Origin: Streptomyces sp. SUK 48
GTDB taxonomy: Bacteria > Actinomycetota > Actinomycetes > Streptomycetales > Streptomycetaceae
Assembly (NCBI RefSeq): GCF_009650765.1
Contig: NZ_CP045740.1
Span: 7,478,001-7,542,000, forward strand
Reading direction: 5' to 3'
Length of the DNA: 64,000 nucleotides
Part shown: in pieces, positions 1 through 64,000 of the stretch
How the letters are laid out: each line of letters starts with the position of its first letter
Position numbering within the stretch: position 1 is the stretch's first letter
The notes under the pieces: generated by a model
The model's input: only the letters and a program-made list of their open reading frames with translations
Database searches by the model: none
Told to the model about the DNA's origin: nothing
Translations under genes and position numbers: made by a program

Positions 1-521
1 AACAGCTTCTTGATGAGGTAGTTCTCCTCGTTGTCCAGCGTGGCCCCGCCGAGGCTCGCGAGGCCCATGGTGCGCCGGGTGCGGGTCTCGTCGACCTCCC
101 ACTCCCAGCCCTCCCGGCGGGCCGCGATCACCCGGTCCGCGATCATGTCCATCGCGGTGTCGAGGTCGAGGCGCTCCCAGTCGGCGGCGCCCGGGCGCCG
201 GTGGAGCACCTGGTGCTGGCGGGCGTCGCCGGTCGTCAGCTGGAGGCTCGCCGAGCCCTTGGGGCACAGCCGGCCGCGGGAGACGGGGGAGTCCGGGTCG
301 CCCTCGATCTGGGTGACCTGCCCGTCCTGGACGTACACGTTCTGGCCGCAGCCCACCGCGCAGTACGGGCAGACGGACTTCACCACCCGGTCGGCCGAGG
401 CCGTCCGCGGCGTGAGCCGCCTGCTGGGCCCGCTCTTCGCCGCGGCACCCCGCCCGAGCGGGTCCGTCCCGGTGAGCTGGCGGTAGACCGGCCAGGAGTC
501 GATCCAGGTGCGTACGCCCAC
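1..521 (-). CDS. Formate dehydrogenase catalytic (alpha) subunit, N-terminal part
   Basis: Molybdopterin oxidoreductase of the formate dehydrogenase type, which oxidises formate at a Mo/W-bis-MGD centre. The visible 173 residues hold the N-terminal [4Fe-4S] domain: CPYC at 51-54, Cys58 and Cys86 in RGRLCPKG give the C-x2-C-x3-C-x27-C pattern. The sequence then runs into the first Mo-cofactor segment. A GTG start at 521 is preceded by GGGAGGAG at good spacing. The gene runs off the left edge, so the residue that ligates Mo (Sec or Cys in this family) is just outside the window. It lies downstream of the iron-sulfur and membrane subunit genes, a less usual order than alpha-beta-gamma. The family call is firm; Sec versus Cys is unknown. 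Confidence 0.88.
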   Translation of the reverse strand, partial: MGVRTWIDSWPVYRQLTGTDPLGRGAAAKSGPSRRLTPRTASADRVVKSVCPYCAVGCGQNVYVQDGQVTQIEGDPDSPVSRGRLCPKGSASLQLTTGDARQHQVLHRRPGAADWERLDLDTAMDMIADRVIAARREGWEWEVDETRTRRTMGLASLGGATLDNEENYLIKKL

Positions 522-846
522 GGCCACTCCTCCCACTCGTCGTCCCGATTGTCGCGCGGGGCCCGGGCACGGCATCTCGTGCGCCGGGGGCGTGGGGGCG
601 CCCCGGGGCGATGGGTGGACACGGTGTGGGCGGTCCCGCGCGTCGCGGGCGGGCAGGCGGGTTCGATTCCCGTCCGCCGCGTACGGCCCCGGACGGGCAC
701 GGCGGCGTCAGCGGCCGGGGCGCGGGAGCCTTGCACGAAGGGGACTGCGCGCGGATGGCACCCTGCATTGCCCGCGCCGGAAGGCAGTTCCCCTGCCCAT
801 CGGCATCCGGGGGGACGCCCTCCTGCTGCCGTGACCGGGGGCCCGC
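522..846. other. Intergenic gap between formate dehydrogenase genes
   Basis: This 325-base stretch has no convincing protein gene. It holds a strong imperfect hairpin at about 562-588 (CCGGGCACG pairing with CGTGCGCCGG), a tRNA-like T arm at 657-673 and a loose inverted repeat around 738-795 (AGGGGACTGC against GGCAGTTCCCCT). The last could end the transcript of the membrane-subunit gene that stops at 847. Confidence 0.5.
635..681 (+). other. tRNA-like T arm with long variable-arm hairpin (possible decayed selC)
   Basis: GGTTCGATTCC, the tRNA B-box/T-loop consensus, sits in a 5-bp T stem: 657-661 pairs with 669-673 around TTCGATT. It is preceded by a hairpin CCCGCG-CGT-CGCGGG (635-649) that looks like a long variable arm, as in tRNA-Sec, -Ser or -Leu. 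No matching 5' acceptor strand, D arm or anticodon loop could be built upstream, so it is either a degraded tRNA or chance. It lies beside a formate dehydrogenase gene, the usual client of selenocysteine tRNA. Confidence 0.22.
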
Positions 847-1920
847 TCAACTCCCTTGCGCGCGAAGCCTCTCCCGCTGCGGTACGACCGTGTAGCGCGG
901 GTCCTCCGCCGAGGCCACCCCGGCGTGGAAGACGCCGAAGCGCAGGGCCGCCGAGCCGGTGAGGAGGGCGGTACCGGCGGCCAGTGCCACGCGGCGGTCG
1001 CGCAGGCGGCCGGAGAGGAGGGCCAGGGCGGCACCGGTGACGGTCAGGGCCTCGCAGGCGCGGAGCAGGAGCCGGGGCCGGCCCCGGTCGAAGGGTTCGG
1101 CCGTGATCCCCATCCGCCGCTTCATCAGCTGGAAGGCGCCCAGCTCCAGCCCGGCGCCGAGCAGCGCCGTCCGGCGGGCCGGTCCCGCCTGCCCGACCGG
1201 CGCGGTGGCCAGTGCCAGACCGGACGCGGCGGCCGCGGCGGAACCCGCGAAGACGAACGGGAGCTGGCGGTAGCCCTCGTGCCAGGAGGGGACCGCCGTG
1301 TCCGACAGCAGGACCGCGGTGTACGTGGCCACGGCGGGCCCGAGCACCGCCGCAGCGACCGTGGCCGCCGAGCCCACCAGCCGGTGACGGCGGGCCACTT
1401 CGGTGGCGGTGGCACCCAACAGCCGGTAGCGGCCCGCCGTTTCGAAGGCCGCGGCGGCCATGGTCAGGGGTGCGTACCCCACGAGGAGCCAGGAGCCCAC
1501 GCTCATCGGCGAGGTCGGCTTGAACACCCGCAGCATGTTCAAAAACCGCGCCGGGCGGCCCAGATCGTGCACCAGCGCGGCCAGCGACAGCGAGATCGCC
1601 CCGGCCGCCCCCACTTTCGCCGGTGCCGCGAGCCCCGGCCGGCCCGTCAGCTCAGCCCCCGCCGCCAGCAGCGAGGAGGCCCCCGCGAGCCCGCCGAGGT
1701 ACAGGTACCCGGCGATGTCCAGCGCCTTCCACGTGGGCTTGTTCAGCACCGGTCTGCCGTAGTACGACGAGAAGGACGCGTCCGGGACCATCGGCTGCTC
1801 GCCCCGCCCGCGCCGCCGACGCCGGCGCCCCGCGTACGCCCCGGTCGGCGCCTCCCGGCCCGCCCGTCCGCCTCCCTTTCCCCCCTCGGCGCCGCCCCGC
1901 CCGGCCTGCGGCCCGGTCAT
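847..1920 (-). CDS. NrfD/PsrC-like membrane subunit of formate dehydrogenase
   Basis: Polytopic quinone-interacting membrane subunit of the NrfD type, 357 residues. After a basic, Gly/Arg-rich N-terminal extension of about 40 residues come YGRPVLNKPTWKALDIAGYLYLGGLAG and several hydrophobic helices, with HDLGRP, a typical NrfD motif, near residue 105. The ATG at 1918-1920 overlaps the stop of the iron-sulfur gene by one base (TGATG), so translation is probably coupled. An internal ATG at about residue 44 (MVPDASF) is an alternative start that would remove the odd extension. It presumably passes electrons between the Fe-S subunit and menaquinone. Confidence 0.85.
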   Translation of the reverse strand: MTGPQAGRGGAEGGKGGGRAGREAPTGAYAGRRRRRRGRGEQPMVPDASFSSYYGRPVLNKPTWKALDIAGYLYLGGLAGASSLLAAGAELTGRPGLAAPAKVGAAGAISLSLAALVHDLGRPARFLNMLRVFKPTSPMSVGSWLLVGYAPLTMAAAAFETAGRYRLLGATATEVARRHRLVGSAATVAAAVLGPAVATYTAVLLSDTAVPSWHEGYRQLPFVFAGSAAAAASGLALATAPVGQAGPARRTALLGAGLELGAFQLMKRRMGITAEPFDRGRPRLLLRACEALTVTGAALALLSGRLRDRRVALAAGTALLTGSAALRFGVFHAGVASAEDPRYTVVPQRERLRAQGS

Positions 1921-2942
1921 CACGCCCTCCTCGGACGTCCGGCGAAGCCGCCCACCGCGAGCCCCACCAGCGTCACCGCCGCCAGCGCCGCGTGCCGCCA
2001 CATGTCGGGCAGGTCCCGGGTGGTGACCACCGGGTCCGGGGGCAGCCCGTAGACCTCGGGCTCGTCGAGCAGCAGGAAGAAGGCACCGTCGCCGCCGACC
2101 CCGTCCCCCGGGTCCTGCCCGTACAGCCGGGCGTCCGCCACCCCGGTCGCGTGCAGCCGCGTCACCCGGTCCGCCGCCCGCTCCCGCAGCTCGTCCAGCG
2201 GCCCGAACTGGATGGAGTCCGTGGGGCACGCCTTGGCGCAGGCGGGCTCCATGCCGACGCCGAGCCGGTCGTAGCACAGCGTGCACTTCCACACCCGGCC
2301 GTCGTCCGCGCGCTGGTCGATGACGCCGTACGGGCAGGCGGGCACGCAGTAGCCGCAGCCGTTGCAGATGTCCGACTGCACCACGACCGTCCCGAACTCG
2401 GTACGGAACAGCGCCCCGGTGGGGCACACGTCGAGACAGGCCGCGTGGGTGCAGTGCTTGCACACGTCCGAGGCCATCAGCCAGCGCAGCTCGGTGCGGC
2501 CGTCGGGGGAGAGCGGGGAGATCCGCCCGGCGGGGGCGCCCTCGGGGGCCCGCTCCGGCGGGGGAGCGGTGGCGCCGGGACCGGGGGAGGAGGCGCCGGT
2601 GCCGAGTCGCGCGGCCGCCGCGAAGACGTCCGTGTCCTCGTGATGGACGCCGGGTTCTTGCCCGCCGAACGGTGCGCGCTGCTCGATGAACGCCACGTGC
2701 CGCCAGGTGTCGGCGTTCAGGGTCCGTGTGTTGTCGTAGGACATGCCGGTCAGTTCGAGGCCGTCCTCCGGGACCGCGTTCCACTCCTTGCAGGCCACCT
2801 CGCACGCCTTGCAGCCGATGCACACCGAGGTGTCGGTGAAGAACCCCATCCTCGGTGGCGCGTCCGGATAGCCGGAGGCGCCGGCCACGTCCGGCTGGGG
2901 GCCGTACCACTGGTTCCCGTGGACCTTCGGGCCGTCGCCCAT
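1920..2942 (-). CDS. Formate dehydrogenase iron-sulfur (beta) subunit
   Basis: FdnH/HybA-like electron-transfer subunit, 340 residues. Four ferredoxin-type cysteine groups are visible: CIGCKACEVACKEW, CKHCTHAACLDVCP, CNGCGYCVPACP and CTLCYDRL...CAKACP, enough for four [4Fe-4S] clusters. The last 30 residues form one membrane helix (AALAAVTLVGLAVGGFAG), as in subunits that dock on a membrane partner. It is the first gene of the operon, followed at a one-base overlap by the NrfD subunit and then by the catalytic subunit. The 228 bases upstream (2943-3170) should contain the promoter; no recognisable regulatory box was found there. Confidence 0.92.
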   Translation of the reverse strand: MGDGPKVHGNQWYGPQPDVAGASGYPDAPPRMGFFTDTSVCIGCKACEVACKEWNAVPEDGLELTGMSYDNTRTLNADTWRHVAFIEQRAPFGGQEPGVHHEDTDVFAAAARLGTGASSPGPGATAPPPERAPEGAPAGRISPLSPDGRTELRWLMASDVCKHCTHAACLDVCPTGALFRTEFGTVVVQSDICNGCGYCVPACPYGVIDQRADDGRVWKCTLCYDRLGVGMEPACAKACPTDSIQFGPLDELRERAADRVTRLHATGVADARLYGQDPGDGVGGDGAFFLLLDEPEVYGLPPDPVVTTRDLPDMWRHAALAAVTLVGLAVGGFAGRPRRA

Positions 2943-3170
2943 GGCATGCCTCCTCGCTCACGAGTGGCTTCCCATGGGGACCGGCACAGGCGGGCTGTGG
3001 GGCGCCGACCCCTCAAGGGGGACCCGTGGTCTCCCCCGAGCGTGGCACGGGTGCCCGGGCTCCGCGCGCCCGGAACGGTGTCACGCGCCCGGAGCGGCTT
3101 CGCCCGTCGTCCGCGCGGTCGAGCGCCGTGGTGCGTGGTCAGCCGCCAGGCCGGCCGCCGTGGCGTGTGC

Positions 3171-3623
3171 TCATCCGTCGCTCCGCGGCCCGCCGCCCTC
3201 GGTGACGAGCGGCACCGTCGCGGTGACCCGCTTGCCCTCCGGCAGCACCGTCACCTCCAGGTCCCGCGAGAGCATCGTCACCAGATGCAGACCGTGGCCG
3301 CCGACCCGGCCGGGGTCGGGCGGACGATGATGCGGCGGTGAGGTGGAGCTGTCCGTCACACAGATGCGCAGCGCGTGCGTGCCGGGCCTCAGCTCCAGGC
3401 TGAGCGCGCACGGGCCCGGCGCGTGTTTCTCCGCGTTGGTCACCAGTTCGCTCACGACAAGCTGCGCGTCCTGGACCGAGCGCCGCAACGGCGCCGGGCG
3501 TGCCGAGCCGAGCAGGGCGGCGACGGCGTCACGCGCGTCGGCGCTGCTGCACATGCCGGTGTCCCAGGTGCGGCTGTAGCCCAGATCCTGCGTCCTCGGG
3601 TGCGTCCTCAGCGAGATGTCCAT
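3171..3623 (-). CDS. Anti-sigma-factor-type ATP-binding protein (HATPase_c_2)
   Basis: Small GHKL ATPase of the RsbW/SpoIIAB-like group abundant in Streptomyces, 150 residues. The N box is ELVTNAEKHAPG (Asn63), and the G box GRVGGHGLHLVTML lies near residues 106-118. There is no transmembrane segment and no kinase dimerisation domain, so it probably acts on an anti-anti-sigma partner or a sigma factor. ATG at 3623 is preferred because homology begins there; the open frame continues upstream to 3863 but crosses a perfect hairpin. No partner sigma or antagonist gene lies next to it. Confidence 0.8.
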   Translation of the reverse strand: MDISLRTHPRTQDLGYSRTWDTGMCSSADARDAVAALLGSARPAPLRRSVQDAQLVVSELVTNAEKHAPGPCALSLELRPGTHALRICVTDSSTSPPHHRPPDPGRVGGHGLHLVTMLSRDLEVTVLPEGKRVTATVPLVTEGGGPRSDG

Positions 3624-3794
3624 ACCTCGTCGCCCTTTTCCCTCCGGGGTTCGGGGTCCCTTCCTGCGAGCGTGCGGGGAACGTGCCGTCCTGTCAGCTC
3701 GGCTACCCGCTGGCCCATCGATCAAGGGGACGTGCACCGGGAATCCTTCGGTTGCACACGAGTCCCTGCTGGGAGCGGGTGCCGGACGCGACAA

Positions 3795-3834
3795 CGGGTC
3801 CCGGGAATCCGCAGGAGCGGATTCCCGGGACCCG
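3795..3834 (-). terminator. Perfect 18-bp hairpin, terminator of csbD-like gene
   Basis: Arms 3795-3812 and 3817-3834 are exact reverse complements with a 4-base AGGA loop. It lies 45 bases past the stop of the CsbD-like gene and also upstream of the ATPase gene at 3623, so it should insulate the two leftward transcripts. There is no U-tract, as is common in Streptomyces. Confidence 0.75.
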
Positions 3835-3878
3835 CTGGAGTCGATCGTCCGGGTCAGCGCCATGGCCGACGGCCGGCC

Positions 3879-4052
3879 TCAGTGTTTGAAGGTGTCCTTC
3901 GCCTTCTCCTTGGCCTGCCGGGCATCGCCCTTCGCGCCTTCCATCTTGCCCTCGGCCTCCATCTTCTCGTTGCCGACGGCGCGGCCGACGGTCTCCTTGG
4001 CCTTGCCCTTGGCCTGCTCCGCCTTGCCCTTGGCCTTCTGGTCGCCTGCCAT
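3879..4052 (-). CDS. CsbD-like stress protein
   Basis: A 57-residue, highly charged, Lys/Ala/Glu-rich protein (MAGDQKAKGKAEQAKGKAKE...) with the repeated KGKAE/GKAKD pattern of the CsbD family, small general-stress proteins of unknown biochemical role. The start at 4052 has GGGAG seven to nine bases upstream; the upstream continuation of the frame lacks family similarity. It is divergent from the MarR gene and ends at a perfect hairpin. Confidence 0.88.
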   Translation of the reverse strand: MAGDQKAKGKAEQAKGKAKETVGRAVGNEKMEAEGKMEGAKGDARQAKEKAKDTFKH

Positions 4053-4120
4053 GTGAGTCTCCCATCCCGACGTCGCGTGAAGTCCGTTCGCCTTTCGGTT
4101 TGCCACTGCGACGCCCCTCA

Positions 4121-4188
4121 AACCGATTGCCCGCCCTCAACCGATTGCTCTCCCTTGGTTGTACAGGCAAGACTGCTAAACCTATTGT
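4121..4188. promoter_or_regulatory. Triple AACCGATTGC repeat, probable MarR operator
   Basis: Two exact direct copies of AACCGATTGC start at 4121 and 4139, and a degenerate copy AACCTATTGT starts at 4179, eight bases before the MarR start codon. The second copy lies in CAACCGATTG, a CAA-N4-TTG near-palindrome of the kind bound by MarR dimers. The sequence is unusually A/T-rich for this genome, fitting a promoter. The repeats are seen; binding by the adjacent MarR protein is inferred. Confidence 0.55.
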
Positions 4189-4196
4189 TACTAATC

Positions 4197-4673
4197 ATGA
4201 ACGCGGCGACAGAAGACATGGCGGCAGCCGCCACGGGCCCGGGCGGCGACCCGGGGACCGGCGCGCTCGCGGGCGCGCTCCGGCTGGCCATGGGCCGGAT
4301 CGTGCGCAGGCTGCGCCAGGCCCACGCGGTGGGCGACCTGACCCTCTCCGGCGCCTCGGTGCTGGCCCGGCTCTCCGGCAGCGGGCCCGACTCGCCGGGC
4401 GCGCTCGCCGAACTGGAGCGGGTGCGGCCGCAGGCGATGGCCGGCACCCTGGCCGGTCTGGAGCAGCGGGGCCTGGTCAGCCGGGCGCCTGATCCGGCCG
4501 ACCGGCGCCGGGCCGTCATCGCGATCACCGAGGAGGGCCGGACCGTGCTGGAGCGGCGCCGCTCCGAGTCCGCCGACCGCCTCGCCCACGCCCTGGACGG
4601 GTTCACCCCCCGGGAGCGGCAGGCCCTGACCGACGTACTGCCCCTCCTCGACCGACTGGCGGAACAGCTGTGA
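4197..4673 (+). CDS. MarR-family transcriptional regulator
   Basis: Winged-helix repressor, 158 residues. The recognition region LSGASVLARLSGSGPDSPGALAELERVRPQAMAGTLAGLEQRGLVSR is followed by the wing DPADRRRAVIAITEEG, both diagnostic of MarR. It overlaps the MFS exporter by four bases (GTGA), the classic drug-responsive repressor-pump pair. It probably represses its own promoter through the repeated AACCGATTGC boxes just upstream. The effector is unknown. Confidence 0.9.
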   Translation: MNAATEDMAAAATGPGGDPGTGALAGALRLAMGRIVRRLRQAHAVGDLTLSGASVLARLSGSGPDSPGALAELERVRPQAMAGTLAGLEQRGLVSRAPDPADRRRAVIAITEEGRTVLERRRSESADRLAHALDGFTPRERQALTDVLPLLDRLAEQL

Positions 4674-6460
4674 GCGCCGATACGCCCGCGGGCGGCATAC
4701 GCGCCCGGCTGCTCGCCCGCTCGGCCCGGCAGCGGGACACCCCGCCCGGCCCCGGCTACAAGTGGGTCGCCCTGTCCAACACCACGCTCGGCGTCCTGAT
4801 CGCCACGATGGACGCCTCCATCGTGATCATCTCGCTGCCGGCCATCTTCCGGGGCATCGGCCTGGACCCGCTCGCCCCGGGCAACATCGGCTATCTGCTG
4901 TGGATGGTCCTCGGCTACCTGCTGGTCTCGGCCGTGCTGGTGGTGGTCCTCGGCCGGCTCGGCGACATGTTCGGCCGGGTGCGCATCTACAACCTGGGCT
5001 TCCTGGTCTTCGCCATCGCCTCCGTCGCCCTGTCCCTCGATCCCTTCCGGGCCGGGGCGGGCGCGCTGTGGCTGATCCTGTGGCGCGTCGTCCAGGCGTT
5101 CGGCGGCTCCATGCTCACCGCCAACTCGGCCGCGATCCTCACCGACGCCTTCCCCTCCCGGCAGCGCGGCATGGCGCTCGGCATCAACCAGATCACCGCG
5201 CTCGCCGGGCAGTTCCTCGGCCTGCTCGCCGGCGGTCTGCTGGCCGCCGTGGACTGGCGGGCCGTGTTCTGGGTGAGCGTCCCGATCAGTGTCACCGGCA
5301 CCGTCTGGTCGTACCTGAGCCTGCGCGAGACCGCGGCCGGCGGGCGCGGCCGGGTCGACTGGCTGGGCAACATCACCTTCGCCTCCGGCGCCGGCATCCT
5401 GCTGGCCGGCATCACCTACGGCATCCAGCCCTACGGCGGCCACCCCACCGGCTGGACCAACCCGCTCGTCCTCACCGGGCTGATCGGCGGCGTGTGCCTG
5501 CTGCTCGTCTTCTGCGTGGTGGAGAACAAGGTCGCCGAGCCGATGTTCCGCCTCTCGCTGTTCACGGTGCGGGCCTTCGCGGCGGGCAACCTCGCCGCCC
5601 TGCTGACCGCGATCGCCCGCGGCGGGCTCCAGTTCATGCTGATCATCTGGCTCCAGGGCATCTGGCTGCCGCTGCACGGCTACGACTTCGAGGACACCCC
5701 GCTGTGGGCGGGCATCTTCATGCTGCCGCTCACCCTCGGCTTCCTGCTCGCCGGTCCCGTCTCCGGCTACCTCTCCGACCGGTTCGGCGCCCGGATCTTC
5801 TCCACCGCCGGGCTGCTGGTGGTCGCCGGGTCCTTCCTCGGGCTGCTGGCCCTGCCGGTGGACTTCGCCTACGGCCCGTTCGCCGCGCTGTTGCTGCTCA
5901 ACGGGCTGGGCCAGGGCATGTTCTCCTCGCCCAACACCTCCTCGATCATGGGCAGCGTGCCGGCGAGGTACCGGGGCGTGGCCTCCGGGATGCGCTCCAC
6001 CTTCCAGAACTCCGGTACGGCCCTGTCCATCGGCGTGTTCTTCTCGCTGATGGTCTCCGGCCTCGCCGCCACCCTGCCGAAGACGCTGAGCGGCGGCCTC
6101 GCGGCGCACGGTGTGCCCGCCGCGACCGCGCACCAGGTGGCCTCGCTGCCGCCGGTGAGCACCCTGTTCGCGACGTTCCTCGGCGACAACCCCGTCGGCC
6201 ATCTGCTCGCGGGCCACACCCTGGACCGGCTGACCGCCGCCCAGCGCGCCACCCTGACCGGTCACACGTTCTTCCCCGAACTGGTCTCCGGCCCCTTCCA
6301 CCACGGCCTGACCATCGTCTTCAGCGTGGCCGCCGGGATGGCCCTGGTCTCCGCCGTGGCCTCCGCGCTGCGCGGCGGCCACGAACGGGCCGACGAGACG
6401 CCGGCGCCCGGACCCGGGCAGGCCGCGCCGAAGCCGAGCGGGGCGGCCCGCCCCTCCTGA
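4670..6460 (+). CDS. MFS transporter, DHA2 (14-helix) drug-efflux type
   Basis: Proton-driven exporter of 596 residues, the length expected for a 14-helix DHA2 member. An early helix contains the acidic MDASIVIISLPAIF motif (motif D1-like), followed by GRLGDMFGRVR (motif A) and GGSMLTANSAAILTDAFP/GMALG (motif C-like region). A periplasmic loop of about 60 residues near 480-540 precedes the last helix, and the C-terminal tail is Pro/Ala-rich. GTG start overlaps the MarR stop. The substrate is not evident; regulation by the MarR protein is inferred from the operon. Confidence 0.9.
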   Translation: MSADTPAGGIRARLLARSARQRDTPPGPGYKWVALSNTTLGVLIATMDASIVIISLPAIFRGIGLDPLAPGNIGYLLWMVLGYLLVSAVLVVVLGRLGDMFGRVRIYNLGFLVFAIASVALSLDPFRAGAGALWLILWRVVQAFGGSMLTANSAAILTDAFPSRQRGMALGINQITALAGQFLGLLAGGLLAAVDWRAVFWVSVPISVTGTVWSYLSLRETAAGGRGRVDWLGNITFASGAGILLAGITYGIQPYGGHPTGWTNPLVLTGLIGGVCLLLVFCVVENKVAEPMFRLSLFTVRAFAAGNLAALLTAIARGGLQFMLIIWLQGIWLPLHGYDFEDTPLWAGIFMLPLTLGFLLAGPVSGYLSDRFGARIFSTAGLLVVAGSFLGLLALPVDFAYGPFAALLLLNGLGQGMFSSPNTSSIMGSVPARYRGVASGMRSTFQNSGTALSIGVFFSLMVSGLAATLPKTLSGGLAAHGVPAATAHQVASLPPVSTLFATFLGDNPVGHLLAGHTLDRLTAAQRATLTGHTFFPELVSGPFHHGLTIVFSVAAGMALVSAVASALRGGHERADETPAPGPGQAAPKPSGAARPS

Positions 6461-6478
6461 GGCTCCGGGCCCCTGGAG

Positions 6479-7123
6479 TCAGCCGGGACCCCCCGAGTCC
6501 GCGCGCGCGTGGCGCCGTCGTAGGACATGGCGGGCCACGAGCGCGAGGACCAGGACCGCGAGGGCCAGCAGGAAATAGAGCTCGTAGCGCTTGATCTCCT
6601 CGTACACCGCGTCGATGTGGCTGCCCGCCAGATAGGCCAGGGTGGTCCACAGGCCCACCCACAGGGCGGCGCCGAGGGCGTTGAAGGCGAGGAAGCGGCG
6701 CCAGTGCATGCCCGAGGTGCCCGCGACGATGCCGTTGGCCTGCCGCAGGCCCTCGACGAACCGGGCCACGGTCACGATCACGCCGCCGTGCCGGGTGAAG
6801 AAGTCCTCGGCGGCGGCGAACCGCTTCGGGGTCAGGAAGACATACTTCCCCCAGCGGTGCACGAAGGCGCGTCCGCCGAAGTGGCCGATCAGATAACCGA
6901 TGTTGTCCCCGACCACGGCCGCGGCGAACGCGATGAGGGCCACCTTGACGACGTCCAGCTCACCCGCGCCCGCGTACACCCCGGCGGCGAGCAGGATCGT
7001 CTCACCGGGTGCCGGGATGCCGAAGTCCTCCACGAGGATCACGGCCCCCACGGCCCAGTAGCCGTAGTGGCCGAGCAGCGGCGCCAGATGGGCCAGTGGT
7101 CCCGGAAGCGGAGGGGCGGCCAT
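6479..7123 (-). CDS. DedA-family membrane protein
   Basis: A 214-residue DedA/VTT-domain protein; members act in envelope homeostasis, some as undecaprenyl-phosphate flippases. Features seen: EDFGIPAPGETILL near residue 32, the GDNIGYLIGHFGGR segment, and FVEGLRQANGIVAGTSGMHWRRFLAFNALGAALW, containing the family's conserved arginine and glycines. Four to five hydrophobic segments and a basic tail are present. It converges on the MFS gene with only 18 bases between stops. Confidence 0.9.
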   Translation of the reverse strand: MAAPPLPGPLAHLAPLLGHYGYWAVGAVILVEDFGIPAPGETILLAAGVYAGAGELDVVKVALIAFAAAVVGDNIGYLIGHFGGRAFVHRWGKYVFLTPKRFAAAEDFFTRHGGVIVTVARFVEGLRQANGIVAGTSGMHWRRFLAFNALGAALWVGLWTTLAYLAGSHIDAVYEEIKRYELYFLLALAVLVLALVARHVLRRRHARADSGGPG

Positions 7124-7158
7124 GCCTCAACGGTACGGGGCGGCGGCGCCGGGGGCCC

Positions 7159-7332
7159 TCAGAGGGCCGGGCCCTGGGCGCCTCTGGGGGCTCGCTGGCA
7201 ACTGGGACACAGCTCGTGCTCGCCGTCGCGGCTGACGACGGTCCCCCAGCCGAGGCAGCGCTCGCAGTCGCGGGCGCGGTTCAGGTCCGGGTGGGGCGGC
7301 GGGACGTGGCTGGGGCGGGCTGCGTGCACCAT
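7159..7332 (-). CDS. Small zinc-ribbon protein
   Basis: A 57-residue protein with two CxxC pairs, CERC and CPSC, separated by about 18 residues around GWGTVVSRDGEHEL, which should bind one zinc ion. AAGGAG lies 11 bases before the ATG at 7332. It is too short to be recognised by length, but the paired cysteines and codon usage support a real gene. The role is unknown; similar short Cys4 proteins are scattered through Streptomyces genomes. Confidence 0.65.
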   Translation of the reverse strand: MVHAARPSHVPPPHPDLNRARDCERCLGWGTVVSRDGEHELCPSCQRAPRGAQGPAL

Positions 7333-7440
7333 GCGGCGAGCGGCTCCTTGCGGGGTGGAGGGAGTCGTAAGAATGTCCGGGTTGCCAGATTAAGTCTTAT
7401 TTATCCCTGTTTTCTGTGAGGTGCGTCACACTTCCCGGGG

Positions 7441-8484
7441 TCAGTCGAGATTTCCCAGCCGGGCCTCGCGCCACAGGTCGACACCGCCGTCGGCGGCGTA
7501 CGTGTCGATCTCGGCCAGTTCCTCGTCGGTGAAGTCGAGGTTCTCCAGCGCGGCCACGTTCTGTTCCAGCTGCTCGGTGCGGGAGGCGCCGATGACCAGG
7601 GACGTCACCCGCTGGTCGCGCAGTGCCCAGGCGAGCGCCAGCTGGGCCAGGGTCTGGCCGCGCCGGGCCGCGAGGTCGTTCAGGGCGCGCAGCCGGCGCA
7701 GCACGTCCTCGGTCAGCCAGGAGCGGTCGAAGGAGTCGCCGCGCGCGGCCCGCGAGTCACCCGGCACACCGTCCAGGTAGCGGCCGGTCAGCAGCCCCTG
7801 GGCGAGCGCCGTGAAGCCGATGACACCGAAGCCCTCCTCCTGGGCGACGTCCAGCAGGCCCTCGGACTCGATCCAGCGGTTGAACATGTTGTACGACGGC
7901 TGGTGGATCAGCAGCGGGGTGCCGAGGTCGCGCAGGATCGCGGCGGCCTGCCGGGTGCGCTCGGCGTCGTAGGAGGAGATGCCCACGTAGAGCGCCTTGC
8001 CCTGGCGCACGGCCGTGTCGAGGGCGCCCATCGTCTCCTCCAGCGGCGTGCTCGCGTCGAGCCGGTGGGAGTAGAAGATGTCCACGTAGTCCACGCCCAT
8101 CCGGCGCAGCGACTGGTCCAGCGAGGCCAGCAGGTACTTGCGGGACCCGCCGCCCTGCCCGTAGGGGCCCGGCCACATGTCCCAGCCCGCCTTGGTGGAG
8201 ATCACCATCTCGTCGCGGTACGGCGCGAGGTCCTGCCGCATCAGCCGGCCGAAGTTGGCCTCCGCCGAGCCGTACGGCGGGCCGTAGTTGTTCGCCAGGT
8301 CATGGTGGGTGATCCCCAGGTCGAAGGCGCGCAGGGCGATCTCGCGCTGGGTCTCGAAGGCGCGGTCGTCGCCGAAGTTGTGCCAGTAGCCCAGGGACAG
8401 GACCGGCAGGTCGAGCCCTGAGCGGCCGGTGCGCCGGTAGCGCATGGTGCCGTCGTAGCGAGCGGGGTCCGCGACGTGGGTCAT
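7441..8484 (-). CDS. Aldo/keto reductase, YghZ-like
   Basis: NADPH-dependent reductase of 347 residues, resembling E. coli YghZ (L-glyceraldehyde-3-phosphate reductase). It opens with MRYRRTGRSGLDLPVLSLGYWHNFGDD, shares the DLANNYGPPYGSAE region carrying the catalytic Tyr, and the STKAGWDMWPGPYGQGGGSRKYL and DIFYSHR segments that supply Lys and His. The ATG at 8484 (MTHVADP) has GGAG at a suitable distance; further upstream codons lack similarity. It stands alone, and the physiological substrate cannot be read from context. Confidence 0.88.
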   Translation of the reverse strand: MTHVADPARYDGTMRYRRTGRSGLDLPVLSLGYWHNFGDDRAFETQREIALRAFDLGITHHDLANNYGPPYGSAEANFGRLMRQDLAPYRDEMVISTKAGWDMWPGPYGQGGGSRKYLLASLDQSLRRMGVDYVDIFYSHRLDASTPLEETMGALDTAVRQGKALYVGISSYDAERTRQAAAILRDLGTPLLIHQPSYNMFNRWIESEGLLDVAQEEGFGVIGFTALAQGLLTGRYLDGVPGDSRAARGDSFDRSWLTEDVLRRLRALNDLAARRGQTLAQLALAWALRDQRVTSLVIGASRTEQLEQNVAALENLDFTDEELAEIDTYAADGGVDLWREARLGNLD

Positions 8485-8672
8485 CGGGTGTCTCCGGGTG
8501 GTGCGGTACGGATGCCCCAGGGGGGCGAGGGGGTCTGTCCACCCTGCGCCGAGGTGATCCATAAGTCCAATTGCGGAGCCGGATGGGATTGAGCGGTCCG
8601 GTTTCTGAGTGCGGGACTGTCCGATCCTATGAACTTCGCGCGGGCCGGGTTACCGGTCCTCCCCGAGTCTGA

Positions 8673-8687
8673 TAGGAAACTTTCCTA
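8673..8687. promoter_or_regulatory. Palindromic operator TAGGAAACTTTCCTA of the chitosanase gene
   Basis: A perfect 7-1-7 palindrome lies about 65 bases before the chitosanase start. It closely matches the AGGAAAGTTTCCT palindrome known upstream of streptomycete GH46 chitosanase genes, the target of a ROK-family repressor (CsnR) in S. lividans. The match is seen; regulation by a CsnR homologue is inferred, since no such gene is in this window. Confidence 0.7.
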
Positions 8688-8713
8688 CCAGTACTGGGCG
8701 CGCCCTGTACTGG
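8688..8713. promoter_or_regulatory. Second near-perfect palindrome in the chitosanase leader
   Basis: A 26-base inverted repeat abuts the operator: CCAGTAC at 8688 pairs with GTACTGG ending at 8713, and the inner GGGCGCGCCC is itself palindromic. Only one symmetric base pair is mismatched. It could be a second protein site or a leader hairpin. Confidence 0.45.
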
Positions 8714-8752
8714 CCCAACTCGCCACCCCCCACATTCACTTGGAGCCCAGTG

Positions 8753-9598
8753 GTGCATGAACACCGCGATTCAGCCCCCTCCGCCCGCCTCTCCCGCCGT
8801 ACCGTCGTCGCCGCGCTCGGCGCCGTGGCCGCCGGTGCCGCGCTCGGTGTCCCGTGCGCCGTCGCCGCACAGGCCCGCACCGCCGCCGCGACCGGCCTCG
8901 ACGATCCCGCCAAGAAGGAGATCGCGATGAAGCTGGTGTCGAGCGCGGAGAACTCCTCGCTGGACTGGAAGGCCCAGTACCAGTACATCGAGGACATCGG
9001 CGACGGCCGGGGCTACACCGCCGGCATCATCGGCTTCTGCTCCGGCACCGGCGACATGCTCGACCTCGTCCAGCTCTACGCCGACCGCGCGCCGGGCAAC
9101 GTCCTCGCCGAGTACCTGCCCGCGCTGCGCAAGGTGAACGGCGGCGACTCGCACTCCGGACTCGACCCGGACTTCCCCGGGGACTGGCGCAAGGCGGCGC
9201 GGGACACGGTGTTCCGGACGTGCCAGGACGACGAGCGCGACCGCGTGTACTTCGGCCCCGCCGTCGTCCAGGGCAAGACCGACAAACTGCGCGCCCTCGG
9301 CCAGTTCTGCTACTACGACGCCCTCGTGATGCACGGCGACGGCGACGACCCCACCAGCTTCCGCAACATCCGTAAGCGGGCCCTGCGTACCGCCCAGCCC
9401 CCGGCGCGGGGCGGCGACGAGACGGCGTACCTCGGCGCCTTCCTCGACGCCCGGGTCTGGGCCATGAAGCAGGAGGAGGCCCACAGCGACACCACCCGTG
9501 TCGACACCGAACAAAGGGTCTTCCTGCGCAAGGGCAACTTCGACCTGAAGACGCCGCTCGACTGGAAGGTCTACGGGGACAGTTACCACATCGGCTGA
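8753..9598 (+). CDS. csnA: Secreted GH46 chitosanase
   Basis: Endo-hydrolase of chitosan, about 281 residues. The N-terminus has a twin-arginine-like signal (SRRTVVAALGAVAAGAALG) cleaved near VAAQA. The mature part (AATGLDDPAKKEIAMKLVSSAENSSLDWK...) closely follows Streptomyces N174 chitosanase. The catalytic general acid is the Glu of SSAENSS and the general base the Asp of DIGDGRGYT. GTG at 8753 sits seven bases after TTGGAG; GTG at 8750 is the alternative. Expression is probably induced by chitosan oligomers through the palindrome upstream. Confidence 0.95.
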   Translation: MHEHRDSAPSARLSRRTVVAALGAVAAGAALGVPCAVAAQARTAAATGLDDPAKKEIAMKLVSSAENSSLDWKAQYQYIEDIGDGRGYTAGIIGFCSGTGDMLDLVQLYADRAPGNVLAEYLPALRKVNGGDSHSGLDPDFPGDWRKAARDTVFRTCQDDERDRVYFGPAVVQGKTDKLRALGQFCYYDALVMHGDGDDPTSFRNIRKRALRTAQPPARGGDETAYLGAFLDARVWAMKQEEAHSDTTRVDTEQRVFLRKGNFDLKTPLDWKVYGDSYHIG

Positions 9599-9713
9599 CG
9601 ACGCGTCCTCGCGCGGTGCTCGCCCCCGGCCCGTGCGGACTCGCGTGGCAGCGCCCTGACGAGCAAAGATGGGCTTCAGCGAGCGACCGAAACCGACGCG
9701 GAGGAACGCATCC

Positions 9714-11354
<1,641 letters not shown>

Positions 11355-11375
11355 GCGACGGCCCGCCGGTGCCGG

Positions 11376-11415
11376 GACCGGCGGCCTCCACGCCGATGAG
11401 CGGAGGCCGCCGGTC
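11376..11415. terminator. Bidirectional terminator between pgm and esterase
   Basis: Arms 11376-11389 and 11402-11415 are perfect 14-base complements with a 12-base loop, placed in the 65-base gap between two convergent genes. Confidence 0.8.
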
Positions 11416-11419
11416 GTAC

Positions 11420-12334
11420 TCAGCGGTGCCCGCGGTTCCCCGCGAGCCGGTGCAGGACCGCCCCCGCCATGGCCTCCTCGCCCCGGGCGTTGGGGTGCGC
11501 CGGGGCGGCGGGCGCGGCCGGCTGGAGCGGCTCGATCCAGCGGTCCGCGGGCGCCTTGCACATGTCGTGGCCGACGGTCGGGCCGTAGGTGTCCGCGTAC
11601 GCGGCGCGGTTGCGCCCGGCGACCGTGCGCAGCATCAGGTTCAGCCGCTTCTCGGTGTCCCGCAGATAGGCGAAGTCACCTTGTGCGAAGGGGACTTGGG
11701 GGAAGCAGCCGACCCCGTCGTCGGGCAGCAGATCGGGGTAGCCGACGACCACGACCCGGGCGTGCGGCGCCCGCGCGTGCACGGCCCGCAGTATCTCGGT
11801 GATCTTCGGCGCGGTCTGCCGCACCGCGAGCGCCAGCGCGTCCTGCCCGGACGCCTCGTAGAAGCGCTCGCAGGGACTGCCCGCAGGGTCCTGGACGCCG
11901 AGGCGGGCGCAGGTGGCGATGATGGCGCCGAACCCGACGTCGTTGCCGCCTATCTGGAGCGACACCAGGTCGGTGTGGCGTGACACGGCGTCCAGCTGGG
12001 GCCGGTTGGTGCCCTGCGCCTGCCACATCTGCACGGTCGTCGCGCCCGAGCAGCTGACGTCCGTGAGCGTCGTCGGCCGCACCCGACGCGCCACCAGCGA
12101 GGGGTAGTTGCGGTCGGAGCGGGCACAGCCGGCGCCCACCTGGGTGGGTATGCCCGGACCCGAGGTGTAGGAGTCGCCGAGCGCCACATAGGCGAGGCGG
12201 TGGCCGTGGCCCGCCGGGTGCGCGGCGGCCGGCGTGGTGCCGGCCGCGACCAGGGCGCATCCGCCCACCGCCGCCAGCACCGCGGCCCGCCGCCGTGCTC
12301 TCGTCCCGCCCGCCGGACGTGCGTCGTTCGTCAT
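11420..12334 (-). CDS. Secreted SGNH-hydrolase esterase/lipase
   Basis: GDSL/SGNH hydrolase of 304 residues with a signal peptide (ARRRAAVLAAVGGCALVAAGTTPAAA). Block I is LGDSYTSGPGIP with the catalytic Ser, block III QIGGNDVGF, and the C-terminal catalytic His is in PAHPNARG. Several cysteines (CARS, CSG, CARLG...PCERF, CFP, MCK) could form disulfides as in extracellular Streptomyces lipases of this type. GGGGGGAACG precedes the ATG. Substrate specificity cannot be read from sequence. Confidence 0.9.
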   Translation of the reverse strand: MTNDARPAGGTRARRRAAVLAAVGGCALVAAGTTPAAAHPAGHGHRLAYVALGDSYTSGPGIPTQVGAGCARSDRNYPSLVARRVRPTTLTDVSCSGATTVQMWQAQGTNRPQLDAVSRHTDLVSLQIGGNDVGFGAIIATCARLGVQDPAGSPCERFYEASGQDALALAVRQTAPKITEILRAVHARAPHARVVVVGYPDLLPDDGVGCFPQVPFAQGDFAYLRDTEKRLNLMLRTVAGRNRAAYADTYGPTVGHDMCKAPADRWIEPLQPAAPAAPAHPNARGEEAMAGAVLHRLAGNRGHR

Positions 12335-12527
12335 CGTTCCCCCCTGGGACCGGTACACGGCGCGGACGGGCCGCGATGGAGCGGCGCGCACGCGATGGAC
12401 CGGGTCTGTATACCGTCCGGCAGCTCCCGCCGACCAGAAGCGGGAGCCCATGAGTTCGGGGGGAGCGCGGCGGGGGAGCCGCTGGGGGGCGAGGTGACGG
12501 CGGCGGTGTGCGGCCCCGCGCCCGGCC

Positions 12528-12785
12528 TCAGGCGCCGGACGCGGCGACGGCCGGCACGGAGTCCTGGAGCAGGGAGTCGTCCTCCGGGCGGGCCCCGGAC
12601 AGCCGGTGGTGCGCCGCTATCAGGGCCATGTCGACATCCCGCGTCCCGGTGGCCACGCACAGGGTGTACGAGATGTCCGCGAGCCGCTGCTGCGTCCCCG
12701 GGGTGCTCTCCTCGGCGCCGAGCAGGGTGAGGGTCTCGTACTGGGTGATGAGGTCCTTCAGTACGGCGGGGTGTGCCATCAGCAT
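12528..12785 (-). CDS. DUF5133 family protein
   Basis: An 85-residue cytoplasmic protein starting MLMAHPAVLKDLITQYETL, the hallmark opening of DUF5133 proteins, which are confined to streptomycetes and of unknown function. AGGAGG lies nine bases before the ATG at 12785. It is helical and soluble with no catalytic motif. It is divergent from the deaminase gene. Confidence 0.75.
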   Translation of the reverse strand: MLMAHPAVLKDLITQYETLTLLGAEESTPGTQQRLADISYTLCVATGTRDVDMALIAAHHRLSGARPEDDSLLQDSVPAVAASGA

Positions 12786-12996
12786 GGGGGTCGGCCTCCT
12801 GGTATGTCGCCGGTGTACGACGTCGCAGGCGCGAATACCCGGGCCGGCGCCCGGCATGCCACCCCGATGGTCCCCGGTTCCGCGCGCACCGTCCTTACCG
12901 GACAGGGAGTCGGATACGTCACCCGCACGGGTGCTCTCCGGTCGCGATGCGCCGGTCGCGCCCCCGGCGCGGCATTCCTTCGCCGATCATGCACCT

Positions 12997-14604
12997 GTGA
13001 GTCTGCCCACCCGAAGTGCCGTACCGCGCCGCGTCGTTCCGGCCGTGCTCGGCACCCTCAGTGTCCTGTCCCTGCTGTCCGCCCTGCCCGCCGCCGCGCA
13101 GCCCGCGCATGCGGGGGCCCGGGCCGCCGCGCCGCCGTCCCGGCAGGCCACGGCCGCCGAGGCGCGGACCGACGCTTATCTCCGCTCGGTCGAGGACCGG
13201 CCCGCGGCCCTGCGGGCCTTCTTCCGGCAGCTCCCCAAGGGCGGGGACCTGCACAACCACCTCTCCGGAGCGGTGAGCACGGACTACCTCATCGAGCTGG
13301 CCGCCGAGGACGGCCTGTGCGTCGACGCCACGATGACCGCCGTCGCCCCGCCCTGCGGCCCCGGCACCCGGCCGGCCGCCGACGCCCGCACCGACCGCGC
13401 CTTCCACGACGCGATCGTGCGCGCCTGGTCCATGCAGGACTTCCCGCCCGGCGAGAACGGGCACGACCACTTCTTCGACACGTTCGGCAAGTTCGGCGAG
13501 GTCACCTGGCGGCACCGGGGCAAGCTGCTCGCCCAGGTCGCCGACACCGTCGTCGCGAACAACCAGTCGTACCTGGAGACGATGGTCACCCCCGCCTCCG
13601 ACGGCGCCAAGCAGCTCGCCGACCAGGTGGGCTGGGACGCCGATCTCACCGCCCTGCACCGCAAGCTGGCCGCGGGCGGCAAGCTGGACAAGCTGGTGGC
13701 GGACGCCCGCAAGGAGGCCGACGACGGCGACGCCGAGTTCCGGGCCACCGAGCACTGCGGCACCGCCAAGGCCCGGCCCGCCTGCGGGCTCACCGTCCGC
13801 TGGATCTCCCAGGCGTCCCGGGGCAGTTCACCGGTGCGGGTCTTCACCCAGCTGGACCTCGGCATGCGGCTCGCCGAGGCGGACTCCCGCTTCGTCGCCG
13901 TCAACCTGGTGCAGCCGGAGGACTGGGACAGCTCGCTGGCGAACTACCGCCTCCAGATGCGCATGGTCGGCTATCTGCGCACCGTGTACCCGAAGGCCCA
14001 TGTCACCCTGCACGCGGGCGAGTTGTGGCCCGGGCTGGTCAAGCCCGAGGCGCTGAAGTTCCATATCGCCGAGGCGGTGGACGTCGCGCACACCCAGCGC
14101 GTCGGACACGGCGTCGACCTCGTCCACGAGGACGACTGGCGGCGCACCGCCCGCACCATGGCGGCCCGGCAGATCGCCGTCGAGGTGCCCTTCTCCAGCA
14201 ACGCCCAGATCCTCGGCGTCAAGGGCGCGGAGCACCCCTTCACCACGTACCGCCGCTACGGCGTCCCGGTCGTCCTCGCCACCGACGACCCCGGTGTCTC
14301 GCGCATCGACATCAGCCACGAGTACCAGTACGCCGCGGCCACCTACGGCCTCGGCTACCCGGAGCTGAAGGACCTGGCGCGCGCCTCCCTCCAGTACGCC
14401 TTCCTGCCCGGCGCGAGCCTGTGGCAGGGCAACCCCACCGCCCAGGGCTACCACCCGGTCGCGGCCTGCCGCGCCGAGCGCCCCGGACAGCCCGTGCGCG
14501 GAGCGGCCTGCCGGCGGCTCCTCGACGGCAGCGCCAGGGCGCGCCTGGAGTGGCGCCAGGAGGCCGCGTTCGCGGCGTTCGAGCGGGCGCACGCCCGGGG
14601 GTGA
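12997..14604 (+). CDS. Secreted adenosine deaminase-family protein
   Basis: Metal-dependent adenosine deaminase-like hydrolase of about 535 residues, exported by a signal peptide (VVPAVLGTLSVLSLLSALPAAAQPAHA). Zinc ligands are seen in GDLHNHLSGA, HAGELWPG and LATDDPG, with RVGHGVDL in between. An insertion of about 100 residues between the first and second ligand regions makes it longer than cytoplasmic ADA (about 340). GTG at 12997 is chosen because it begins the signal peptide; no Shine-Dalgarno is evident, so it may be leaderless. Likely role: extracellular nucleoside salvage. Confidence 0.85.
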   Translation: MSLPTRSAVPRRVVPAVLGTLSVLSLLSALPAAAQPAHAGARAAAPPSRQATAAEARTDAYLRSVEDRPAALRAFFRQLPKGGDLHNHLSGAVSTDYLIELAAEDGLCVDATMTAVAPPCGPGTRPAADARTDRAFHDAIVRAWSMQDFPPGENGHDHFFDTFGKFGEVTWRHRGKLLAQVADTVVANNQSYLETMVTPASDGAKQLADQVGWDADLTALHRKLAAGGKLDKLVADARKEADDGDAEFRATEHCGTAKARPACGLTVRWISQASRGSSPVRVFTQLDLGMRLAEADSRFVAVNLVQPEDWDSSLANYRLQMRMVGYLRTVYPKAHVTLHAGELWPGLVKPEALKFHIAEAVDVAHTQRVGHGVDLVHEDDWRRTARTMAARQIAVEVPFSSNAQILGVKGAEHPFTTYRRYGVPVVLATDDPGVSRIDISHEYQYAAATYGLGYPELKDLARASLQYAFLPGASLWQGNPTAQGYHPVAACRAERPGQPVRGAACRRLLDGSARARLEWRQEAAFAAFERAHARG

Positions 14605-14616
14605 CCCCTGCGCGGT

Positions 14617-14647
14617 CGCGCCGGTCCGCTCACGGGGGACCGGCGCG
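14617..14647 (+). terminator. Terminator after the deaminase gene
   Basis: Arms 14617-14627 and 14637-14647 form an 11-bp GC stem with a 9-base loop, 13 bases after the stop. The rest of the 334-base gap to 14938 holds no gene; it is comparatively A/T-rich around 14750-14890 and should contain the promoter of the next gene. Confidence 0.75.
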
Positions 14648-14938
14648 GCCGGAATTCACCGATTGGCCGGGAAGTGTGCGGTCGTACAACCGGATGACCC
14701 GATTCCACGCCTGCGCGCGGGTCGGGTCTTCGCCATTACCCCGGCTTTGCGACGACGTTTCCGGTCACCCCATGCACCTCTGTCATCACTGCCCGTATCG
14801 TGCGGCAATGCCTCTCCGGTGAGATCGTCACACCGTCATCACATCGCCTTCACTGAACAACCACTTTCGGCCGATCGTGCTTCGGCTCCCCGTGACGGGG
14901 CAGACGCGGCGCGCGCCCCGCGCCTAGCCTCCCGGGCC

Positions 14939-15466
14939 ATGCGATCACCTCTGCTGAGACGCCTCGGTCTCACCGCCGTCCTCGCCGCCGTCCTCGCCGT
15001 CTTCGGCTTCAGCACCCTCGCCAGTGCGGACCCGGCCCCGGCCGCCCTCACCTTCAGCACCGACAGCGCCACCACCACCCCCGGTGGTTCGGTCAAGCTG
15101 TCGATGACGCTGACCAACAACAAGACGTACGACGTCCTGTTCGTCTACCAGACGATCGATCCGACCTGGCTGACCACCCAGCGTCCGGACCTGAAGTACA
15201 GCTTCGCCGGCTGCTCCCTGGCCGCCGCCGACGGCAGCACCACCTCCTGCGCCGGCACCGGCCCGACCAACCTCGGCACCAACTACGGCACCACCATCCC
15301 GCCCGGCCAGAGCCGTACCGTCACCCTGACCCTCCAGGTCGCCGCCAACTCCGGCTGCAACGGCAACATCGGCTTCTACTCGTACTTCTACGCCGAGTTC
15401 AGCGACGGCACCAACAGCAACGGCGGCCCCGTCTACACGCCCGAGACGCGCGTGCTCTGTTCCTGA
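14939..15466 (+). CDS. Small secreted beta-sandwich protein, function unknown
   Basis: A 175-residue exported protein: signal peptide LRRLGLTAVLAAVLAVFGFSTLASA, then an Ig-like/DUF11-type domain (STTPGGSVKLSMTLTNNKTYDVLF...). Four cysteines (GCSL, TSCAG, SGCNG, VLCS) may make two disulfides. The pattern of Thr/Asn-rich strands suggests a cell-surface or matrix adhesin-like module. No catalytic motif is visible. No clear ribosome site precedes the ATG. It ends at a strong hairpin. Confidence 0.65.
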   Translation: MRSPLLRRLGLTAVLAAVLAVFGFSTLASADPAPAALTFSTDSATTTPGGSVKLSMTLTNNKTYDVLFVYQTIDPTWLTTQRPDLKYSFAGCSLAAADGSTTSCAGTGPTNLGTNYGTTIPPGQSRTVTLTLQVAANSGCNGNIGFYSYFYAEFSDGTNSNGGPVYTPETRVLCS

Positions 15467-15498
15467 CGGTCCTCGCACCACCCGCAGCGGCCGGTACG

Positions 15499-15530
15499 TC
15501 GCCCGGTGGACCCGACGGTCCACCGGGCGA
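15499..15530 (+). terminator. Perfect 14-bp terminator hairpin
   Basis: Arms 15499-15512 and 15517-15530 pair perfectly around a CGAC tetraloop, 32 bases after the small secreted protein. The following stretch to 15764 is A/T-richer around 15590-15650 and probably holds the promoter of the polysaccharide cluster. Confidence 0.8.
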
Positions 15531-15764
15531 TCCGGGGCAGGACGCGAAAAAGGTCAATCGGGTTGCGTCACAAGGCAGTTGGACACCCGCCATTTTCCGT
15601 CAGGTTTCGTGACCCGACCACAAAAGCTACACACATCCATCACTATGTGACGCGACGGATGCACGACGACCGGCTTCTGAGGGGGACGCCGGGGTCGTGC
15701 GAGGGGGTGCGTCCGCTCCATGCGAGCCGTGCTCACCCCTGTCCGGGGAGGGGAACTTCACCGC

Positions 15765-17924
15765 ATGAAGCGGACCATTCGCACCACCACGCTCACGGTG
15801 GGCGCGCTCATCGCCGCACTCGGCCTCCAGGCCGGACCGGCCCAGGCCGACGGCGGCACACCGCGTATCGACCTCAGAGTCCTGGTGGTGAGCGACGGCG
15901 GCCCGGCCACCGACGCCATCGCCGCCGAACTCAGCTCGGAGGGAACGCCGTTCACGAAGGTCGACCTGACCAGCGGCAGCCGCCCCACCATCGACGCCGG
16001 CTTCCTCGCCGACACCGTGAACGGCCGGGCCCGCGCCAAGTACCAGGCCGTCGTCCTGCCCAACGACAATCCGTTCGCCGCCGGCAGCGCCGAGATGAGC
16101 GCGCTCGCCGCCTACGAGCAGACGTACGGCATCCCGCAGGTCGACGCCTACACCTACGCCCGCCCCCAGGCCGGGCTCCAGGTCCCGACCACCGGCGGCT
16201 ACTCCGGCAGCGTCGACGGCGTCCAGGCCCAGGTCACCGCGGCGGGCAAGGCCGGACCCTTCGACTACCTCAAGGGCGCCGTGCCCTTCGAGGACAACTC
16301 GCCGACCGTGGGCGAGAGTTACGCCTACCTGTCGACGCCCGCGCCCGGCGCGGACTTCACCCCGTACGTGCAGGCGATCATCCCGGGCACCACCACCCAG
16401 GGCTCGCTGGTCGGCGAGTACCGGCACGACGGGCGGCGCGAGCTGGTCATCACCTTCGTCTACAACCAGTACCAGCAGCAGTTCCGGCTGCTGGCCCGCG
16501 GCATCGTGGACTGGATGACCGGCGGGGTGCACCTCGGCGCCTCCCGCAACTACTTCGCCGTGCACGTGGACGACGTGTTCGCGGCCGACGACCGCTGGGA
16601 CACCCAGCTCAACTGCACGCCCGGCGACGTCGACTGCACCAACAGCTCCGGCACGCCGAGCCCGATCCGGATGACCCCGGCGGACGTCGACTACGCCGCC
16701 GCCTGGGAGCAGAGCCACAACTTCACCCTCGACCTCGCCTTCAACGGCTCCGGCAGCGTCGATGAGCGCACGGACAACAACGGCGTCGACCAGCTCGCCG
16801 ACAAGTTCATCGCCGACCGCAACAAGTTCCGCTGGATCAACCACACCTACACGCACGCCTTCCTCGGCTGCGAGCAGGACACCACCGTGGTGCCGTGGAA
16901 GTGCGAGACCAACGCCGACGGCAGCACCCAGTGGGTCGGCCGGCAGACCATCGACGACGAGATCACCAACAACCTCATTTGGGGCCTGACCAACGGACTG
17001 CCCGTGGACTCCACCGAGTTGGTCACCGGTGAGCACTCCGGGATGCGCATCCTGCCGCAGCAGCCCGCCGACAACCCCAACCTCGGCCCGGCGCTCACCG
17101 ACACCGGCGTCAAGTGGCTCGGCGCGGACGCCTCCCGCGACCCCGCGCAGCGCCAGGTCGGCCCCGCCGCGACGGTCGCCCGCTACCCGATGAACGTCTT
17201 CTACAACGCGGGCAAGGCGTCCGAGGAGGCCGACGAGTACAACTGGCTCTACACCAGCCGCGCCCAGGGCGGCAGCGGGGTGTGCGAGGACAACCCCGCG
17301 ACCACCACGTGCCTGCCCGCCCCGCTGGACACCGGCACCGGCTACCAGAACTACATCGTGCCGCTGGAGACCCGTATCGACCTCGGGCACGTGCTCTCCA
17401 ACGACCCGAAGCCGCACTTCATCCACCAGTCCAACCTCACCGAGGACCGCATCGCCTACCCGGTCCTCAACGGTGTGCTCGACGGCTACACCAACCTGTT
17501 CGCCGCCAACACCCCGCTGGTGAACCTGCGGATGAAGGACATCGGCACCGAACTCCAGCGCCGCACCGCCTGGACCAACGCCCTGAACGCCGGCCAGGTC
17601 ACCGCCTACCGCATCGGCAACACGGTCACCGTCCAGGCGCCCGGCGGCACCTTGACCAACGCCACCCTGCCCACCGGCAGCACCTACGGTCTCGGCGCCT
17701 TCGGCAGCCCCTACGGCGGTGAACTGTCCGGCTGGACCACCTCCCTCGGCCTCGCGCAGACCTTCACCCTGCCGGCCGCCGCGCCCGCCACCACCCCCGG
17801 CACCCACGGCCACACCCACCCGGCGGCCACCGCACCGGCCCCGCGCACCAGGCTCCCCAAGGGCGTCACCCGGCAGGTCCCGTACGCCCCGCGCCACCAG
17901 GTCAGGCACTCCTCGCAGCACTGA
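15765..17924 (+). CDS. Secreted Agd3/CE18-like polysaccharide deacetylase
   Basis: Exported 719-residue protein, signal peptide TTLTVGALIAALGLQAGPAQA. An N-terminal beta-rich region (about 35-250) resembles the carbohydrate-binding part of Agd3. It is followed by a deacetylase-like barrel with YFAVHVDDVFAADDRWD near 263-278, RWINHTYTHAFLGC near 356-369 and GEHSGMRILPQ near 423: an Asp-Asp plus H-x3-H metal and catalytic set. A His/Pro/Ala-rich tail follows. Family knowledge: Agd3 removes acetyl groups from galactosaminogalactan in Aspergillus. GGGGAGGGG precedes the ATG. A hairpin separates it from the glycosyltransferase. Assignment to CE18 is from motif memory, not a search. Confidence 0.68.
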   Translation: MKRTIRTTTLTVGALIAALGLQAGPAQADGGTPRIDLRVLVVSDGGPATDAIAAELSSEGTPFTKVDLTSGSRPTIDAGFLADTVNGRARAKYQAVVLPNDNPFAAGSAEMSALAAYEQTYGIPQVDAYTYARPQAGLQVPTTGGYSGSVDGVQAQVTAAGKAGPFDYLKGAVPFEDNSPTVGESYAYLSTPAPGADFTPYVQAIIPGTTTQGSLVGEYRHDGRRELVITFVYNQYQQQFRLLARGIVDWMTGGVHLGASRNYFAVHVDDVFAADDRWDTQLNCTPGDVDCTNSSGTPSPIRMTPADVDYAAAWEQSHNFTLDLAFNGSGSVDERTDNNGVDQLADKFIADRNKFRWINHTYTHAFLGCEQDTTVVPWKCETNADGSTQWVGRQTIDDEITNNLIWGLTNGLPVDSTELVTGEHSGMRILPQQPADNPNLGPALTDTGVKWLGADASRDPAQRQVGPAATVARYPMNVFYNAGKASEEADEYNWLYTSRAQGGSGVCEDNPATTTCLPAPLDTGTGYQNYIVPLETRIDLGHVLSNDPKPHFIHQSNLTEDRIAYPVLNGVLDGYTNLFAANTPLVNLRMKDIGTELQRRTAWTNALNAGQVTAYRIGNTVTVQAPGGTLTNATLPTGSTYGLGAFGSPYGGELSGWTTSLGLAQTFTLPAAAPATTPGTHGHTHPAATAPAPRTRLPKGVTRQVPYAPRHQVRHSSQH

Positions 17925-17940
17925 ACGCGCACCGACCCAA

Positions 17941-17969
17941 GGGCCCGTCCGTCACCCTCGGACGGGCCC
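17941..17969 (+). terminator. Terminator or attenuator between deacetylase and glycosyltransferase
   Basis: An 11-bp stem (17941-17951 with 17959-17969) and a 7-base loop lie 17 bases after the deacetylase stop. The 72 bases from there to the next start show no clear promoter, so the hairpin may only lower downstream expression. Confidence 0.7.
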
Positions 17970-18041
17970 CGGCTCCCGGCCGCCCCGACGCGGCCGGGAC
18001 CCGCACGACCACCCCACAACTCTGGCCGTGGAGCCCGATCG

Positions 18042-19559
18042 ATGCACGTTCACCACGGTGCGCGCCGCCCCGGCGCGGCGCACGTCACCCTGCTCACCGA
18101 AGGCACCTACCCGCACAGCCACGGGGGCGTCAGCGTCTGGTGCGACCAGCTCGTCCAGGGCATGCCCGACCTGGACTTCGACGTCATCGCCGTCACCGGC
18201 ACCGGACGCGAACCCGTCGTCTGGGACCTGCCCGCCCAGGTCGAGCAGGTGCTCTCCGTCCCCATGTGGGGCGAACCGCCCGAGGGCCGCGCGCCCCGGG
18301 GCCGCGCGCTCGCCCGGCTCACCGCCGCCTGGGAACGCTTCCTCACCGCGCTTCTCGACCCCTGCGCCGAGGACCAGTTCCCGCCCGCCCTGTACCTGCT
18401 GGCGCGAGCCGCCGCCGAGGGGACGCTGAGCCCGTTCCTGCGCGGCGACCGGGCCATCGCCCTGCTCGCCACCGTGTGGAACCGCCCGGGGCTCGCCGTG
18501 CGCGAGGCCCGGCCCACCCTGCACGACGCGGTCACCGCCACCGCCCTGCTGGAACACGCCCTGCGCCCGCTGGCCGCCCCCGCGCCCGCGCACGGTGTGG
18601 CGCACGCGGTCAGCGGGGGAGTGGCCGTACTGCCCGGACTCGCCGCCCTCGACCGGCACGGGGTCCCGCTGCTGCTCACCGAGCACGGCGTCTATCTGCG
18701 CGAGCGCTACCTCGGCTACCGCACCGCGCCCTACCGCTGGCCGGTGAAGGCCGTCGTCCTCGGCTTCTTCCGGCTGCTCGCCGAGGAGAGCTACCGCAAG
18801 GCCGCCCTGATCACCCCCGGCAACCGCTACAACCGGCTCTGGGAGGAACAGGGCGGCGCCGACCCGAAGGCCATCCGCACCGTCTACAACGGCGTGGACC
18901 CGGCCGCCTTCCCGCCCGCCGGGCCCGAACCGGGGACACCCACCCTGAGCTGGGCCGGCCGGGTCGACCCCATCAAGGACCTGGAGACGCTCATACGCGC
19001 GTTCTCCCTGGTCAGAGCCGAGATACCCGAGGCCCGGCTCCGGCTCTTCGGCGGCACGCCGCGCGGCGGCGAGGCGTACCGGGAGCGCTGTGCCGCACTG
19101 GCGGCCGAGCTGGGCCACGGCGACGCCGTCACCTTCGAGGGCCGCGTCGAGGACATCAAGGACGCCTACGCGGCCGGGAACGTGGTGATGCTCTCCAGCA
19201 TCAGCGAGGGCTTCCCGTTCACCCTGATCGAGGCCATGTCCTGCGGCCGGGCCACCGTCTCCACCGATGTCGGCGGGGTGCGCGAGGCGGTGGGCGACAC
19301 CGGCCTCGTCGTACCACCGCGCGACCCGGAGCGGATGGCCGCGGCCGCCCTGGAGCTGCTCCGCGACGGCGACCGGCGCGGGTCCATGGGGGAGGCCGCG
19401 CGGCTGCGGGTGATCGAGCAGTTCACCCTCCGCCAGACCATCGACACCTTCCGCTCGATATACCTCGAACCCCCCTACCACACACGGGACTTCATCAATC
19501 CGTCGCCGCCGGAGCGCGAGCCCGGGCGCCGGACCGCCGCGGGGAGCCTGGCCGGATGA
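18042..19559 (+). CDS. PelF-like GT4 glycosyltransferase
   Basis: Cytoplasmic retaining glycosyltransferase of 505 residues. It opens with VTLLTEGTYPHSHGGVSVWCDQLVQGMPDLDF, matching the PelF start, and has PVLLTEHGVYLRER (LTEHGVY), NGVDPAAFPP, SWAGRVDPIKDLETLIRAF and the EX7E motif EGFPFTLIEAMSCG. PelF polymerises the GalNAc-rich Pel polysaccharide from a UDP-sugar in Pseudomonas. The following membrane gene overlaps by the ATGA quartet. The C-terminal 30 residues are low-complexity. Confidence 0.87.
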   Translation: MHVHHGARRPGAAHVTLLTEGTYPHSHGGVSVWCDQLVQGMPDLDFDVIAVTGTGREPVVWDLPAQVEQVLSVPMWGEPPEGRAPRGRALARLTAAWERFLTALLDPCAEDQFPPALYLLARAAAEGTLSPFLRGDRAIALLATVWNRPGLAVREARPTLHDAVTATALLEHALRPLAAPAPAHGVAHAVSGGVAVLPGLAALDRHGVPLLLTEHGVYLRERYLGYRTAPYRWPVKAVVLGFFRLLAEESYRKAALITPGNRYNRLWEEQGGADPKAIRTVYNGVDPAAFPPAGPEPGTPTLSWAGRVDPIKDLETLIRAFSLVRAEIPEARLRLFGGTPRGGEAYRERCAALAAELGHGDAVTFEGRVEDIKDAYAAGNVVMLSSISEGFPFTLIEAMSCGRATVSTDVGGVREAVGDTGLVVPPRDPERMAAAALELLRDGDRRGSMGEAARLRVIEQFTLRQTIDTFRSIYLEPPYHTRDFINPSPPEREPGRRTAAGSLAG

Positions 19560-20938
19560 GCGGACCCATGGCCCTGGAGCCCGGCGGCACCGAGCAGGAC
19601 ACCCTCGCCCTCCGGCTGGCCCGCCCCGACGACCGCACCCTGTCCCTGCGGCTGCCCGCCCTCGGCACCGACGAGGCGGCCGTCAGCCTGCTGGCCGCCG
19701 AACTCGCCGACCGCATCGGCCCCGCCGTCCACCCCTACGAGGTCGCCGCCCTGCTGGAGGCCGAGGGCCTCACCGCCGAGACGATCAAGGACCGGTACGG
19801 CCATCCGAACCTGTTCTCGCTGGCCACCGCCCTCTACGAACAGGTGCCCCGCACCTTCCCCGAGCCCGCGCCGGTCGCCGACCCCTGGCGTCCCGACCAC
19901 GTCCGCTGCCTGCTGCGCGGGCTGCTCTTCGCCCTGCCGGGCCTCGCCTACCCGCTCACCGCACCCCTGTGGCACCCCGGCCGGCACGCCGCCGCGCTGA
20001 TCCTCGCGGGGCTGATCTCCTGGGCCTGGGGCCAAGGGCTCGGCCACCGCGCCCATGTGCGCAAGGCGACCGGCCCCCGGGAGGCCGCCCGCACTCTGGC
20101 CGCGGGCGCGCCCCTGGGCGCCGCGCTCGCCACCGCGCTCGCCGCGCCGCTCACCGGCGGCGGCCCGGTCCTGCTCGCCGTCGCCGCCCAGTCGCTCTAC
20201 CTCGCGGCCGCCGGCGTCCTGCTGGTCCTGGCCCGGGAGAAGACACTGCTCGCCGCGCTGAGCCCGCTGCTCGCCGGCGCCGCCTGCCTGCTCCGCTGGG
20301 ACCCGGGGACCCTGGTCCGGCTCGGCCTCCCGCTGCTGGCGCTGCTCGCCACGCTCGCCGCCACCGCACACGCCCTGCGCGGCCTGCTCAGAAAGCCGGG
20401 CGCCGACGGCGGCAGGCGGCCCCCGCTGCGCTGGTCGCTGCCGTACGGCCTGTTCGGGCTCGCCGCCGGGCTGCTGGTGCTGCTCGAAGGGCGCCGGGAG
20501 CCGTACGCGGTGATCGTGCTGACCCTCAGCATGGGCCCCGCAGAATGGCTGCTCTACCGCTACCGGGGCCTGTCCGTCGCCGCCCTGCGCGCCACCGCCA
20601 CCCCCGCCGGATTCCTGCTGCGCTCCGCCGGCGTCCTCGGCCTGTGCCTGCTCGGCTATCTGCTGCCGCTGCTCCCCGCCGCGTACCTCACCGGCGCCCC
20701 ACCGGTCCCGCTGCTGCTGCTCGCGGCCACCCTGTGGACCGCGCTGCTCCTCCAGGCGTTCGGGACCGCCTGGCCGCCCGCCGTGATCTGCCTGGCCGCC
20801 GCGGGCACGGCCGGCGCGGTCACCGCGCTGCGCCTGCCACCCGGCCCCGCCGCCCTGCCGCTCGCCTGCGCGGCCGCCGTGCCGTGTCTGCTGGCGTGCG
20901 CGCTGCGGCTGCTCGGCCGCCCGGCCCGGCACGCCTGA
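19556..20938 (+). CDS. Polytopic membrane protein of polysaccharide cluster (PelG/flippase position)
   Basis: A 460-residue protein not recognised by family. About 110 soluble N-terminal residues (LALRLARPDDRTLSLRLPAL...HPYEVAALLEAEGLTAETIKDRYGHPNLFSLATALYEQ) precede roughly 11-12 hydrophobic helices to the C-terminus. Size, helix number and position immediately after a PelF-like gene match PelG, a 12-helix MOP-type transporter, but no PelG signature could be read. Translation is coupled to the glycosyltransferase through ATGA. Inference: export or flipping component, or membrane partner of the polymerase. Confidence 0.6.
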   Translation: MSGPMALEPGGTEQDTLALRLARPDDRTLSLRLPALGTDEAAVSLLAAELADRIGPAVHPYEVAALLEAEGLTAETIKDRYGHPNLFSLATALYEQVPRTFPEPAPVADPWRPDHVRCLLRGLLFALPGLAYPLTAPLWHPGRHAAALILAGLISWAWGQGLGHRAHVRKATGPREAARTLAAGAPLGAALATALAAPLTGGGPVLLAVAAQSLYLAAAGVLLVLAREKTLLAALSPLLAGAACLLRWDPGTLVRLGLPLLALLATLAATAHALRGLLRKPGADGGRRPPLRWSLPYGLFGLAAGLLVLLEGRREPYAVIVLTLSMGPAEWLLYRYRGLSVAALRATATPAGFLLRSAGVLGLCLLGYLLPLLPAAYLTGAPPVPLLLLAATLWTALLLQAFGTAWPPAVICLAAAGTAGAVTALRLPPGPAALPLACAAAVPCLLACALRLLGRPARHA

Positions 20939-20982
20939 ACCAGCACCTTCTTCTTCCTCGACTCACTGGAAGGACCCACCAG

Positions 20983-21984
20983 TTGACCTCCCAACCGCTC
21001 GCCGCCGTCACCGGCGCCGAGGGCTTCATCGGCTCCCACCTCACCGAGGCCCTGGTCGCCTCCGGGCACCGGGTGCGGGCCATGGCCCAGTACAACTCCT
21101 TCTCCTCCTACGGCTGGCTGGAGACCCTCGCCCCGGACGTCCTGGACCAGGTGGAGATCGTCCTCGGCGACGTCCGCGACCCCGGCTCCGTGCGCGGCCT
21201 GCTCGAAGGCGCGGACGTGGCCTACCACCTGGCCGCCCTGATCGCGATCCCGTACTCCTACCAGGCGCCCCACAGCTATGTGGAGACCAACGTCACCGGC
21301 ACTCTCAACGTGCTCGAAGCGGTCCGCGCCCTCGGCACCCCCCGCCTGGTGCACACCTCCACCAGCGAGACCTACGGCACCGCGCAGACCGTGCCGATCA
21401 CCGAGGACCACCCGATCAACACCCAGTCCCCGTACGCCGCTTCGAAGGCCGGCGGGGACCGGCTCGCCGACAGCTACCACGCCAGCTTCGGCACCCCGGT
21501 GGTCACCCTGCGGCCGTTCAACACCTTCGGACCGCGCCAGTCGATGCGCGCCGTCATCCCCACCGTCATCGGGCAGGTCGCGGCGGGGGAGCGGACCATC
21601 ACCCTCGGCGATCTGCGGCCCACCCGCGACTTCCTGTTCGTCAAGGACACCGCGCGGGCCTTCCTCGCCGTGGGCGGCGCCCCCGCCGAGCAGGTCGTCG
21701 GGCGCACCTTCAACGCCGGTACCGGCGAGGAGATCTCGGTCGGCGACCTCGTCGCCCTGGTCGGCAAGGTCATGGACACCGCCCTCGACATCCGCGCCGA
21801 CCCCGCGCGCATCCGGCCCGCGAACTCCGAGGTGATGCGGCTGGTCGCCGACGCCGGCCGGCTCGCCGCCGCCACCGGCTGGGCACCCGCGCACACCCTG
21901 GAACAAGGACTCGCGCACACCGTGGAGTTCTTCCGCGACCCGGCCAACCTGGCCCGCTACAAGACCGGCATCTACAACATCTGA
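20983..21984 (+). CDS. NAD-dependent sugar-nucleotide 4,6-dehydratase/epimerase (LegB type)
   Basis: Extended short-chain dehydrogenase, 333 residues. The N-terminal Rossmann motif is VTGAEGFIGSH and the catalytic motif YAASKAGGD near residue 150. Also present are HTSTSETYGTAQTVPITEDHPINTQSPYAASK and LRPFNTFGPRQSMRAVIPT, which are typical of LegB-like UDP-GlcNAc 4,6-dehydratases. The start is TTG at 20983, nine bases after GGAAGGA. It should prepare a modified UDP-amino sugar, or epimerise one, for the PelF-like enzyme; the exact product is not determined. Confidence 0.85.
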   Translation: MTSQPLAAVTGAEGFIGSHLTEALVASGHRVRAMAQYNSFSSYGWLETLAPDVLDQVEIVLGDVRDPGSVRGLLEGADVAYHLAALIAIPYSYQAPHSYVETNVTGTLNVLEAVRALGTPRLVHTSTSETYGTAQTVPITEDHPINTQSPYAASKAGGDRLADSYHASFGTPVVTLRPFNTFGPRQSMRAVIPTVIGQVAAGERTITLGDLRPTRDFLFVKDTARAFLAVGGAPAEQVVGRTFNAGTGEEISVGDLVALVGKVMDTALDIRADPARIRPANSEVMRLVADAGRLAAATGWAPAHTLEQGLAHTVEFFRDPANLARYKTGIYNI

Positions 21985-22024
21985 CCCGTCCGGCACGTCA
22001 CGGCGACTTCCAAGGAGGCACCCC

Positions 22025-22738
22025 ATGCACGCAGTGATCCTGGCGGGAGGCAAGGGCGTCCGGCTGCGGCCCTACACCACCGCGCTGCCCAAACCGCTCG
22101 TGCCCATCGGCGACCAGCACGCCATCCTGGAGATCGTGCTGCGCCAGCTGTCCTCGGCCGGCTTCACCCGCTGCACCCTCGCCATCGGCCACCTCGGCGA
22201 GATCATCCGCGCCTACGTCGGCGACGGCTCCCAGTGGGGCATGAACGTCGACTACGCCACCGAGGAGAGCCCGCTCGGCACCATGGGCCCCCTGCTCAAC
22301 CTGAAGGACCGGCTGCCCGAGGACTTCCTCGTGATGAACGGCGACATCCTCACCGACCTCGACTACGCGGACGTGCTGCGCGGCCACCGCGCGTCCGGCG
22401 CGCCGCTCACCATCGCCACCTACGCCCGCAAGGTGCACATCGACTTCGGCGTGCTCACCACCGACGCCAGCAAGGTCGTCGCGTTCACCGAGAAACCCAG
22501 CATGGACTACCGGGTCTCCATGGGCGTCTACGGACTCTCCCGCGCCACCCTCGACGGCTACACCCCGGGCCTGCCGCTCGGCTTCGACGAACTCGTCCTC
22601 GACCTGCTCAGAGCCCAGAACCCGCCGCACGCCTACGAGTTCGACGGATACTGGCTGGACATAGGGCGTCCCGACGACTACGACCGTGCCAACGCCGAGT
22701 TCACCAGCCGCAAGTCCCTGCTGCTCAAGGGAGCCTGA
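22025..22738 (+). CDS. Sugar-1-phosphate nucleotidyltransferase
   Basis: A 237-residue NTP-transferase, shorter than RmlA or GalU because it lacks a C-terminal hexapeptide domain. The nucleotide-binding signature MHAVILAGGKGVRLRPYTTALPKPLVPIG is at the N-terminus; the metal-binding Asp is in VMNGDILTDLDY, and FTEKPSMDYRVSMGVYGLS and DGYWLDIGRPDDYDRAN complete the fold. AAGGAGG precedes the ATG. It probably activates the precursor sugar for this cluster; the nucleotide (UDP, dTDP or GDP) cannot be told. Confidence 0.87.
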   Translation: MHAVILAGGKGVRLRPYTTALPKPLVPIGDQHAILEIVLRQLSSAGFTRCTLAIGHLGEIIRAYVGDGSQWGMNVDYATEESPLGTMGPLLNLKDRLPEDFLVMNGDILTDLDYADVLRGHRASGAPLTIATYARKVHIDFGVLTTDASKVVAFTEKPSMDYRVSMGVYGLSRATLDGYTPGLPLGFDELVLDLLRAQNPPHAYEFDGYWLDIGRPDDYDRANAEFTSRKSLLLKGA

Positions 22739-22745
22739 GTCCCGC

Positions 22746-23630
22746 ATGCGCATTCTCGTCCTGGGCGGCACCGGATATCTGGGCCGCCGGGTGACCGAGC
22801 GGGTGCGCGCCCTCCCGGGCGCGCACCTGCTCGCCGGGGGCCGCACCGGCGCCGAGTACACCGTCGACCTCGCCGCCGACCCGACCGAGCGGCTGGCCAA
22901 GACCCTGGCGGCGGCCGCGCCCGACGCCGTGGTCAACTGCGCGGGTGCCACCGGCGGCGACCCGGTGACCCTCGCGGAGGTCAACGCCCGGGGGCCGGCC
23001 GTGCTCTGCGCCGCGCTGCGCGAGGCGGCTCCCGCGGCCCGCCTGGTCCACCTCGGCTCCGCCGCCGAGTACGGGCCCGGCACCCCGTGCGCGGCGGTCA
23101 CCGAGTCGGCGCCCGCCCGCCCCGTCACCCCTTACGGCGCCACCAAGCTCGCCGGCACCCTCGCGGTGACCTCGGCCGGGCTGGACGCGGTGGTGCTGCG
23201 GATCGGCAACCCGGTCGGGCCCGGGGCACCTCCGGCGAGCCTGCCCGGCCGGATGGCCGCGCTGCTGCGGGCGGCCGGCTCCGATCCCGGGGCCGTGCTG
23301 CGGCTCGGCGATCTGTCGGCCTACCGTGACTTCGTGGACGTCCGCGACGTGGCCCGGGCCGTCGCCCTCGCCGTCACCGCGCCCGGACCGCTGCCGCCCG
23401 TGCTCAACATCGGCGGCGGCGGGGCCGTACCGGTGCGCGACCTGGTGCAGGGGCTCGCCCGACTCGCCGGATTCCGCGGGACGCTGGCGGAGGACGGGGA
23501 CGGCTCGGCCCGCTCCGCCCAGGTGTCCTGGCAGTGCTCGGACATCGGCGCCGCGGAACGCGCGCTCGGCTGGCGCCCGGCCCACGGCCTGGACGACGCC
23601 CTCGCCGCGCTGTGGGCGGCGACGCCATGA
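22746..23630 (+). CDS. SDR-family NAD(P)-dependent epimerase/reductase
   Basis: A 294-residue extended SDR with N-terminal MRILVLGGTGYLGRR, active-site region HLGSAAEYGPG...TPYGATKLAG (YxxxK) and DFVDVRDVARA. The sequence pattern resembles dTDP-4-dehydrorhamnose reductases (RmlD) and GDP-sugar epimerases. It starts eight bases after the nucleotidyltransferase stop and overlaps the Spherulin-4 gene by ATGA, so it belongs to the same operon. A reductase acting on the 4-keto product of the LegB-type enzyme is a reasonable inference. Confidence 0.82.
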   Translation: MRILVLGGTGYLGRRVTERVRALPGAHLLAGGRTGAEYTVDLAADPTERLAKTLAAAAPDAVVNCAGATGGDPVTLAEVNARGPAVLCAALREAAPAARLVHLGSAAEYGPGTPCAAVTESAPARPVTPYGATKLAGTLAVTSAGLDAVVLRIGNPVGPGAPPASLPGRMAALLRAAGSDPGAVLRLGDLSAYRDFVDVRDVARAVALAVTAPGPLPPVLNIGGGGAVPVRDLVQGLARLAGFRGTLAEDGDGSARSAQVSWQCSDIGAAERALGWRPAHGLDDALAALWAATP

Positions 23631-24298
23631 GCCTGCTGATACCGCTGTACGTGCACCCGGCGCAGGACCCCGGCGCCTGGCACCGGCTGATCACGGCGGC
23701 CGCCCGCACCTGGGCCGTGGTCCTGAACCCCGCGAGCGGGCCCGGCACCGAGCCCGACCCCGCCTACACGGCGGCGGCGCGGGCGCTGCGCACGGCGGGC
23801 GCCCGGCTGCTCGGCTATGTCGACACCGACTACGGGACGCGGGACCGGGCGGCGGTCACCGAGGACGCGCGCCGCCACCGGCTCTGGTACGGCACCGACG
23901 GCTGCTTCCTCGACCGGGCCACCGCGACCGCCGAGGGCCTGCCCGACTGCCGCCGGCTGGTCCGGGAACTGCGGCGGCTCGGCACCGGCACGGTGGTGCT
24001 CAACCCCGGCGTCCACCCGGCGCCGGGGTACGCCCGGCTCGCCGACCTGACCGTCACGTTCGAGGGACACTGGTCGACCTACGTCTCCGCGTTCACCCGG
24101 CCGTCCTGGGCCGCGCGTCAACCACCCGACCGGATCTGTCATCTGGTGTACGGCGTCCCCGCCGCCCTGGTCCCGCTCGCCGTGCGCACCGCGCGGGAGC
24201 GGGGCGCCGGGGTGTGCGGGCCGGTGACCGGCGAAGGGCCGAACCCCTGGGCGGGGTTGAGTCCCGCCCTGGAGTTCTCGGACGGTGTGCGAGGCTGA
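23627..24298 (+). CDS. Spherulin-4/Sph3-like (GH135-type) protein
   Basis: A 223-residue Spherulin 4 family protein: MSLLIPLYVHP, VVLNPASGPG, LLGYVDTDYGTR, WYGTDGCFLDRA with the presumed catalytic Asp, and VVLNPGVHPAPGY form the barrel signature. In Aspergillus, Sph3 (GH135) is an endo-hydrolase required to make galactosaminogalactan. Unlike the fungal enzyme, no signal peptide or membrane anchor is visible, so a cytoplasmic location or an unusual export route is implied. Last gene of the cluster, translationally coupled to the SDR. Confidence 0.85.
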   Translation: MSLLIPLYVHPAQDPGAWHRLITAAARTWAVVLNPASGPGTEPDPAYTAAARALRTAGARLLGYVDTDYGTRDRAAVTEDARRHRLWYGTDGCFLDRATATAEGLPDCRRLVRELRRLGTGTVVLNPGVHPAPGYARLADLTVTFEGHWSTYVSAFTRPSWAARQPPDRICHLVYGVPAALVPLAVRTARERGAGVCGPVTGEGPNPWAGLSPALEFSDGVRG

Positions 24299-24335
24299 GC
24301 GCGATCAGCTCGCTCACACCGGGGAGACCCCTCTC

Positions 24336-24992
24336 ATGGCCGTCATCCACCACACGACCCTCACCCCCTCCAAGGTCGAACTGCTCGCCGACTGGCTGCC
24401 CACCCGCCCGTGGTACCGCGGCGGTTCCGGCACACCCGTCCTGGAGAAGACCGGCGGCTTCCGGCTGGACGACCCCGGGGGCGAGGTCGGCATCGAGATC
24501 ATCATCGCCACCGACACCACGAGCCCCGAGCGGACCACGTACCTGGTGCCGCTGAGCTACCGGGGCGCGCCGCTCGAGGGCGCCGAGCACGCGCTCGTCG
24601 GCACGATGGAGCACGGCGTCCTGGGCAAGCGCTGGGCGTACGACGGCATGCGCGATCCGGTGCTGGTCACCGAGCTGCTGCGGCTCGTCGCGGGCGAGGC
24701 GCAGGCCATGGCGCAGAGCGTCACCGACTCCCCCGACCACGAGGTGACGCACGCCTACACGGGCCTCCCGTTCACCCCGGCGTCCTTCACCCCGACCCCG
24801 GCCGACGACGCGGACGGCACCCACCTGCCCACCCCGCACGGCACGGCCCTGCGGCTGCACCGCGTCCTCACCCCGGCCGACGAGAACCCCCCGGTCCCGG
24901 CGACGCCCTCCCTCGGCCATGTCTCCACGGGCTGGCCCACGCCGTCGGGCGACCGCCTGCGCGCCGTGATCCTGACCGTGCGCCAGCACTGA
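24336..24992 (+). CDS. Maltokinase N-terminal cap-like protein
   Basis: A 218-residue protein opening with MAVIHHTTLTPSKVELLADWLPTRPWY, matching the N-terminal cap domain of mycobacterial/actinobacterial maltokinases (Mak_N_cap), but without a kinase domain. Stand-alone versions are common in Streptomyces and of unproven function, possibly linked to trehalose/glycogen (GlgE) metabolism. GGGGAG precedes the ATG. It ends at a very strong hairpin. Confidence 0.75.
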   Translation: MAVIHHTTLTPSKVELLADWLPTRPWYRGGSGTPVLEKTGGFRLDDPGGEVGIEIIIATDTTSPERTTYLVPLSYRGAPLEGAEHALVGTMEHGVLGKRWAYDGMRDPVLVTELLRLVAGEAQAMAQSVTDSPDHEVTHAYTGLPFTPASFTPTPADDADGTHLPTPHGTALRLHRVLTPADENPPVPATPSLGHVSTGWPTPSGDRLRAVILTVRQH

Positions 24993-24999
24993 CCGCGGC

Positions 25000-25050
25000 G
25001 GGCCGCCCGGTCACCGTACGGCCGCCGGCGGGCGGTGACCGGAGCGGCCC
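25000..25050 (+). terminator. Strong 17-bp terminator with one bulge
   Basis: GGGCCGC at 25000 plus CCGGTCACCG pair with CGGTGACCGG and GCGGCCC ending at 25050, with a bulged A at 25043. The remaining gap to 25314 (322 bases in all from 24993) carries a second hairpin at about 25171-25199 in the leader of the peptidase gene and an A/T-richer promoter-like stretch near 25140-25165; no gene was seen there. Confidence 0.75.
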
Positions 25051-25314
25051 AACTGCTCTGATCCGGGCCTCGGTTGCCGTCCGCCGACCCGGCATCCCCA
25101 CTTTTCCCACGCCGAACCGGCAGAGCCGTCTGGCATGGACGGGTCAAATCTGGCACTCTTTCGGGCAGTCGTCGCCCCGACCCCAGCGGGGGAGGCGACC
25201 GGTTCCTCAGCACCGTGCTCGCGCAAGCCCCGTACGCGACCGCCCCGGCGCATCCCAGCCGGCCGGGCGGCCGTCGAGCAGGCCGGGACCCCGGCCGCCC
25301 CGAAGGAGTAGCGT

Positions 25315-27177
25315 GTGAGACCCACCCCCCACAAGGCCGCAGGCGTTGCCGCGCTGACCGCCGCCGCACTGGCCGCCTTCTTCCTCCCCGCCGTACCCGC
25401 CGCCGCGCACACCGCGCCCGCGCGGGCGGCCGCCGACTGCACGCCCGCCCAGGTGGTCACCGACGGCGGGTTCGAGAACGGGAGTCCGGCGTGGACCCCG
25501 TCCACGTCGACCGTGATCACCAGCCGCACCGGGCAGAGCCCCCACGGCGGCAGCTCGTACGCCTGGCTGGACGGCACCGGGAAGACCCGTACCGACAGCC
25601 TCACCCAGAGCGTCACCGTCCCCAGCGGGTGCGCCACCGCCACCCTCAGCTTCTACCTGCACATCGACACCGCCGAGACGACGTCGAGCACCGCCTACGA
25701 CAAGCTGACCGCCAAGTTCGGCAGCACCACGCTGGCCAGTTGGTCCAACCTCGACAAGAACACCGGCTATGTGCAGAAGTCGTTCGACGTGTCGTCCTTC
25801 GCCGGGCAGACGGTGAACCTCACCTTCACCGGCACCGAGGACTCCAGCCTCCAGACCAGCTTCGTCCTGGACGACATCGCCCTCGACACCTCCGGCGGCA
25901 CCGCGCCCCCGGCCACCGACACCACCCGCACCCCCGCCGCGCCCGGCTACACCGTGAACCTCAGCAGCGACACGAGCGGCACCGCCTGGACCGGGCACGA
26001 GAGCGCGACCTTCACCAACGCCTCCGCCACCGCGCTGAACGAGGTCTATCTGCGGCTGTGGGACAACTACCACGGCACCTGCTCCGCGATGCCCATCAAG
26101 GTCACCAACGTCACCGGCGGCACCGCGGGCGACCTCTCCGTGGCCTGCACCGCGCTGAAGATCACCCTGCCGGCCCCGCTCGCCCAGGGACAGAGCGCCA
26201 CCATCGGCTTCGACCTCGGCATCACCGTGCCCAGCGGCGTCGACCGCTTCGGCCACGACGGCGCGTACAGCTTCATCGGCAACGCGCTGCCCGTCCTCGC
26301 GATCCGCGACGGCGCGGGCTGGCACCTGGACCCGTACACGAACAACGGCGAGGCGTTCTACTCGCTGGCCGCCGACTTCAAGGTCACCCTCGACCACCCG
26401 ACCAGCCTGCTGGTCCCGGCCACCGGCACCTCCACCGACACCCCCGGCACCAGCGGTCGTACGATCACCACGGCCACCGCCTCCAAGGTCCGCGACTTCG
26501 CCTGGGCCGCCGGGCCCTTCAGCAAGATCTCCGGAACCTCGCCGGCCGGCGTCGCCGTGAACGTCTACTCGGTGTCCGGCATCAGCTCCTCCAGCGCCCA
26601 GTCGATGCTCAGCACCGCCAAGTCCGCCGTCGACACCCACGCCGGCCGCTTCGGGGCCTACCCGTACGGCGAGCTGGACGCGGTCCTCGACAACAACTAC
26701 TGGTTCGGCGGAATGGAGTACCCCGGCTTCGTCCTCGACCTGGTCAGCAGCACCGCGCTCACCCATGAGATCGCCCACCAGTGGTGGTACGGCATCGTCG
26801 GCGACGACGAGTACAACAACCCCTGGCTGGACGAGTCGTTCGCCGACTACTCGACCGACCTCGCCCAGGGCATCACCGGCGCGGGCTGCTGGAACAGCGT
26901 CTCCTGGGCCTCCAGCACGGAGAAGATCACCAACTCGATGGCGTACTGGGACGCCCACTCCTCCCGCTACTCCACCGTGGTCTACGGCTACGGCAAGTGC
27001 GCCCTGCACGACCTCCAGCGCGTCCTCGGCGACACCGCCATGGCCAAGCTGCTGAAGGACTACGCGAGCGCGCACTGGTACGGCGTCTCCACCACGGCCG
27101 AGTTCAAGGCCGCTGCCCAGGCCGCCACCAGCACCGATCTGACCTCCTTCTGGACCCAGCACCGCATCGACGGCTGA
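25315..27177 (+). CDS. Secreted M1-family zinc metallopeptidase
   Basis: Exported 620-residue protein. A signal peptide ([26 protein letters not shown]) is followed by a jelly-roll domain of about 150 residues ([14 protein letters not shown]...[10 protein letters not shown]), a TP-rich linker, and the M1 fold. Zinc is bound by [10 protein letters not shown] with the third ligand in [10 protein letters not shown]. The exopeptidase motif reads GGMEYPG rather than GAMEN, so true aminopeptidase activity is uncertain. AAGGAG lies five bases before the GTG start. Confidence 0.9.
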
Positions 27178-27185
27178 CGGACCCC

Positions 27186-27225
27186 GGCCGGTCGCGGGCC
27201 CCCGAACGGGGGTCCGCGACCGGCC
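27186..27225 (+). terminator. 18-bp terminator hairpin after the peptidase
   Basis: Arms 27186-27203 and 27208-27225 pair along 18 bp with a single G-U and a GAAC loop, nine bases after the stop. Confidence 0.85.
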
Positions 27226-27312
27226 GCCGGGCCACCCGGATGGACCAAATCGGCCGGTGGCCGCCTTCGTTGGGCGCAGCCCGGCGTGCGGTGCGGCCCG
27301 ATGCCGGGTCAG

Positions 27313-28170
27313 ATGGAAGCCGTGCGAAGCTCGAGAGCTCTTTCCCGCGGCCGCTCACGCCTGACCGTCACCGGCGTGCTGACCGGCATTCTGCTCACCC
27401 TGTCCGTCCCGGCGGCCGTGCCACAGAGCGGCGCCGTGATCCCCGAGCGGGGCAGCGCCTACATGGGCATGGGCGTGCTCGCCCACGACGGTGTCGTCCC
27501 CGCCCCCACCGCCGACTCGCTCTCCGATTCCGACTCCCGCACCGGCCTGACCGAGGGCGTGGACGTCTCCAGCTACCAGCGCAACGTCGCCTGGCCGACC
27601 CTGTACGGCAGTGGGGTGCGCTGGGCGTACACCAAGGCCACGGAAGGAACCTCGTACAAGAACGCCTACTTCAACCAGCAGTACACCGGCTCCTACGACG
27701 TCGGCATCGTGCGCGGCGCGTACCACTTCGCGACCCCCGACAGCACCGGCGGCGCCGCCCAGGCGGACTACTTCGTGAACCACGGCGGCGGCTGGTCGGC
27801 GGACGGCAAGACGCTCCCCGGGGTGCTCGACATCGAGTGGAACCCGTACGGCGGCGACTGCTACGGCAAGTCCAAGAGCCAGATGGTCACCTGGATCCGT
27901 GATTTCCTCAACCGCTACAAGGCCCGTACCGGCCGCGCCGCGGTGATCTACACCGCCACCAACTGGTGGACCGCGTGCACCGGGAACTACAGCGGTTTCG
28001 GCGCGACCAACCCGCTGTGGATCGCCCGCTACGCGTCCACGGCGGGCACGCTGCCGGCCGGCTGGGCGTACTACACGATGTGGCAGTACACCTCCACCGG
28101 CAAGACCGTGGGCGACCACGACCGCTTCAACGGCGGCACGGCACAACTGAAGACCTTCGCCTCCCGCTGA
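27313..28170 (+). CDS. Secreted GH25 muramidase (lysozyme)
   Basis: N-acetylmuramidase of the GH25 (Cellosyl-type) family, about 285 residues with a signal peptide (RLTVTGVLTGILLTLSVPAAV). The catalytic barrel starts at EGVDVSSYQRNVAWPTLY (first Asp), and the D-x-E catalytic pair is in GVLDIEWNPYG. WAYTKATEGTSYKN, GAYHFATP and MWQYTSTG are family landmarks. The start is uncertain: ATG at 27301 or 27313, or GTG at 27322, and none has a good ribosome site. Likely role: peptidoglycan turnover or attack on neighbours. Confidence 0.9.
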   Translation: MEAVRSSRALSRGRSRLTVTGVLTGILLTLSVPAAVPQSGAVIPERGSAYMGMGVLAHDGVVPAPTADSLSDSDSRTGLTEGVDVSSYQRNVAWPTLYGSGVRWAYTKATEGTSYKNAYFNQQYTGSYDVGIVRGAYHFATPDSTGGAAQADYFVNHGGGWSADGKTLPGVLDIEWNPYGGDCYGKSKSQMVTWIRDFLNRYKARTGRAAVIYTATNWWTACTGNYSGFGATNPLWIARYASTAGTLPAGWAYYTMWQYTSTGKTVGDHDRFNGGTAQLKTFASR

Positions 28171-28171
28171 T

Positions 28172-28192
28172 CCGCCGACCCGTTGTCGGCGG
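28172..28192 (+). terminator. Short hairpin after the lysozyme gene
   Basis: CCGCCGAC and GTCGGCGG form an 8-bp stem with a 5-base loop immediately after the stop. Confidence 0.6.
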
Positions 28193-28278
28193 GCCCCGTC
28201 ACCCTGGGCCCGACGTGCCGCGCCGGCGGCCGTCGACCAGGGGGCCGGCGGCACCCGGTGCGCAGCCCGGCCGGCCGG

Positions 28279-28419
28279 TTCACCTTCGCCGTCCGCGAGG
28301 TGCTGCCGGCCACCCACGCCTTCCGCTCCGCCATCGCCCCCGCCCTGAACCCCGTCGAACGGGCGGGGGCCCGCGGCCTGCTGGAACTCCTCGATCGCCG
28401 GGAGCGGGGCGCCGAGTAG
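28279..28419 (+). pseudogene. Possible C-terminal remnant of a MarR-type regulator
   Basis: The frame reads FTFAVREVLPATHAFRSAI and APALNPVERAGARGLLELLDR before a TAG stop. This is reminiscent of the C-terminal dimerisation helices of MarR proteins (a LxPxERAxLxxLL pattern). No wing, recognition helix or start is present upstream; the bases before it look non-coding. Either a decayed gene end or a chance frame. Confidence 0.33.
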
Positions 28420-28428
28420 GCTCGACGC

Positions 28429-28932
28429 GTGGCACGTGTCGAGATCCTCCAGCTCCTTGTCTCCCCGGTCCACCGGCTCGCCGGCCGGCCGGGCGACGGC
28501 GTGCCCGAGCTGCCGGCCGAGGAACTGGTGGAGAGCGTGCGGGTGCGCGCGGGCCTCGGCATCGTCGGCGACCGTTATTTCAACCACCCGGCCCATCGCA
28601 ACGCCTCCCTCACCCTCATGGCCGCCGAACGGCTCCCGCGCACGGGCCCGCCGGAACCGGGCCTGCTGCTCACCCGGCGCAACGTCCTGCTGCGCGGCGT
28701 CGACATCGACGGCCACATCGGCGCGACCGTCTTCCTCGACTGCGACGCCGGCCGGGTGGAGCTGGAGGTGCGCGGTGCGGCGCGGCCCTGTGCCTGGATG
28801 GACGTCACCCTCGGACCCGGCGCCCAGCGGGCGCTGCGCGGGGGCGGGGGAGTGCGGTGCCGCCCGGTGAGTGACGGGGTGCTCGCGGTGGGGGCCGCCG
28901 AGTTCGGCGTGCTGCGGGCCGCGGGCGCCTGA
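28429..28932 (+). CDS. MOSC-domain protein
   Basis: A 167-residue single-domain MOSC protein (molybdenum cofactor sulfurase C-terminal type): GLGIVGDRYFNHPAHRNASLTL matches the GDRH/Y block, and RNVLLRGVDI and CAWMDVTLGPGAQRAL with the conserved Cys follow. MOSC domains of this kind bind or transfer Mo-cofactor-linked ligands. The GTG start lies just past the MarR-like remnant. No molybdoenzyme gene is adjacent; the formate dehydrogenase in this window is a Mo enzyme but 25 kb away. Confidence 0.85.
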   Translation: MARVEILQLLVSPVHRLAGRPGDGVPELPAEELVESVRVRAGLGIVGDRYFNHPAHRNASLTLMAAERLPRTGPPEPGLLLTRRNVLLRGVDIDGHIGATVFLDCDAGRVELEVRGAARPCAWMDVTLGPGAQRALRGGGGVRCRPVSDGVLAVGAAEFGVLRAAGA

Positions 28933-29085
28933 CCGACGAGGAGGCGGCGCCGCTCTTCTTCGAACGCCCCGCGGCGTCGGGCCAGCCGCCCGACGAGGTG
29001 GACGAGGCCGGCGAGGACGTTCGTCACTCGCACTCCGTGAGTATCACCCGGTCGGAGTAGCCGGAGCGGGCTGACGAGCGACGTC

Positions 29086-29107
29086 CACCTGTTCGAGCGA
29101 ACAGGTG
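29086..29107. repeat. 22-bp palindrome between convergent genes
   Basis: Ten-base arms CACCTGTTCG and CGAACAGGTG flank an AG centre. It lies between the MOSC gene and the stop of the leftward membrane protein gene, so it may be a bidirectional terminator; its symmetry also resembles a TetR-type operator. It is not a LexA box, since the half-sites face the other way. Confidence 0.5.
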
Positions 29108-29159
29108 ATCCGGTGTTCGGATCGCGCCGGAGCCACCGGAGCCACCGGACCCGGGCCGC

Positions 29160-30326
29160 TCAGGGCGGTACGGCCCGCACCGCCCGCAGCACCGCCCACA
29201 CCACCGAGACCAGCGGAACCGCGACGATCGCGCCGATCACCCCCGCCACGATGCTGCCCGCGATCACCGACACGGCGACGACCAGCGGATGCAGCCGGAC
29301 CGCCCAGCTCATCACCACGGGATGCAGCACATGCCCCTCCAGCTGGCCGATCACCACGATCAGCGCCAGCACGGCCAGGGCGGTCAGCGGCCCCCGCCCG
29401 GCCAGCGCGACCACCGTGGCGACCGCGAGCGCCACCGGCGAGCCCACCAGCGGCACGAACGCGGCGATGAACTCCAGCAGGGTCAGCGGCAGCGCCAGCG
29501 GCACCCGCAGCAACAGCAGCGCCACACCCACCAGGATGGCGTTGGTGGCGGCCACGATGATGATGCCGCGCGTGTACCCGGCGAAGGTCCGCCAGGCCGC
29601 CCGCCCCGCCCGGTCCCAGGCCGTACGCGCCCCGGCGGGCACCAGCTCCGCGCGCGCCCAGGCCCACAGCCGTTCCCCGGAGTGGATGAAGAACACCGAG
29701 GCGAACAGCGCCAGCGCCCCGCCGGTCACCAGCTCCACCACCCGGCCGAGACCGCTGACGGCGCTGCTGAGCAGGTTCGAGCGGTGCGCGGCGAGGTAGT
29801 TGGTGAATTGGCGTTCGAGCGCGGAGAGCCGGCCGGGGCTCAGCCGGAACGGCGGCCGCTGGAGCCATGCCTCGATCCGGTGCACCCCGCCGCGGAACTC
29901 GCCCGCGAGCCTCGGCGACTCGCCCGCCACCGCGTTGCCCACCAGCGCGAGCAGCGTGAGCAGCACCAGCAGGCTGCCGACGAGCGCGGCGGCGACGGCC
30001 AGCGGCCTGGGCAGGAACCGGTTCAGCAGATCGGCGAGCGGGCGCAGCACCGAGGTGATGACCAGCGCCAGGAACAGGGCGACGGCGATCAGCTGGAAGC
30101 TGCCGAGGACGATGAAGAAGCCGTAGACGACGATGCCGACGAGGATGAGCCGCCAGGCGTAGGCCGCGGCGACCCGCAGCCAGGGCACGGTGCGTTCGGT
30201 CACCGGCCTTGGCGGCTCGGGACGCGGGGAGGCCGCGAGCCGTACGGAGTACGCGGGCCGGCTGCCGAGCCCCGCCCGGCGCCCGCCGCCTTCCGGCCCG
30301 GCCGCCCGTCGCCGCGCATCGCCCAC
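29160..30326 (-). CDS. AI-2E (PerM/YdiK) family membrane protein
   Basis: A 388-residue polytopic protein of the AI-2E transporter family, whose members export signals or exchange ions. It has two helices near the N-terminus, a soluble segment of about 90 residues (HRIEAWLQRPPFRLSPGRLSALERQFTNYL), and a C-terminal block with GLGRVVELVTGGALALFASVFFI, FIAAFVPLVGSPVAL and HPLVVAVSVIAGSIVAGVIGAIVAVPL, all typical. The GTG start at 30326 has GGGAG upstream. The substrate is unknown. Confidence 0.87.
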   Translation of the reverse strand: MGDARRRAAGPEGGGRRAGLGSRPAYSVRLAASPRPEPPRPVTERTVPWLRVAAAYAWRLILVGIVVYGFFIVLGSFQLIAVALFLALVITSVLRPLADLLNRFLPRPLAVAAALVGSLLVLLTLLALVGNAVAGESPRLAGEFRGGVHRIEAWLQRPPFRLSPGRLSALERQFTNYLAAHRSNLLSSAVSGLGRVVELVTGGALALFASVFFIHSGERLWAWARAELVPAGARTAWDRAGRAAWRTFAGYTRGIIIVAATNAILVGVALLLLRVPLALPLTLLEFIAAFVPLVGSPVALAVATVVALAGRGPLTALAVLALIVVIGQLEGHVLHPVVMSWAVRLHPLVVAVSVIAGSIVAGVIGAIVAVPLVSVVWAVLRAVRAVPP

Positions 30327-30428
30327 CGTCGCTCCCGTCCCACGCTCCTGGAAGCACCGTAGGCACACGCCCGGCGACCCGGCCCGTCCAGCGCCCGCGC
30401 CCGGGTCACCCCGCGCACACGAACGTGT

Positions 30429-30468
30429 CCGTCCGCCGGTTCCGGGGCGCCCCGGAACCGGCGGACGG
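30429..30468. repeat. Perfect 40-bp palindrome in a divergent promoter region
   Basis: Positions 30429-30448 are the exact reverse complement of 30449-30468, with no spacer. A smaller palindrome ACACGAACGTGT (30417-30428) abuts it. No gene ends here: the AI-2E gene starts leftward at 30326 and small ORFs start rightward at 30505, so it is not an obvious terminator. Confidence 0.7.
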
Positions 30469-30504
30469 CAGCCGCCGCGCGAGGTGACGCGCGTCCGCCA
30501 GGAG

Positions 30505-30657
30505 ATGTGCCGGGGGCCGAGTGATGTGACAGTGGACGTGGGCCACGCGGCCCCGGTGCGGGTGGCGGTCACGGGACCTTCACAACTCTCCCCGGTGGGC
30601 GAGTTCGCGCCGGGGCACTCGCGGGGTGTCGTCGGCCAGGAGGTGTGCCTCCAGTGA
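30505..30657 (+). CDS. Hypothetical small ORF coupled to the next gene
   Basis: A 50-codon frame, MCRGPSDVTVDVGHAAPVRV and onward, whose stop overlaps the GTG start of the following membrane peptide (GTGA). AGGAG is immediately upstream of the ATG (too close), and a GTG at 30526 is an alternative start. Codon bias is moderately coding-like. No similarity is recognised; support rests mainly on the stop-start overlap. Confidence 0.3.
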   Translation: MCRGPSDVTVDVGHAAPVRVAVTGPSQLSPVGEFAPGHSRGVVGQEVCLQ

Positions 30658-30803
30658 TCACCGTCGCGGTTCTGCTGCTCCCGGTTCTCAGCCTTCTGCT
30701 CTACGGTCTCGATCAGGTCGAGGACCGATGGGTGACCCGCCCCTCGAAGCCCCGCACCGCACGCGCCCGCCGCCACCGCCGGGCCAGATCCGAGCATCGC
30801 TGA
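30654..30803 (+). CDS. Small single-span membrane protein
   Basis: A 49-residue peptide: one N-terminal membrane helix (ITVAVLLLPVLSLLLYGL), a short acidic turn DQVEDRW, and a strongly basic tail RTARARRHRRARSEHR, predicting the tail inside the cell. AGGAGG lies ten bases before the GTG. Such peptides are common in Streptomyces and uncharacterised. The short open frame and good ribosome site support it, though a chance ORF cannot be excluded. Confidence 0.5.
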   Translation: MITVAVLLLPVLSLLLYGLDQVEDRWVTRPSKPRTARARRHRRARSEHR

Positions 30804-30919
30804 CCGCCTCCGGAGCCTCCCGCGCCCGCCGGGAGGGGCCGGGCCGGGGCGTCAGGAGACCACCTCGGGGGTAGACGCCAGCGGCAGGACGAACCGGCAC
30901 GACGACAGGCGAGGTGTGC

Positions 30920-31657
30920 ATGGCGGGAGAGTGGCTGGCGGCACCGTTGTGGGACATACACAACGGTCAGGGACCCAGGCAGCTGGCCGAACTGGGGCTC
31001 GCGCTGCTGCTGTCGACCCTGATCGGCTGGGAGCGCGCGGCCCAGCAGAAGAGCGCGGGCCTGCGCACCCACACGCTGGTCGGCATCGCCAGCGCGCTGA
31101 TGATGGAGGTCTCCCAGCACGGGTTCACCGCGGTGCTCGGCCTGGAGCACGTCTCCTTCGACCCCTCCCGCGTCGCCGCCCAGATCGTCTCCGGCATCGG
31201 CTTCATCGGCGGTGGCCTGATCTTCGTACGGCGGGACGCGGTACGCGGCCTGACGACCGCCGCGACCGTCTGGCTGACCTGCGCCGTCGGCATGGCCTGC
31301 GGCGGCGGGCTGCCCGTGCTGGCGCTGGCGGTGACGGCGCTGCACTTCCTGGTGGTGCGCGGCTACTCCTACTTCTCCGGCCGGCTGGTCCCCGGCACGA
31401 CCGCCGCCGCCTTCGAGGCCCGGCTGACCTACCGCACCGGCACCGCGCTGCTGCCCCGCCTGATGGAGACCTGCACCCGGATGGGCTTTCGCATCGTGCA
31501 GGTCAAGCTCGAACGGCTGCCCGGCCGTACGGAGGACGCGGCCCGCGTCCTCCTCGCGCTGGAGGGCACCCAGGACCCGGCCCGGCTGACCACCGAACTG
31601 TTCCAGGACGACGGCGTGCTCGACATCGAGCTGATCCCGGCCTCCGACGAGGAGTGA
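30920..31657 (+). CDS. MgtC/SapB-family membrane protein
   Basis: A 245-residue MgtC-type protein. The N-terminal half holds about four to five helices with LGLALLLSTLIGWERAAQQKSAGLRTHTLVGIASALMM and the QIVSGIGFIGGGLIFVRRDAVRGLTTAATVW signature. The C-terminal 80 residues form an ACT-like cytoplasmic domain. MgtC proteins modulate membrane ATP synthase/Mg2+ adaptation in pathogens; the role in soil actinomycetes is unclear. ATG at 30920 follows GAGG at a good distance; GTG at 30914 is the alternative. Confidence 0.9.
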   Translation: MAGEWLAAPLWDIHNGQGPRQLAELGLALLLSTLIGWERAAQQKSAGLRTHTLVGIASALMMEVSQHGFTAVLGLEHVSFDPSRVAAQIVSGIGFIGGGLIFVRRDAVRGLTTAATVWLTCAVGMACGGGLPVLALAVTALHFLVVRGYSYFSGRLVPGTTAAAFEARLTYRTGTALLPRLMETCTRMGFRIVQVKLERLPGRTEDAARVLLALEGTQDPARLTTELFQDDGVLDIELIPASDEE

Positions 31658-31763
31658 GCCGCCCGCCCACGCGGTCCGGATGGCGCAAGGGCGCCGCGCG
31701 GCGGGGGTGAATCCCCGTGGCGGTCCGTCGCGGGGCGTGCCGCAGGGGTGAGCATGCCGCGTC

Positions 31764-33518
31764 ATGGACATCCTGCTCGTGGCCAGCGCGTTCAACAGCC
31801 TCTGCCAGCGTGTGTACGCCGAACTGTCCGACCGGGGGCACCGGGTGGACGTCGTCCTGGCGTCCCGGGGCGAGGAGCCGGTGCGGGCCGCCGTACGGGA
31901 GTCGGTCCCGGATCTGGTGATCGCCCCGATGCTCACGACCCCCCTGCCCGAGGACGTGTGGCGGGAGCACACCTGTCTGATCGTGCATCCGGGACCGCCC
32001 GGCGACCGGGGGCCCGCCGCGCTGGACTGGGCCGTCGCGGAGCGGGCCCCGCACTGGGGCGTCACCGTGCTCCAGGCGGAGGCCGGAATGGACGCGGGGC
32101 CCGTCTGGGCGGCCGAGCCGTTCCCCGTGGCGCCGGTCGGCAAGAGCGACCTGTATCGCAACGAGGCCGCCGACGCCGCCGTCACCGCCGTCCTGACGGC
32201 CGTACGGCACCACGAGGAGGGCGCGTTCAAGCCCCGCCCGCAGAGCGACCCCTCGATCGACGTCGTCCGGCGGGGCCCCTTCCGCCAGGAGCGGCGCCGC
32301 ATCGACTGGGCGGCCGACGACACCGCCACCGTGCTGCGCAAGCTGCGCGGCGCCGACTCCCGGCCCGGCGTCCTCGACGAACTCCTCGGCCGGGAGCTGT
32401 TCCTGCACGGCGGCCACCCCGAGGACGAGCTGCGCGGCCGCCCCGGCGACCTGCTGGCCCGGCGCGCGGGCGCGGTCTGCCGGGCCACCCGGGACGGCGC
32501 GGTCTGGATCCCGGAACTGCGCCCGCGCAAGAACTCCGGCGACCCGGCGGCCTTCCGCAGACCCGCCGCCCACGTCGTCGCCGCCCTCGAACCTGCCCTC
32601 GAACTCCCGGACATCCCGGCCCCGTTGGAGCTGCCCCAGGCCCGGTGCACGTACACCGACATCCGCTACCGGCAGCGCGGCGACGTCGGCCTGCTGAGCT
32701 TCTCCTTCCCCGGCGGCGCGATGAGCACCGACCAGTGCCGCCGGCTGCTCGCCGCCTACGAGCACGCCCTCACCCGCCCCACCCGGGTCCTGGTGCTCGG
32801 CGGCCCGCGCGACTTCTTCTCCAACGGCATCCATCTCCACGTCATCGAGGCGGCCCAGGACCCGGGGCGGGAGTCCTGGGTCAACCTCAACGCGCTGGAC
32901 GACCTGGTGGAGGCGGTCCTGCGCACCACCGACCGGCTGGTGGTGGCCGCGCTGGCCGGCAACGCGGCCGCGGGCGGCGCGCTGCTCGCCCTCGCCGCCG
33001 ACGAGGTCTGGTGCCGCACCGGCACCGTCCTCAACCCGCACTACCGGCGCATGGGCCTGTACGGCTCCGAGTTCTGGACGTACACCCTGCCCCGCCGCGT
33101 CGGCCCGGACGAGGCCCGCCGGCTGACCGAGGAGGCGCTGCCGGTGAGCGCGGCGCGCGCCGAGCGGACCGGCCTGGCGGACCGGCTCGTACCGGCCGCG
33201 CCCGGGGAGTTCGCCCCGGCGGTGGAACGGCTCGCGGCCACCCTCGCCGCCGCCCCCGGCCTGGACCGCCGTATCGCCGCGAAGGCGGCCGCCCGCGCCG
33301 CCGACGAACGGCAGCGGCCCCTCGCCACCTACCGGCGGGCCGAACTGACCCGTATGCACGCCCTGTTCTTCGACCCGCACGCGCCGTACCACGCCCTGCG
33401 GTCCGCCTTCGTCCGCAAGGCGCCGGCGGGCTCACCCCGGCCACTGGCCGCACCGGCCGATACACGGCAGCCGCCCACCGGTCGCACCGACCCCGCCGAA
33501 GCCGGAGCCCTCCGATGA
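31764..33518 (+). CDS. hypX: HypX, CO-generating hydrogenase maturation protein
   Basis: A 584-residue two-domain protein. Residues 1-260 resemble formyltransferases binding formyl-tetrahydrofolate (LIVHPGPPGDRGPAALDWAV, WGVTVLQAEAGMDAGP). Residues 290-560 are an enoyl-CoA hydratase-like domain (VLVLGGPRDFFSNGIHL, ALAGNAAAGGALLALAADEVW). HypX uses formyl-CoA to make the CO ligand of the NiFe(CN)2CO centre under aerobic conditions. It heads the accessory operon and its stop overlaps the protease start (ATGA). Its presence fits an oxygen-tolerant hydrogenase. The 106 bases upstream contain small hairpins but no recognised riboswitch. Confidence 0.92.
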   Translation: MDILLVASAFNSLCQRVYAELSDRGHRVDVVLASRGEEPVRAAVRESVPDLVIAPMLTTPLPEDVWREHTCLIVHPGPPGDRGPAALDWAVAERAPHWGVTVLQAEAGMDAGPVWAAEPFPVAPVGKSDLYRNEAADAAVTAVLTAVRHHEEGAFKPRPQSDPSIDVVRRGPFRQERRRIDWAADDTATVLRKLRGADSRPGVLDELLGRELFLHGGHPEDELRGRPGDLLARRAGAVCRATRDGAVWIPELRPRKNSGDPAAFRRPAAHVVAALEPALELPDIPAPLELPQARCTYTDIRYRQRGDVGLLSFSFPGGAMSTDQCRRLLAAYEHALTRPTRVLVLGGPRDFFSNGIHLHVIEAAQDPGRESWVNLNALDDLVEAVLRTTDRLVVAALAGNAAAGGALLALAADEVWCRTGTVLNPHYRRMGLYGSEFWTYTLPRRVGPDEARRLTEEALPVSAARAERTGLADRLVPAAPGEFAPAVERLAATLAAAPGLDRRIAAKAAARAADERQRPLATYRRAELTRMHALFFDPHAPYHALRSAFVRKAPAGSPRPLAAPADTRQPPTGRTDPAEAGALR

Positions 33519-34096
33519 CCGCCCCCCTCCTCGTCGCCGGTGTCGGCAACATCTTCCTCGCCGACGACGCCTTCGGGCCCGAGGTGATCCGCGCCCTCGA
33601 ACAGCGGCCGCTGCCCCCAGAGGCGCGGGTCCACGACTACGGCATCCGCGGCCTGGACCTCGCCTACGACCTGCTCGGCGGCTGCGCCACCGCCGTGCTC
33701 GTGGACGCCGCCCGGCGCGGGCTGCGGCCGGGGACGCTCTCCCTGATCGAGGCCGAACCACCCGACGGCACCGTCCCGCCGGAGGCGCACGGCATGGATC
33801 CGGCGAAGGTGCTGGCCCTGGCCACCCACCTGGGCGAGGAGCCGCTGCCCCGGGTGCTGGTGCTGGCCTGCGAACCGGAGGTGCTGCCCGCCGGGGACGA
33901 GGACATCATGCCCGGGCTCGGCGCGGCCGTGCGGGCCGCCGTCGAACCCGCCGTCACCGCGCTGCACGCGCTCGTCCCGCTGCTGCTGGCCGACCCGGCC
34001 GCACCGGCCGCCGCGTTGGGCCGCTCGATGGAAAACGGCCCGGCGCATCCGGCTGCGCTGCCCGCCCGAGCGCCCGCGACGGCCGAAGATCGATGA
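33515..34096 (+). CDS. Hydrogenase maturation endopeptidase (HycI/HyaD family)
   Basis: A 193-residue M52 protease that removes the C-terminal tail of the large subunit once nickel is inserted. The start VAGVGNIFLADDAFGPEVIRAL carries the first metal ligand, DYGIRGLDLAYDL and VLVDAARRG the second, and EAHGMDPAKVLALA the histidine. A low-complexity C-terminal extension of about 40 residues is unusual. The target is presumably the large subunit at 41820-43613, which ends 22 residues after its DPCLPCGVH motif. Confidence 0.9.
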   Translation: MTAPLLVAGVGNIFLADDAFGPEVIRALEQRPLPPEARVHDYGIRGLDLAYDLLGGCATAVLVDAARRGLRPGTLSLIEAEPPDGTVPPEAHGMDPAKVLALATHLGEEPLPRVLVLACEPEVLPAGDEDIMPGLGAAVRAAVEPAVTALHALVPLLLADPAAPAAALGRSMENGPAHPAALPARAPATAEDR

Positions 34097-34147
34097 CACC
34101 CGGGCCGCGGCCCGGGCCCCAGCCGCCGAACCCGAGGAGCAGCGCCC

Positions 34148-34942
34148 ATGTGCCGGTCCGACGACGTCCGACAGGCCGTCCTGGCGAAGAACGACGACCT
34201 CGCCGCGCGTCTGCGCGAGGAACTGGCGGAGCAGGGGGTGGCCGTCGTCAACCTGCTGTCCAGCCCGGGCAGCGGCAAGACCGAGCTCCTCGGCCGGATG
34301 CTCGCCGACGCGGTGGCGCGGGGCGTGCCCGTGGCCGCGCTCACCGCCGACCTGGCCACCGAGAACGACGCCACCCGCCTCGCCCGCTCCGGCGCCCCCG
34401 TCCAGCAGGTCCTCACCGACGGCCTGTGCCACCTGGAGGCCCGCCAGGTGCGCGCACGGCTCACGGGCTGGCTGCCCGAGGACACCTCGGTGCTCTTCGT
34501 GGAGAACGTCGGCAACCTGGTCTGCCCTGCCTCCTACGACCTCGGCGAGACCCTGCGGATCGTGCTGATGGCGGTCACCGAGGGCGAGGACAAGCCGCTG
34601 AAGTACCCGACCGCGTTCGGCTCCGCCCATGTCGTCGTCATCACCAAGACCGACCTCGCCGAGGCCGCCGGCTTCGACGAGAGCACGTTCCGCGCGAACG
34701 TCCAGCGGGTCAACCCGGGCGTGGAGATCGTACGGTCCTGCGCCCGCACCGGGGACGGCGTCGGCACCCTCCTCGACCACGCCCTCGCCGCCCGCGACGG
34801 CGCCCCCGCGCACCGGCCGCCGCTCGCCCCGCACCCGCACGGCCACGACCACGCGCACGGCCACGACCACGCGCACGGCCACGGACACCACCACGCGCAC
34901 GAACATCCCCACCAGCACACCGAGTCCGCGCCCGTCGCATGA
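34148..34942 (+). CDS. hypB: HypB, nickel-insertion GTPase with C-terminal histidine tail
   Basis: GTPase of 264 residues that delivers nickel with HypA. P-loop LSSPGSGKTELL near residue 40, ADLATENDATRL, VENVGNLVCPASYDLG and VITKTDLAE (NKxD-like). The final 40 residues are a run of HGHDHAHG-type repeats that should store Ni2+. In most HypB proteins such a tail is at the N-terminus; here it is at the C-terminus. GAGGAG precedes the ATG, and the stop overlaps hypF by ATGA. Confidence 0.95.
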   Translation: MCRSDDVRQAVLAKNDDLAARLREELAEQGVAVVNLLSSPGSGKTELLGRMLADAVARGVPVAALTADLATENDATRLARSGAPVQQVLTDGLCHLEARQVRARLTGWLPEDTSVLFVENVGNLVCPASYDLGETLRIVLMAVTEGEDKPLKYPTAFGSAHVVVITKTDLAEAAGFDESTFRANVQRVNPGVEIVRSCARTGDGVGTLLDHALAARDGAPAHRPPLAPHPHGHDHAHGHDHAHGHGHHHAHEHPHQHTESAPVA

Positions 34943-37272
34943 CCGCTCCCGCGACCGGTCCGGTCCGTCGCCGGCTCACCGTGCACGGCACCGTGCAGGG
35001 GGTGGGCTTCCGGCCGTATGTGCACCGCCTGGCCGCCGAGACGGGCCTGGCCGGGTTCGTCGGCAACACCGGCGACGGCGTGCTGATCGAGGTCGAGGGC
35101 CCGGCGGCGGAGGTGGCCCGGTTCTGCGACCTGCTGGCCCACCGGCCCCCGCCGCTGGCCACGGTGACCCGCGTCGCCCACGAGGAACTGCCCGCCACCG
35201 GAGCCGCCGGACCCTTCGCGATCCGCTCCACCGAACGGGCGAGCGGCCGCACCCAGCTCCCGCCCGACACCGCGACCTGCGCCGACTGCCTGCGCGAACT
35301 CGCCGACCCGGGAGACCGCAGACACCGGCACCCGTTCGTCACCTGCACCCACTGCGGCCCCCGCTTCACCATCGCCACCGGCATGCCGTACGACCGGGCG
35401 GCCACCACCATGGCCGGCTTCCCGATGTGCCCCGACTGCGCCCGGGAGTACGGCGATCCCGCCGACCGGCGCTTCCACGCCCAGCCCGTCGCCTGCCCCG
35501 GCTGCGGCCCCCGCCTCACCCTGACGGGCCCCGGCGTCCGCCCGGCGCGGGACGCGGACGCGCTCGCGGCGGCCCGTCAACTGCTCGCCGCCGGACGGAT
35601 CGTGGCCGTCAAGGGGCTCGGCGGCTACCACCTGGCCTGCGACGCCACCGACCCGCGGGCCGTCGCCACGCTGCGCGAGCGCAAGGAGCGCGGCGGCAAG
35701 GCGTTCGCCGTGATGTGCGCCGATCTCCCGGCCGCCGAGGGGCTCGCGGTCCTGACCCCGGCCGAGCGCGCCGCCCTGACCGGGCCCCGCCGCCCCATCG
35801 TGCTGGTGCGCCGCCGCACCCCCGCCGGGGACCTCGCCGACCAGGTCTGCCCGGGCAGCCCGCACCTCGGGATCATGCTGCCCTACACCCCCGTGCACAC
35901 CCTGCTGTTCGGACTGCCCGGCGATCCGCCGGGGCCCCGGGCGCTGGTCATGACCAGCGGCAACCGCTCCGGCGAACCCATCGTCACCGACGACACCGAG
36001 GCCCGCGCCCGGCTCGCCGGACTCGCCGACGCCTGGCTCGCCCACGACCGGCCCATCGCCGCGCCCTGCGACGACTCCCTGCTGCGGGTGCGCCCCGACG
36101 GCACCGAACAGGTGCTGCGCCGCTCGCGCGGCTACGTCCCGCGCCCTGTGCGGCTGCCGGTCCCGGTGCGGCCCGCGCTCGCGGTCGGCGGCGACCTGAA
36201 GAACGTGCCCTGCCTCGGCGAGGGCGACCTCGCCTGGTTCGGGCCGCACATCGGCGACATGGGCGACCTGGCCACCCTGGACGCCGCCCGGCGGGCCGAA
36301 CGGCAGCTGAGCCGGCTCACCCACATCACCCCCGGGCTGATCGCCGCCGACCGGCACCCCGGGTACCACTCCACCGGCTGGGCCCGCAGACGCGCGGGCG
36401 CCCGGCTCCCGCTGCGGCTCGTCCAGCACCACCACGCCCATATCGCCTCCGCCATGGCCGAACACGGCCTCGACGGCACCACCCCGGTCATCGGGGTCGC
36501 CTTCGACGGCACCGGATACGGCGACGACGGCACCGTGTGGGGCGGCGAGATCCTGCTCGCCGACTACACCGGCTACCGCCGCTTCGCCCACCTGGCCCCC
36601 GCCCCGCTGCCCGGCGGCGACGCGGGCGTGGCCAACCCTTGTCGGCTGGCCCTGGCCCGGCTGTGGGCCGCGGGCCTGCCCTGGGACCCCGAACTGCCCA
36701 GCGTCACCGCCTGCTCCCCGAGCGAACTCACCCTCCTGCGCCAGCAGTTGGACCGCCGGGTAGCCTGCGTGCCCACCTCCAGCATGGGCCGCCTCTTCGA
36801 CGCCGTCGCCTCCCTCGCGGGCGTGTGCCACCGCGCCGGATACGAGGCACAGGCCGCGCTGGAGCTGGAGGCCGCGGCCCTCGACGCACGGGGCGCGGAC
36901 GCGGTGGCGTACCCCTTCGGCCTCACCGGCGGCGCCACCCTCGCCTGCGACCCCGCGCCGATGCTGCGCGCGCTGCTCGCCGACCGCCGCCGGCGCACCC
37001 CGGCCCCGGTCCTCGCGGCCCGCTTCCACCGGGGCGTGGCCCGCGCCGTCACCGAGATCTGCCGCCGGGCCCGCGGCGCGACCGGCCTCGGCACAGTCGC
37101 CCTCACCGGCGGGGTGTTCGCCAACGCCCTGCTGGAGGAGACGTGCACGACCCTGCTGCGTGCCGACGGCTTCAGGGTCCTGCGGCACGGCGAAGTACCC
37201 CCGAACGACGGCGGGCTGGCGCTCGGCCAGCTGATGGCCGCGGCCACCGCACCCCACCACGAGACGGAGTGA
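34939..37272 (+). CDS. hypF: HypF, carbamoyltransferase
   Basis: A 777-residue enzyme that makes HypE-thiocarbamate for the CN ligands. Domains in order: acylphosphatase (GTVQGVGFRPYVHRLA, about 10-95), two zinc-finger pairs (CADCLREL...CTHCGPRF and CPDCAREY...CPGCGPRL, 115-195), YrdC-like (GLGGYHLACDA, TSGNRSGEPIV), and the Kae1-like carbamoyltransferase domain (LVQHHHAHIASAMAEH, VAFDGTGYGDDG). Full length, no defect. Confidence 0.95.
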   Translation: MTAPATGPVRRRLTVHGTVQGVGFRPYVHRLAAETGLAGFVGNTGDGVLIEVEGPAAEVARFCDLLAHRPPPLATVTRVAHEELPATGAAGPFAIRSTERASGRTQLPPDTATCADCLRELADPGDRRHRHPFVTCTHCGPRFTIATGMPYDRAATTMAGFPMCPDCAREYGDPADRRFHAQPVACPGCGPRLTLTGPGVRPARDADALAAARQLLAAGRIVAVKGLGGYHLACDATDPRAVATLRERKERGGKAFAVMCADLPAAEGLAVLTPAERAALTGPRRPIVLVRRRTPAGDLADQVCPGSPHLGIMLPYTPVHTLLFGLPGDPPGPRALVMTSGNRSGEPIVTDDTEARARLAGLADAWLAHDRPIAAPCDDSLLRVRPDGTEQVLRRSRGYVPRPVRLPVPVRPALAVGGDLKNVPCLGEGDLAWFGPHIGDMGDLATLDAARRAERQLSRLTHITPGLIAADRHPGYHSTGWARRRAGARLPLRLVQHHHAHIASAMAEHGLDGTTPVIGVAFDGTGYGDDGTVWGGEILLADYTGYRRFAHLAPAPLPGGDAGVANPCRLALARLWAAGLPWDPELPSVTACSPSELTLLRQQLDRRVACVPTSSMGRLFDAVASLAGVCHRAGYEAQAALELEAAALDARGADAVAYPFGLTGGATLACDPAPMLRALLADRRRRTPAPVLAARFHRGVARAVTEICRRARGATGLGTVALTGGVFANALLEETCTTLLRADGFRVLRHGEVPPNDGGLALGQLMAAATAPHHETE

Positions 37273-37275
37273 GCC

Positions 37276-37566
37276 ATGTGTCTGGCAGTGCCCGGCAAGG
37301 TCGTGTCCATCGACCACCAGGCCGACCCCCTCACCGGCCTGATCGACTTCGGCGGCGTCCAGAAGCAGGCATGCCTGGAGTACCTGCCCGATGTACGGGT
37401 CGGCGAGTACGTGATCGTGCACGTCGGCTTCGCGCTCCAGCGCCTCGACGAGGAGTCGGCCCGCGCCTCCTTGGAGCTCTTCGATCAACTCGGGCTGCTG
37501 GACGAGGAGTTCGGCGATGCCTGGGAGCAGGCGGCCCGCCAGGAGAACGAGAGTGAGGCCCGGTGA
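37276..37566 (+). CDS. hypC: HypC, hydrogenase assembly chaperone
   Basis: A 96-residue HypC/HupF chaperone beginning [12 protein letters not shown]; the Cys after the initiator Met contacts the iron centre and HypD. It carries the Fe(CN)2CO moiety to the large subunit. It starts three bases after hypF and overlaps hypD by GTGA. A glutamate-rich C-terminus is present as in related proteins. Confidence 0.95.
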
Positions 37567-38705
37567 AGTACATCGAGGAGTTCCACGACCCCGAGCGCGC
37601 CCGCCGGCTGCTGGACGAGATCCACGCCACGGCCACCCGCCCCTGGGCCCTGATGGAGGTCTGCGGCGGCCAGACCCACTCCATCATCCGGCACGGCATC
37701 GACCAACTCCTGCCGGAGAATGTCGAGTTGATCCACGGACCCGGCTGCCCGGTGTGCGTCACCCCGCTGGACGTCATCGACAAGGCCCTGGACATCGCCG
37801 CCCGCCCCGAGGTGATCTTCTGCTCCTTCGGGGACATGCTGCGGGTGCCCGGCACCGACCGCGACCTGTTCCGGGTCAAGGGCGAGGGCGGCGACGTACG
37901 CGTGGTGTACTCCCCGCTGGACGCGCTCGAGATCGCCCGCAAGAACCCCGGCCGGCAGGTGGTGTTCTTCGCCATCGGCTTCGAGACCACCGCCCCCGCC
38001 AACGCCATGGCCGTCCACCAGGCCCGCCGCCTGGGCCTCGGCAACTTCAGCCTGCTGGTCTCCCATGTCCGGGTCCCCCCGGCCATCGAGGCGATCATGA
38101 CCGCGCCCAGCTGCCGGGTGCAGGGCTTCCTCGCCGCCGGACACGTGTGCAGCGTGATGGGCACCGCCGAGTACCCGGACCTCGCGAAGAAGCACCGCGT
38201 CCCCGTCGTCGTCACCGGCTTCGAACCCCTCGACATCCTGGAGGGCATCCGGCGCGCCGTGCGCCAGCTGGAGCGCGGCGAGCACCGGGTGGAGAACGCC
38301 TATCCGCGGGCCGTGCGCGAGCAGGGCAACCCGGCCGCCCTGCGCATGCTGGAGGAGGTCTTCGAGGTCGCCGACCGCAACTGGCGGGGCATCGGCCCGA
38401 TCCCGGCCAGCGGCTGGCGGCTGACCGACGCCTTTCGCGAACACGACGCCGAGCACCGCTTCGACGTCTCCGGCATCCGCACCGAGGAACCGGCCGTGTG
38501 CCGGGCCGGCGAGGTCCTCCAGGGCCTGATCAAGCCGACCGAGTGCGAGGCGTTCGGCACGGCCTGCACCCCGCGCACCCCGCTCGGCGCCACCATGGTC
38601 TCCAATGAGGGCGCCTGCGCCGCCTACTACCTCTACCGCCGTATGAACGCCCCGGCACCGCAGGGATCGCGCATCCCGCGGGAGGAGATGAACCCCGTTG
38701 GCTGA
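37563..38705 (+). CDS. hypD: HypD, Fe(CN)2CO scaffold
   Basis: A 380-residue Fe-S protein on which the active-site iron is assembled. Seen: [40 protein letters not shown] and a C-terminal cysteine cluster ([27 protein letters not shown]). Length and motifs are standard. It overlaps hypC at the start (GTG) and hypE at the end by eight bases. Confidence 0.95.
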
Positions 38706-39795
38706 CCTCGCCACCCCCGCCGCCGCGACCGCCACCCCCGAGTCCGCCGTCGACCCGGCGAACTGGACCTGCCCCGCCCCGCTGCGCGACCAGCCGGTCG
38801 TCGTCATGGGCCACGGCGGCGGCGGTGCGCTCTCCGCCGAGCTGATCGAGCAGGTCTTCGCCCCGGCCTACGGCAACCCGCTCCTCGCCGGCCTCGCCGA
38901 CTCCGCCGTGTTCGACCTCGGCGGCGCCCGTCTCGCCTTCTCCACCGACTCCTACGTCGTACGGCCCCTGTTCTTTCCCGGCGGCAGCCTCGGCGACCTC
39001 GCCGTCAACGGCACCGTCAACGACCTCGCGATGAGCGGCGCCCGGCCCGCCTTCCTCTCCACCGCCTTCGTCCTGGAGGAGGGCGTGGAACTGGCCGTGG
39101 TCGGGCGGATCGCGCGCGCGATCGGCGCCGCCGCGCGGGCCGCGGACGTCACCGTGGCCACCGGCGACACCAAGGTGGTGGAGTCCGGGCACGGCGACGG
39201 CGTCTACGTCACCACCGCTGGTGTCGGCCTGGTCCCCGAGGGTGTCGACATCCGCCCCCAGCGTGCCCGGCCCGGCGACGCGGTGATCGTCAGCGGGCCG
39301 CTCGGACAGCACGGCGTGGCCGTCATGAGCGTGCGCGAGGGCCTGGAGTTCGGCGTCGGGATCACCTCCGACACCGCCCCGCTGGCCGGTCTGGTCGCGG
39401 CCATGCTGGCGGTCACCAAGGACCTGCACGTCCTGCGCGACCCCACCCGGGGCGGCCTCGGCGCCTCCCTGAACGAGATCGCCCGCGCCTCCGGCACCGG
39501 TGTGCGGCTGCGCGACCGGGCGATCCCGGTCCCCGAGGAGGTCGCGAACGCCTGCGGCTTCCTGGGCCTGGACCCGCTGTACGTCGCCAACGAGGGCCGG
39601 CTCGTCGCCTTCGTACCGCCCGAGCACGCCGAGGCGGTGCTCGCCGCCATGCACGCCCACCCGCAGGGCACCGGCGCGGCGCTGATCGGCGAGTGCGTGG
39701 CCGACCATCCGGGCATGGTCGTCGTCGCCACCGGCCTCGGCGGCACCCGGGTCGTGGACCTGCCGCTGGGCGAGCAGCTGCCCCGGATCTGCTGA
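38698..39795 (+). CDS. hypE: HypE, carbamoyl dehydratase
   Basis: A 365-residue PurM-like enzyme that dehydrates its own C-terminal thiocarbamate to thiocyanate. It ends in LPRIC, the required C-terminal cysteine. [40 protein letters not shown] and [16 protein letters not shown] are typical. The start is TTG at 38698 with GGAGGAG upstream, overlapping hypD; this rare start may keep its level below that of its partners. Confidence 0.95.
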
Positions 39796-39814
39796 CCGGG
39801 AGCGGTACGGAAAG

Positions 39815-39850
39815 GGTCCGGCCCCCGCCGTCCTCGGCGGGGGCCGGACC
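39815..39850. terminator. Perfect 16-bp terminator between the two hydrogenase operons
   Basis: Arms 39815-39830 and 39835-39850 are exact complements with a TCCT loop, located between hypE (rightward) and hypA (leftward), so it probably ends both operons. Confidence 0.85.
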
Positions 39851-39870
39851 TCTTGCCACGGGGCGGCTTC

Positions 39871-40212
39871 CTACGTATCGACGCCCGTGATCTCCAGCTC
39901 GCGTCCGCTGCGCAGCTCCTGGGAGGGGCGGTCGCAGTGCGGGCACCAGAAGAACGGCGGCATGCCCACCGCGAACTCCTCGGCGCACCCGTCGCACCAC
40001 GCCAGCGCGGGCACCGGCTCCACCACGAGCCGGGCGTCCGCGAGCGCCGTACCGTCGCGGGCCACCTCGAAGGCGAAGTCCAGCGCGTCGGGCACCACCC
40101 CGGACAGCTCGCCGACACGGACGGTCACCGCGGACACCCGGTCCGCACCGTCCGCGCGGGCGATCTCCTCGGCCTGCTCCACGATCGCCGACGCGATCGA
40201 CAGTTCGTGCAC
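39871..40212 (-). CDS. hypA: HypA, nickel metallochaperone
   Basis: A 113-residue protein beginning MHELSIASAIVEQ; the Met-His-Glu motif binds Ni2+. The zinc domain has two pairs, WCDGCAEEF and WCPHCDRPS, spaced as in HypA/HybF. It works with HypB, encoded on the opposite strand. Last gene of the structural operon, eight bases after the preceding small gene. Confidence 0.95.
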   Translation of the reverse strand: MHELSIASAIVEQAEEIARADGADRVSAVTVRVGELSGVVPDALDFAFEVARDGTALADARLVVEPVPALAWCDGCAEEFAVGMPPFFWCPHCDRPSQELRSGRELEITGVDT

Positions 40213-40219
40213 GGCCGCC

Positions 40220-40408
40220 TCAGGGGTAGCGCCGGTTCGCGCCCGGCCCGCCGGTCATCCGGAAGATCCGCAACTCCCTCATGATGCCCGGGAGTTCCTT
40301 GATGACCAGGACGGTGATCACACCGCCGGCCAGCCCGGCCTGGAGCAGCAGCAGCTGCCGTCCGGAGATCCCCGATCGCGTGCGTCTTCTGCGTCTGCAC
40401 TCGCTCAT
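40220..40408 (-). CDS. Small single-span membrane protein of the hydrogenase operon
   Basis: A 62-residue protein: basic N-terminus (CRRRRRTRSG), one helix (LLLLQAGLAGGVITVLVI) and a short tail KELPGIMRELRIFRMTG. The LPGIMRELRIFRM tail resembles the small DUF6893-type proteins found in actinobacterial operons. A GTG at 40417 is an alternative start. Position between hydrogenase genes suggests it tethers or assists the enzyme at the membrane; this is inference only. Confidence 0.6.
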   Translation of the reverse strand: MSECRRRRRTRSGISGRQLLLLQAGLAGGVITVLVIKELPGIMRELRIFRMTGGPGANRRYP

Positions 40409-40428
40409 GTCGGTCACTTTCCGTTCTC

Positions 40429-40635
40429 TCAGCCGGGCGAGATGTTCGGCATGCTCTCGCCCAGGGCGTCATGCCGCTTCCAGTGGATACCGGTGGAGCG
40501 GCGCGCGTCGGAGCTGCCGTCCCGGTGGTGTCCGGTCTGCTCCTGGTACGGGCCCTTGTTGCCCTGGTGCAGTCCGGGAACATGGCTCGGGGTGTCGGGC
40601 TTCGCCTCCGGGCGGCCCACTCGGATGGTGCCCAT
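40429..40635 (-). CDS. Small hydrophilic protein of the hydrogenase operon
   Basis: A 68-residue soluble protein (MGTIRVGRPEAKPDTPSHVP...SMPNISPG), rich in Gly, His and Pro, with AAGGAGAG before the ATG. No family is recognised. It is embedded between DUF5947 and the membrane peptide in one leftward operon. Short proteins at this position recur in group 1h clusters, as far as I recall, so it is likely functional. Confidence 0.62.
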   Translation of the reverse strand: MGTIRVGRPEAKPDTPSHVPGLHQGNKGPYQEQTGHHRDGSSDARRSTGIHWKRHDALGESMPNISPG

Positions 40636-40661
40636 GTCCGCTCTCCTTCCAGGCCGTACGG

Positions 40662-41258
40662 CTACGACCGTTCGGTGAGGTCCCTGAAGAACTGTTCTAC
40701 GGCGGCCCAGACCTCCCCGCCACCGGAGAGGCCCCGCCACTCGCGGCGGACCACCGCCGTCATCCGGAAACAGTCGTCGACCGGCACGATCCAGTGCTCC
40801 GTGAGGCCCCGCACGGTGTTCACCAGCAGTGCCTCCACGTCCGGGGCCATGGCCGCCACCTGCGGGACCTCGGCCGCCAGCCGCCGCCAGGCGTCCGCGT
40901 CCACCTCCCAGCGCATCGCCCCGGCCGGGCTCGGCCCCTGCGCCGTGACCGCCCCGTCGGAGCGCGGCACGAAGAACACCAGCCCCACCGGGACGCCCAG
41001 CACCGCGGTGTCGACCGGCGGGAGCCGCAGCCGGCGCCGGGGCACCAGCCGGTAGCGGCCCTCGCCCGCCGCGCCGTCCGCGAACAGCACCGAGCAGGGG
41101 CCGCACACACAGCGCACCTCGGCGGCCCCGGTGTCGTACAGATGAGGGTGCTCGTCCGCCACCCGGGCCGCGCACAGCTCGCAGTGCTCCGCGTCGGCCG
41201 TGGCCGCGCGGTCGGCGGCGGAGCGGATGACCCGGGCGAGTGCCCCGTCCGCGCTCAC
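40662..41258 (-). CDS. DUF5947-like hydrogenase-operon protein
   Basis: A 198-residue protein with HCELCAARV at about residue 25 and VCGPCSVLF at about 50, a Cys4 site suited to zinc or rubredoxin-type iron. The rest is an alpha/beta domain ending in EQFFRDLTERS. Its GTG overlaps the NifU-like stop (GTGA). DUF5947 proteins occur with actinobacterial [NiFe] hydrogenases; the biochemical role is unknown, perhaps cluster assembly or electron transfer. Confidence 0.72.
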   Translation of the reverse strand: MSADGALARVIRSAADRAATADAEHCELCAARVADEHPHLYDTGAAEVRCVCGPCSVLFADGAAGEGRYRLVPRRRLRLPPVDTAVLGVPVGLVFFVPRSDGAVTAQGPSPAGAMRWEVDADAWRRLAAEVPQVAAMAPDVEALLVNTVRGLTEHWIVPVDDCFRMTAVVRREWRGLSGGGEVWAAVEQFFRDLTERS

Positions 41259-41827
41259 CCGGCCTCCTGCGGCACGGACCGGCGCTTGATCGTGTTCAGC
41301 GGTACGAAGGCGGGGGCGGCCTTGCGCTCCTCGACGGCCTGCACGATCTCCACCTCGGTCAGCTCGGGGGCCACCGCGAGGACCGCCTCCCGGACCGCCG
41401 CGGCGATGTCCGCGGAGCCGCTCCCGCACCCACCGCCGCAGCCGCCCTTGGCGCCGCCGCCCGAGTCGAGCCGCACCCGTGCGATCTCGCCCTCGACCCC
41501 GGCCCACGTCAGGTCGCCGCCGCGCTCGCGCACCGCGGGCCGCAGCCGCTCCATCGCCCGCTCGGCCCGCTCGGCCAGGGGCTGCGGGTGCACCCCGTGC
41601 AGCACCATGAGGTGCCCGACCAGCTCGTCACCGGCCAGCCGCGCGCCCAGCCGCTCGTCCGCGCCGTCCAGGACGCGGGCGAGGGCCTCGCCGTAGACCT
41701 CGGTCAGCAGCCGCACCGCCTCCAGGGCCGGACCCGGTGTGTGCTCCAGACCGGCCAGCACCTCGTCGAGCCGGGCGAGCCGGGCCTCCACCGCCGGATC
41801 CGCCAGGCGTCCGGCCGGGTCAGCCAT
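41255..41827 (-). CDS. NifU-like C-terminal-domain protein
   Basis: A 190-residue protein. The N-terminal 110 residues are helical (LARLDEVLAGLEHTPGPALEAVRLLTEVYGEAL). The C-terminus resembles a NifU Fe-S scaffold domain (GGCGGGCGSGSADIAAAVREAVLAVAPELTEVEIV), with a Gly-Cys stretch C-x3-C instead of the usual C-x2-C. It overlaps the large-subunit stop by eight bases and the DUF5947 start. Likely helps build Fe-S clusters of the small subunit. Confidence 0.78.
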   Translation of the reverse strand: MADPAGRLADPAVEARLARLDEVLAGLEHTPGPALEAVRLLTEVYGEALARVLDGADERLGARLAGDELVGHLMVLHGVHPQPLAERAERAMERLRPAVRERGGDLTWAGVEGEIARVRLDSGGGAKGGCGGGCGSGSADIAAAVREAVLAVAPELTEVEIVQAVEERKAAPAFVPLNTIKRRSVPQEAG

Positions 41828-43613
41828 GGTTGGCCCCGTACGTCGGCGAGTGCACGGTGCTCAGGGTCTTGCCCTTGCCCATGTACATGTGGACACCGCA
41901 GGGCAGACAGGGGTCGAAGCTGCGCACCGTGCGCATGATGTCGACGCCCTTGAAGTCGTCGGGCCCGTTCTCCTCGAAGATCGGCTGGCCCATGACCGCG
42001 TCCTCGTAGGGACCGGGCGTGCCGTAGATGTCGCGGGGGCTGGCGTTCCACGGGGTCGGCGGGTACGGGTGGTAGTTGGCGATCTTCTTGTCCCGGATCA
42101 CCAGGTGGTGCGAGAGGACCCCGCGCACCGCCTCGTGGAAACCGCAGCCGATCGACTCGTCCGGCACCTCGAAGTTCTCGAAGACCTTGGTGTCGCCGCT
42201 CTGCAGCATCCCCATGGCCTCCTCCAGGAACTGCAGGGCCATGGCGGCGGCGTAGGCGATGAAGTACGGCCGGGCGCGGTCGCGTTCGAGGGTGTTGCTC
42301 CACTTCGGGATGCGCCACTCCAGGGTGGTCTCCGGCAGCTTCTCGCCCTTGGGCAGGGTGATGCGGATGCCGCCCCCGGTCGCCTTCACGTACGGGGTGT
42401 CCACCAGGCCGCTCAGCGCGGTCGACCAGAGCCGGGCGAGCGGGCCGCCGCCGGTGTCCAGGGCGAGGTGCTCGCCGGTGTCCGGGTGGTACCAGCGCGG
42501 GCTCATCACCCAGCTGTAGTTGCCCTGGAAGTCGCGCTTCTGCGGCACCGGGACCGTGGTCTGGTTCCACGGGTGGCGCATGTCGATCGGGTTGCCGAGC
42601 GGGTCGTGGGTGACGAACGGGTCCTCGTTGACCCAGTCCTCGTAGAACGAGCTGCCCAGCATGATGCGCAGTCCGAGGTTGATGTCGACCAGGTTGTTGG
42701 TGACCAGCTTGCCGTCCACCACGATGCCCGGGGTGACGTACATCGCCTTGCCCCACTCGTTCATGGTGGCGTACCGGTAGTCGACCACGTCCGGGTTCTG
42801 GAAGGCGCCCCAGCAGCCCAGCAGGATACGGCGCTTGCCGACCTCCTCGTAGCCCGGCAGCGCCTCGTAGAAGAAGTCGAAGACGTCGTCGTTCATCGCC
42901 ACCGCCTTCTTGACGAAGTCGATGACGCGCATCAGGCGGCTGAGGTAGTCGGTGAAGACGCTCGGCTGCGGCATCGTGCCGACGCCGCCCGGGTAGAGCG
43001 TGGAGGGGTGCACATGGCGCCCCTCCATCAGGCAGAACATCTCCCGGGTGATCCGGCTGACCTTCAGCGCCTCCTTGTAGACCTCGCCCTCGAAGGGGTT
43101 GAAGGCTTTCATGATCTCGGCGATGGTGCGGTAGCCGTGCACGTCCCCGCGGGGCGCGTCGGTGCGCTCGGCGCGGGCCAGCACCCCGGGGTTGGTGGCC
43201 TTGACCATCGCCTCGCAGAAGTCCACGAAGACCAGGTTGTCCTGGAAGATCGTGTGGTCGAAGATGTACTCCGCCGCCTCGCCCAGGTTGGTGATGTGCT
43301 CGGCCAGCTTCGGCGGCTTGACGCCGTAGGCCATCTGCTGGGCGTAGTTGGAGCAGGTGGTGTGGTTGTCGCCGCAGATGCCGCAGATCCGTGAGGTGAT
43401 GAACCCGGCGTCGCGCGGGTCCTTGCCCTTCATGAACACCGAGTAGCCGCGGAACAGCGACGAGGTGCTGTGGCACTCCACGACCTCACGGTTGGCGAAG
43501 TCGATCTTCGTGTAGATACCCAGGTTGCCGATGATCCGGGTGATCGGATCCCAGTTCATGTCCACGAGCTGGGCTGGTTTGCGTCCTGAGGTCCGCGCGT
43601 CGGTGGTGGTCAT
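41820..43613 (-). CDS. hhyL: Group 1h [NiFe] hydrogenase large subunit
   Basis: Catalytic subunit of 597 residues. The L1 motif RICGICGDNHTTC supplies Cys77 and Cys80; the L2 motif DPCLPCGVH (567-575) supplies Cys569 and Cys572. The 22 residues after His575 are the tail removed by the maturation protease. The sequence type (MNWDPITRIIGNLGIYTKIDF) is that of actinobacterial high-affinity hydrogenases that oxidise atmospheric H2. The small-subunit gene is upstream with 88 bases between. Confidence 0.95.
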   Translation of the reverse strand: MTTTDARTSGRKPAQLVDMNWDPITRIIGNLGIYTKIDFANREVVECHSTSSLFRGYSVFMKGKDPRDAGFITSRICGICGDNHTTCSNYAQQMAYGVKPPKLAEHITNLGEAAEYIFDHTIFQDNLVFVDFCEAMVKATNPGVLARAERTDAPRGDVHGYRTIAEIMKAFNPFEGEVYKEALKVSRITREMFCLMEGRHVHPSTLYPGGVGTMPQPSVFTDYLSRLMRVIDFVKKAVAMNDDVFDFFYEALPGYEEVGKRRILLGCWGAFQNPDVVDYRYATMNEWGKAMYVTPGIVVDGKLVTNNLVDINLGLRIMLGSSFYEDWVNEDPFVTHDPLGNPIDMRHPWNQTTVPVPQKRDFQGNYSWVMSPRWYHPDTGEHLALDTGGGPLARLWSTALSGLVDTPYVKATGGGIRITLPKGEKLPETTLEWRIPKWSNTLERDRARPYFIAYAAAMALQFLEEAMGMLQSGDTKVFENFEVPDESIGCGFHEAVRGVLSHHLVIRDKKIANYHPYPPTPWNASPRDIYGTPGPYEDAVMGQPIFEENGPDDFKGVDIMRTVRSFDPCLPCGVHMYMGKGKTLSTVHSPTYGANHG

Positions 43614-43701
43614 CTGCGGTACTGTCCCTCGCTGTTCGGGTCGGGCGGAGCGGATGGCGGAGCGTGCGGCGAAGTGGTGCGCGGGCCGGGGGAATACGGC
43701 G

Positions 43702-44775
43702 TCACGCGCGCCAGTGCGGGTTGTAACCGCTGGTCAGCTTCTGCTTGTTGTGCCGCCAGCGTGGCTCGTGGTTCACCATGTCGTTGGTGATGCCGCGCAG
43801 CCGGCGGATGACCGCTCCGTACGGCTTGATCACCATCGACGAGAGCGTGCCGCCCGGAGGCTCGTCCATGAACGGCATGAACGCGTCGGGGAAGCTGGGC
43901 ATGGTGCAGCCGATGCAGATGCCGCCGACGTTCGGGCAGCCGCCGATGCCGGACATCCAGCCCCGCTTGGGCACGTTGCAGTTGACGACCGGACCCCAGC
44001 AGCCCACCTTCACCTGGCACTTGGGGGAGTTGTAGTCCTTGGCGAAGTCGGCCTGCTCGTAGTACGCGGCCCGGTCGCAGCCCTCGTGCACGGTCTTGCC
44101 GAACAGCCACTGCGGCCGCAGCATGTGGTCCAGCGGCGGCGGGGGAGCGGTGCCGGCGGCGTGCTGGAGCACCCAGACCAGGGTCTCCATGAAGTTCTCC
44201 GGCTGGATCGGGCAGCCGGGCACGTTGACCACCGGAAGGCCCGAGCGCGCCTTGAACTCCCAGCCCAGGTAGTCCGCGAGGCCCATGCAGCCGGTCGGGT
44301 TGCCGGCCATGGCGTGGATGCCGCCGAACGTGGCGCAGGTACCGGCCGCGACCACCGCCCAGGCCCTGGGCGCGAGTTGGTCGATCCACCAGTTCAGGGT
44401 CTGCGGCTCACCGGTCGCGGGGTCGTTGCCGAACGACGTCCAGTAGCCGTCGCCCTCGATGATGTTCTGGTTCGGGATCGAGCCCTCGATCACCAGGATG
44501 AACGGCTCCAGCTCGCCGCGGGCCGCCTTGCGGTACGGCGCGAGGAAGTCCTCGCCGCCCAGGCTCGGGGAGAGGACCTTGTTGACGAGGTTGACCCTCG
44601 GCAGGCCCGGGATGAGGCCGAGCACCACGTCCTCGATGGACGGCTGCCCGGCGGCGGTCAGCGACACGGTGTCGCCGTCGCAACTCATGCCCTCGGAGAT
44701 CCACAGGATGGTGATCTCGTCGAAGCCCTCGGGGGCGTCGGCGCGGGCCTCGGTGGTACCGCTCTGTGTGGTCAT
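43702..44775 (-). CDS. hhyS: Group 1h [NiFe] hydrogenase small subunit
   Basis: Electron-transfer subunit of 357 residues without a Tat signal, so cytoplasmic-side. The proximal-cluster motif reads SCDGD (Cys32, Asp35) in place of the usual C-T-G-C; a 3Cys-1Asp proximal cluster is the known signature of group 1h (group 5) enzymes. Further cysteines: GTCATFGG, PGCPIQPENF, the HEGCDRA / KCQVKVGCWG / CNVPKRG set, and GGCPNVGGICIGCTMP. GGAGG precedes the ATG, which overlaps the stop of the upstream gene by ATGA. Confidence 0.95.
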   Translation of the reverse strand: MTTQSGTTEARADAPEGFDEITILWISEGMSCDGDTVSLTAAGQPSIEDVVLGLIPGLPRVNLVNKVLSPSLGGEDFLAPYRKAARGELEPFILVIEGSIPNQNIIEGDGYWTSFGNDPATGEPQTLNWWIDQLAPRAWAVVAAGTCATFGGIHAMAGNPTGCMGLADYLGWEFKARSGLPVVNVPGCPIQPENFMETLVWVLQHAAGTAPPPPLDHMLRPQWLFGKTVHEGCDRAAYYEQADFAKDYNSPKCQVKVGCWGPVVNCNVPKRGWMSGIGGCPNVGGICIGCTMPSFPDAFMPFMDEPPGGTLSSMVIKPYGAVIRRLRGITNDMVNHEPRWRHNKQKLTSGYNPHWRA

Positions 44776-46777
44776 CTCTGCGGCCTCCGTCGCAGTCGGT
44801 CGTGGTCCCGGCCGGGGGTGGCCGGGGTGCCCGTGGTTGCGAGGGGTTCGACCTCGTCGGGCCGGAAGTAGTGGAATCGGCCGTACCAGCCGTGCAGTTC
44901 GGCGGCCGGGTCGTCGTCCACGGTCACGGCGAGCCGGACGCCGCCGTCCACGTCGTGGAAGACCCCGGCCACGGTGGCGGACCGCCCGTCCAGGAACATG
45001 TCCTGGGCGTCGGCCCCGCGCGTGCGCGGCCGCAGCAGCACCGGACTGCCGGCACCGAGGGGCACATCGGCCACGAGCACGGTGTCGGTCGTCGGCGACA
45101 GCCCCTCGTCCCCGCCCTCCTGCCACCAGGCGGGGCGCTCGGGGTGGGGGAGCCGGGGAACGGGGCAGATGGCTCGTCCTCGGGGGCCGCGCCCTCCGGG
45201 CGGACCGCCGAGGACGCTGGCAGGTGGGCCGCGACGGCCGGCTCGCGCACCGGGACCTCGCGGTCGACCGCGGGGACCGCTGCCGGGGCCGTGGTGGCCG
45301 GTTTCGGCGCCGGGGTCTGGCGCCGGACCGCCGGGCCGGTGGAGTGTGCCGCGGTGGGCGGTCCGGTCACCGAGGGTTCCTGGCGGGTCGCCGTGGCCGT
45401 TGCGCGAGTCGTGGCGGGCTGTTCGTGCGCCGGCGTCTCGCGGTGGGCTCCCGGGCCCGGGGGGCGCGGCGCGGCGGGTGGTTCGGGTGCCCGGGCTTTG
45501 TGTCGGGTCGCGGTGGCCGGTTCCGGCGTCGGGGCTTCGCGGGGGGTCTGCGGGGCGGACGAGGGGGCCTCGGCGGGTGGTTCGGGCGCCCGGGTGGCGG
45601 GCCGGGCGGGGCCGGCCGAAGCATGCGTCCCGGTCGACGGGTCGGGCGTCCGGGCGCCCGGTGATCCCGCCGGTGTCAGCGAGCGAATCGCGCCGTGCAG
45701 GCGTTCGAAGACCTCGCGGGGCATGCTGTCGACCCGGTCCAGGATGCGCGCGGCCCGCGGATCGGTGGCCCGCGCCTCCGCCTTCTCCTCGTCGGTCAGC
45801 AGCATCGTGCGCAGCGTCAGGATCTCGTCGATCTCCGCCGCGTCGTGCAGATCGCCGGGACTCTCCGGCGCCACCTGCGGATGGTCCGGGAGGATGATCG
45901 GCGCCGAGAGCATCGCCGGGCCAATCTCGCCGTCGCCCTCGCCGTCGGCGGCCTCGGGGGGCGCGCCGCCGAGCACCGGGAAGGTGAACGCGTTGCGGCA
46001 GCCGCGCGCCCGCTCGGCCAGCGCCGCCGGCGGATCGATCAGCGAGACGAACTCCACGTCCTCGCCGCCGAGGACCGTGTGCGTGGCGATCAGCGCCTCG
46101 CGCAGCGCCTCGTTCCGGCAGGCACCCGGATCGGCCGCCGCACCCGTGTGCTCGGTGCGCACCCGCAGCCGGAACAGGCCCGGCGCGAGCGGCTCGGCGG
46201 CCACCGTGGTCGCGGCCCGCAGCTCCCGGTGCCGTCGCACGATCCGTCCCGCGTCCGCGGGCAGCGGCTCGTACGCGTCCCCGCCGGGCGCGCCCGCGTC
46301 GACCGTACGACCGCCGTCCAGCAGCTCCGCGAGCGGCACCGTCAGCCCGGTCTCGCGGGGGATCGCCTCGTCGAAGGAGAGATGCGTGGTGCCGTCCGCC
46401 GTGCGCAGAAACTCCACCGGGGACCCGCCCGCGTCCTCCACCTGCTTGTGCTGCATCTGGAGGTAGCGCACCCGCAGCCGTACGACCGCGTCGTTCCGGG
46501 CGCGCACCAGGCACTCGGTCTGCTGGTACCAGGAGTCCGCGGAGCCGGAGACACCGGGCGCCACCGGACCGAAGCGCTCCACCCAGTCGCGCGGCAGCAG
46601 CACCCCGAACTGCCAGCGGACGCGGTTCTTGGGGGAGGACCGGCGGTACGGGTACAGCAGATAACCCTCGTACAGCACGGCGTCCGCGACGGCGCCCAGC
46701 TGCTCGAAGGCCCGCGCGTGCTCGGCGTCGGCATCGTCCGTGAACAGGGGTTCGCGCACGCCGACCTGGTCCGGCAT
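44772..46777 (-). CDS. Hydrogenase-operon accessory protein, apparent frameshift
   Basis: First gene of the structural operon. From ATG 46777 (GAGGAGG upstream) one frame encodes a domain of about 370 residues ([20 protein letters not shown]...[18 protein letters not shown]) and a Pro/Ala/Thr-rich linker. It then loses coding character. The sensible C-terminal domain ([12 protein letters not shown]...[20 protein letters not shown]...[16 protein letters not shown]) continues in the next frame and ends at a TGA overlapping the hhyS start. The switch point fits a run of five G (five C on the coding strand) at 45146-45150: one more base restores a single frame. Sequencing error, true mutation or slippage are all possible. 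The function is unknown. Confidence 0.72.
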
Positions 46778-47084
46778 CCCGCCTCCTCGTCGCTGGGCAA
46801 CCGGGCGCTCGGTCGCGCACCCGGGGATTCCTCCCACCACGGTCACACCCGTCATGGCTCCGCGCCCCTCCGACGCACCCGCATTGGGCCGGTCAGGCGA
46901 TGTGCCCGTTTCCGGGTTGCGGAGGGGCGGGTGAGCCCCTCGGGTGCGGCCCGGGTGGAGAGAGGGGGACGACGGGCCCCAAGTGCCTTTGAATAAACGG
47001 GTGTTGGGGCTCGGCTGAGGTCGCCGAACGCTAGAATCAAAGGCCACGCACAGCGGGGGCTGTGGCACACGGGGGGGAGTCGTC
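46778..47084. promoter_or_regulatory. Divergent promoter region of hydrogenase operon and collagen-like gene
   Basis: A 307-base gap between two divergent starts. TAGAAT at 47032-47037 is a plausible -10 element for the rightward gene. An imperfect GGGCCGGTCAGGC (about 46898) loosely recalls the Dos-like boxes at the right of the window but lacks symmetry. No gene was seen here. Confidence 0.4.
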
Positions 47085-49016
47085 ATGTCCGGAGGTTTCG
47101 GGGGCCCGGAGGGTCCGAGAGACGCGGGAGAAACCGGGGAATCCCAGGGCCCGGGCGGGCCCGGTGGAACCGGGGGAGCCAGTGGAACGGGAGGGTTCGG
47201 CGGCCACGGCGGACCCGGCGGACCAGAGGGGCCTGGAGGTTCCGGAGGGTTCGGTGGACATGGAGGGCGTGGTGGGCCCCGGAACCCTGAGCGGCCCGGG
47301 ACTCCCGGGAGCCCTGCCGGACTCGGTAGCCCCATAGGGGCCCCCGGAAGCCCTGGCGGCCCGAGCGGGCCTGGCGGCCCGAGCGGGCCCGGTGGTCTCG
47401 GCGGACCTGGCGGCCCCAGTGGGCCCAGCGTCCCGGGTGCGGCCTCCGGCCCCTGGGCGTACGGACCTGGCCCGGGCCAGGGCTTCGGCGTGCCGCCCAT
47501 GCCCGCCGCTCCGCCGCCCGCGCCCCCGGACACCGGCCGGGCCGTCGCCGTCGCGCTGCTCAACCTCAGCGGCCTCGGCCTCGGCTACGCGCTCACACGG
47601 CGCCGGCTGCTCATGGCCGCCTGCTGGGTGGCGACCGCGGTCCTGCTGGTCGTCGCCCTGCCCGCCGACGCCGACGGCGTCCCGGGCGCCCTGCTGGCGC
47701 TCTACGCGCTCCTCCTGCTGCTGGCGGCCGCCCACGGCGCGTCCATCGGACTGCGCACCCGCCTCGCCCGGCCCGGCCGGGTGCCCCTCGCGCTGCTGCT
47801 GGGCCTGGTGCTGCTCGCCGTACCGGCCGGTGGCGCGCTCTGGTACCAGGACGCGCGGGACGAGGCCGTACAGCAGGCGCTCCTGGACCGGCTCGCGAGC
47901 GCCGACCATCTGGTGGCGGCGGACGCGGGCAAGCCGTTCGGCACCGCCGAACCGGACTACCGCGAGGTCCTCGGGGTGTACCGCGGCCTCGTCGCCGACC
48001 ACCCGGGCTCCCGCGCCGCCCACAAGGTCCCCGCCAGCCTGCGCACCTACTACACCAAGGTCGCCGCGCCCTACGACAGTCAGGACTACTGCACCGCCGT
48101 GGCCCCGCTGACGTATCTGCGCACGGTCCCCGCGGAGTTGCCCAAGGCCACCGTCGGCACCCTCGCCGGCTGGCCCGACGACCGCCTCGCGACCTCGCTG
48201 TACGCGTGCGGATCACAGAGCCTGTCCACGGGCGACCAGGACTGGGTCACCCGCTTCGGCGACCTGATGAAGACCTTCCCGGGTTCCGCGCAGACGGCGA
48301 AGGTGGTCCCCGCCGTCGACGCGGCCGTGCGGAAGGCGCAGAAGAGCGTGGGCGGCTCCGGATCCTGCGCCGCCGTCGCGGAGTTGCGGCAGCTCGACAC
48401 CAGGATCGGCGATCTGACGACGGCCGCGGGCGACCCCGGCGGCAAGCTCGCCTCCGCCGCGTCCCGGGCCGGGCGCGGCGGTGACGACGGCGCGTACGAC
48501 TGCGGGGTGCAGGAGTACAAGAGCGGCGACTTCGGCAATGCCCAGCAGACGATGGACACGTTCGTCGCCGGACACCCGCACCACAGGAACCGGGCGCGGG
48601 CCCAGAAGATCGCCATCGCCGCCGAGGTCGCCCAGACCATCCCGGCGGCGGGCAGGAAGCTGCCCACCACCGGGAGCGGCGGCGGCATCTCCGTCACGGT
48701 GAAGAACGACAGCCCGGACGACGTCACCGTCCTCTACACCGGCCCGGTCACCGGCAGCTTCACCCTGAAGGGCTGCGGCGGCTGCCGGTCGTACCTGCTC
48801 GCCGACACGCTGATGTCCACCTTCAAGCCCTGTGCCGGCGGCAAGGACTATCCGCAGCGCACCCTGCGACTCCCGGTCGGCACCACGTACTTCGTGCACA
48901 AGCCGAACGGCGGCCGGGCGACGACCGCGGGGTCCGACACGGCCGAACTGCGCCCCGGTTACCTCTACACCGAGTGCGCGTACACCACCCAGGGCTTCGG
49001 CGGCTCGGGGACCTGA
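47085..49016 (+). CDS. Membrane protein with collagen-like Gly-rich N-terminus
   Basis: A 643-residue protein. Residues 1-125 are Gly/Pro/Ser-rich with many G-x-y triplets ([20 protein letters not shown]), collagen-like. A Pro-rich stretch leads to three or four helices between 155 and 265 ([54 protein letters not shown]). The C-terminal 370 residues are extracytoplasmic with TPR-like helices and cysteine pairs (DYCTAV, SCAAV, DCGVQ, GCGGC). GGGGGGGAG precedes the ATG. Similar proteins occur in Streptomyces without known function; a surface or envelope-sensing role is inferred. Confidence 0.72.
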
Positions 49017-49049
49017 CCGGCGTCGCCGCCGGTCAGGCCGGGCGGGGGA

Positions 49050-50357
49050 TCAGTCCTCGCGGCGGCCCCGGCGGCGGGCGGCCACCACGACGCCCGCGCC
49101 GACGATCACGGCCGCGCCCGCGGCGCCCGCGAGGGGCAGCGCGGAACCGGCGCCGGTGCTCGCGAGGCTGCCACCGGTGCTGCCGGAACCGCCGGTGGTG
49201 AGGTCACCGGTGGTGCCGGTGCCGGACGTGGTGCCGGTGGTGCCGCCCGTCGTGGTGGTACCGCCGGTGGTGCCCGTGCCGGTGCCGCCCGTGGACGTCG
49301 TCGAACCGGTGCCACCGGTCGAGCCGCCGCCGCCCTTCGAGCCGCCGTCCCCGGTGGAGCCGCCGCCCGTGGTGTCGGTGCCGCCGGTGACGGAGAGCGC
49401 GATCCGGGCGGTGTCGTTCTTCTTGACGTGGTCGAACGGCCTGGCCTCCGAACCGAGTTCGACGTAGCCGCGGGCGCCGGGCACCGCCTTGTCGAGCTTG
49501 ACCTTGAAGGTGTACGTCCTGCTCTCGTGCTCGTTCACCCAGGGCGCGCCGGTGTTGCACGCGTAGGACTCGGCCCCGGTGTTCGTGCACAGCTTGTCGG
49601 TCCGCACCGCCGAGGTGCCCTCGGGCAGCGTGATGAGGACATGGGCCGCGCGCTGACCCGGCTGCGGCAGCACCCAGGCGGGCCCCGCGTTGGCGAACCT
49701 CACCCGCAGCGTGACCGTGTCCCCGGCCTTGCCCTTCAACTGGGCGCCGCCGACCTGGAAGTCGGCCGCGTTGGCGGCGGTCACCGCGACGTCCGCGCTG
49801 GACGCGGCGCCGGCCGGCGGGGTCTTCTCGTCGGGCCGCTCGACCAGCTTCAGGGCGGGGGCGGTGCCGTGCACCGGGGTGGCGCCGTCGTCCGGGACCG
49901 GGGCCGAGGAGTCGACCGCCACCTGGACGTGCTCGTACAGGGCGCGGTCCAGGGCCTTGAGGTTCAGCGGCCGCTCCGGGGCGTAGACGACACCCGTCTG
50001 CACCGGCTGGTCGAACTCGCACACCACCTGCGCGTGGCCCGGCTCCTCGGCGGCCGAACCGACCGTGTAGCTCAGGCAGTTGGAGGGGAGCGCGGTCTGG
50101 CCCAGGCCGCGGGTGGCGGAGTACGACAGCCAGACCTTGTCGAGCGCCGCGGTGCCCGTGTTGGTGAAGGCGGGCGACAGCGGGAGTTCGCTGCCCGGCT
50201 TCACCTTGTCGAACGGCGCGATGGTGCCCAGCGCCAGGCCGGTCGCGGGGCCGTCGGCGGCCACGGCCGGCGCGGCGCACAGCGCGATCAGGGCGACGGC
50301 GCCGAACGCGCCCGCGGTCTGGCGCACCGCACGGGGGCCGGAAGAGCTGAAAGGCAT
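49050..50357 (-). CDS. LAxTG sortase-anchored surface protein
   Basis: A 435-residue wall-anchored protein. Signal peptide QTAGAFGAVALIALCAAPAVAA; two beta-sandwich repeats (PLSPAFTNTGTAALDKVWLSY; VTLRVRFANAGPAWVLPQPG) with paired cysteines; a Gly/Thr/Ser-rich stalk of about 80 residues; then LASTG, a hydrophobic helix and the basic tail RRRGRRED. LAxTG is the class E sortase signal of Streptomyces, also used by long chaplins. Likely a stalked surface adhesin or matrix protein. No sortase gene is in the window. Confidence 0.87.
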   Translation of the reverse strand: MPFSSSGPRAVRQTAGAFGAVALIALCAAPAVAADGPATGLALGTIAPFDKVKPGSELPLSPAFTNTGTAALDKVWLSYSATRGLGQTALPSNCLSYTVGSAAEEPGHAQVVCEFDQPVQTGVVYAPERPLNLKALDRALYEHVQVAVDSSAPVPDDGATPVHGTAPALKLVERPDEKTPPAGAASSADVAVTAANAADFQVGGAQLKGKAGDTVTLRVRFANAGPAWVLPQPGQRAAHVLITLPEGTSAVRTDKLCTNTGAESYACNTGAPWVNEHESRTYTFKVKLDKAVPGARGYVELGSEARPFDHVKKNDTARIALSVTGGTDTTGGGSTGDGGSKGGGGSTGGTGSTTSTGGTGTGTTGGTTTTGGTTGTTSGTGTTGDLTTGGSGSTGGSLASTGAGSALPLAGAAGAAVIVGAGVVVAARRRGRRED

Positions 50358-50532
50358 GGAATCCTCTGACTGGAGCGACAGTGGCGGACGAACGGTGTTC
50401 GAGGGGACGGCAGTTCCCCCGCTCCTGTGAGACGTCTGTGCCACCGGAACGGTTGTACGAGAGATCGTTCCGGCTCCATCGCGCCCCTCGCCCCTGTCCG
50501 CGCCCCGGCCGCGCTCCCCGGGTCCGGTCGCC

Positions 50533-50946
50533 TCAGCCGGCCGCGTTGTCCGTGCGCAGGCGCACCTGCTCCTCCAGGCGGCGCAGGCTGTCCTCCAGGG
50601 CTTCGGCGGCCGCGCGCTCGCCCGGGTCGTGGTGCTTGTCGAAGAAGGACAGGTGGACGGTCACCTCGCTGGCGCCGCTGCCGATGCCCGCGACCTGGAG
50701 CCAGCCCGCGTAGTCGCCCTGCTCGCGGGTGCCCCACTCCAGGCGCATCTGCTCGGGCTGGGCCCGCAGCAGGGCCGGGGTGTCGTGGTCGGAACCGTCC
50801 TCGTGCACGCTGACGGCGGGCAGCTCCTCGGGGGCCACGTGCAGGGCGCCCGGCAGCCAGGAGTCCAGCTGGTGGAGATTGGCCGCCTGGTCGAAGACGT
50901 GCTCGGGCTGGGCGGGCATCGTACGGGAACGTTCGTACTCGGCCAT
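50533..50946 (-). CDS. SRPBCC/START-like domain protein
   Basis: A 137-residue protein with the polyketide-cyclase/SRPBCC pattern: MAEYERSRTMPAQPEHVFDQAANLHQLDSWLPG, MRLEWGTREQGDYAGWLQV and VTVHLSFF, then a helical C-terminus. These bind hydrophobic ligands or act as stress-related carriers. GAGGAG precedes the ATG at 50946. It stands alone; no function can be assigned. Confidence 0.8.
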   Translation of the reverse strand: MAEYERSRTMPAQPEHVFDQAANLHQLDSWLPGALHVAPEELPAVSVHEDGSDHDTPALLRAQPEQMRLEWGTREQGDYAGWLQVAGIGSGASEVTVHLSFFDKHHDPGERAAAEALEDSLRRLEEQVRLRTDNAAG

Positions 50947-51029
50947 GGTGGCATCACTCCTCGGGTCGGGAGTCGTACCCCGCCCGCGTGCCCCTTCCGC
51001 GACGGCCGAAAAGCGCCCCCGCCCGGCCG

Positions 51030-51863
51030 TCAGGACACGGCGGTGCGGGCGGTGCGCTCCACCAGGGAGACGCCGTCGCTCATGGAGGCGCTGCCGTCGG
51101 AGAGGACGGCGACGAGGCAGCGGTGGCCGCCGAGGGTGACCTCGCCGATGCTGTTCACGTCCCACAGGCCCGTGGTGGTGCGCTGGAGCCAGCCGTTCTT
51201 CAGCTCCGGGCCGGCCGCGTCCACCGCCGAGACGCCCCAGGACTGCTCGGGCAGGACCTCGCTCATCAGGGTGCGGATGTAGGCGCGGGAATCGGCGGTG
51301 AGGGGGCTCGCCGCGCTGTCGTCGAAGACCGCGCGCAGCAGCCGTATCTGGTCGCTCGCGGTGGTCCTGGTCAGCCCCCACTTGCCGCCGGTGCCGGGCG
51401 TGGTCGAGGTCAGGCCCAGGCGCTCGTTGGCCGCCGCGAGCCCGGGGTCCCGGCCGATCGCCTTCCACAGGGCGTCCGCCGCGTCGTTGTCGCTGCGCTG
51501 GATCATCGGCTCGGCGTGGCCGCGCTCCTCGTCGGTCAGGGCGCGCCGCTCGTCCTGCGTCTTGAGCAGCAGCGCGGCGAGGATGTCGACCTTGACGATG
51601 CTGGCGGTGTCGTAGGCGCGGTCCTCGCCCTGGATCACGGGGGTGGCGGCGCCCGCGTCGAGATCGAGGACGGCGACGGTGGCGTGCGGATCGGGGACGG
51701 GGGCGGGGGCCTGCGGCGCCTCGGTCGTCGGGGCCGGCTTCGGCTTCGGGGCGGGCGTGGCGGCGGCCGCCGCCGGGATGCCGGCGGTGAGCAGGGCGGT
51801 CACCGAGGCCAGAAGGACGCCGGCCGTGCGGCGCGGGTGCGAGGACCGCGGGTGAGAGGACAT
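51030..51863 (-). CDS. Secreted class A beta-lactamase-like serine hydrolase
   Basis: A 277-residue exported protein (signal RTAGVLLASVTALLTAGIPAAAAA, then a Pro/Ala linker). The serine-hydrolase triad of motifs is present: STAT-type SIVKV (S-x-x-K), SDN in QRSDNDAAD, and KNGW in place of K-T-G. Loss of the Thr in KTG and the short Omega region suggest it may be a peptidase-like relative rather than an antibiotic-hydrolysing enzyme. It is divergent from the permease gene, with about 200 bases between. Confidence 0.83.
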   Translation of the reverse strand: MSSHPRSSHPRRTAGVLLASVTALLTAGIPAAAAATPAPKPKPAPTTEAPQAPAPVPDPHATVAVLDLDAGAATPVIQGEDRAYDTASIVKVDILAALLLKTQDERRALTDEERGHAEPMIQRSDNDAADALWKAIGRDPGLAAANERLGLTSTTPGTGGKWGLTRTTASDQIRLLRAVFDDSAASPLTADSRAYIRTLMSEVLPEQSWGVSAVDAAGPELKNGWLQRTTTGLWDVNSIGEVTLGGHRCLVAVLSDGSASMSDGVSLVERTARTAVS

Positions 51864-52067
51864 GGCACCTGAACGTAGACAAAACCCGCCCGGTGCGAAG
51901 TGGCTGCCGTCACTCCGGACCCGGTTTCGCCCGGATTGTAAGAAGAGTCACCGAGGGGCGGCCGGGGGCGGCCAAGCGGTGCACGGCGGTCCTCGCGGCG
52001 GCGTGTATGCGCTGCCCGGCCGCGGTCCTCGCTTATCTTCGGCCGGACACCGACATCCGGAGTGATC

Positions 52068-53129
52068 ATGGAAAAAACGGATGAACTGGTTGCGGATGAG
52101 CTGGTTGCCGCGGCGGAGGGTGCGGCGGTCGTCCCCGTCCCTCCGCCTCCGTCCGTGCGCCGCCGCCCCGGGCCCTGGCCGCTCGGCGCGGCCGTCCTGC
52201 TCGCGGCGGGCGCGACGGCCCTACTCCTCCTCGGCGGTGCCGGGTGGCTGGACCGGCCCGCCGTAGGGGCCTGGCGCACCGTCTGCCTGGCCATCGTCGT
52301 CCAGGCGATTCCGTTCCTCGTGCTCGGCACGGTGCTCTCCGGAGCCATCAACGCCTTCGTGCCCGCCGATCTGTTCACCCGGGTGCTGCCGAAGCGGGCC
52401 GCGCTCGCCGTGCCGGTCGCGGGCGTCGCCGGCGCGGTGCTGCCCGGCTGCGAATGCGCCTCCGTCCCGGTCGCCCACAGCCTGATCCGCCGGGGCGTCA
52501 CCCCGGCCGCCGCCTTCGCCTTCCTGCTGTCCGCGCCCGCCATCAACCCGGTCGTGCTCACCGCCACCGCCGTCGCCTTCCCGGGCAACCCCGCGATGAT
52601 CGCCGCCCGGCTGCTCGCCTCCCTCGGCACGGCGGCCGTGATGGGCTGGCTCTGGCTCTGGCGGGGCGAGGAGAAGTGGCTGCGCCCGGCGCTGCGCCGG
52701 CGGCACACCGGGCACACGCACGGCGGGAGCCGCTGGCGGGAGTTCCGGACCGGCTTCCAGTACGACTTCCTCCAGGCCGGCGGCTTCCTCGTGCTCGGTG
52801 CGATGGCCGCCGCCACCTTCAACGTGGCCGTGCCGCGCGCCGTCCTCGACGCCTTCTCCGGCACGCCCTGGCTCTCGGTGCTCTTCCTGGCGGGCCTCGC
52901 GGTCCTGCTGGCGGTCTGCTCGGAGGCCGACGCGTTCGTCGCCGCCTCGCTGACCGGGTTCTCGCCGACCGCCCGGCTCGCGTTCATGGTGGTCGGGCCG
53001 ATGGTCGACCTCAAGCTGATCGCCCTCCAGGCGGGCACGTTCGGCCGCGCCTTCGCCTGGCGGTTCTGCACGGCGACCACGGTCGTGGCCGTCGCCGCCA
53101 GCGCCCTGACCGGAGGGGCCCTGCTGTGA
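52068..53129 (+). CDS. Permease (DUF318/ArsP_1 family)
   Basis: A 353-residue membrane protein with about eight to ten helices. PGCECASVPVAHSLIRRGVTPAAAFAFLLSAPAINPVVL is the family signature with a G-C-x-C pair; CSEADAFVAASL and VVGPMVDLKLI repeat the pattern in the second half. Such permeases are paired with TIGR03943 proteins, as here (GTGA overlap). Transport of a metal or metalloid is suspected from the His-rich partner. ATG at 52068 follows GGAG; GTG at 52062 is an alternative. Confidence 0.88.
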   Translation: MEKTDELVADELVAAAEGAAVVPVPPPPSVRRRPGPWPLGAAVLLAAGATALLLLGGAGWLDRPAVGAWRTVCLAIVVQAIPFLVLGTVLSGAINAFVPADLFTRVLPKRAALAVPVAGVAGAVLPGCECASVPVAHSLIRRGVTPAAAFAFLLSAPAINPVVLTATAVAFPGNPAMIAARLLASLGTAAVMGWLWLWRGEEKWLRPALRRRHTGHTHGGSRWREFRTGFQYDFLQAGGFLVLGAMAAATFNVAVPRAVLDAFSGTPWLSVLFLAGLAVLLAVCSEADAFVAASLTGFSPTARLAFMVVGPMVDLKLIALQAGTFGRAFAWRFCTATTVVAVAASALTGGALL

Positions 53130-54088
53130 GACGCCTCCTCCCGAGCCTGCTGCTGAAACTGACCGGCCTCGGCCTGCTGCGCATCACGCTGTTCGGTGAC
53201 ACCTACCTGCGCTACGTCAAGCCCGGACTGCGCCCCGTGCTCATCGCCTCCGGTGCCGTCCTGCTCCTGCTGGGGATCGCGGCGGCCTTCTCCCGTAGGG
53301 GCGGGAGCGGGGCGCATGCCCACGCCACGCACGACGCCCACGCGGGGCACGCCCACGACGCCCACGCGGGGCACGCCCACGACGCCCACGAGGGGCGCGC
53401 CCACGACGGCCACGAGGGGCACGCCCACGACGCCCACGAGGGGCGCGCCCACGACGGCCACGAGGGGCGCGCCCACGACGGCCACGAGGGGCACGACTCC
53501 CACGAGGGGCACGACTCCCACGAGGGGCACGACGGCCACGAGGGTCACGACGGCCACGACCACTCGGGCACCCCCAAGATCGCCTGGCTCCTCGCCCTCC
53601 CCGCCCTGAGCCTCCTCCTCTTCGCCCCGCCGGCCCTCGGCGCCTACACCGCCGCCCGCTCCGGCGCTGGGCCGGTCGCCGTGCAGAAGAAGGGCTTCGA
53701 GCCGCTGCCCGCGACCTCCCCGCTGCCGCTCACCCTCACCGACTTCACCAAGCGCGTCCAGCAGGACCGCAGCCGGGCCATCCAGGGCCGTACCGTCCGC
53801 CTGACCGGCTTCGTCACCCCCGACGCGGCGGGCGACGGCTGGTATCTGACCCGGATCATCTTCACCTGCTGTGCCGCCGACTCCCAGACCGTCAAGATCC
53901 ATGTGTACGAGCCCGGTTCCGCCGAGCCGCCCGCCGCCGACACCTGGCTCGCGGTCACCGGCACCTGGCATCCGGCGGGCACCCTCGGCACCGCGTCGGC
54001 GCCGGCCGCGCTCGACGTCCGCGAGACCGCCCCGATCGCCCGGCCGATCAACGCCTTCAGCGACGATCTGCCGATCACCCCGGGCTAG
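53126..54088 (+). CDS. TIGR03943 family protein with histidine-rich repeats
   Basis: A 320-residue membrane protein. Two N-terminal helices ([35 protein letters not shown]) are followed by about 85 residues made of [14 protein letters not shown]-type repeats with dozens of histidines and acids. A third helix ([23 protein letters not shown]) and a conserved soluble domain with [19 protein letters not shown] and [12 protein letters not shown] complete it. The repeat should bind many divalent ions near the membrane. It is co-translated with the permease. The repeat array is much longer than the short His loop usual in this family. Confidence 0.86.
53314..53565 (+). repeat. In-frame tandem minisatellite encoding His-rich repeats
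   Basis: About ten copies of 24- and 18-base units (for example CACGCGGGGCACGCCCACGA) in tandem, all multiples of three. Arrays like this change length by slippage while keeping the frame. Confidence 0.85.
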
Positions 54089-54103
54089 AACCGGGACGTC
54101 CGC

Positions 54104-54334
54104 TCAGCCGAACAGCCCGCGCACCCGGATCGTCTCCACCCGGCGCCAGGTGCCGCCGGGCAGCAGCAGCCACTGGTTGCCGGGGCCGTGACCGCGCCAG
54201 TGACCCGCTCCGGGGGCCACGTCGCCGGCGCGGGGACGCGCGTTCCGGCGTGCGGGCAGCGGGGCCCCGCAGTCGCGGCCCGCACGCGGCCCCGGGGCCC
54301 TCGCCTTGCCGTTCTTCCTGTTCCGCTTGCCCAT
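54104..54334 (-). CDS. Small basic hypothetical protein
   Basis: A 76-residue, Arg/Gly-rich protein: MGKRNRKNGKARAPGPRAG, then GHWRGHGPGNQWLLLPGGTWRRVETIRVRGLFG. GGGAGGTGAGG sits just before the ATG. No family is recognised. The C-terminal half looks structured (two Trp, Val/Ile strand), the N-terminal half disordered and positively charged, suggesting nucleic-acid contact; that is conjecture. A Dos-like box lies upstream, between it and the stress protein gene. Confidence 0.6.
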   Translation of the reverse strand: MGKRNRKNGKARAPGPRAGRDCGAPLPARRNARPRAGDVAPGAGHWRGHGPGNQWLLLPGGTWRRVETIRVRGLFG

Positions 54335-54432
54335 CCGTGCCTCACCTCCCGTTCCCTACAGGTTTTCCCTACGGCGTTCTCCCTACGGCGTTCCCCTTAC
54401 GGCAGGATGCACCGCCCCGGAGCCCGGCGGCA

Positions 54433-54446
54433 GGGCCGAACGGACG
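54433..54446. promoter_or_regulatory. Dos-box-like site GGGCCGAACGGACG
   Basis: Matches GGGCCG-N2-CGGCCC at 12 of 14 positions including the whole left half. It lies 94 bases before the universal stress protein start and 99 bases before the divergent small basic gene. Confidence 0.5.
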
Positions 54447-54539
54447 CTCTTTTCTGGCGGGGCGGCGGTGTGTCGCGCAGCGTAGAGCGCAGGGGGCAAC
54501 AGCCGTGGCCGGCGCCGCCGCCGCAGAGAGGTGGGACAG

Positions 54540-54980
54540 ATGGACCAGGACGTCTCCGAGCCCCGGGTCGTGGTGGGCGTCGACGGCTCGCCGTCCTCCT
54601 TCGAGGCGGTGCGCTGGGCCGTGCGCTACGCCGGGCTCGTCGGCGGCGCGGTGGAGGCCGTCGCGGCCTGGGAGGTGCCGCTGTACGGCTGGTCCGCGCC
54701 CGCGGTGGACATGTACATCGACGAGGAGGCGACCCGCGAGGAGATGGCGCAGGAGCTGACCGAGGTGCTCGGCGCGGACGCGGCCGCCGGGGTGCGCACC
54801 CGCGTGGCCCACGGCAACCCCGCCGAGATCCTGCTCCGGGCCGCCGAGGGCGCCGAGGTCCTGGTCGTCGGCAGCCGGGGCCGGGGCGGCTTCGCCCGCG
54901 TCATGCTCGGCTCGGTCAGCCAGCGCGTCGCCGCGCACGCCGAGTGCCCGGTCGTGATCGTCCGCTCCGAGGAGAGCTGA
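54540..54980 (+). CDS. Universal stress protein (single domain)
   Basis: A 146-residue UspA-fold protein. VVVGVDGSPSSFEAVRWAVRYA opens the fold, and the ATP-binding loop is VVGSRGRGGFARVMLGSVSQRVAAHAECPVVIVR, carrying the full G-x2-G-x9-G-S pattern, so ATP binding is likely. ATG at 54540 follows AGAGAGG; GTG at 54531 is an alternative. It lies in the block sharing Dos-like boxes, in keeping with USPs being core members of dormancy regulons. Confidence 0.92.
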   Translation: MDQDVSEPRVVVGVDGSPSSFEAVRWAVRYAGLVGGAVEAVAAWEVPLYGWSAPAVDMYIDEEATREEMAQELTEVLGADAAAGVRTRVAHGNPAEILLRAAEGAEVLVVGSRGRGGFARVMLGSVSQRVAAHAECPVVIVRSEES

Positions 54981-54990
54981 GCCCGGGGGC

Positions 54991-55344
54991 TCACGGCGGA
55001 CCCGGCGGCTCCCGCAGCACGCTCCAGGCCACCGGCCCCAGCAGGTCCGCCAGCCGCCGGAACACGTCCAGCAGCAGATCGTCCAGGGTGAGCACGCCCA
55101 CCGGCCGGCCCTCGGCCGGCACGGGCAGGGCCAGATCGCGATCGGTGACGATGCCGCGCAGGGTGCCGTCCTCGACGACCAGCAGGGAGCCGACGGCGGT
55201 CTCGGACATCAGCCGGGTGGCCGCCGCCAGGGTGACGTCCGGCGCGACGGTCACGGGCGGCGCGGTCATCAGCCGGCCGACAGCGGCCTGACCCGCCGCG
55301 GAGGGCGCGCCCGGCGGGGGACCGGCCGGGGGGAGACGGGTCAT
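54991..55344 (-). CDS. CBS-domain protein with internal deletion
   Basis: A 117-residue protein. The first CBS motif is intact (VGRLMTAPPVTVAPDVTLAAATRLMSETAVGSLLVVEDGTLRGIVTDRDLA). The sequence then jumps from RDLALPVPAEG directly to RPVGVLTLDDLLLDVFRRLADLLGPV, the end of a second CBS repeat. About 45 residues that should form the start of the second repeat are missing, in frame. It may be non-functional or a one-CBS dimer. A Dos-like box is 87 bases upstream of the start. Confidence 0.78.
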   Translation of the reverse strand: MTRLPPAGPPPGAPSAAGQAAVGRLMTAPPVTVAPDVTLAAATRLMSETAVGSLLVVEDGTLRGIVTDRDLALPVPAEGRPVGVLTLDDLLLDVFRRLADLLGPVAWSVLREPPGPP

Positions 55345-55430
55345 CAGGACCTCTTTCGGGGCACCGACAGGGACTACGGCACCGGGGGGATGCCGTCTCC
55401 AGGCTGCGCCGGGCGGGCCGCCCGGGGCAG

Positions 55431-55444
55431 GGGCCGCCCGGACC
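55431..55444. promoter_or_regulatory. Dos-box-like site GGGCCGCCCGGACC
   Basis: Matches the GGGCCG-N2-CGGCCC palindrome at 13 of 14 positions. Located between the leftward CBS gene (start 55344) and the rightward universal stress protein remnant. A weaker copy GGGCCGCCCGGGGC is at 55415. Confidence 0.55.
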
Positions 55445-55531
55445 TGGCCGGGGTGGTCCGATTCCCGCCGAAGGGGACGATGTACCCATCGGCTCACCCG
55501 TTCGGCCGTGCGAGCGTGGAGAGCCGGACGG

Positions 55532-55671
55532 GTGGCCGCGCTGCTCACCGAGGGCGACGGCGCCACCGCCGTGGTGACCGGCAGCCGGGGCCGGGGCGGG
55601 CCGGCCGGGTGACGCACCGGTTGCCGCAGCACGCCGGGTGCCCGGTGGCCGTCGTACCCCGACTGCCGTGA
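55532..55671 (+). pseudogene. Universal stress protein remnant
   Basis: One frame reads VAALLTEGDGATAVVTGSRG plus RGGPAG and stops. The adjacent frame, beginning one base before that stop ends, reads VTHRLPQHAGCPVAVVPRLP. Together they are the last third of a USP (GSRGRGG ... LGSVSHRLLQHAxCPVAVVP) with the LLLGS segment deleted and the frame broken. The N-terminal two thirds are gone. The 357-base gap 55345-55701 holds only this remnant and the Dos-like box. Confidence 0.62.
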
Positions 55672-55701
55672 CCCGCCCCCGTGTCCGAGGAGGCGCGGGG
55701 G

Positions 55702-56403
55702 TCAGCGGCCGGAGTGCTCCTTCGTGCCCTGCGGCTCCAGGTGGGAGGCGAGCACGGCGGCCTGCACCCGGCGCTGCACACCGAGCTTGGCCAGCAGCCG
55801 GGAGATGTGGTTCTTGACCGTCTTCTCCGACAGGTACAGCCGCCTGCCGATCTCACGGTTGGTCAGGCCGTCCCCGATCAGCGCCAGGATGTCCCGCTCG
55901 CGCGGCGACAGGCTTGCCAGCTCCGGCGGCAGCGACGGCGTCTCCTGCGGGTCGGCCCGCAGCGAGCGCATCAGCCGGGCCGTCGTCTCCGGGTCCAGCA
56001 TCGACTGCCCGGAGGCGACCGTGCGCACCGCCGAGACCAGGTCCGAGCCCTTGATCTGCTTGAGCACATATCCGGACGCGCCGGCCATGATCGCGTCCAG
56101 CAGGGCGTCCTCGTCGTCGAACGAGGTGAGCATCAGACACGCCAGCTCCGGCATCCGGTTGCGCAGTTCCCGGCAGACCGAGATGCCGTCCCCGTCGGGC
56201 AGCCGTACGTCCAGCACCGCGACGTGCGGGCGCAGGGCGGGGCCCCGGACCAGCGCGTGCGCGGCGGTGTCGGCGTCGCCGACGACGGAGATGTCCGGTT
56301 CGGCGTCCAGGAGATCCGCCAGACCGCGCCGGACGACCTCATGGTCGTCCAGGAGGAACACCCGGATCGGGTCCTGTGCCGTGAAGGTGCGGGTCTCGGT
56401 CAT
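55702..56403 (-). CDS. NarL/DevR-type response regulator
   Basis: A 233-residue regulator. The receiver domain has the acidic pair Asp19-Asp20, phospho-acceptor Asp65 in AVLDVRLPDGDG, Thr93 and Lys115. The C-terminal LuxR/GerE helix-turn-helix is LSPRERDILALIGDGLTNREIGRRLYLSEKTVKNHISRLLAKLGVQRRVQAAVLA, close to mycobacterial DevR/DosR and streptomycete OsdR. GAGAGG precedes the ATG. A perfect GGGCCG-AC-CGGCCC site lies 81 bases upstream, suggesting autoregulation. The partner kinase may be the DevS-like protein at 63440. Confidence 0.9.
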   Translation of the reverse strand: MTETRTFTAQDPIRVFLLDDHEVVRRGLADLLDAEPDISVVGDADTAAHALVRGPALRPHVAVLDVRLPDGDGISVCRELRNRMPELACLMLTSFDDEDALLDAIMAGASGYVLKQIKGSDLVSAVRTVASGQSMLDPETTARLMRSLRADPQETPSLPPELASLSPRERDILALIGDGLTNREIGRRLYLSEKTVKNHISRLLAKLGVQRRVQAAVLASHLEPQGTKEHSGR

Positions 56404-56483
56404 CTCGGCCTCTCGTTCCCGGAAAGCGGACAGACTGCGGCCTGTCACCGGCCGATCATCGCCGGGCGAGCCCGCGCGCACTA

Positions 56484-56497
56484 GGGCCGACCGGCCC
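56484..56497. promoter_or_regulatory. Perfect Dos-box-like palindrome GGGCCGACCGGCCC
   Basis: Exact six-base arms around AC, 81 bases upstream of the response regulator start and just past the stop of the CBS-BON gene that reads in the same direction. A looser GGGAC-N6-GTCCC repeat follows at 56506. Confidence 0.65.
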
Positions 56498-56528
56498 CAC
56501 TTCCCGGGACCGGCCCGTCCCCAGGGTG

Positions 56529-57191
56529 TCACGCCCGGGCCGCCGGCCGACCGGGCGCCAGGTCGAAGCGCACGTCCACCACCCCCTCGACCGCCCGCAC
56601 CAGGCGGGCCGCCACCGGGACCAGGGAGGTGTCCCGGATCCGGCCGATCACGGTCACCACGCCGTCCTCCACCCGCAGTTCCACGGCCGAGTCCGGCGGC
56701 GGGAAGAGCCGCGCCACGATCTCCCGCCGCACCTCCTCCTCGATCTCCCGGTCCTCGCGCAGGAAGACCTTGAGCAGATCCGCGCGGCTGACGACGCCCT
56801 CCAGCATCCCGGTCCCGTCCACCACGGGCAGCCGCTTGACCCGGGCGCGGGCCATGGTCCGGGCGGCCTCGGCGAGGGTGGCGTCCGCCCGCACGGTGAC
56901 GGCGGGGGAGGTCATCAGGTCCCCCGCGGTGATCGCCTCGCCCTTGGCCAGGTCGGCGGGCGGCCGCAGCCGCCGGTACTCCTCGGCCGGATCGTCGCGC
57001 AGCTCTTCCTTGGGCAGCATGTCGGCCTCGGAGACCACGCCGACCACCAGGCCCTCGCCCTCGATCACGGGCAGGGCGCTGACCTGCCAGTCCTGCATCA
57101 TCTCCACCAGCTCCTTGAAGGGAGCACGCCGGCCGACGGCGGCGACGGTGCTCGTCATGACGTCGCTGACGGTGTGCGGGGTGCCGTACAT
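56529..57191 (-). CDS. CBS-pair plus BON domain protein
   Basis: A 220-residue protein with two CBS repeats (VSDVMTSTVAAVGRRAPFKELVEMMQDWQVSALPVIEGEG, 9-65; AGDLMTSPAVTVRADATLAEAARTMARARVKRLPVVDGTG, about 90-145). A C-terminal BON domain follows (VELRVEDGVVTVIGRIRDTSLVPVAARLVRAVEGVVDV). CBS pairs sense adenylates; BON may bind lipid or protein. Similar genes sit in mycobacterial DosR regulons (hypoxic response protein type). GGAG precedes the ATG, and a perfect Dos-like palindrome lies 86 bases upstream. Confidence 0.9.
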   Translation of the reverse strand: MYGTPHTVSDVMTSTVAAVGRRAPFKELVEMMQDWQVSALPVIEGEGLVVGVVSEADMLPKEELRDDPAEEYRRLRPPADLAKGEAITAGDLMTSPAVTVRADATLAEAARTMARARVKRLPVVDGTGMLEGVVSRADLLKVFLREDREIEEEVRREIVARLFPPPDSAVELRVEDGVVTVIGRIRDTSLVPVAARLVRAVEGVVDVRFDLAPGRPAARA

Positions 57192-57276
57192 GGTGACTCC
57201 GTGGCTTCTCGACGCGAGCTTCTCGACGGGAGTTCCGCTGTCCCCAGCGTGCGCCGGACGCGCCCGGTCGGCACAG

Positions 57277-57290
57277 GGGCCGCCCGGCCC
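57277..57290. promoter_or_regulatory. Perfect Dos-box-like palindrome GGGCCGCCCGGCCC
   Basis: Exact six-base arms around CC, in the divergent region between the CBS-BON gene (start 57191) and the double universal stress protein gene (start 57420). Confidence 0.62.
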
Positions 57291-57308
57291 CCCGGGGCGC
57301 CCGCACCC

Positions 57309-57342
57309 GGGCCGGTCGGTCCCGGCGGGGGACCAGCGGCCC
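57309..57342. promoter_or_regulatory. Two further Dos-box-like sites
   Basis: GGGCCGGTCGGTCC at 57309-57322 and GGGACCAGCGGCCC at 57329-57342 each match the 14-base palindrome at 12-13 positions. They start 20 bases apart, about two helical turns, so dimers would bind on one face. They lie 78-111 bases before the stress protein start. Confidence 0.6.
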
Positions 57343-57419
57343 CTGACCGGCTCGCCGGTCCTGCCCGAGGCTGGAACCGTCGCTCCTGCCCCCCGGGCGA
57401 CGCCCAGAGAGGTGGAACC

Positions 57420-58316
57420 ATGACCCGAACCGTCACCGCGGGCCTCGACGGCTCGCCCGAGAGCCGGGCCGCCGTCGAATGGGCGGCGCGCGAAGCGGCG
57501 CTGCGCGACCTGCCGTTGCGGATCCTCCATGTGCGGGAGCCGGAGCCGGCCACCGACGCCGACCGTGCCGCCGCCGAGGAATGGGCCCGCACGGTCCGCG
57601 AGTTCGCGGCGGGCCTGCGGCTGCGCCACCCCGGCATCGAGGTCGTCACCGACCAGGCCACCGGGGAACCGGCCGGGGCCCTGGCCGAGGCGGCCGACGG
57701 CGCCGAGCTGCTGGCGCTCGGCTCGCGGGGACTCGGCCGGCTCGGCGGGTTCCTGGTCGGCTCGGCCGGGCTCTACGTCATCGCGCACACGACGCGTCCG
57801 GTGGTACTGGTCCGCGCGGGTGAGACGGCCGCCGACGAACACCAGCCGGACCCCTCGGGCGTGCCGTCCGCCGCGACCCCCTTCCGGCCCGTCGTCCTCG
57901 GCCTGGACATCGACGACCCCGAGGGCCCCAGCCAGGCCCTGCTGGAGTTCGCCTTCGACGCCGCAGCCCGCCGCGGCGGCGGGCTGCGGGTCGTGCACGG
58001 CTGGACGCCGCCGCCGTACGCCGCGTACGGCATCCCCGCCGAACCGCCGGTCCTGCCCGCCTTCGGGCGCCGGGCCGCCACCCTGCTGACCGAGGTGCTG
58101 CGGCCCTGGCGGCAGAAGTTCCCGGACGTCGAGGTGAGCGAGGTGAGCCGGGCGGGCAACTCCGCGCCGGTCCTGATCGACGCGGCCCGGGACGCCTCCC
58201 TGGTGATCGTCGGGCGCCGCGTGCGCAGGAGCCCCTACGGCATCCACATCGGCCATGTCACCCACGCCGTCCTGCACCATGTCGCCGCGCCCGTGGCCGT
58301 CCTCGCGCACAGCTGA
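57420..58316 (+). CDS. Universal stress protein, tandem Usp domains
   Basis: A 298-residue protein with two UspA domains. Domain 1 is TVTAGLDGSPESRAAVEWAAREA...LALGSRGLGRLGGFLVGSAGLYVIAHTTRPVVLVR, with a full ATP loop. Domain 2 is PVVLGLDIDDPEGPSQALLEFAFDAAARRGG...VIVGRRVRRSPYGIHIGHVTHAVLHHVAAPVAVLA, in which the glycine loop is replaced by RRVRRSP, so it may not bind ATP. This tandem layout is typical of dormancy-regulon USPs. AGAGAGGTGG precedes the ATG. Three Dos-like boxes lie upstream. Confidence 0.92.
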   Translation: MTRTVTAGLDGSPESRAAVEWAAREAALRDLPLRILHVREPEPATDADRAAAEEWARTVREFAAGLRLRHPGIEVVTDQATGEPAGALAEAADGAELLALGSRGLGRLGGFLVGSAGLYVIAHTTRPVVLVRAGETAADEHQPDPSGVPSAATPFRPVVLGLDIDDPEGPSQALLEFAFDAAARRGGGLRVVHGWTPPPYAAYGIPAEPPVLPAFGRRAATLLTEVLRPWRQKFPDVEVSEVSRAGNSAPVLIDAARDASLVIVGRRVRRSPYGIHIGHVTHAVLHHVAAPVAVLAHS

Positions 58317-58505
58317 GGCGGCCCCGGTGACCAGACGGCCGGCCGCGTGCGGCGCGGCCCCCGGCCGGACCGGCCGGAACGCTGCGGTACGGCTCGCGTG
58401 CGCCCCCGAATCCGTCGACGATGGGGTGCGGGCCCGCCTCGTCGCCGACCTCCACCAGGGCTCTACCGGGGCTCTGCCAGGGCTCGACCAGGGAGAGTGA
58501 ACACG

Positions 58506-59369
58506 ATGGACCTGCCCGTGCTGGTCGGCGTCGACGGCTCCGAGGAGAGCCTGCGCGCCGTGGACCGGGCCGCCGAGGAGGCCGCCCTGCGCGGGGCACC
58601 GCTCCGCCTCGTCCACGCCTCGCTCTGGGAGCGCTACGAGGGTTCCCTCATCGCCCAGGAGGTCGGGAAACCGGCCGAGGAGGTGATGGGCCAGGACATC
58701 ATGGACGCCGCCGAACGCCGGGCCCACCGGCACCACCCGGAACTGCGGCTCACCACCTCCGTGCTGGCCGACGAGCCCTCGTTCGGACTGGTGAACGAGA
58801 GCAGCACCGCCCGCCTCGTGGTCGTCGGCTGCCGGGGCCGCAACGCCGTCACCGAGCTGCTGCTCGGCTCGGTGAGCCTGTCCGTCGCCGCCCGCGCCCA
58901 CTGCCCGGTGATCGTGCTGCGCGGGGGTCCCGGGCGGCGGACGACCCCCGGACGCGTCGTGCTCGGCGTCGCCGGCAAGGACGCGGGCCCGGCCGCCGTG
59001 CGGTTCGCCGCCGAGGAGGCGGCGCTGCGCGGGGTGCCCCTGGAGGCCGTACGGGCGTGGCGGCGGCCCGCGCACAGCACCACCGGGTATCCACCGCTCG
59101 CCGGGGGGCCCGCCCAGGCACAGGAGGAGGAGGCCGCCGAGGCGCTGGAGGAGGCCCTGCGGGACGTCCCCGAGGGGCTGGACCAGCATCGGCGCACCGC
59201 CGAGGGACACGCCCGCGACATCCTCGTCGACGCCTCCCGGGACGCCGGACTGCTCGTCGTCGGCGCCCGGCGCCGCGTCGGCCACACCGGCCCCCGGCTC
59301 AGCCGGGTCGCCCACGGGGTGCTGCACCACGCGGCCTGCCCGGTGGCCGTCGTACCGGAATCCGGCTGA
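58506..59369 (+). CDS. Universal stress protein, tandem Usp domains (second copy)
   Basis: A 287-residue tandem Usp protein. Domain 1: [24 protein letters not shown]...[35 protein letters not shown]. Domain 2: [27 protein letters not shown]...[34 protein letters not shown]. Both end in the H-x-x-CPVAVV hallmark. GGGAGAG precedes the ATG. No exact Dos-like box was found in the 189 bases upstream, only a related CCGGCC-rich palindrome near 58362, so it may be transcribed from the gene before it. Confidence 0.9.
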
Positions 59370-59433
59370 CCCCGCCCACGCCACGCTCCCGCACCACCGG
59401 CCGCGCACCAATCTGACGATGATCGGAGTCCCC

Positions 59434-61812
59434 ATGACCCAGGCCGCCCCCCAGGAAGCCGCGCTCGGCGAGGAGGAGCTGCGCACCCTGGACGCGCACT
59501 GGCGCGCCGCCAACTACCTGGCCGCGGGCCAGATCTATCTCATGGCCAACCCGCTGCTGACCGAGCCGCTGCGCCCCGAGCACATCAAGCCGCGGCTGCT
59601 CGGCCACTGGGGCACCTCGCCCGGACTCAACCTCGTCTACACCCACCTCAACCGCGTCATCAAGGCCCGCGACCTGGACGCGCTGTGCGTCTGGGGGCCG
59701 GGGCACGGCGGCCCGGCGGTCCTCGCGGGCTCCTGGCTGGAGGGCAGCTACAGCGAGACCTACCCGGACATCGGCCGGGACGGGGCCGGCATGGAGCTGC
59801 TGTTCCGGCAGTTCTCCTTCCCCGGCGGCGTGCCCAGCCATGTGGCCCCCGAGACCCCCGGCTCCATCCACGAGGGCGGCGAACTCGGCTACTCCCTCGC
59901 GCACGCCTACGGCGCCGCCTTCGACAACCCCGATCTGCTGGTGACCTGCGTGATCGGCGACGGCGAGGCGGAGACCGGGCCGCTCGCCGCCTCCTGGCAC
60001 TCCGACAAGTTCCTCGACCCGGTGCACGACGGCGCCGTCCTGCCCGTCCTGCACCTCAACGGCTACAAGATCGCCAACCCGACCGTGCTCTCCCGGCTCC
60101 CCGAGAGCGAACTCGACGCCCTGCTGCGGGGATACGGCCACGAGCCGCTGTACGTCACCGGCTCGGACCCCGCCGAGGTGCACCGCGCCCTCGCCGCCGC
60201 CCTGGACGACGCGCTGGACCGGATCGCGCGGATGCAGCGCGAAGCCCGCGAGGGCGGGAGCACCGAGCGGGCGCACTGGCCGATGATCGTGCTGCGCACC
60301 CCCAAGGGCTGGACCGGCCCCGCCGAGGTGGACGGCCTCCCCGTCGAGGGCACCTGGCGCGCCCACCAGGTCCCGCTGCCGGGCGTCCGGGAGAACCCCG
60401 CGCATCTGCGGCAGCTGGAGCAGTGGCTTCGCTCGTACCGGCCCGAGGAACTGTTCGGCCCGGACGGCCGGCCCAGCGCCGACGTCCTCGCCTGCGTCCC
60501 CGAGGGCGCCCGCCGCCTCGGCGCCAACCCGCACGCCAACGGCGGCGTCCTGCTGCGCGATCTGCCGCTGCCGCCCCTGGACACCTTCGCCGTGGCCGTC
60601 GACAAGCCGGGCACCGCCCTGCACGAACCCACCCGGGTCCTCGGCGACCTCCTCGAACAGGTCATGGAGGACACCCGCGAGCGCCGGGACTTCCGCCTCG
60701 TCGGCCCGGACGAGACCGCCTCCAACCGGCTCCAGGCCGTCTTCGACGCCAGCGGCAAGGCATGGCAGGCCGAGGTGCTCCCGATGGACGAGAACCTCTC
60801 CCGGCACGGCCGGGTCCTGGAGATCCTCTCCGAACACCTCTGCCAGGGCTGGCTGGAGGGCTACCTGCTCACCGGCCGGCACGGACTGTTCTCCTGCTAC
60901 GAGGCGTTCGTGCACATCGTCGACTCGATGGTCAACCAGCACATCAAGTGGCTCAAGACATCACGGGAGTTGCACTGGCGGGCCCCCATCGCCTCCCTCA
61001 ACTACCTGCTCACCTCGCACGTCTGGCGCCAGGACCACAACGGGTTCTCGCACCAGGACCCCGGCTTCGTGGACCACGTCCTGAACAAGAGCCCCGAGGT
61101 CGTCCGCGTCTATCTGCCGCCGGACGCCAACACCCTGCTGTCGGTGGCCGACCATGTGCTGCGCAGCCGCGACTACGTCAATGTCGTCGTCGCCGGGAAG
61201 CAGCCCTGCTTCGACTGGCTGACCATGGACCAGGCCCGCGCCCACTGCGCGCGCGGCGCCGGGATCTGGGAGTGGGCCGGCACCGAGAACGGCGCCGAAC
61301 CCGATGTCGTGCTCGCCTGCGCCGGTGACGTCCCCACCCAAGAGGTGCTGGCCGCCGCCCAGTTGCTGCGCCGGCACCTGCCCGACCTCGCGGTGCGGGT
61401 GGTCAACGTGGTCGACATGACCCGGCTGCTGCCGCACGACGAACACCCGCACGGGATGCCCGACTTCGAGTACGACGGCCTGTTCACCACCGACAAGCCC
61501 GTCATCTTCGCCTACCACGGCTATCCCTGGCTGATCCACCGCCTCGCCTACCGCCGCGCCGGCCACCAGAACCTCCATGTGCGCGGCTACAAGGAGTCGG
61601 GCACCACGACCACCCCGTTCGACATGGTCGTGCGCAACGACCTCGACCGCTACCGGCTCGTCATGGACGTCATCGACCGCGTCCCGGGCCTCGCGGTACG
61701 CGCCGCCGCCGTCCGCCAGACCATGGCCGACGCCCGCAGCCGCCACCACGACTGGATCCGCGAGCACGGCACGGACCTGCCCGAGGTCGCGGAGTGGACC
61801 TGGGGCGGCTGA
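59434..61812 (+). CDS. Phosphoketolase (xylulose-5-P/fructose-6-P)
   Basis: A 792-residue ThDP enzyme cleaving xylulose-5-P or fructose-6-P to acetyl-phosphate plus a smaller sugar phosphate. Landmarks: [85 protein letters not shown], the ThDP-binding [14 protein letters not shown], and the C-terminal [22 protein letters not shown] precedes ATG 59434. It stands only 64 bases after the USP gene. It gives ATP (via acetate kinase, not in this window) under low respiration, which suits the block. Confidence 0.95.
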
Positions 61813-61838
61813 GACACGGAGAAGCGCTCGGAGAGCGC

Positions 61839-61852
61839 GGGCCGAACGGCCC
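61839..61852. promoter_or_regulatory. Perfect Dos-box-like palindrome GGGCCGAACGGCCC
   Basis: Exact six-base arms around AA, 102 bases before the alcohol dehydrogenase start and clear of the phosphoketolase stop. Confidence 0.65.
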
Positions 61853-61953
61853 ATGCACGCGCGTCCCGGATCGCCCAAGCTGGACATACCGGGACGCATC
61901 GACCCGTGCGGCCCGGCTCCGCGGCACACCGAGCGAAGAGGGTGAGGAGCGGC

Positions 61954-63021
61954 ATGAAGGGTTATGTCTTTCACGGGCCCGGCAAGGCGTCCTGGGAGGA
62001 CGTCCCGGACCCGGGGATCAAGGAGCCGACCGACGCCGTCGTGAAGGTCCGGGCGGTCACGATCTGCGGCACCGACCTGCACATCCTCAAGGGCGATGTG
62101 CCGGAGGTGCGGCCGGGCACGGTGCTGGGCCACGAGGCCGTCGGGGAGGTCGTCGAGACCGGTGGCGACGTGCGCACCGTGCGCCCCGGCGACCGGGTGC
62201 TGCTCTCCTGCGTCACCTCCTGCGGCCGCTGCCGCTACTGCCGGGAGGGCGTCTACGGCCAGTGCCTGGGCGGCGGTGGCTGGATCCTCGGCCACCTGAT
62301 CGACGGCACGCAGGCCGAGTACGTCCGCGTCCCGTACGCCGACCTGTCCGTGCACCCGCTGCCCGGCACCCTGGCGAGCGAGGACGCCGTCCTGCTCGCG
62401 GACATCTTCCCCACCGCCTACGAGGTGGGCGTGCTCAACGGGCGGGTGCGGCCCGGCGACACCGTCGTGATCGTCGGCGCCGGTCCGATCGGGCTCGCGG
62501 CGATCGCCACGGCCCGCCTGTTCTCGCCGGAGCGGATCATCGCCGTCGATCTGGCGCCGGCCCGTCTGGAGGCCGCCCGGCGGTTCGGCGCCGACGCGGT
62601 CGCGGATGCGCGCGAGGCCCCGCACCAGCTGGTCGCGGACCTCACCGGCGGGCTCGGCGCGGACGTGGCCATCGAGGCTGTCGGCCTGCCGGACACCTTC
62701 GAACTGTGCACCCGCGTGGTGCGCCCCGGCGGACACGTGGCCAACGTCGGCGTGCACGGCGGACCCGCCACGCTGCACCTGGAAGGCCTGTGGATCAGGG
62801 ACGTCACCATCACCACCGGCCTGGTGGACACCTGCTCCACGCCGACCCTGCTGAAGATGGCCGCGGCCGGCCGGCTGCCGACGGGCCGACTGGTCACCCA
62901 CACCTTCCCGTTGGACCAGATGGAACGGGCGTACGACGTCTTCGCCCGCGCCGCCGAGACCGGCGCCCTCAAGGTCGTCCTCGGCGGGGAGCGCCACGAA
63001 CTGGCCGTCCCCACGGCCTGA
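61954..63021 (+). CDS. Zinc-dependent alcohol dehydrogenase (MDR family)
   Basis: A 355-residue medium-chain dehydrogenase. Catalytic zinc: Cys in TICGTDLHILKGDVP and the GHEAVGEV histidine-glutamate. Structural zinc: CVTSCGRCRYCREGVYGQC. The cofactor fold is VVIVGAGPIGLAAIATARLF followed by AVDLAP, so NAD(H) is expected (Asp at the end of the second strand). GAGGAG precedes the ATG. Such enzymes recycle NADH through aldehydes or formaldehyde; the specific substrate is unknown. A perfect Dos-like box lies upstream. Confidence 0.92.
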   Translation: MKGYVFHGPGKASWEDVPDPGIKEPTDAVVKVRAVTICGTDLHILKGDVPEVRPGTVLGHEAVGEVVETGGDVRTVRPGDRVLLSCVTSCGRCRYCREGVYGQCLGGGGWILGHLIDGTQAEYVRVPYADLSVHPLPGTLASEDAVLLADIFPTAYEVGVLNGRVRPGDTVVIVGAGPIGLAAIATARLFSPERIIAVDLAPARLEAARRFGADAVADAREAPHQLVADLTGGLGADVAIEAVGLPDTFELCTRVVRPGGHVANVGVHGGPATLHLEGLWIRDVTITTGLVDTCSTPTLLKMAAAGRLPTGRLVTHTFPLDQMERAYDVFARAAETGALKVVLGGERHELAVPTA

Positions 63022-63028
63022 TCCGGAC

Positions 63029-63195
63029 GGCGGGCGGTGCGCGTACGGCCGTACACGCACTGCCTGGTCCATGTCCTCCGGCGGCGCCCAGGGGTGCGAC
63101 AGCGCCCGCAGCCGGGCCAGTTCGGCCGGATCGGTGACCAGCCGGGCGTACCTCGTCGCCACGACGCTCCAGCCGGGACGGAAGGGAGCGGCACC
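63029..63195 (-). pseudogene. C-terminal remnant of a pyridoxamine-5'-phosphate-oxidase-like gene
   Basis: The minus-strand frame reads RPGWSVVATRYARLVTDPAE and LARLRALSHPWAPPEDMDQAVRVRP. This is the characteristic end of Streptomyces PPOX-type flavin proteins (GWSVVVxGxAxxVTDPxELAR...PWAPG). The N-terminal FMN-binding two thirds and any start codon are missing, and the expected final residues after VRVRP are scrambled. The 418-base gap 63022-63439 holds only this and the Dos-like box. Confidence 0.55.
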
Positions 63196-63274
63196 GCGGG
63201 GGATCGGTGCCGCTCCTGAGGACATTCTCGCCCAGGCCGTACGACTCTCCACAGTGCCGTTCGGACCCGCCCCG

Positions 63275-63288
63275 GGGCCGTACGGCCC
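63275..63288. promoter_or_regulatory. Perfect Dos-box-like palindrome GGGCCGTACGGCCC
   Basis: A completely self-complementary 14-mer, about 150 bases upstream of the sensor kinase start, which suggests the kinase is part of the same regulon. Confidence 0.62.
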
Positions 63289-63439
63289 AGCCCGCGCCCT
63301 GGGGGCACATGCCCCCGGCATGCCGAGGATCACAGGGCGCGGAAGCGACGGCCGCGTATCCCCGCCCTGCTCCGAGCGGCTACCGTGTCCTTCGGAACCC
63401 GTCGTCCGAGGCATGGCCCGACGGGAGGTGGAGGACGTG

Positions 63440-64000
63440 GTGACCGGAACGGAGGGGCCCGGCGTGCGGCTGCCGCAGCTGAAGCTGGACGAGCTGCTGG
63501 AGGAACTGCAGGCCAGGATCGACGCGGCCCGCGGTACCCGGGACCGGGTGCACAGCCTGCTGGAGGCGGTCCTCTCCGTCGGCCGCGAGCTGGAGCTGGA
63601 GCAGGTCCTGCACTCCATCGTGGAGGCCGCGGCGGCGCTGGTGGACGCGGAGTACGCGGCGCTGGGCGTCATCGGCCCGGACGGCACGACCCTCGCCGCG
63701 TTCCACACCGTGGGCCTGTCCGAGGAGCGGATCGCCGACATCGGCCCCTACCCGGAGGGCCACGGCATCCTGGGCGAGCTGATCCGCCACCCGGAGCCGC
63801 TGCGCCTTCCGAAGCTCTCCGCCCACCCCTCGTCGTACGGCTTCCCGGCCGGGCACCCGCCGATGAACACCTTCCTCGGCGTCCCGATCCGCGTCCGCGA
63901 CCAGGTCTTCGGCAATCTGTACCTCACCGAGAAGCGCGGTGGCGCCGACTTCGACGAGGAGGACGAGTCGGTCCTCGCCACCCTCGCCGTGGCCGCGGGC
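63440..64000 (+). CDS. DevS/DosT-type GAF sensor histidine kinase, N-terminal part
   Basis: The visible 187 residues begin VTGTEGPGVRLPQLKLDELLEELQARIDAARGTRDRVHSLLEAVLSVGRELELEQVLHSIVEAAAALVDAEYAALGVIGPDG and contain one GAF domain (about 40-187), with GHGILGELIRHPEPLRLPKLSAHPSSYGFPAGHPPMNTFLGVPIRVRDQVFGNLYLTEK typical of DevS/DosT kinases. A haem-binding His may be present but the boundary cannot be judged. The kinase core lies beyond the window. Starts at 63413 (ATG) or 63437 (GTG) are possible; 63440 fits family N-termini. Probable partner of the regulator at 55702. Confidence 0.88.
   Translation, partial: MTGTEGPGVRLPQLKLDELLEELQARIDAARGTRDRVHSLLEAVLSVGRELELEQVLHSIVEAAAALVDAEYAALGVIGPDGTTLAAFHTVGLSEERIADIGPYPEGHGILGELIRHPEPLRLPKLSAHPSSYGFPAGHPPMNTFLGVPIRVRDQVFGNLYLTEKRGGADFDEEDESVLATLAVAAG

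Follow-up and report, generated by a model that had tools for sequence, protein, structure and literature searches.

We analysed 64,000 nucleotides of DNA from Streptomyces sp. SUK 48 (hereafter the window), in which seven co-directional genes occupy positions 15765..24298 (+). A preliminary description had proposed a seven-gene set here, with five of the six junctions overlapping or separated by at most 44 bases; Pfam and NCBIfam matches together with the conserved order uphold the set, and the likeliest start codons uphold the spacing. From the first gene to the seventh the junctions are 117 nt, a 4-nt overlap, 44, 40 and 7 nt, and a second 4-nt overlap, the overlaps joining the glycosyltransferase gene to the membrane protein gene and the SDR gene to the Spherulin-4 gene. 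Between the deacetylase gene and the other six lies a perfect 11-bp GC hairpin (17941..17969, +), a possible attenuator or terminator; as a raw count, 11 of 19 A1 loci (a division of type A, see below), the window among them, have perfect stems of 8–13 bp here. A scan for sigma-70-type promoters found none. The gene order is identical in 24 type A relatives, one of which retains only a fragment of the deacetylase gene (L061) and another none of it (L062), and in every one of the 80 named loci, counting the genes found in each locus. Synteny had been named beforehand as a point on which the proposal could fail, and this conservation of order is more than chance.

The first gene (15765..17924, +) encodes a secreted Agd3-type polysaccharide de-N-acetylase of 719 aa, with CE18, CBM87 and C-terminal beta domains. 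The Agd3_CE family (PF25115) scores 19.6 bits (E 5e-4), below its cut-off of 27.6, and reaches E 0.01 or better in 22 of the 36 aligned deacetylase proteins. Direct phmmer comparison of the window protein with the PDB gave no match at E 1, whereas a profile search recovered Agd3, and structure comparison finds the three-domain Agd3 fold. The catalytic residues D377, D378, H510, H514, R613 and H668 of Agd3 correspond to D269, D270, H360, H364, R473 and H554; the HMM segments carrying the HxxxH pair and the arginine score near zero alone, yet match the numbering in PMC7229062. Agd3 M666 is replaced by Phe. The protein is a full-length Agd3 relative with the CE18/CBM87 fold and the catalytic residues kept, so that the kinship to a CE18-like secreted deacetylase, on which the proposed link to Pel and galactosaminogalactan (GAG) had been made to depend, holds in profile, fold and active site.

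The second gene (18042..19559, +) encodes a 505-aa glycosyltransferase with a DUF3492 domain (PF11997, 202 bits) that passes the PelF equivalog cut-off (NF038011, 165 bits against 100), confirming the family expected of a PelF-like GT4 enzyme and candidate polymerase. Next to it, in the position of PelG, lies a 460-aa membrane protein whose N-terminal motif is conserved (19556..20938, +), a candidate exporter that matches no family in Pfam or NCBIfam. PF16933 (PelG) matched 0 of 44 proteins at E 1, and the PelG HMM had no significant match. Comparison by hhalign with PelG, MurJ and Wzx profiles, several of the Wzx rows being short, gave nothing significant, and the probability of 1% for PelG comes from a weak test, as the three profiles also missed each other. 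A search of PDB sequences with the membrane protein profile returned a single row at E 1.6, which we judged to be noise. The predicted structure forms a MOP-type helical bundle over residues 107–460, with moderate Foldseek TM-scores, and PelG itself is placed in the MOP flippase superfamily. As modelled, the protein has a MOP-superfamily flippase fold, and sequence kinship with PelG was not detected; of the suggested PelG counterpart the position and the superfamily fold survive, and a sequence relationship was not found.

Three genes follow that are the distinctive part of the cluster rather than the plain precursor genes they were taken for. They encode a LegB-type NDP-HexNAc 4,6-dehydratase (20983..21984, +; 333 aa; TIGR04180, 444.9 bits, under the curated cut-off of 475), a sugar-1-phosphate nucleotidyltransferase (22025..22738, +; 237 aa; NTP_transferase, 132 bits) and an SDR that is a candidate C4 ketoreductase (22746..23630, +; 294 aa; Epimerase, 132 bits). 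The starts of the dehydratase (20983, a TTG) and the SDR (22746) are corrected to the most likely positions. The dehydratase motif TSTSETYG aligns with STDEVYG of the dehydratase 1r66 (STSE against STDE), and the aligned Glu, which we take to be the catalytic one, is absent from the two non-dehydratase rows shown (7ys8 and 6dnt). Among the best named kin of the nucleotidyltransferase are mannose-1-phosphate guanylyltransferases. The GSAAEYG of the SDR aligns with GSSEEYG of GDP-6-deoxy-D-lyxo-4-hexulose reductase (2pk3), which is outscored by the top PDB match, 6wjb, titled epimerase/dehydratase. The LegB of C. jejuni dehydrates GDP-GlcNAc, according to PMC7439481; the window shares a LegB-type 4,6-dehydratase with the legionaminic acid pathway but sets it beside a nucleotidyltransferase and an SDR, and its seven genes include neither an aminotransferase nor a NeuB-type gene. 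On the best reading of these sequences, the product of the trio may be an NDP-6-deoxy-HexNAc.

The last gene (23627..24298, +) encodes a 223-aa Spherulin-4 (GH135-like) protein, with 120 bits to PF12138 (cut-off 30) and a match to the Sph3 structure 5c5g at E 5.5e-15. Of the putative Sph3 catalytic residues Asp-166, Glu-167 and Glu-222, as named in PMC10485009, the first and last are kept and Glu-167 is Arg; 36 of 36 aligned and 78 of 78 named-locus Spherulin-4 proteins have Gln or Arg at this position. Because this Glu is gone and the protein has no signal peptide, the Streptomyces Spherulin-4 is unlikely to be a secreted hydrolase of the Sph3 type, and the GH135-type protein proposed earlier as a second point of possible failure stands as to its domain only. 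A GH114 gene directly follows the Spherulin-4 gene in 56 of the 80 named loci and is absent from the window; loci of both types described below have it in that place. A genome devoid of GH114 was ruled out, two such genes lying far from the cluster.

The relatives fall into two lineages with the same core, defined by presence of the trio and not by glycosyltransferase identity: type A, including the window, has it and type B does not. A census found both in nine genomes, as expected if their products differ; one of these, G119, rests on loci L181 and L188, and the absence of the trio from type B locus L181 is uncertain as the contig ends just past the membrane gene. Measured against the window, the glycosyltransferase identities of the two types form separate ranges (72.9–100% in 26 type A loci, 60.7–67.4% in 35 type B loci). 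Trees and identity counts covered loci L026–L065 plus the window, later-fetched loci entering the census only. With type A divided into A1 and A2 after the identities had been seen, and type C excluded, bootstrapping gave A1–A2 minus A2–B identities of +8.0 points [4.8, 11.1] for the glycosyltransferase, +2.4 [0.5, 4.4] for the deacetylase, −3.4 [−6.7, −0.1] for the membrane protein and −1.4 [−4.9, 2.2] for Spherulin, leaving out L040, L041, L042, L061 and L062 (deacetylase), L028 and L062 (membrane protein) and L042 (Spherulin). In the glycosyltransferase tree type B is one clade, and type A requires two changes when L043, a very long row, is kept in. The deacetylase tree also separates the types (without L040, L041, L042 and L061, where the gene is solo or broken, L062, which has no deacetylase, and L043, which fell under the score limit), and A1–A2 identity exceeds A1–B by 3.7 points for the membrane protein and 3.3 for Spherulin, so part of the glycosyltransferase signal may reflect shared lineage. 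An equal difference in all genes is unsupported, as the polymerase differs most. Among the four shared proteins it tracks the trio most clearly, which points to the trio as the source of its donor sugar.

Operons of this general kind are already published: Bamford et al. (2020, PMC7229062) reported that Agd3 homologues share operons in Actinobacteria with a glycosyltransferase, a membrane protein, GH114 and Spherulin-4. The window shares the Agd3 homologue, the cytoplasmic glycosyltransferase, the multispanning membrane protein and the Spherulin-4 seen in some Actinobacteria, but adds the trio and lacks the local GH114; what is new is the pair of lineages, with and without the trio. In the literature searched we came upon no account of the trio variant, which is not proof of its absence in print: the main text of PMC7229062 does not contain the word “dehydratase”, and the trio may be drawn in its Fig. 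8c or supplements. The Gram-positive pelDEADAFG operon (Whitfield et al. 2020, PMC7112168) similarly has a PelF-like glycosyltransferase, an adjoining membrane protein and a secreted deacetylase. The window differs in that its membrane protein is not recognised as PelG, no PelD or PelE is recognised among the seven genes, and a CE18-type enzyme replaces PelADA, a CE26 enzyme in PMC13254593; a genome search with PF16963 (PelD) had no match, nor did any control. Two Rubrobacter-like genomes have a PelF-like glycosyltransferase, a canonical PelG and an Agd3-type deacetylase adjoining, with Spherulin-4 nearby. The Aspergillus GAG cluster (uge3, gtb3, agd3, sph3, ega3) shares the Agd3-type and Spherulin-4 proteins, and GH114 with many relatives of the window; here, however, glycosyltransferase and membrane protein are separate genes, the trio takes the place of the epimerase Uge3, and Spherulin-4 lacks the signal peptide and Glu-167.

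From the observed families and folds, catalytic residues, gene order and lineage split we infer a route with its reactions, sugars, linkages and role in adhesion. The nucleotidyltransferase would activate HexNAc-1-phosphate, GDP-GlcNAc perhaps being the product, the LegB-type dehydratase would form the 4-keto-6-deoxy sugar, and the SDR would reduce C4 to give NDP-6-deoxy-HexNAc (FucNAc or QuiNAc). The PelF-like enzyme would polymerise this donor in the cytosol, the MOP-fold protein would carry the chain over the membrane, and acetyl groups would be stripped from it by the secreted Agd3-type enzyme to leave it cationic, while Spherulin-4 probably works on the nascent chain at the cytosolic face. 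We give an even chance to the reading that the product of the operon is an amino-sugar polymer, secreted and partly de-N-acetylated, made in this Pel/GAG-like way from a trio-derived 6-deoxy-HexNAc donor; a 6-deoxy analogue is possible for type A because its enzymes are best read as makers of NDP-6-deoxy-HexNAc. More tentatively, Streptomyces might run two parallel systems, type B using plain HexNAc and type A 6-deoxy-HexNAc to give a cationic, less hydrophilic analogue of fucosamine or quinovosamine type, with a re-tooled cytosolic Spherulin-4 setting chain length or release.

Alternatively, the product could be an ordinary Pel/GAG-like polymer of alpha-1,4-GalNAc/GalN, built from housekeeping UDP-GalNAc. 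The trio would then supply a minor sugar for a primer, branch or cap, or the SDRs would act as HexNAc epimerases and so increase the amount of donor. We consider this somewhat unlikely, though it accounts for type B having the same core without the trio, agrees with the title of 6wjb, and fits the action of Agd3, Sph3, Ega3 and other characterised galactosaminidases on GalNAc/GalN chains (PMC7229062, PMC12054363); GH114, a polygalactosaminidase family, occurs in both types and would be explained equally by a common GalN polymer. The dehydratase Glu, missing from the non-dehydratase rows, argues against it, as does the closer tracking of the trio by the polymerase than by the deacetylase. A wall-anchored, teichuronic-like glycan instead of a free exopolysaccharide seems improbable, given that none of the seven genes matches a wall-ligase family in Pfam or NCBIfam and inspection of the deacetylase by eye revealed no anchor motif. 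Four loci (L040, L041, L166 and L170) have the deacetylase gene without glycosyltransferase and membrane genes in the fetched stretch, as might be seen if these were sugar genes loosely grouped and making nothing together; the order kept in the 24 relatives and 80 named loci, and the two overlapping junctions, make that scarcely credible.

Cationic, deacetylated polymers of amino sugars drive the adhesion of fungi and Gram-negative bacteria. A Streptomyces counterpart whose donor module can be swapped, as in the 6-deoxy-HexNAc reading, would show one core machine giving rise to chemically different polymers. It would also offer a tractable host for probing the role of Spherulin-4 in biosynthesis, and would bear on the proposal that the fungal GAG cluster came from bacteria.

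The seven genes at 15765-24298 of the window (forward strand), proposed in advance as one pathway, all run in the same direction in a host genome of 8.34 Mb, with tight junctions once past the first gap. The preliminary description also proposed a PelF-like glycosyltransferase and a last gene related to Spherulin-4/Sph3, and both were recovered, the former with 165 bits against the NCBI PelF model (cut-off 100), the latter with 120 bits for PF12138 and 5.5e-15 for the Sph3 structure 5c5g. In family searches the deacetylase and the dehydratase gave only sub-threshold matches, to Agd3_CE and LegB; the two genes that make up a trio with the dehydratase matched NTP_transferase and an Epimerase-type SDR. 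The membrane protein (19556-20938) was assigned no family in these searches, and its closest named matches come from S. murinus and S. griseofuscus. At residues about 58-97 it has an N-terminal motif, roughly A-A-x-L-E-x-x-G ... Y/F-G-x-x-x-x-F-x-L-A, which by eye is common to distant membrane proteins of four other loci (L043, L103, L104, L106).

Upstream, at about 14783-15466, lies a gene for a small secreted-type protein, with no family above cut-off in the family searches; 10 of 40 relatives have it close to their deacetylase gene. A Mak_N_cap/CG0192-type gene (24333-24992) directly downstream occupies the spot of GH114 in many relatives, and such a gene follows Spherulin-4 in the related locus L061 too.

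Agd3 homologues are known from bacterial operons with a glycosyltransferase, a multispanning membrane protein and GH114, joined in some Actinobacteria by Spherulin-4 (PMC7229062). The main text of that paper contains neither "dehydratase" nor "PelG"; judged by this text, the window is probably a new form of a kind already published. A Gram-positive Pel operon has also been described (PMC7112168); the one mention of Streptomyces in the text examined is a comment on c-di-GMP.

Of 121 Streptomyces genomes, 59 contain a relative of the deacetylase and 56 one of the membrane protein (E 0.001); phylum-wide, with two candidates scored per genome, the deacetylase profile matched in 13 of 396, six of them from the window's own genus. 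Of the 72 loci in the census, 26 carry the trio (type A), 35 do not (type B, including L181, cut by a contig end), one is of type C, and the remaining 10 are incomplete or solo; type A occurs in 26 genomes, type B in 35 and both in 9. No type A or B cluster of the census has a partial trio, and the broken locus L042 retains only the LegB gene of it at the score used. L040, L041, L166 and L170 have a solo deacetylase gene, the retrieved stretch containing neither a glycosyltransferase gene nor one for the membrane protein. The expected synteny was found in 80 named loci, the top 80 of 474 retrieved with the membrane profile and hence near relatives: all genes found keep one order, with the trio in 80/80, the full seven genes in 70 and GH114 in 56. 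Of the ten named loci short of seven genes, five stop at a contig end (L189, L194, L195, L224, L236); the other five are uncut but have no scored deacetylase (L218, L222, L238, L264, and L266, which has a fragment).

Two loci, L101 (genome G160) and L102 (G131), form a bridge linking the Pel and GAG sets, with a PelF-like glycosyltransferase, a canonical PelG (PF16933, 471 and 459 bits) and an Agd3-type deacetylase adjoining one another. In L101, Agd3_CE and CBM87 are over cut-off and a GAF+GGDEF gene lies upstream; its PelG is 87% identical to P0242, a database PelG named Rubrobacter xylanophilus. Both loci have an opposite-strand Spherulin-4 gene; the products, two Rubrobacter-like homologues, show an Asp-Glu pair and an N-terminus that resembles a signal peptide. 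In the 37 sequences listed, by contrast, no hydrophobic signal ahead of the domain was seen by eye.

Type B forms a single clade in the glycosyltransferase tree (support 100); the deacetylase tree likewise sets type A apart from type B (support 99). The 26 type A loci have glycosyltransferases 72.9-100% identical to that of the window, the 35 type B loci 60.7-67.4%. We divided type A, after the identities were seen, into a group close to the window (A1) and a second group, A2 (L026-L029, L032), comparing 20 A1, 5 A2 and 12 B glycosyltransferases. Mean identities (A1-A2/A1-B/A2-B) were 71.3/61.7/63.3 for the glycosyltransferase, 62.4/60.3/60.0 for the deacetylase, 47.4/43.7/50.7 for the membrane protein and 56.0/52.7/57.4 for Spherulin. 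By column bootstrap, A1-A2 exceeded A2-B by +8.0 (4.8 to 11.1) for the glycosyltransferase, +2.4 (0.5 to 4.4) for the deacetylase, -3.4 (-6.7 to -0.1) for the membrane protein and -1.4 (-4.9 to 2.2) for Spherulin, and exceeded A1-B by +9.7, +2.1, +3.7 and +3.3, respectively. Of the four shared proteins, then, the polymerase follows the trio best, as it should were the trio the source of its donor. A strong GC hairpin (17941-17969) separates the deacetylase and polymerase genes of the window; perfect stems of at least 8 bp occur in this gap in 11/19 A1, 0/5 A2 and 0/12 B loci (raw counts).

The window dehydratase has the Glu that is catalytic in 4,6-dehydratases; two aligned non-dehydratase sequences, 7ys8 (titled UDP-glucose 4-epimerase) and 6dnt (epimerase/dehydratase), are without it. 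The nucleotidyltransferase has mannose-1-phosphate guanylyltransferases among its kin, and the SDR is similar to both 6wjb (titled epimerase/dehydratase) and 2pk3 (GDP-4-keto-6-deoxy reductase). From these likenesses, and from GDP-GlcNAc as the substrate of C. jejuni LegB (PMC7439481), we infer that the trio would yield NDP-FucNAc or NDP-QuiNAc.

In type C (L043, L104 with L156), the deacetylase, glycosyltransferase and membrane protein are followed by the nucleotidyltransferase, the SDR, a UDPG/MGDP dehydrogenase-type enzyme and another epimerase; Spherulin-4 was not found in these loci, and GH114 scores 116 bits in the L043 region and weakly, 16.6 bits, in L156. Type C keeps two trio enzymes of type A but pairs them with others, a sign that the donor module may be open to exchange.
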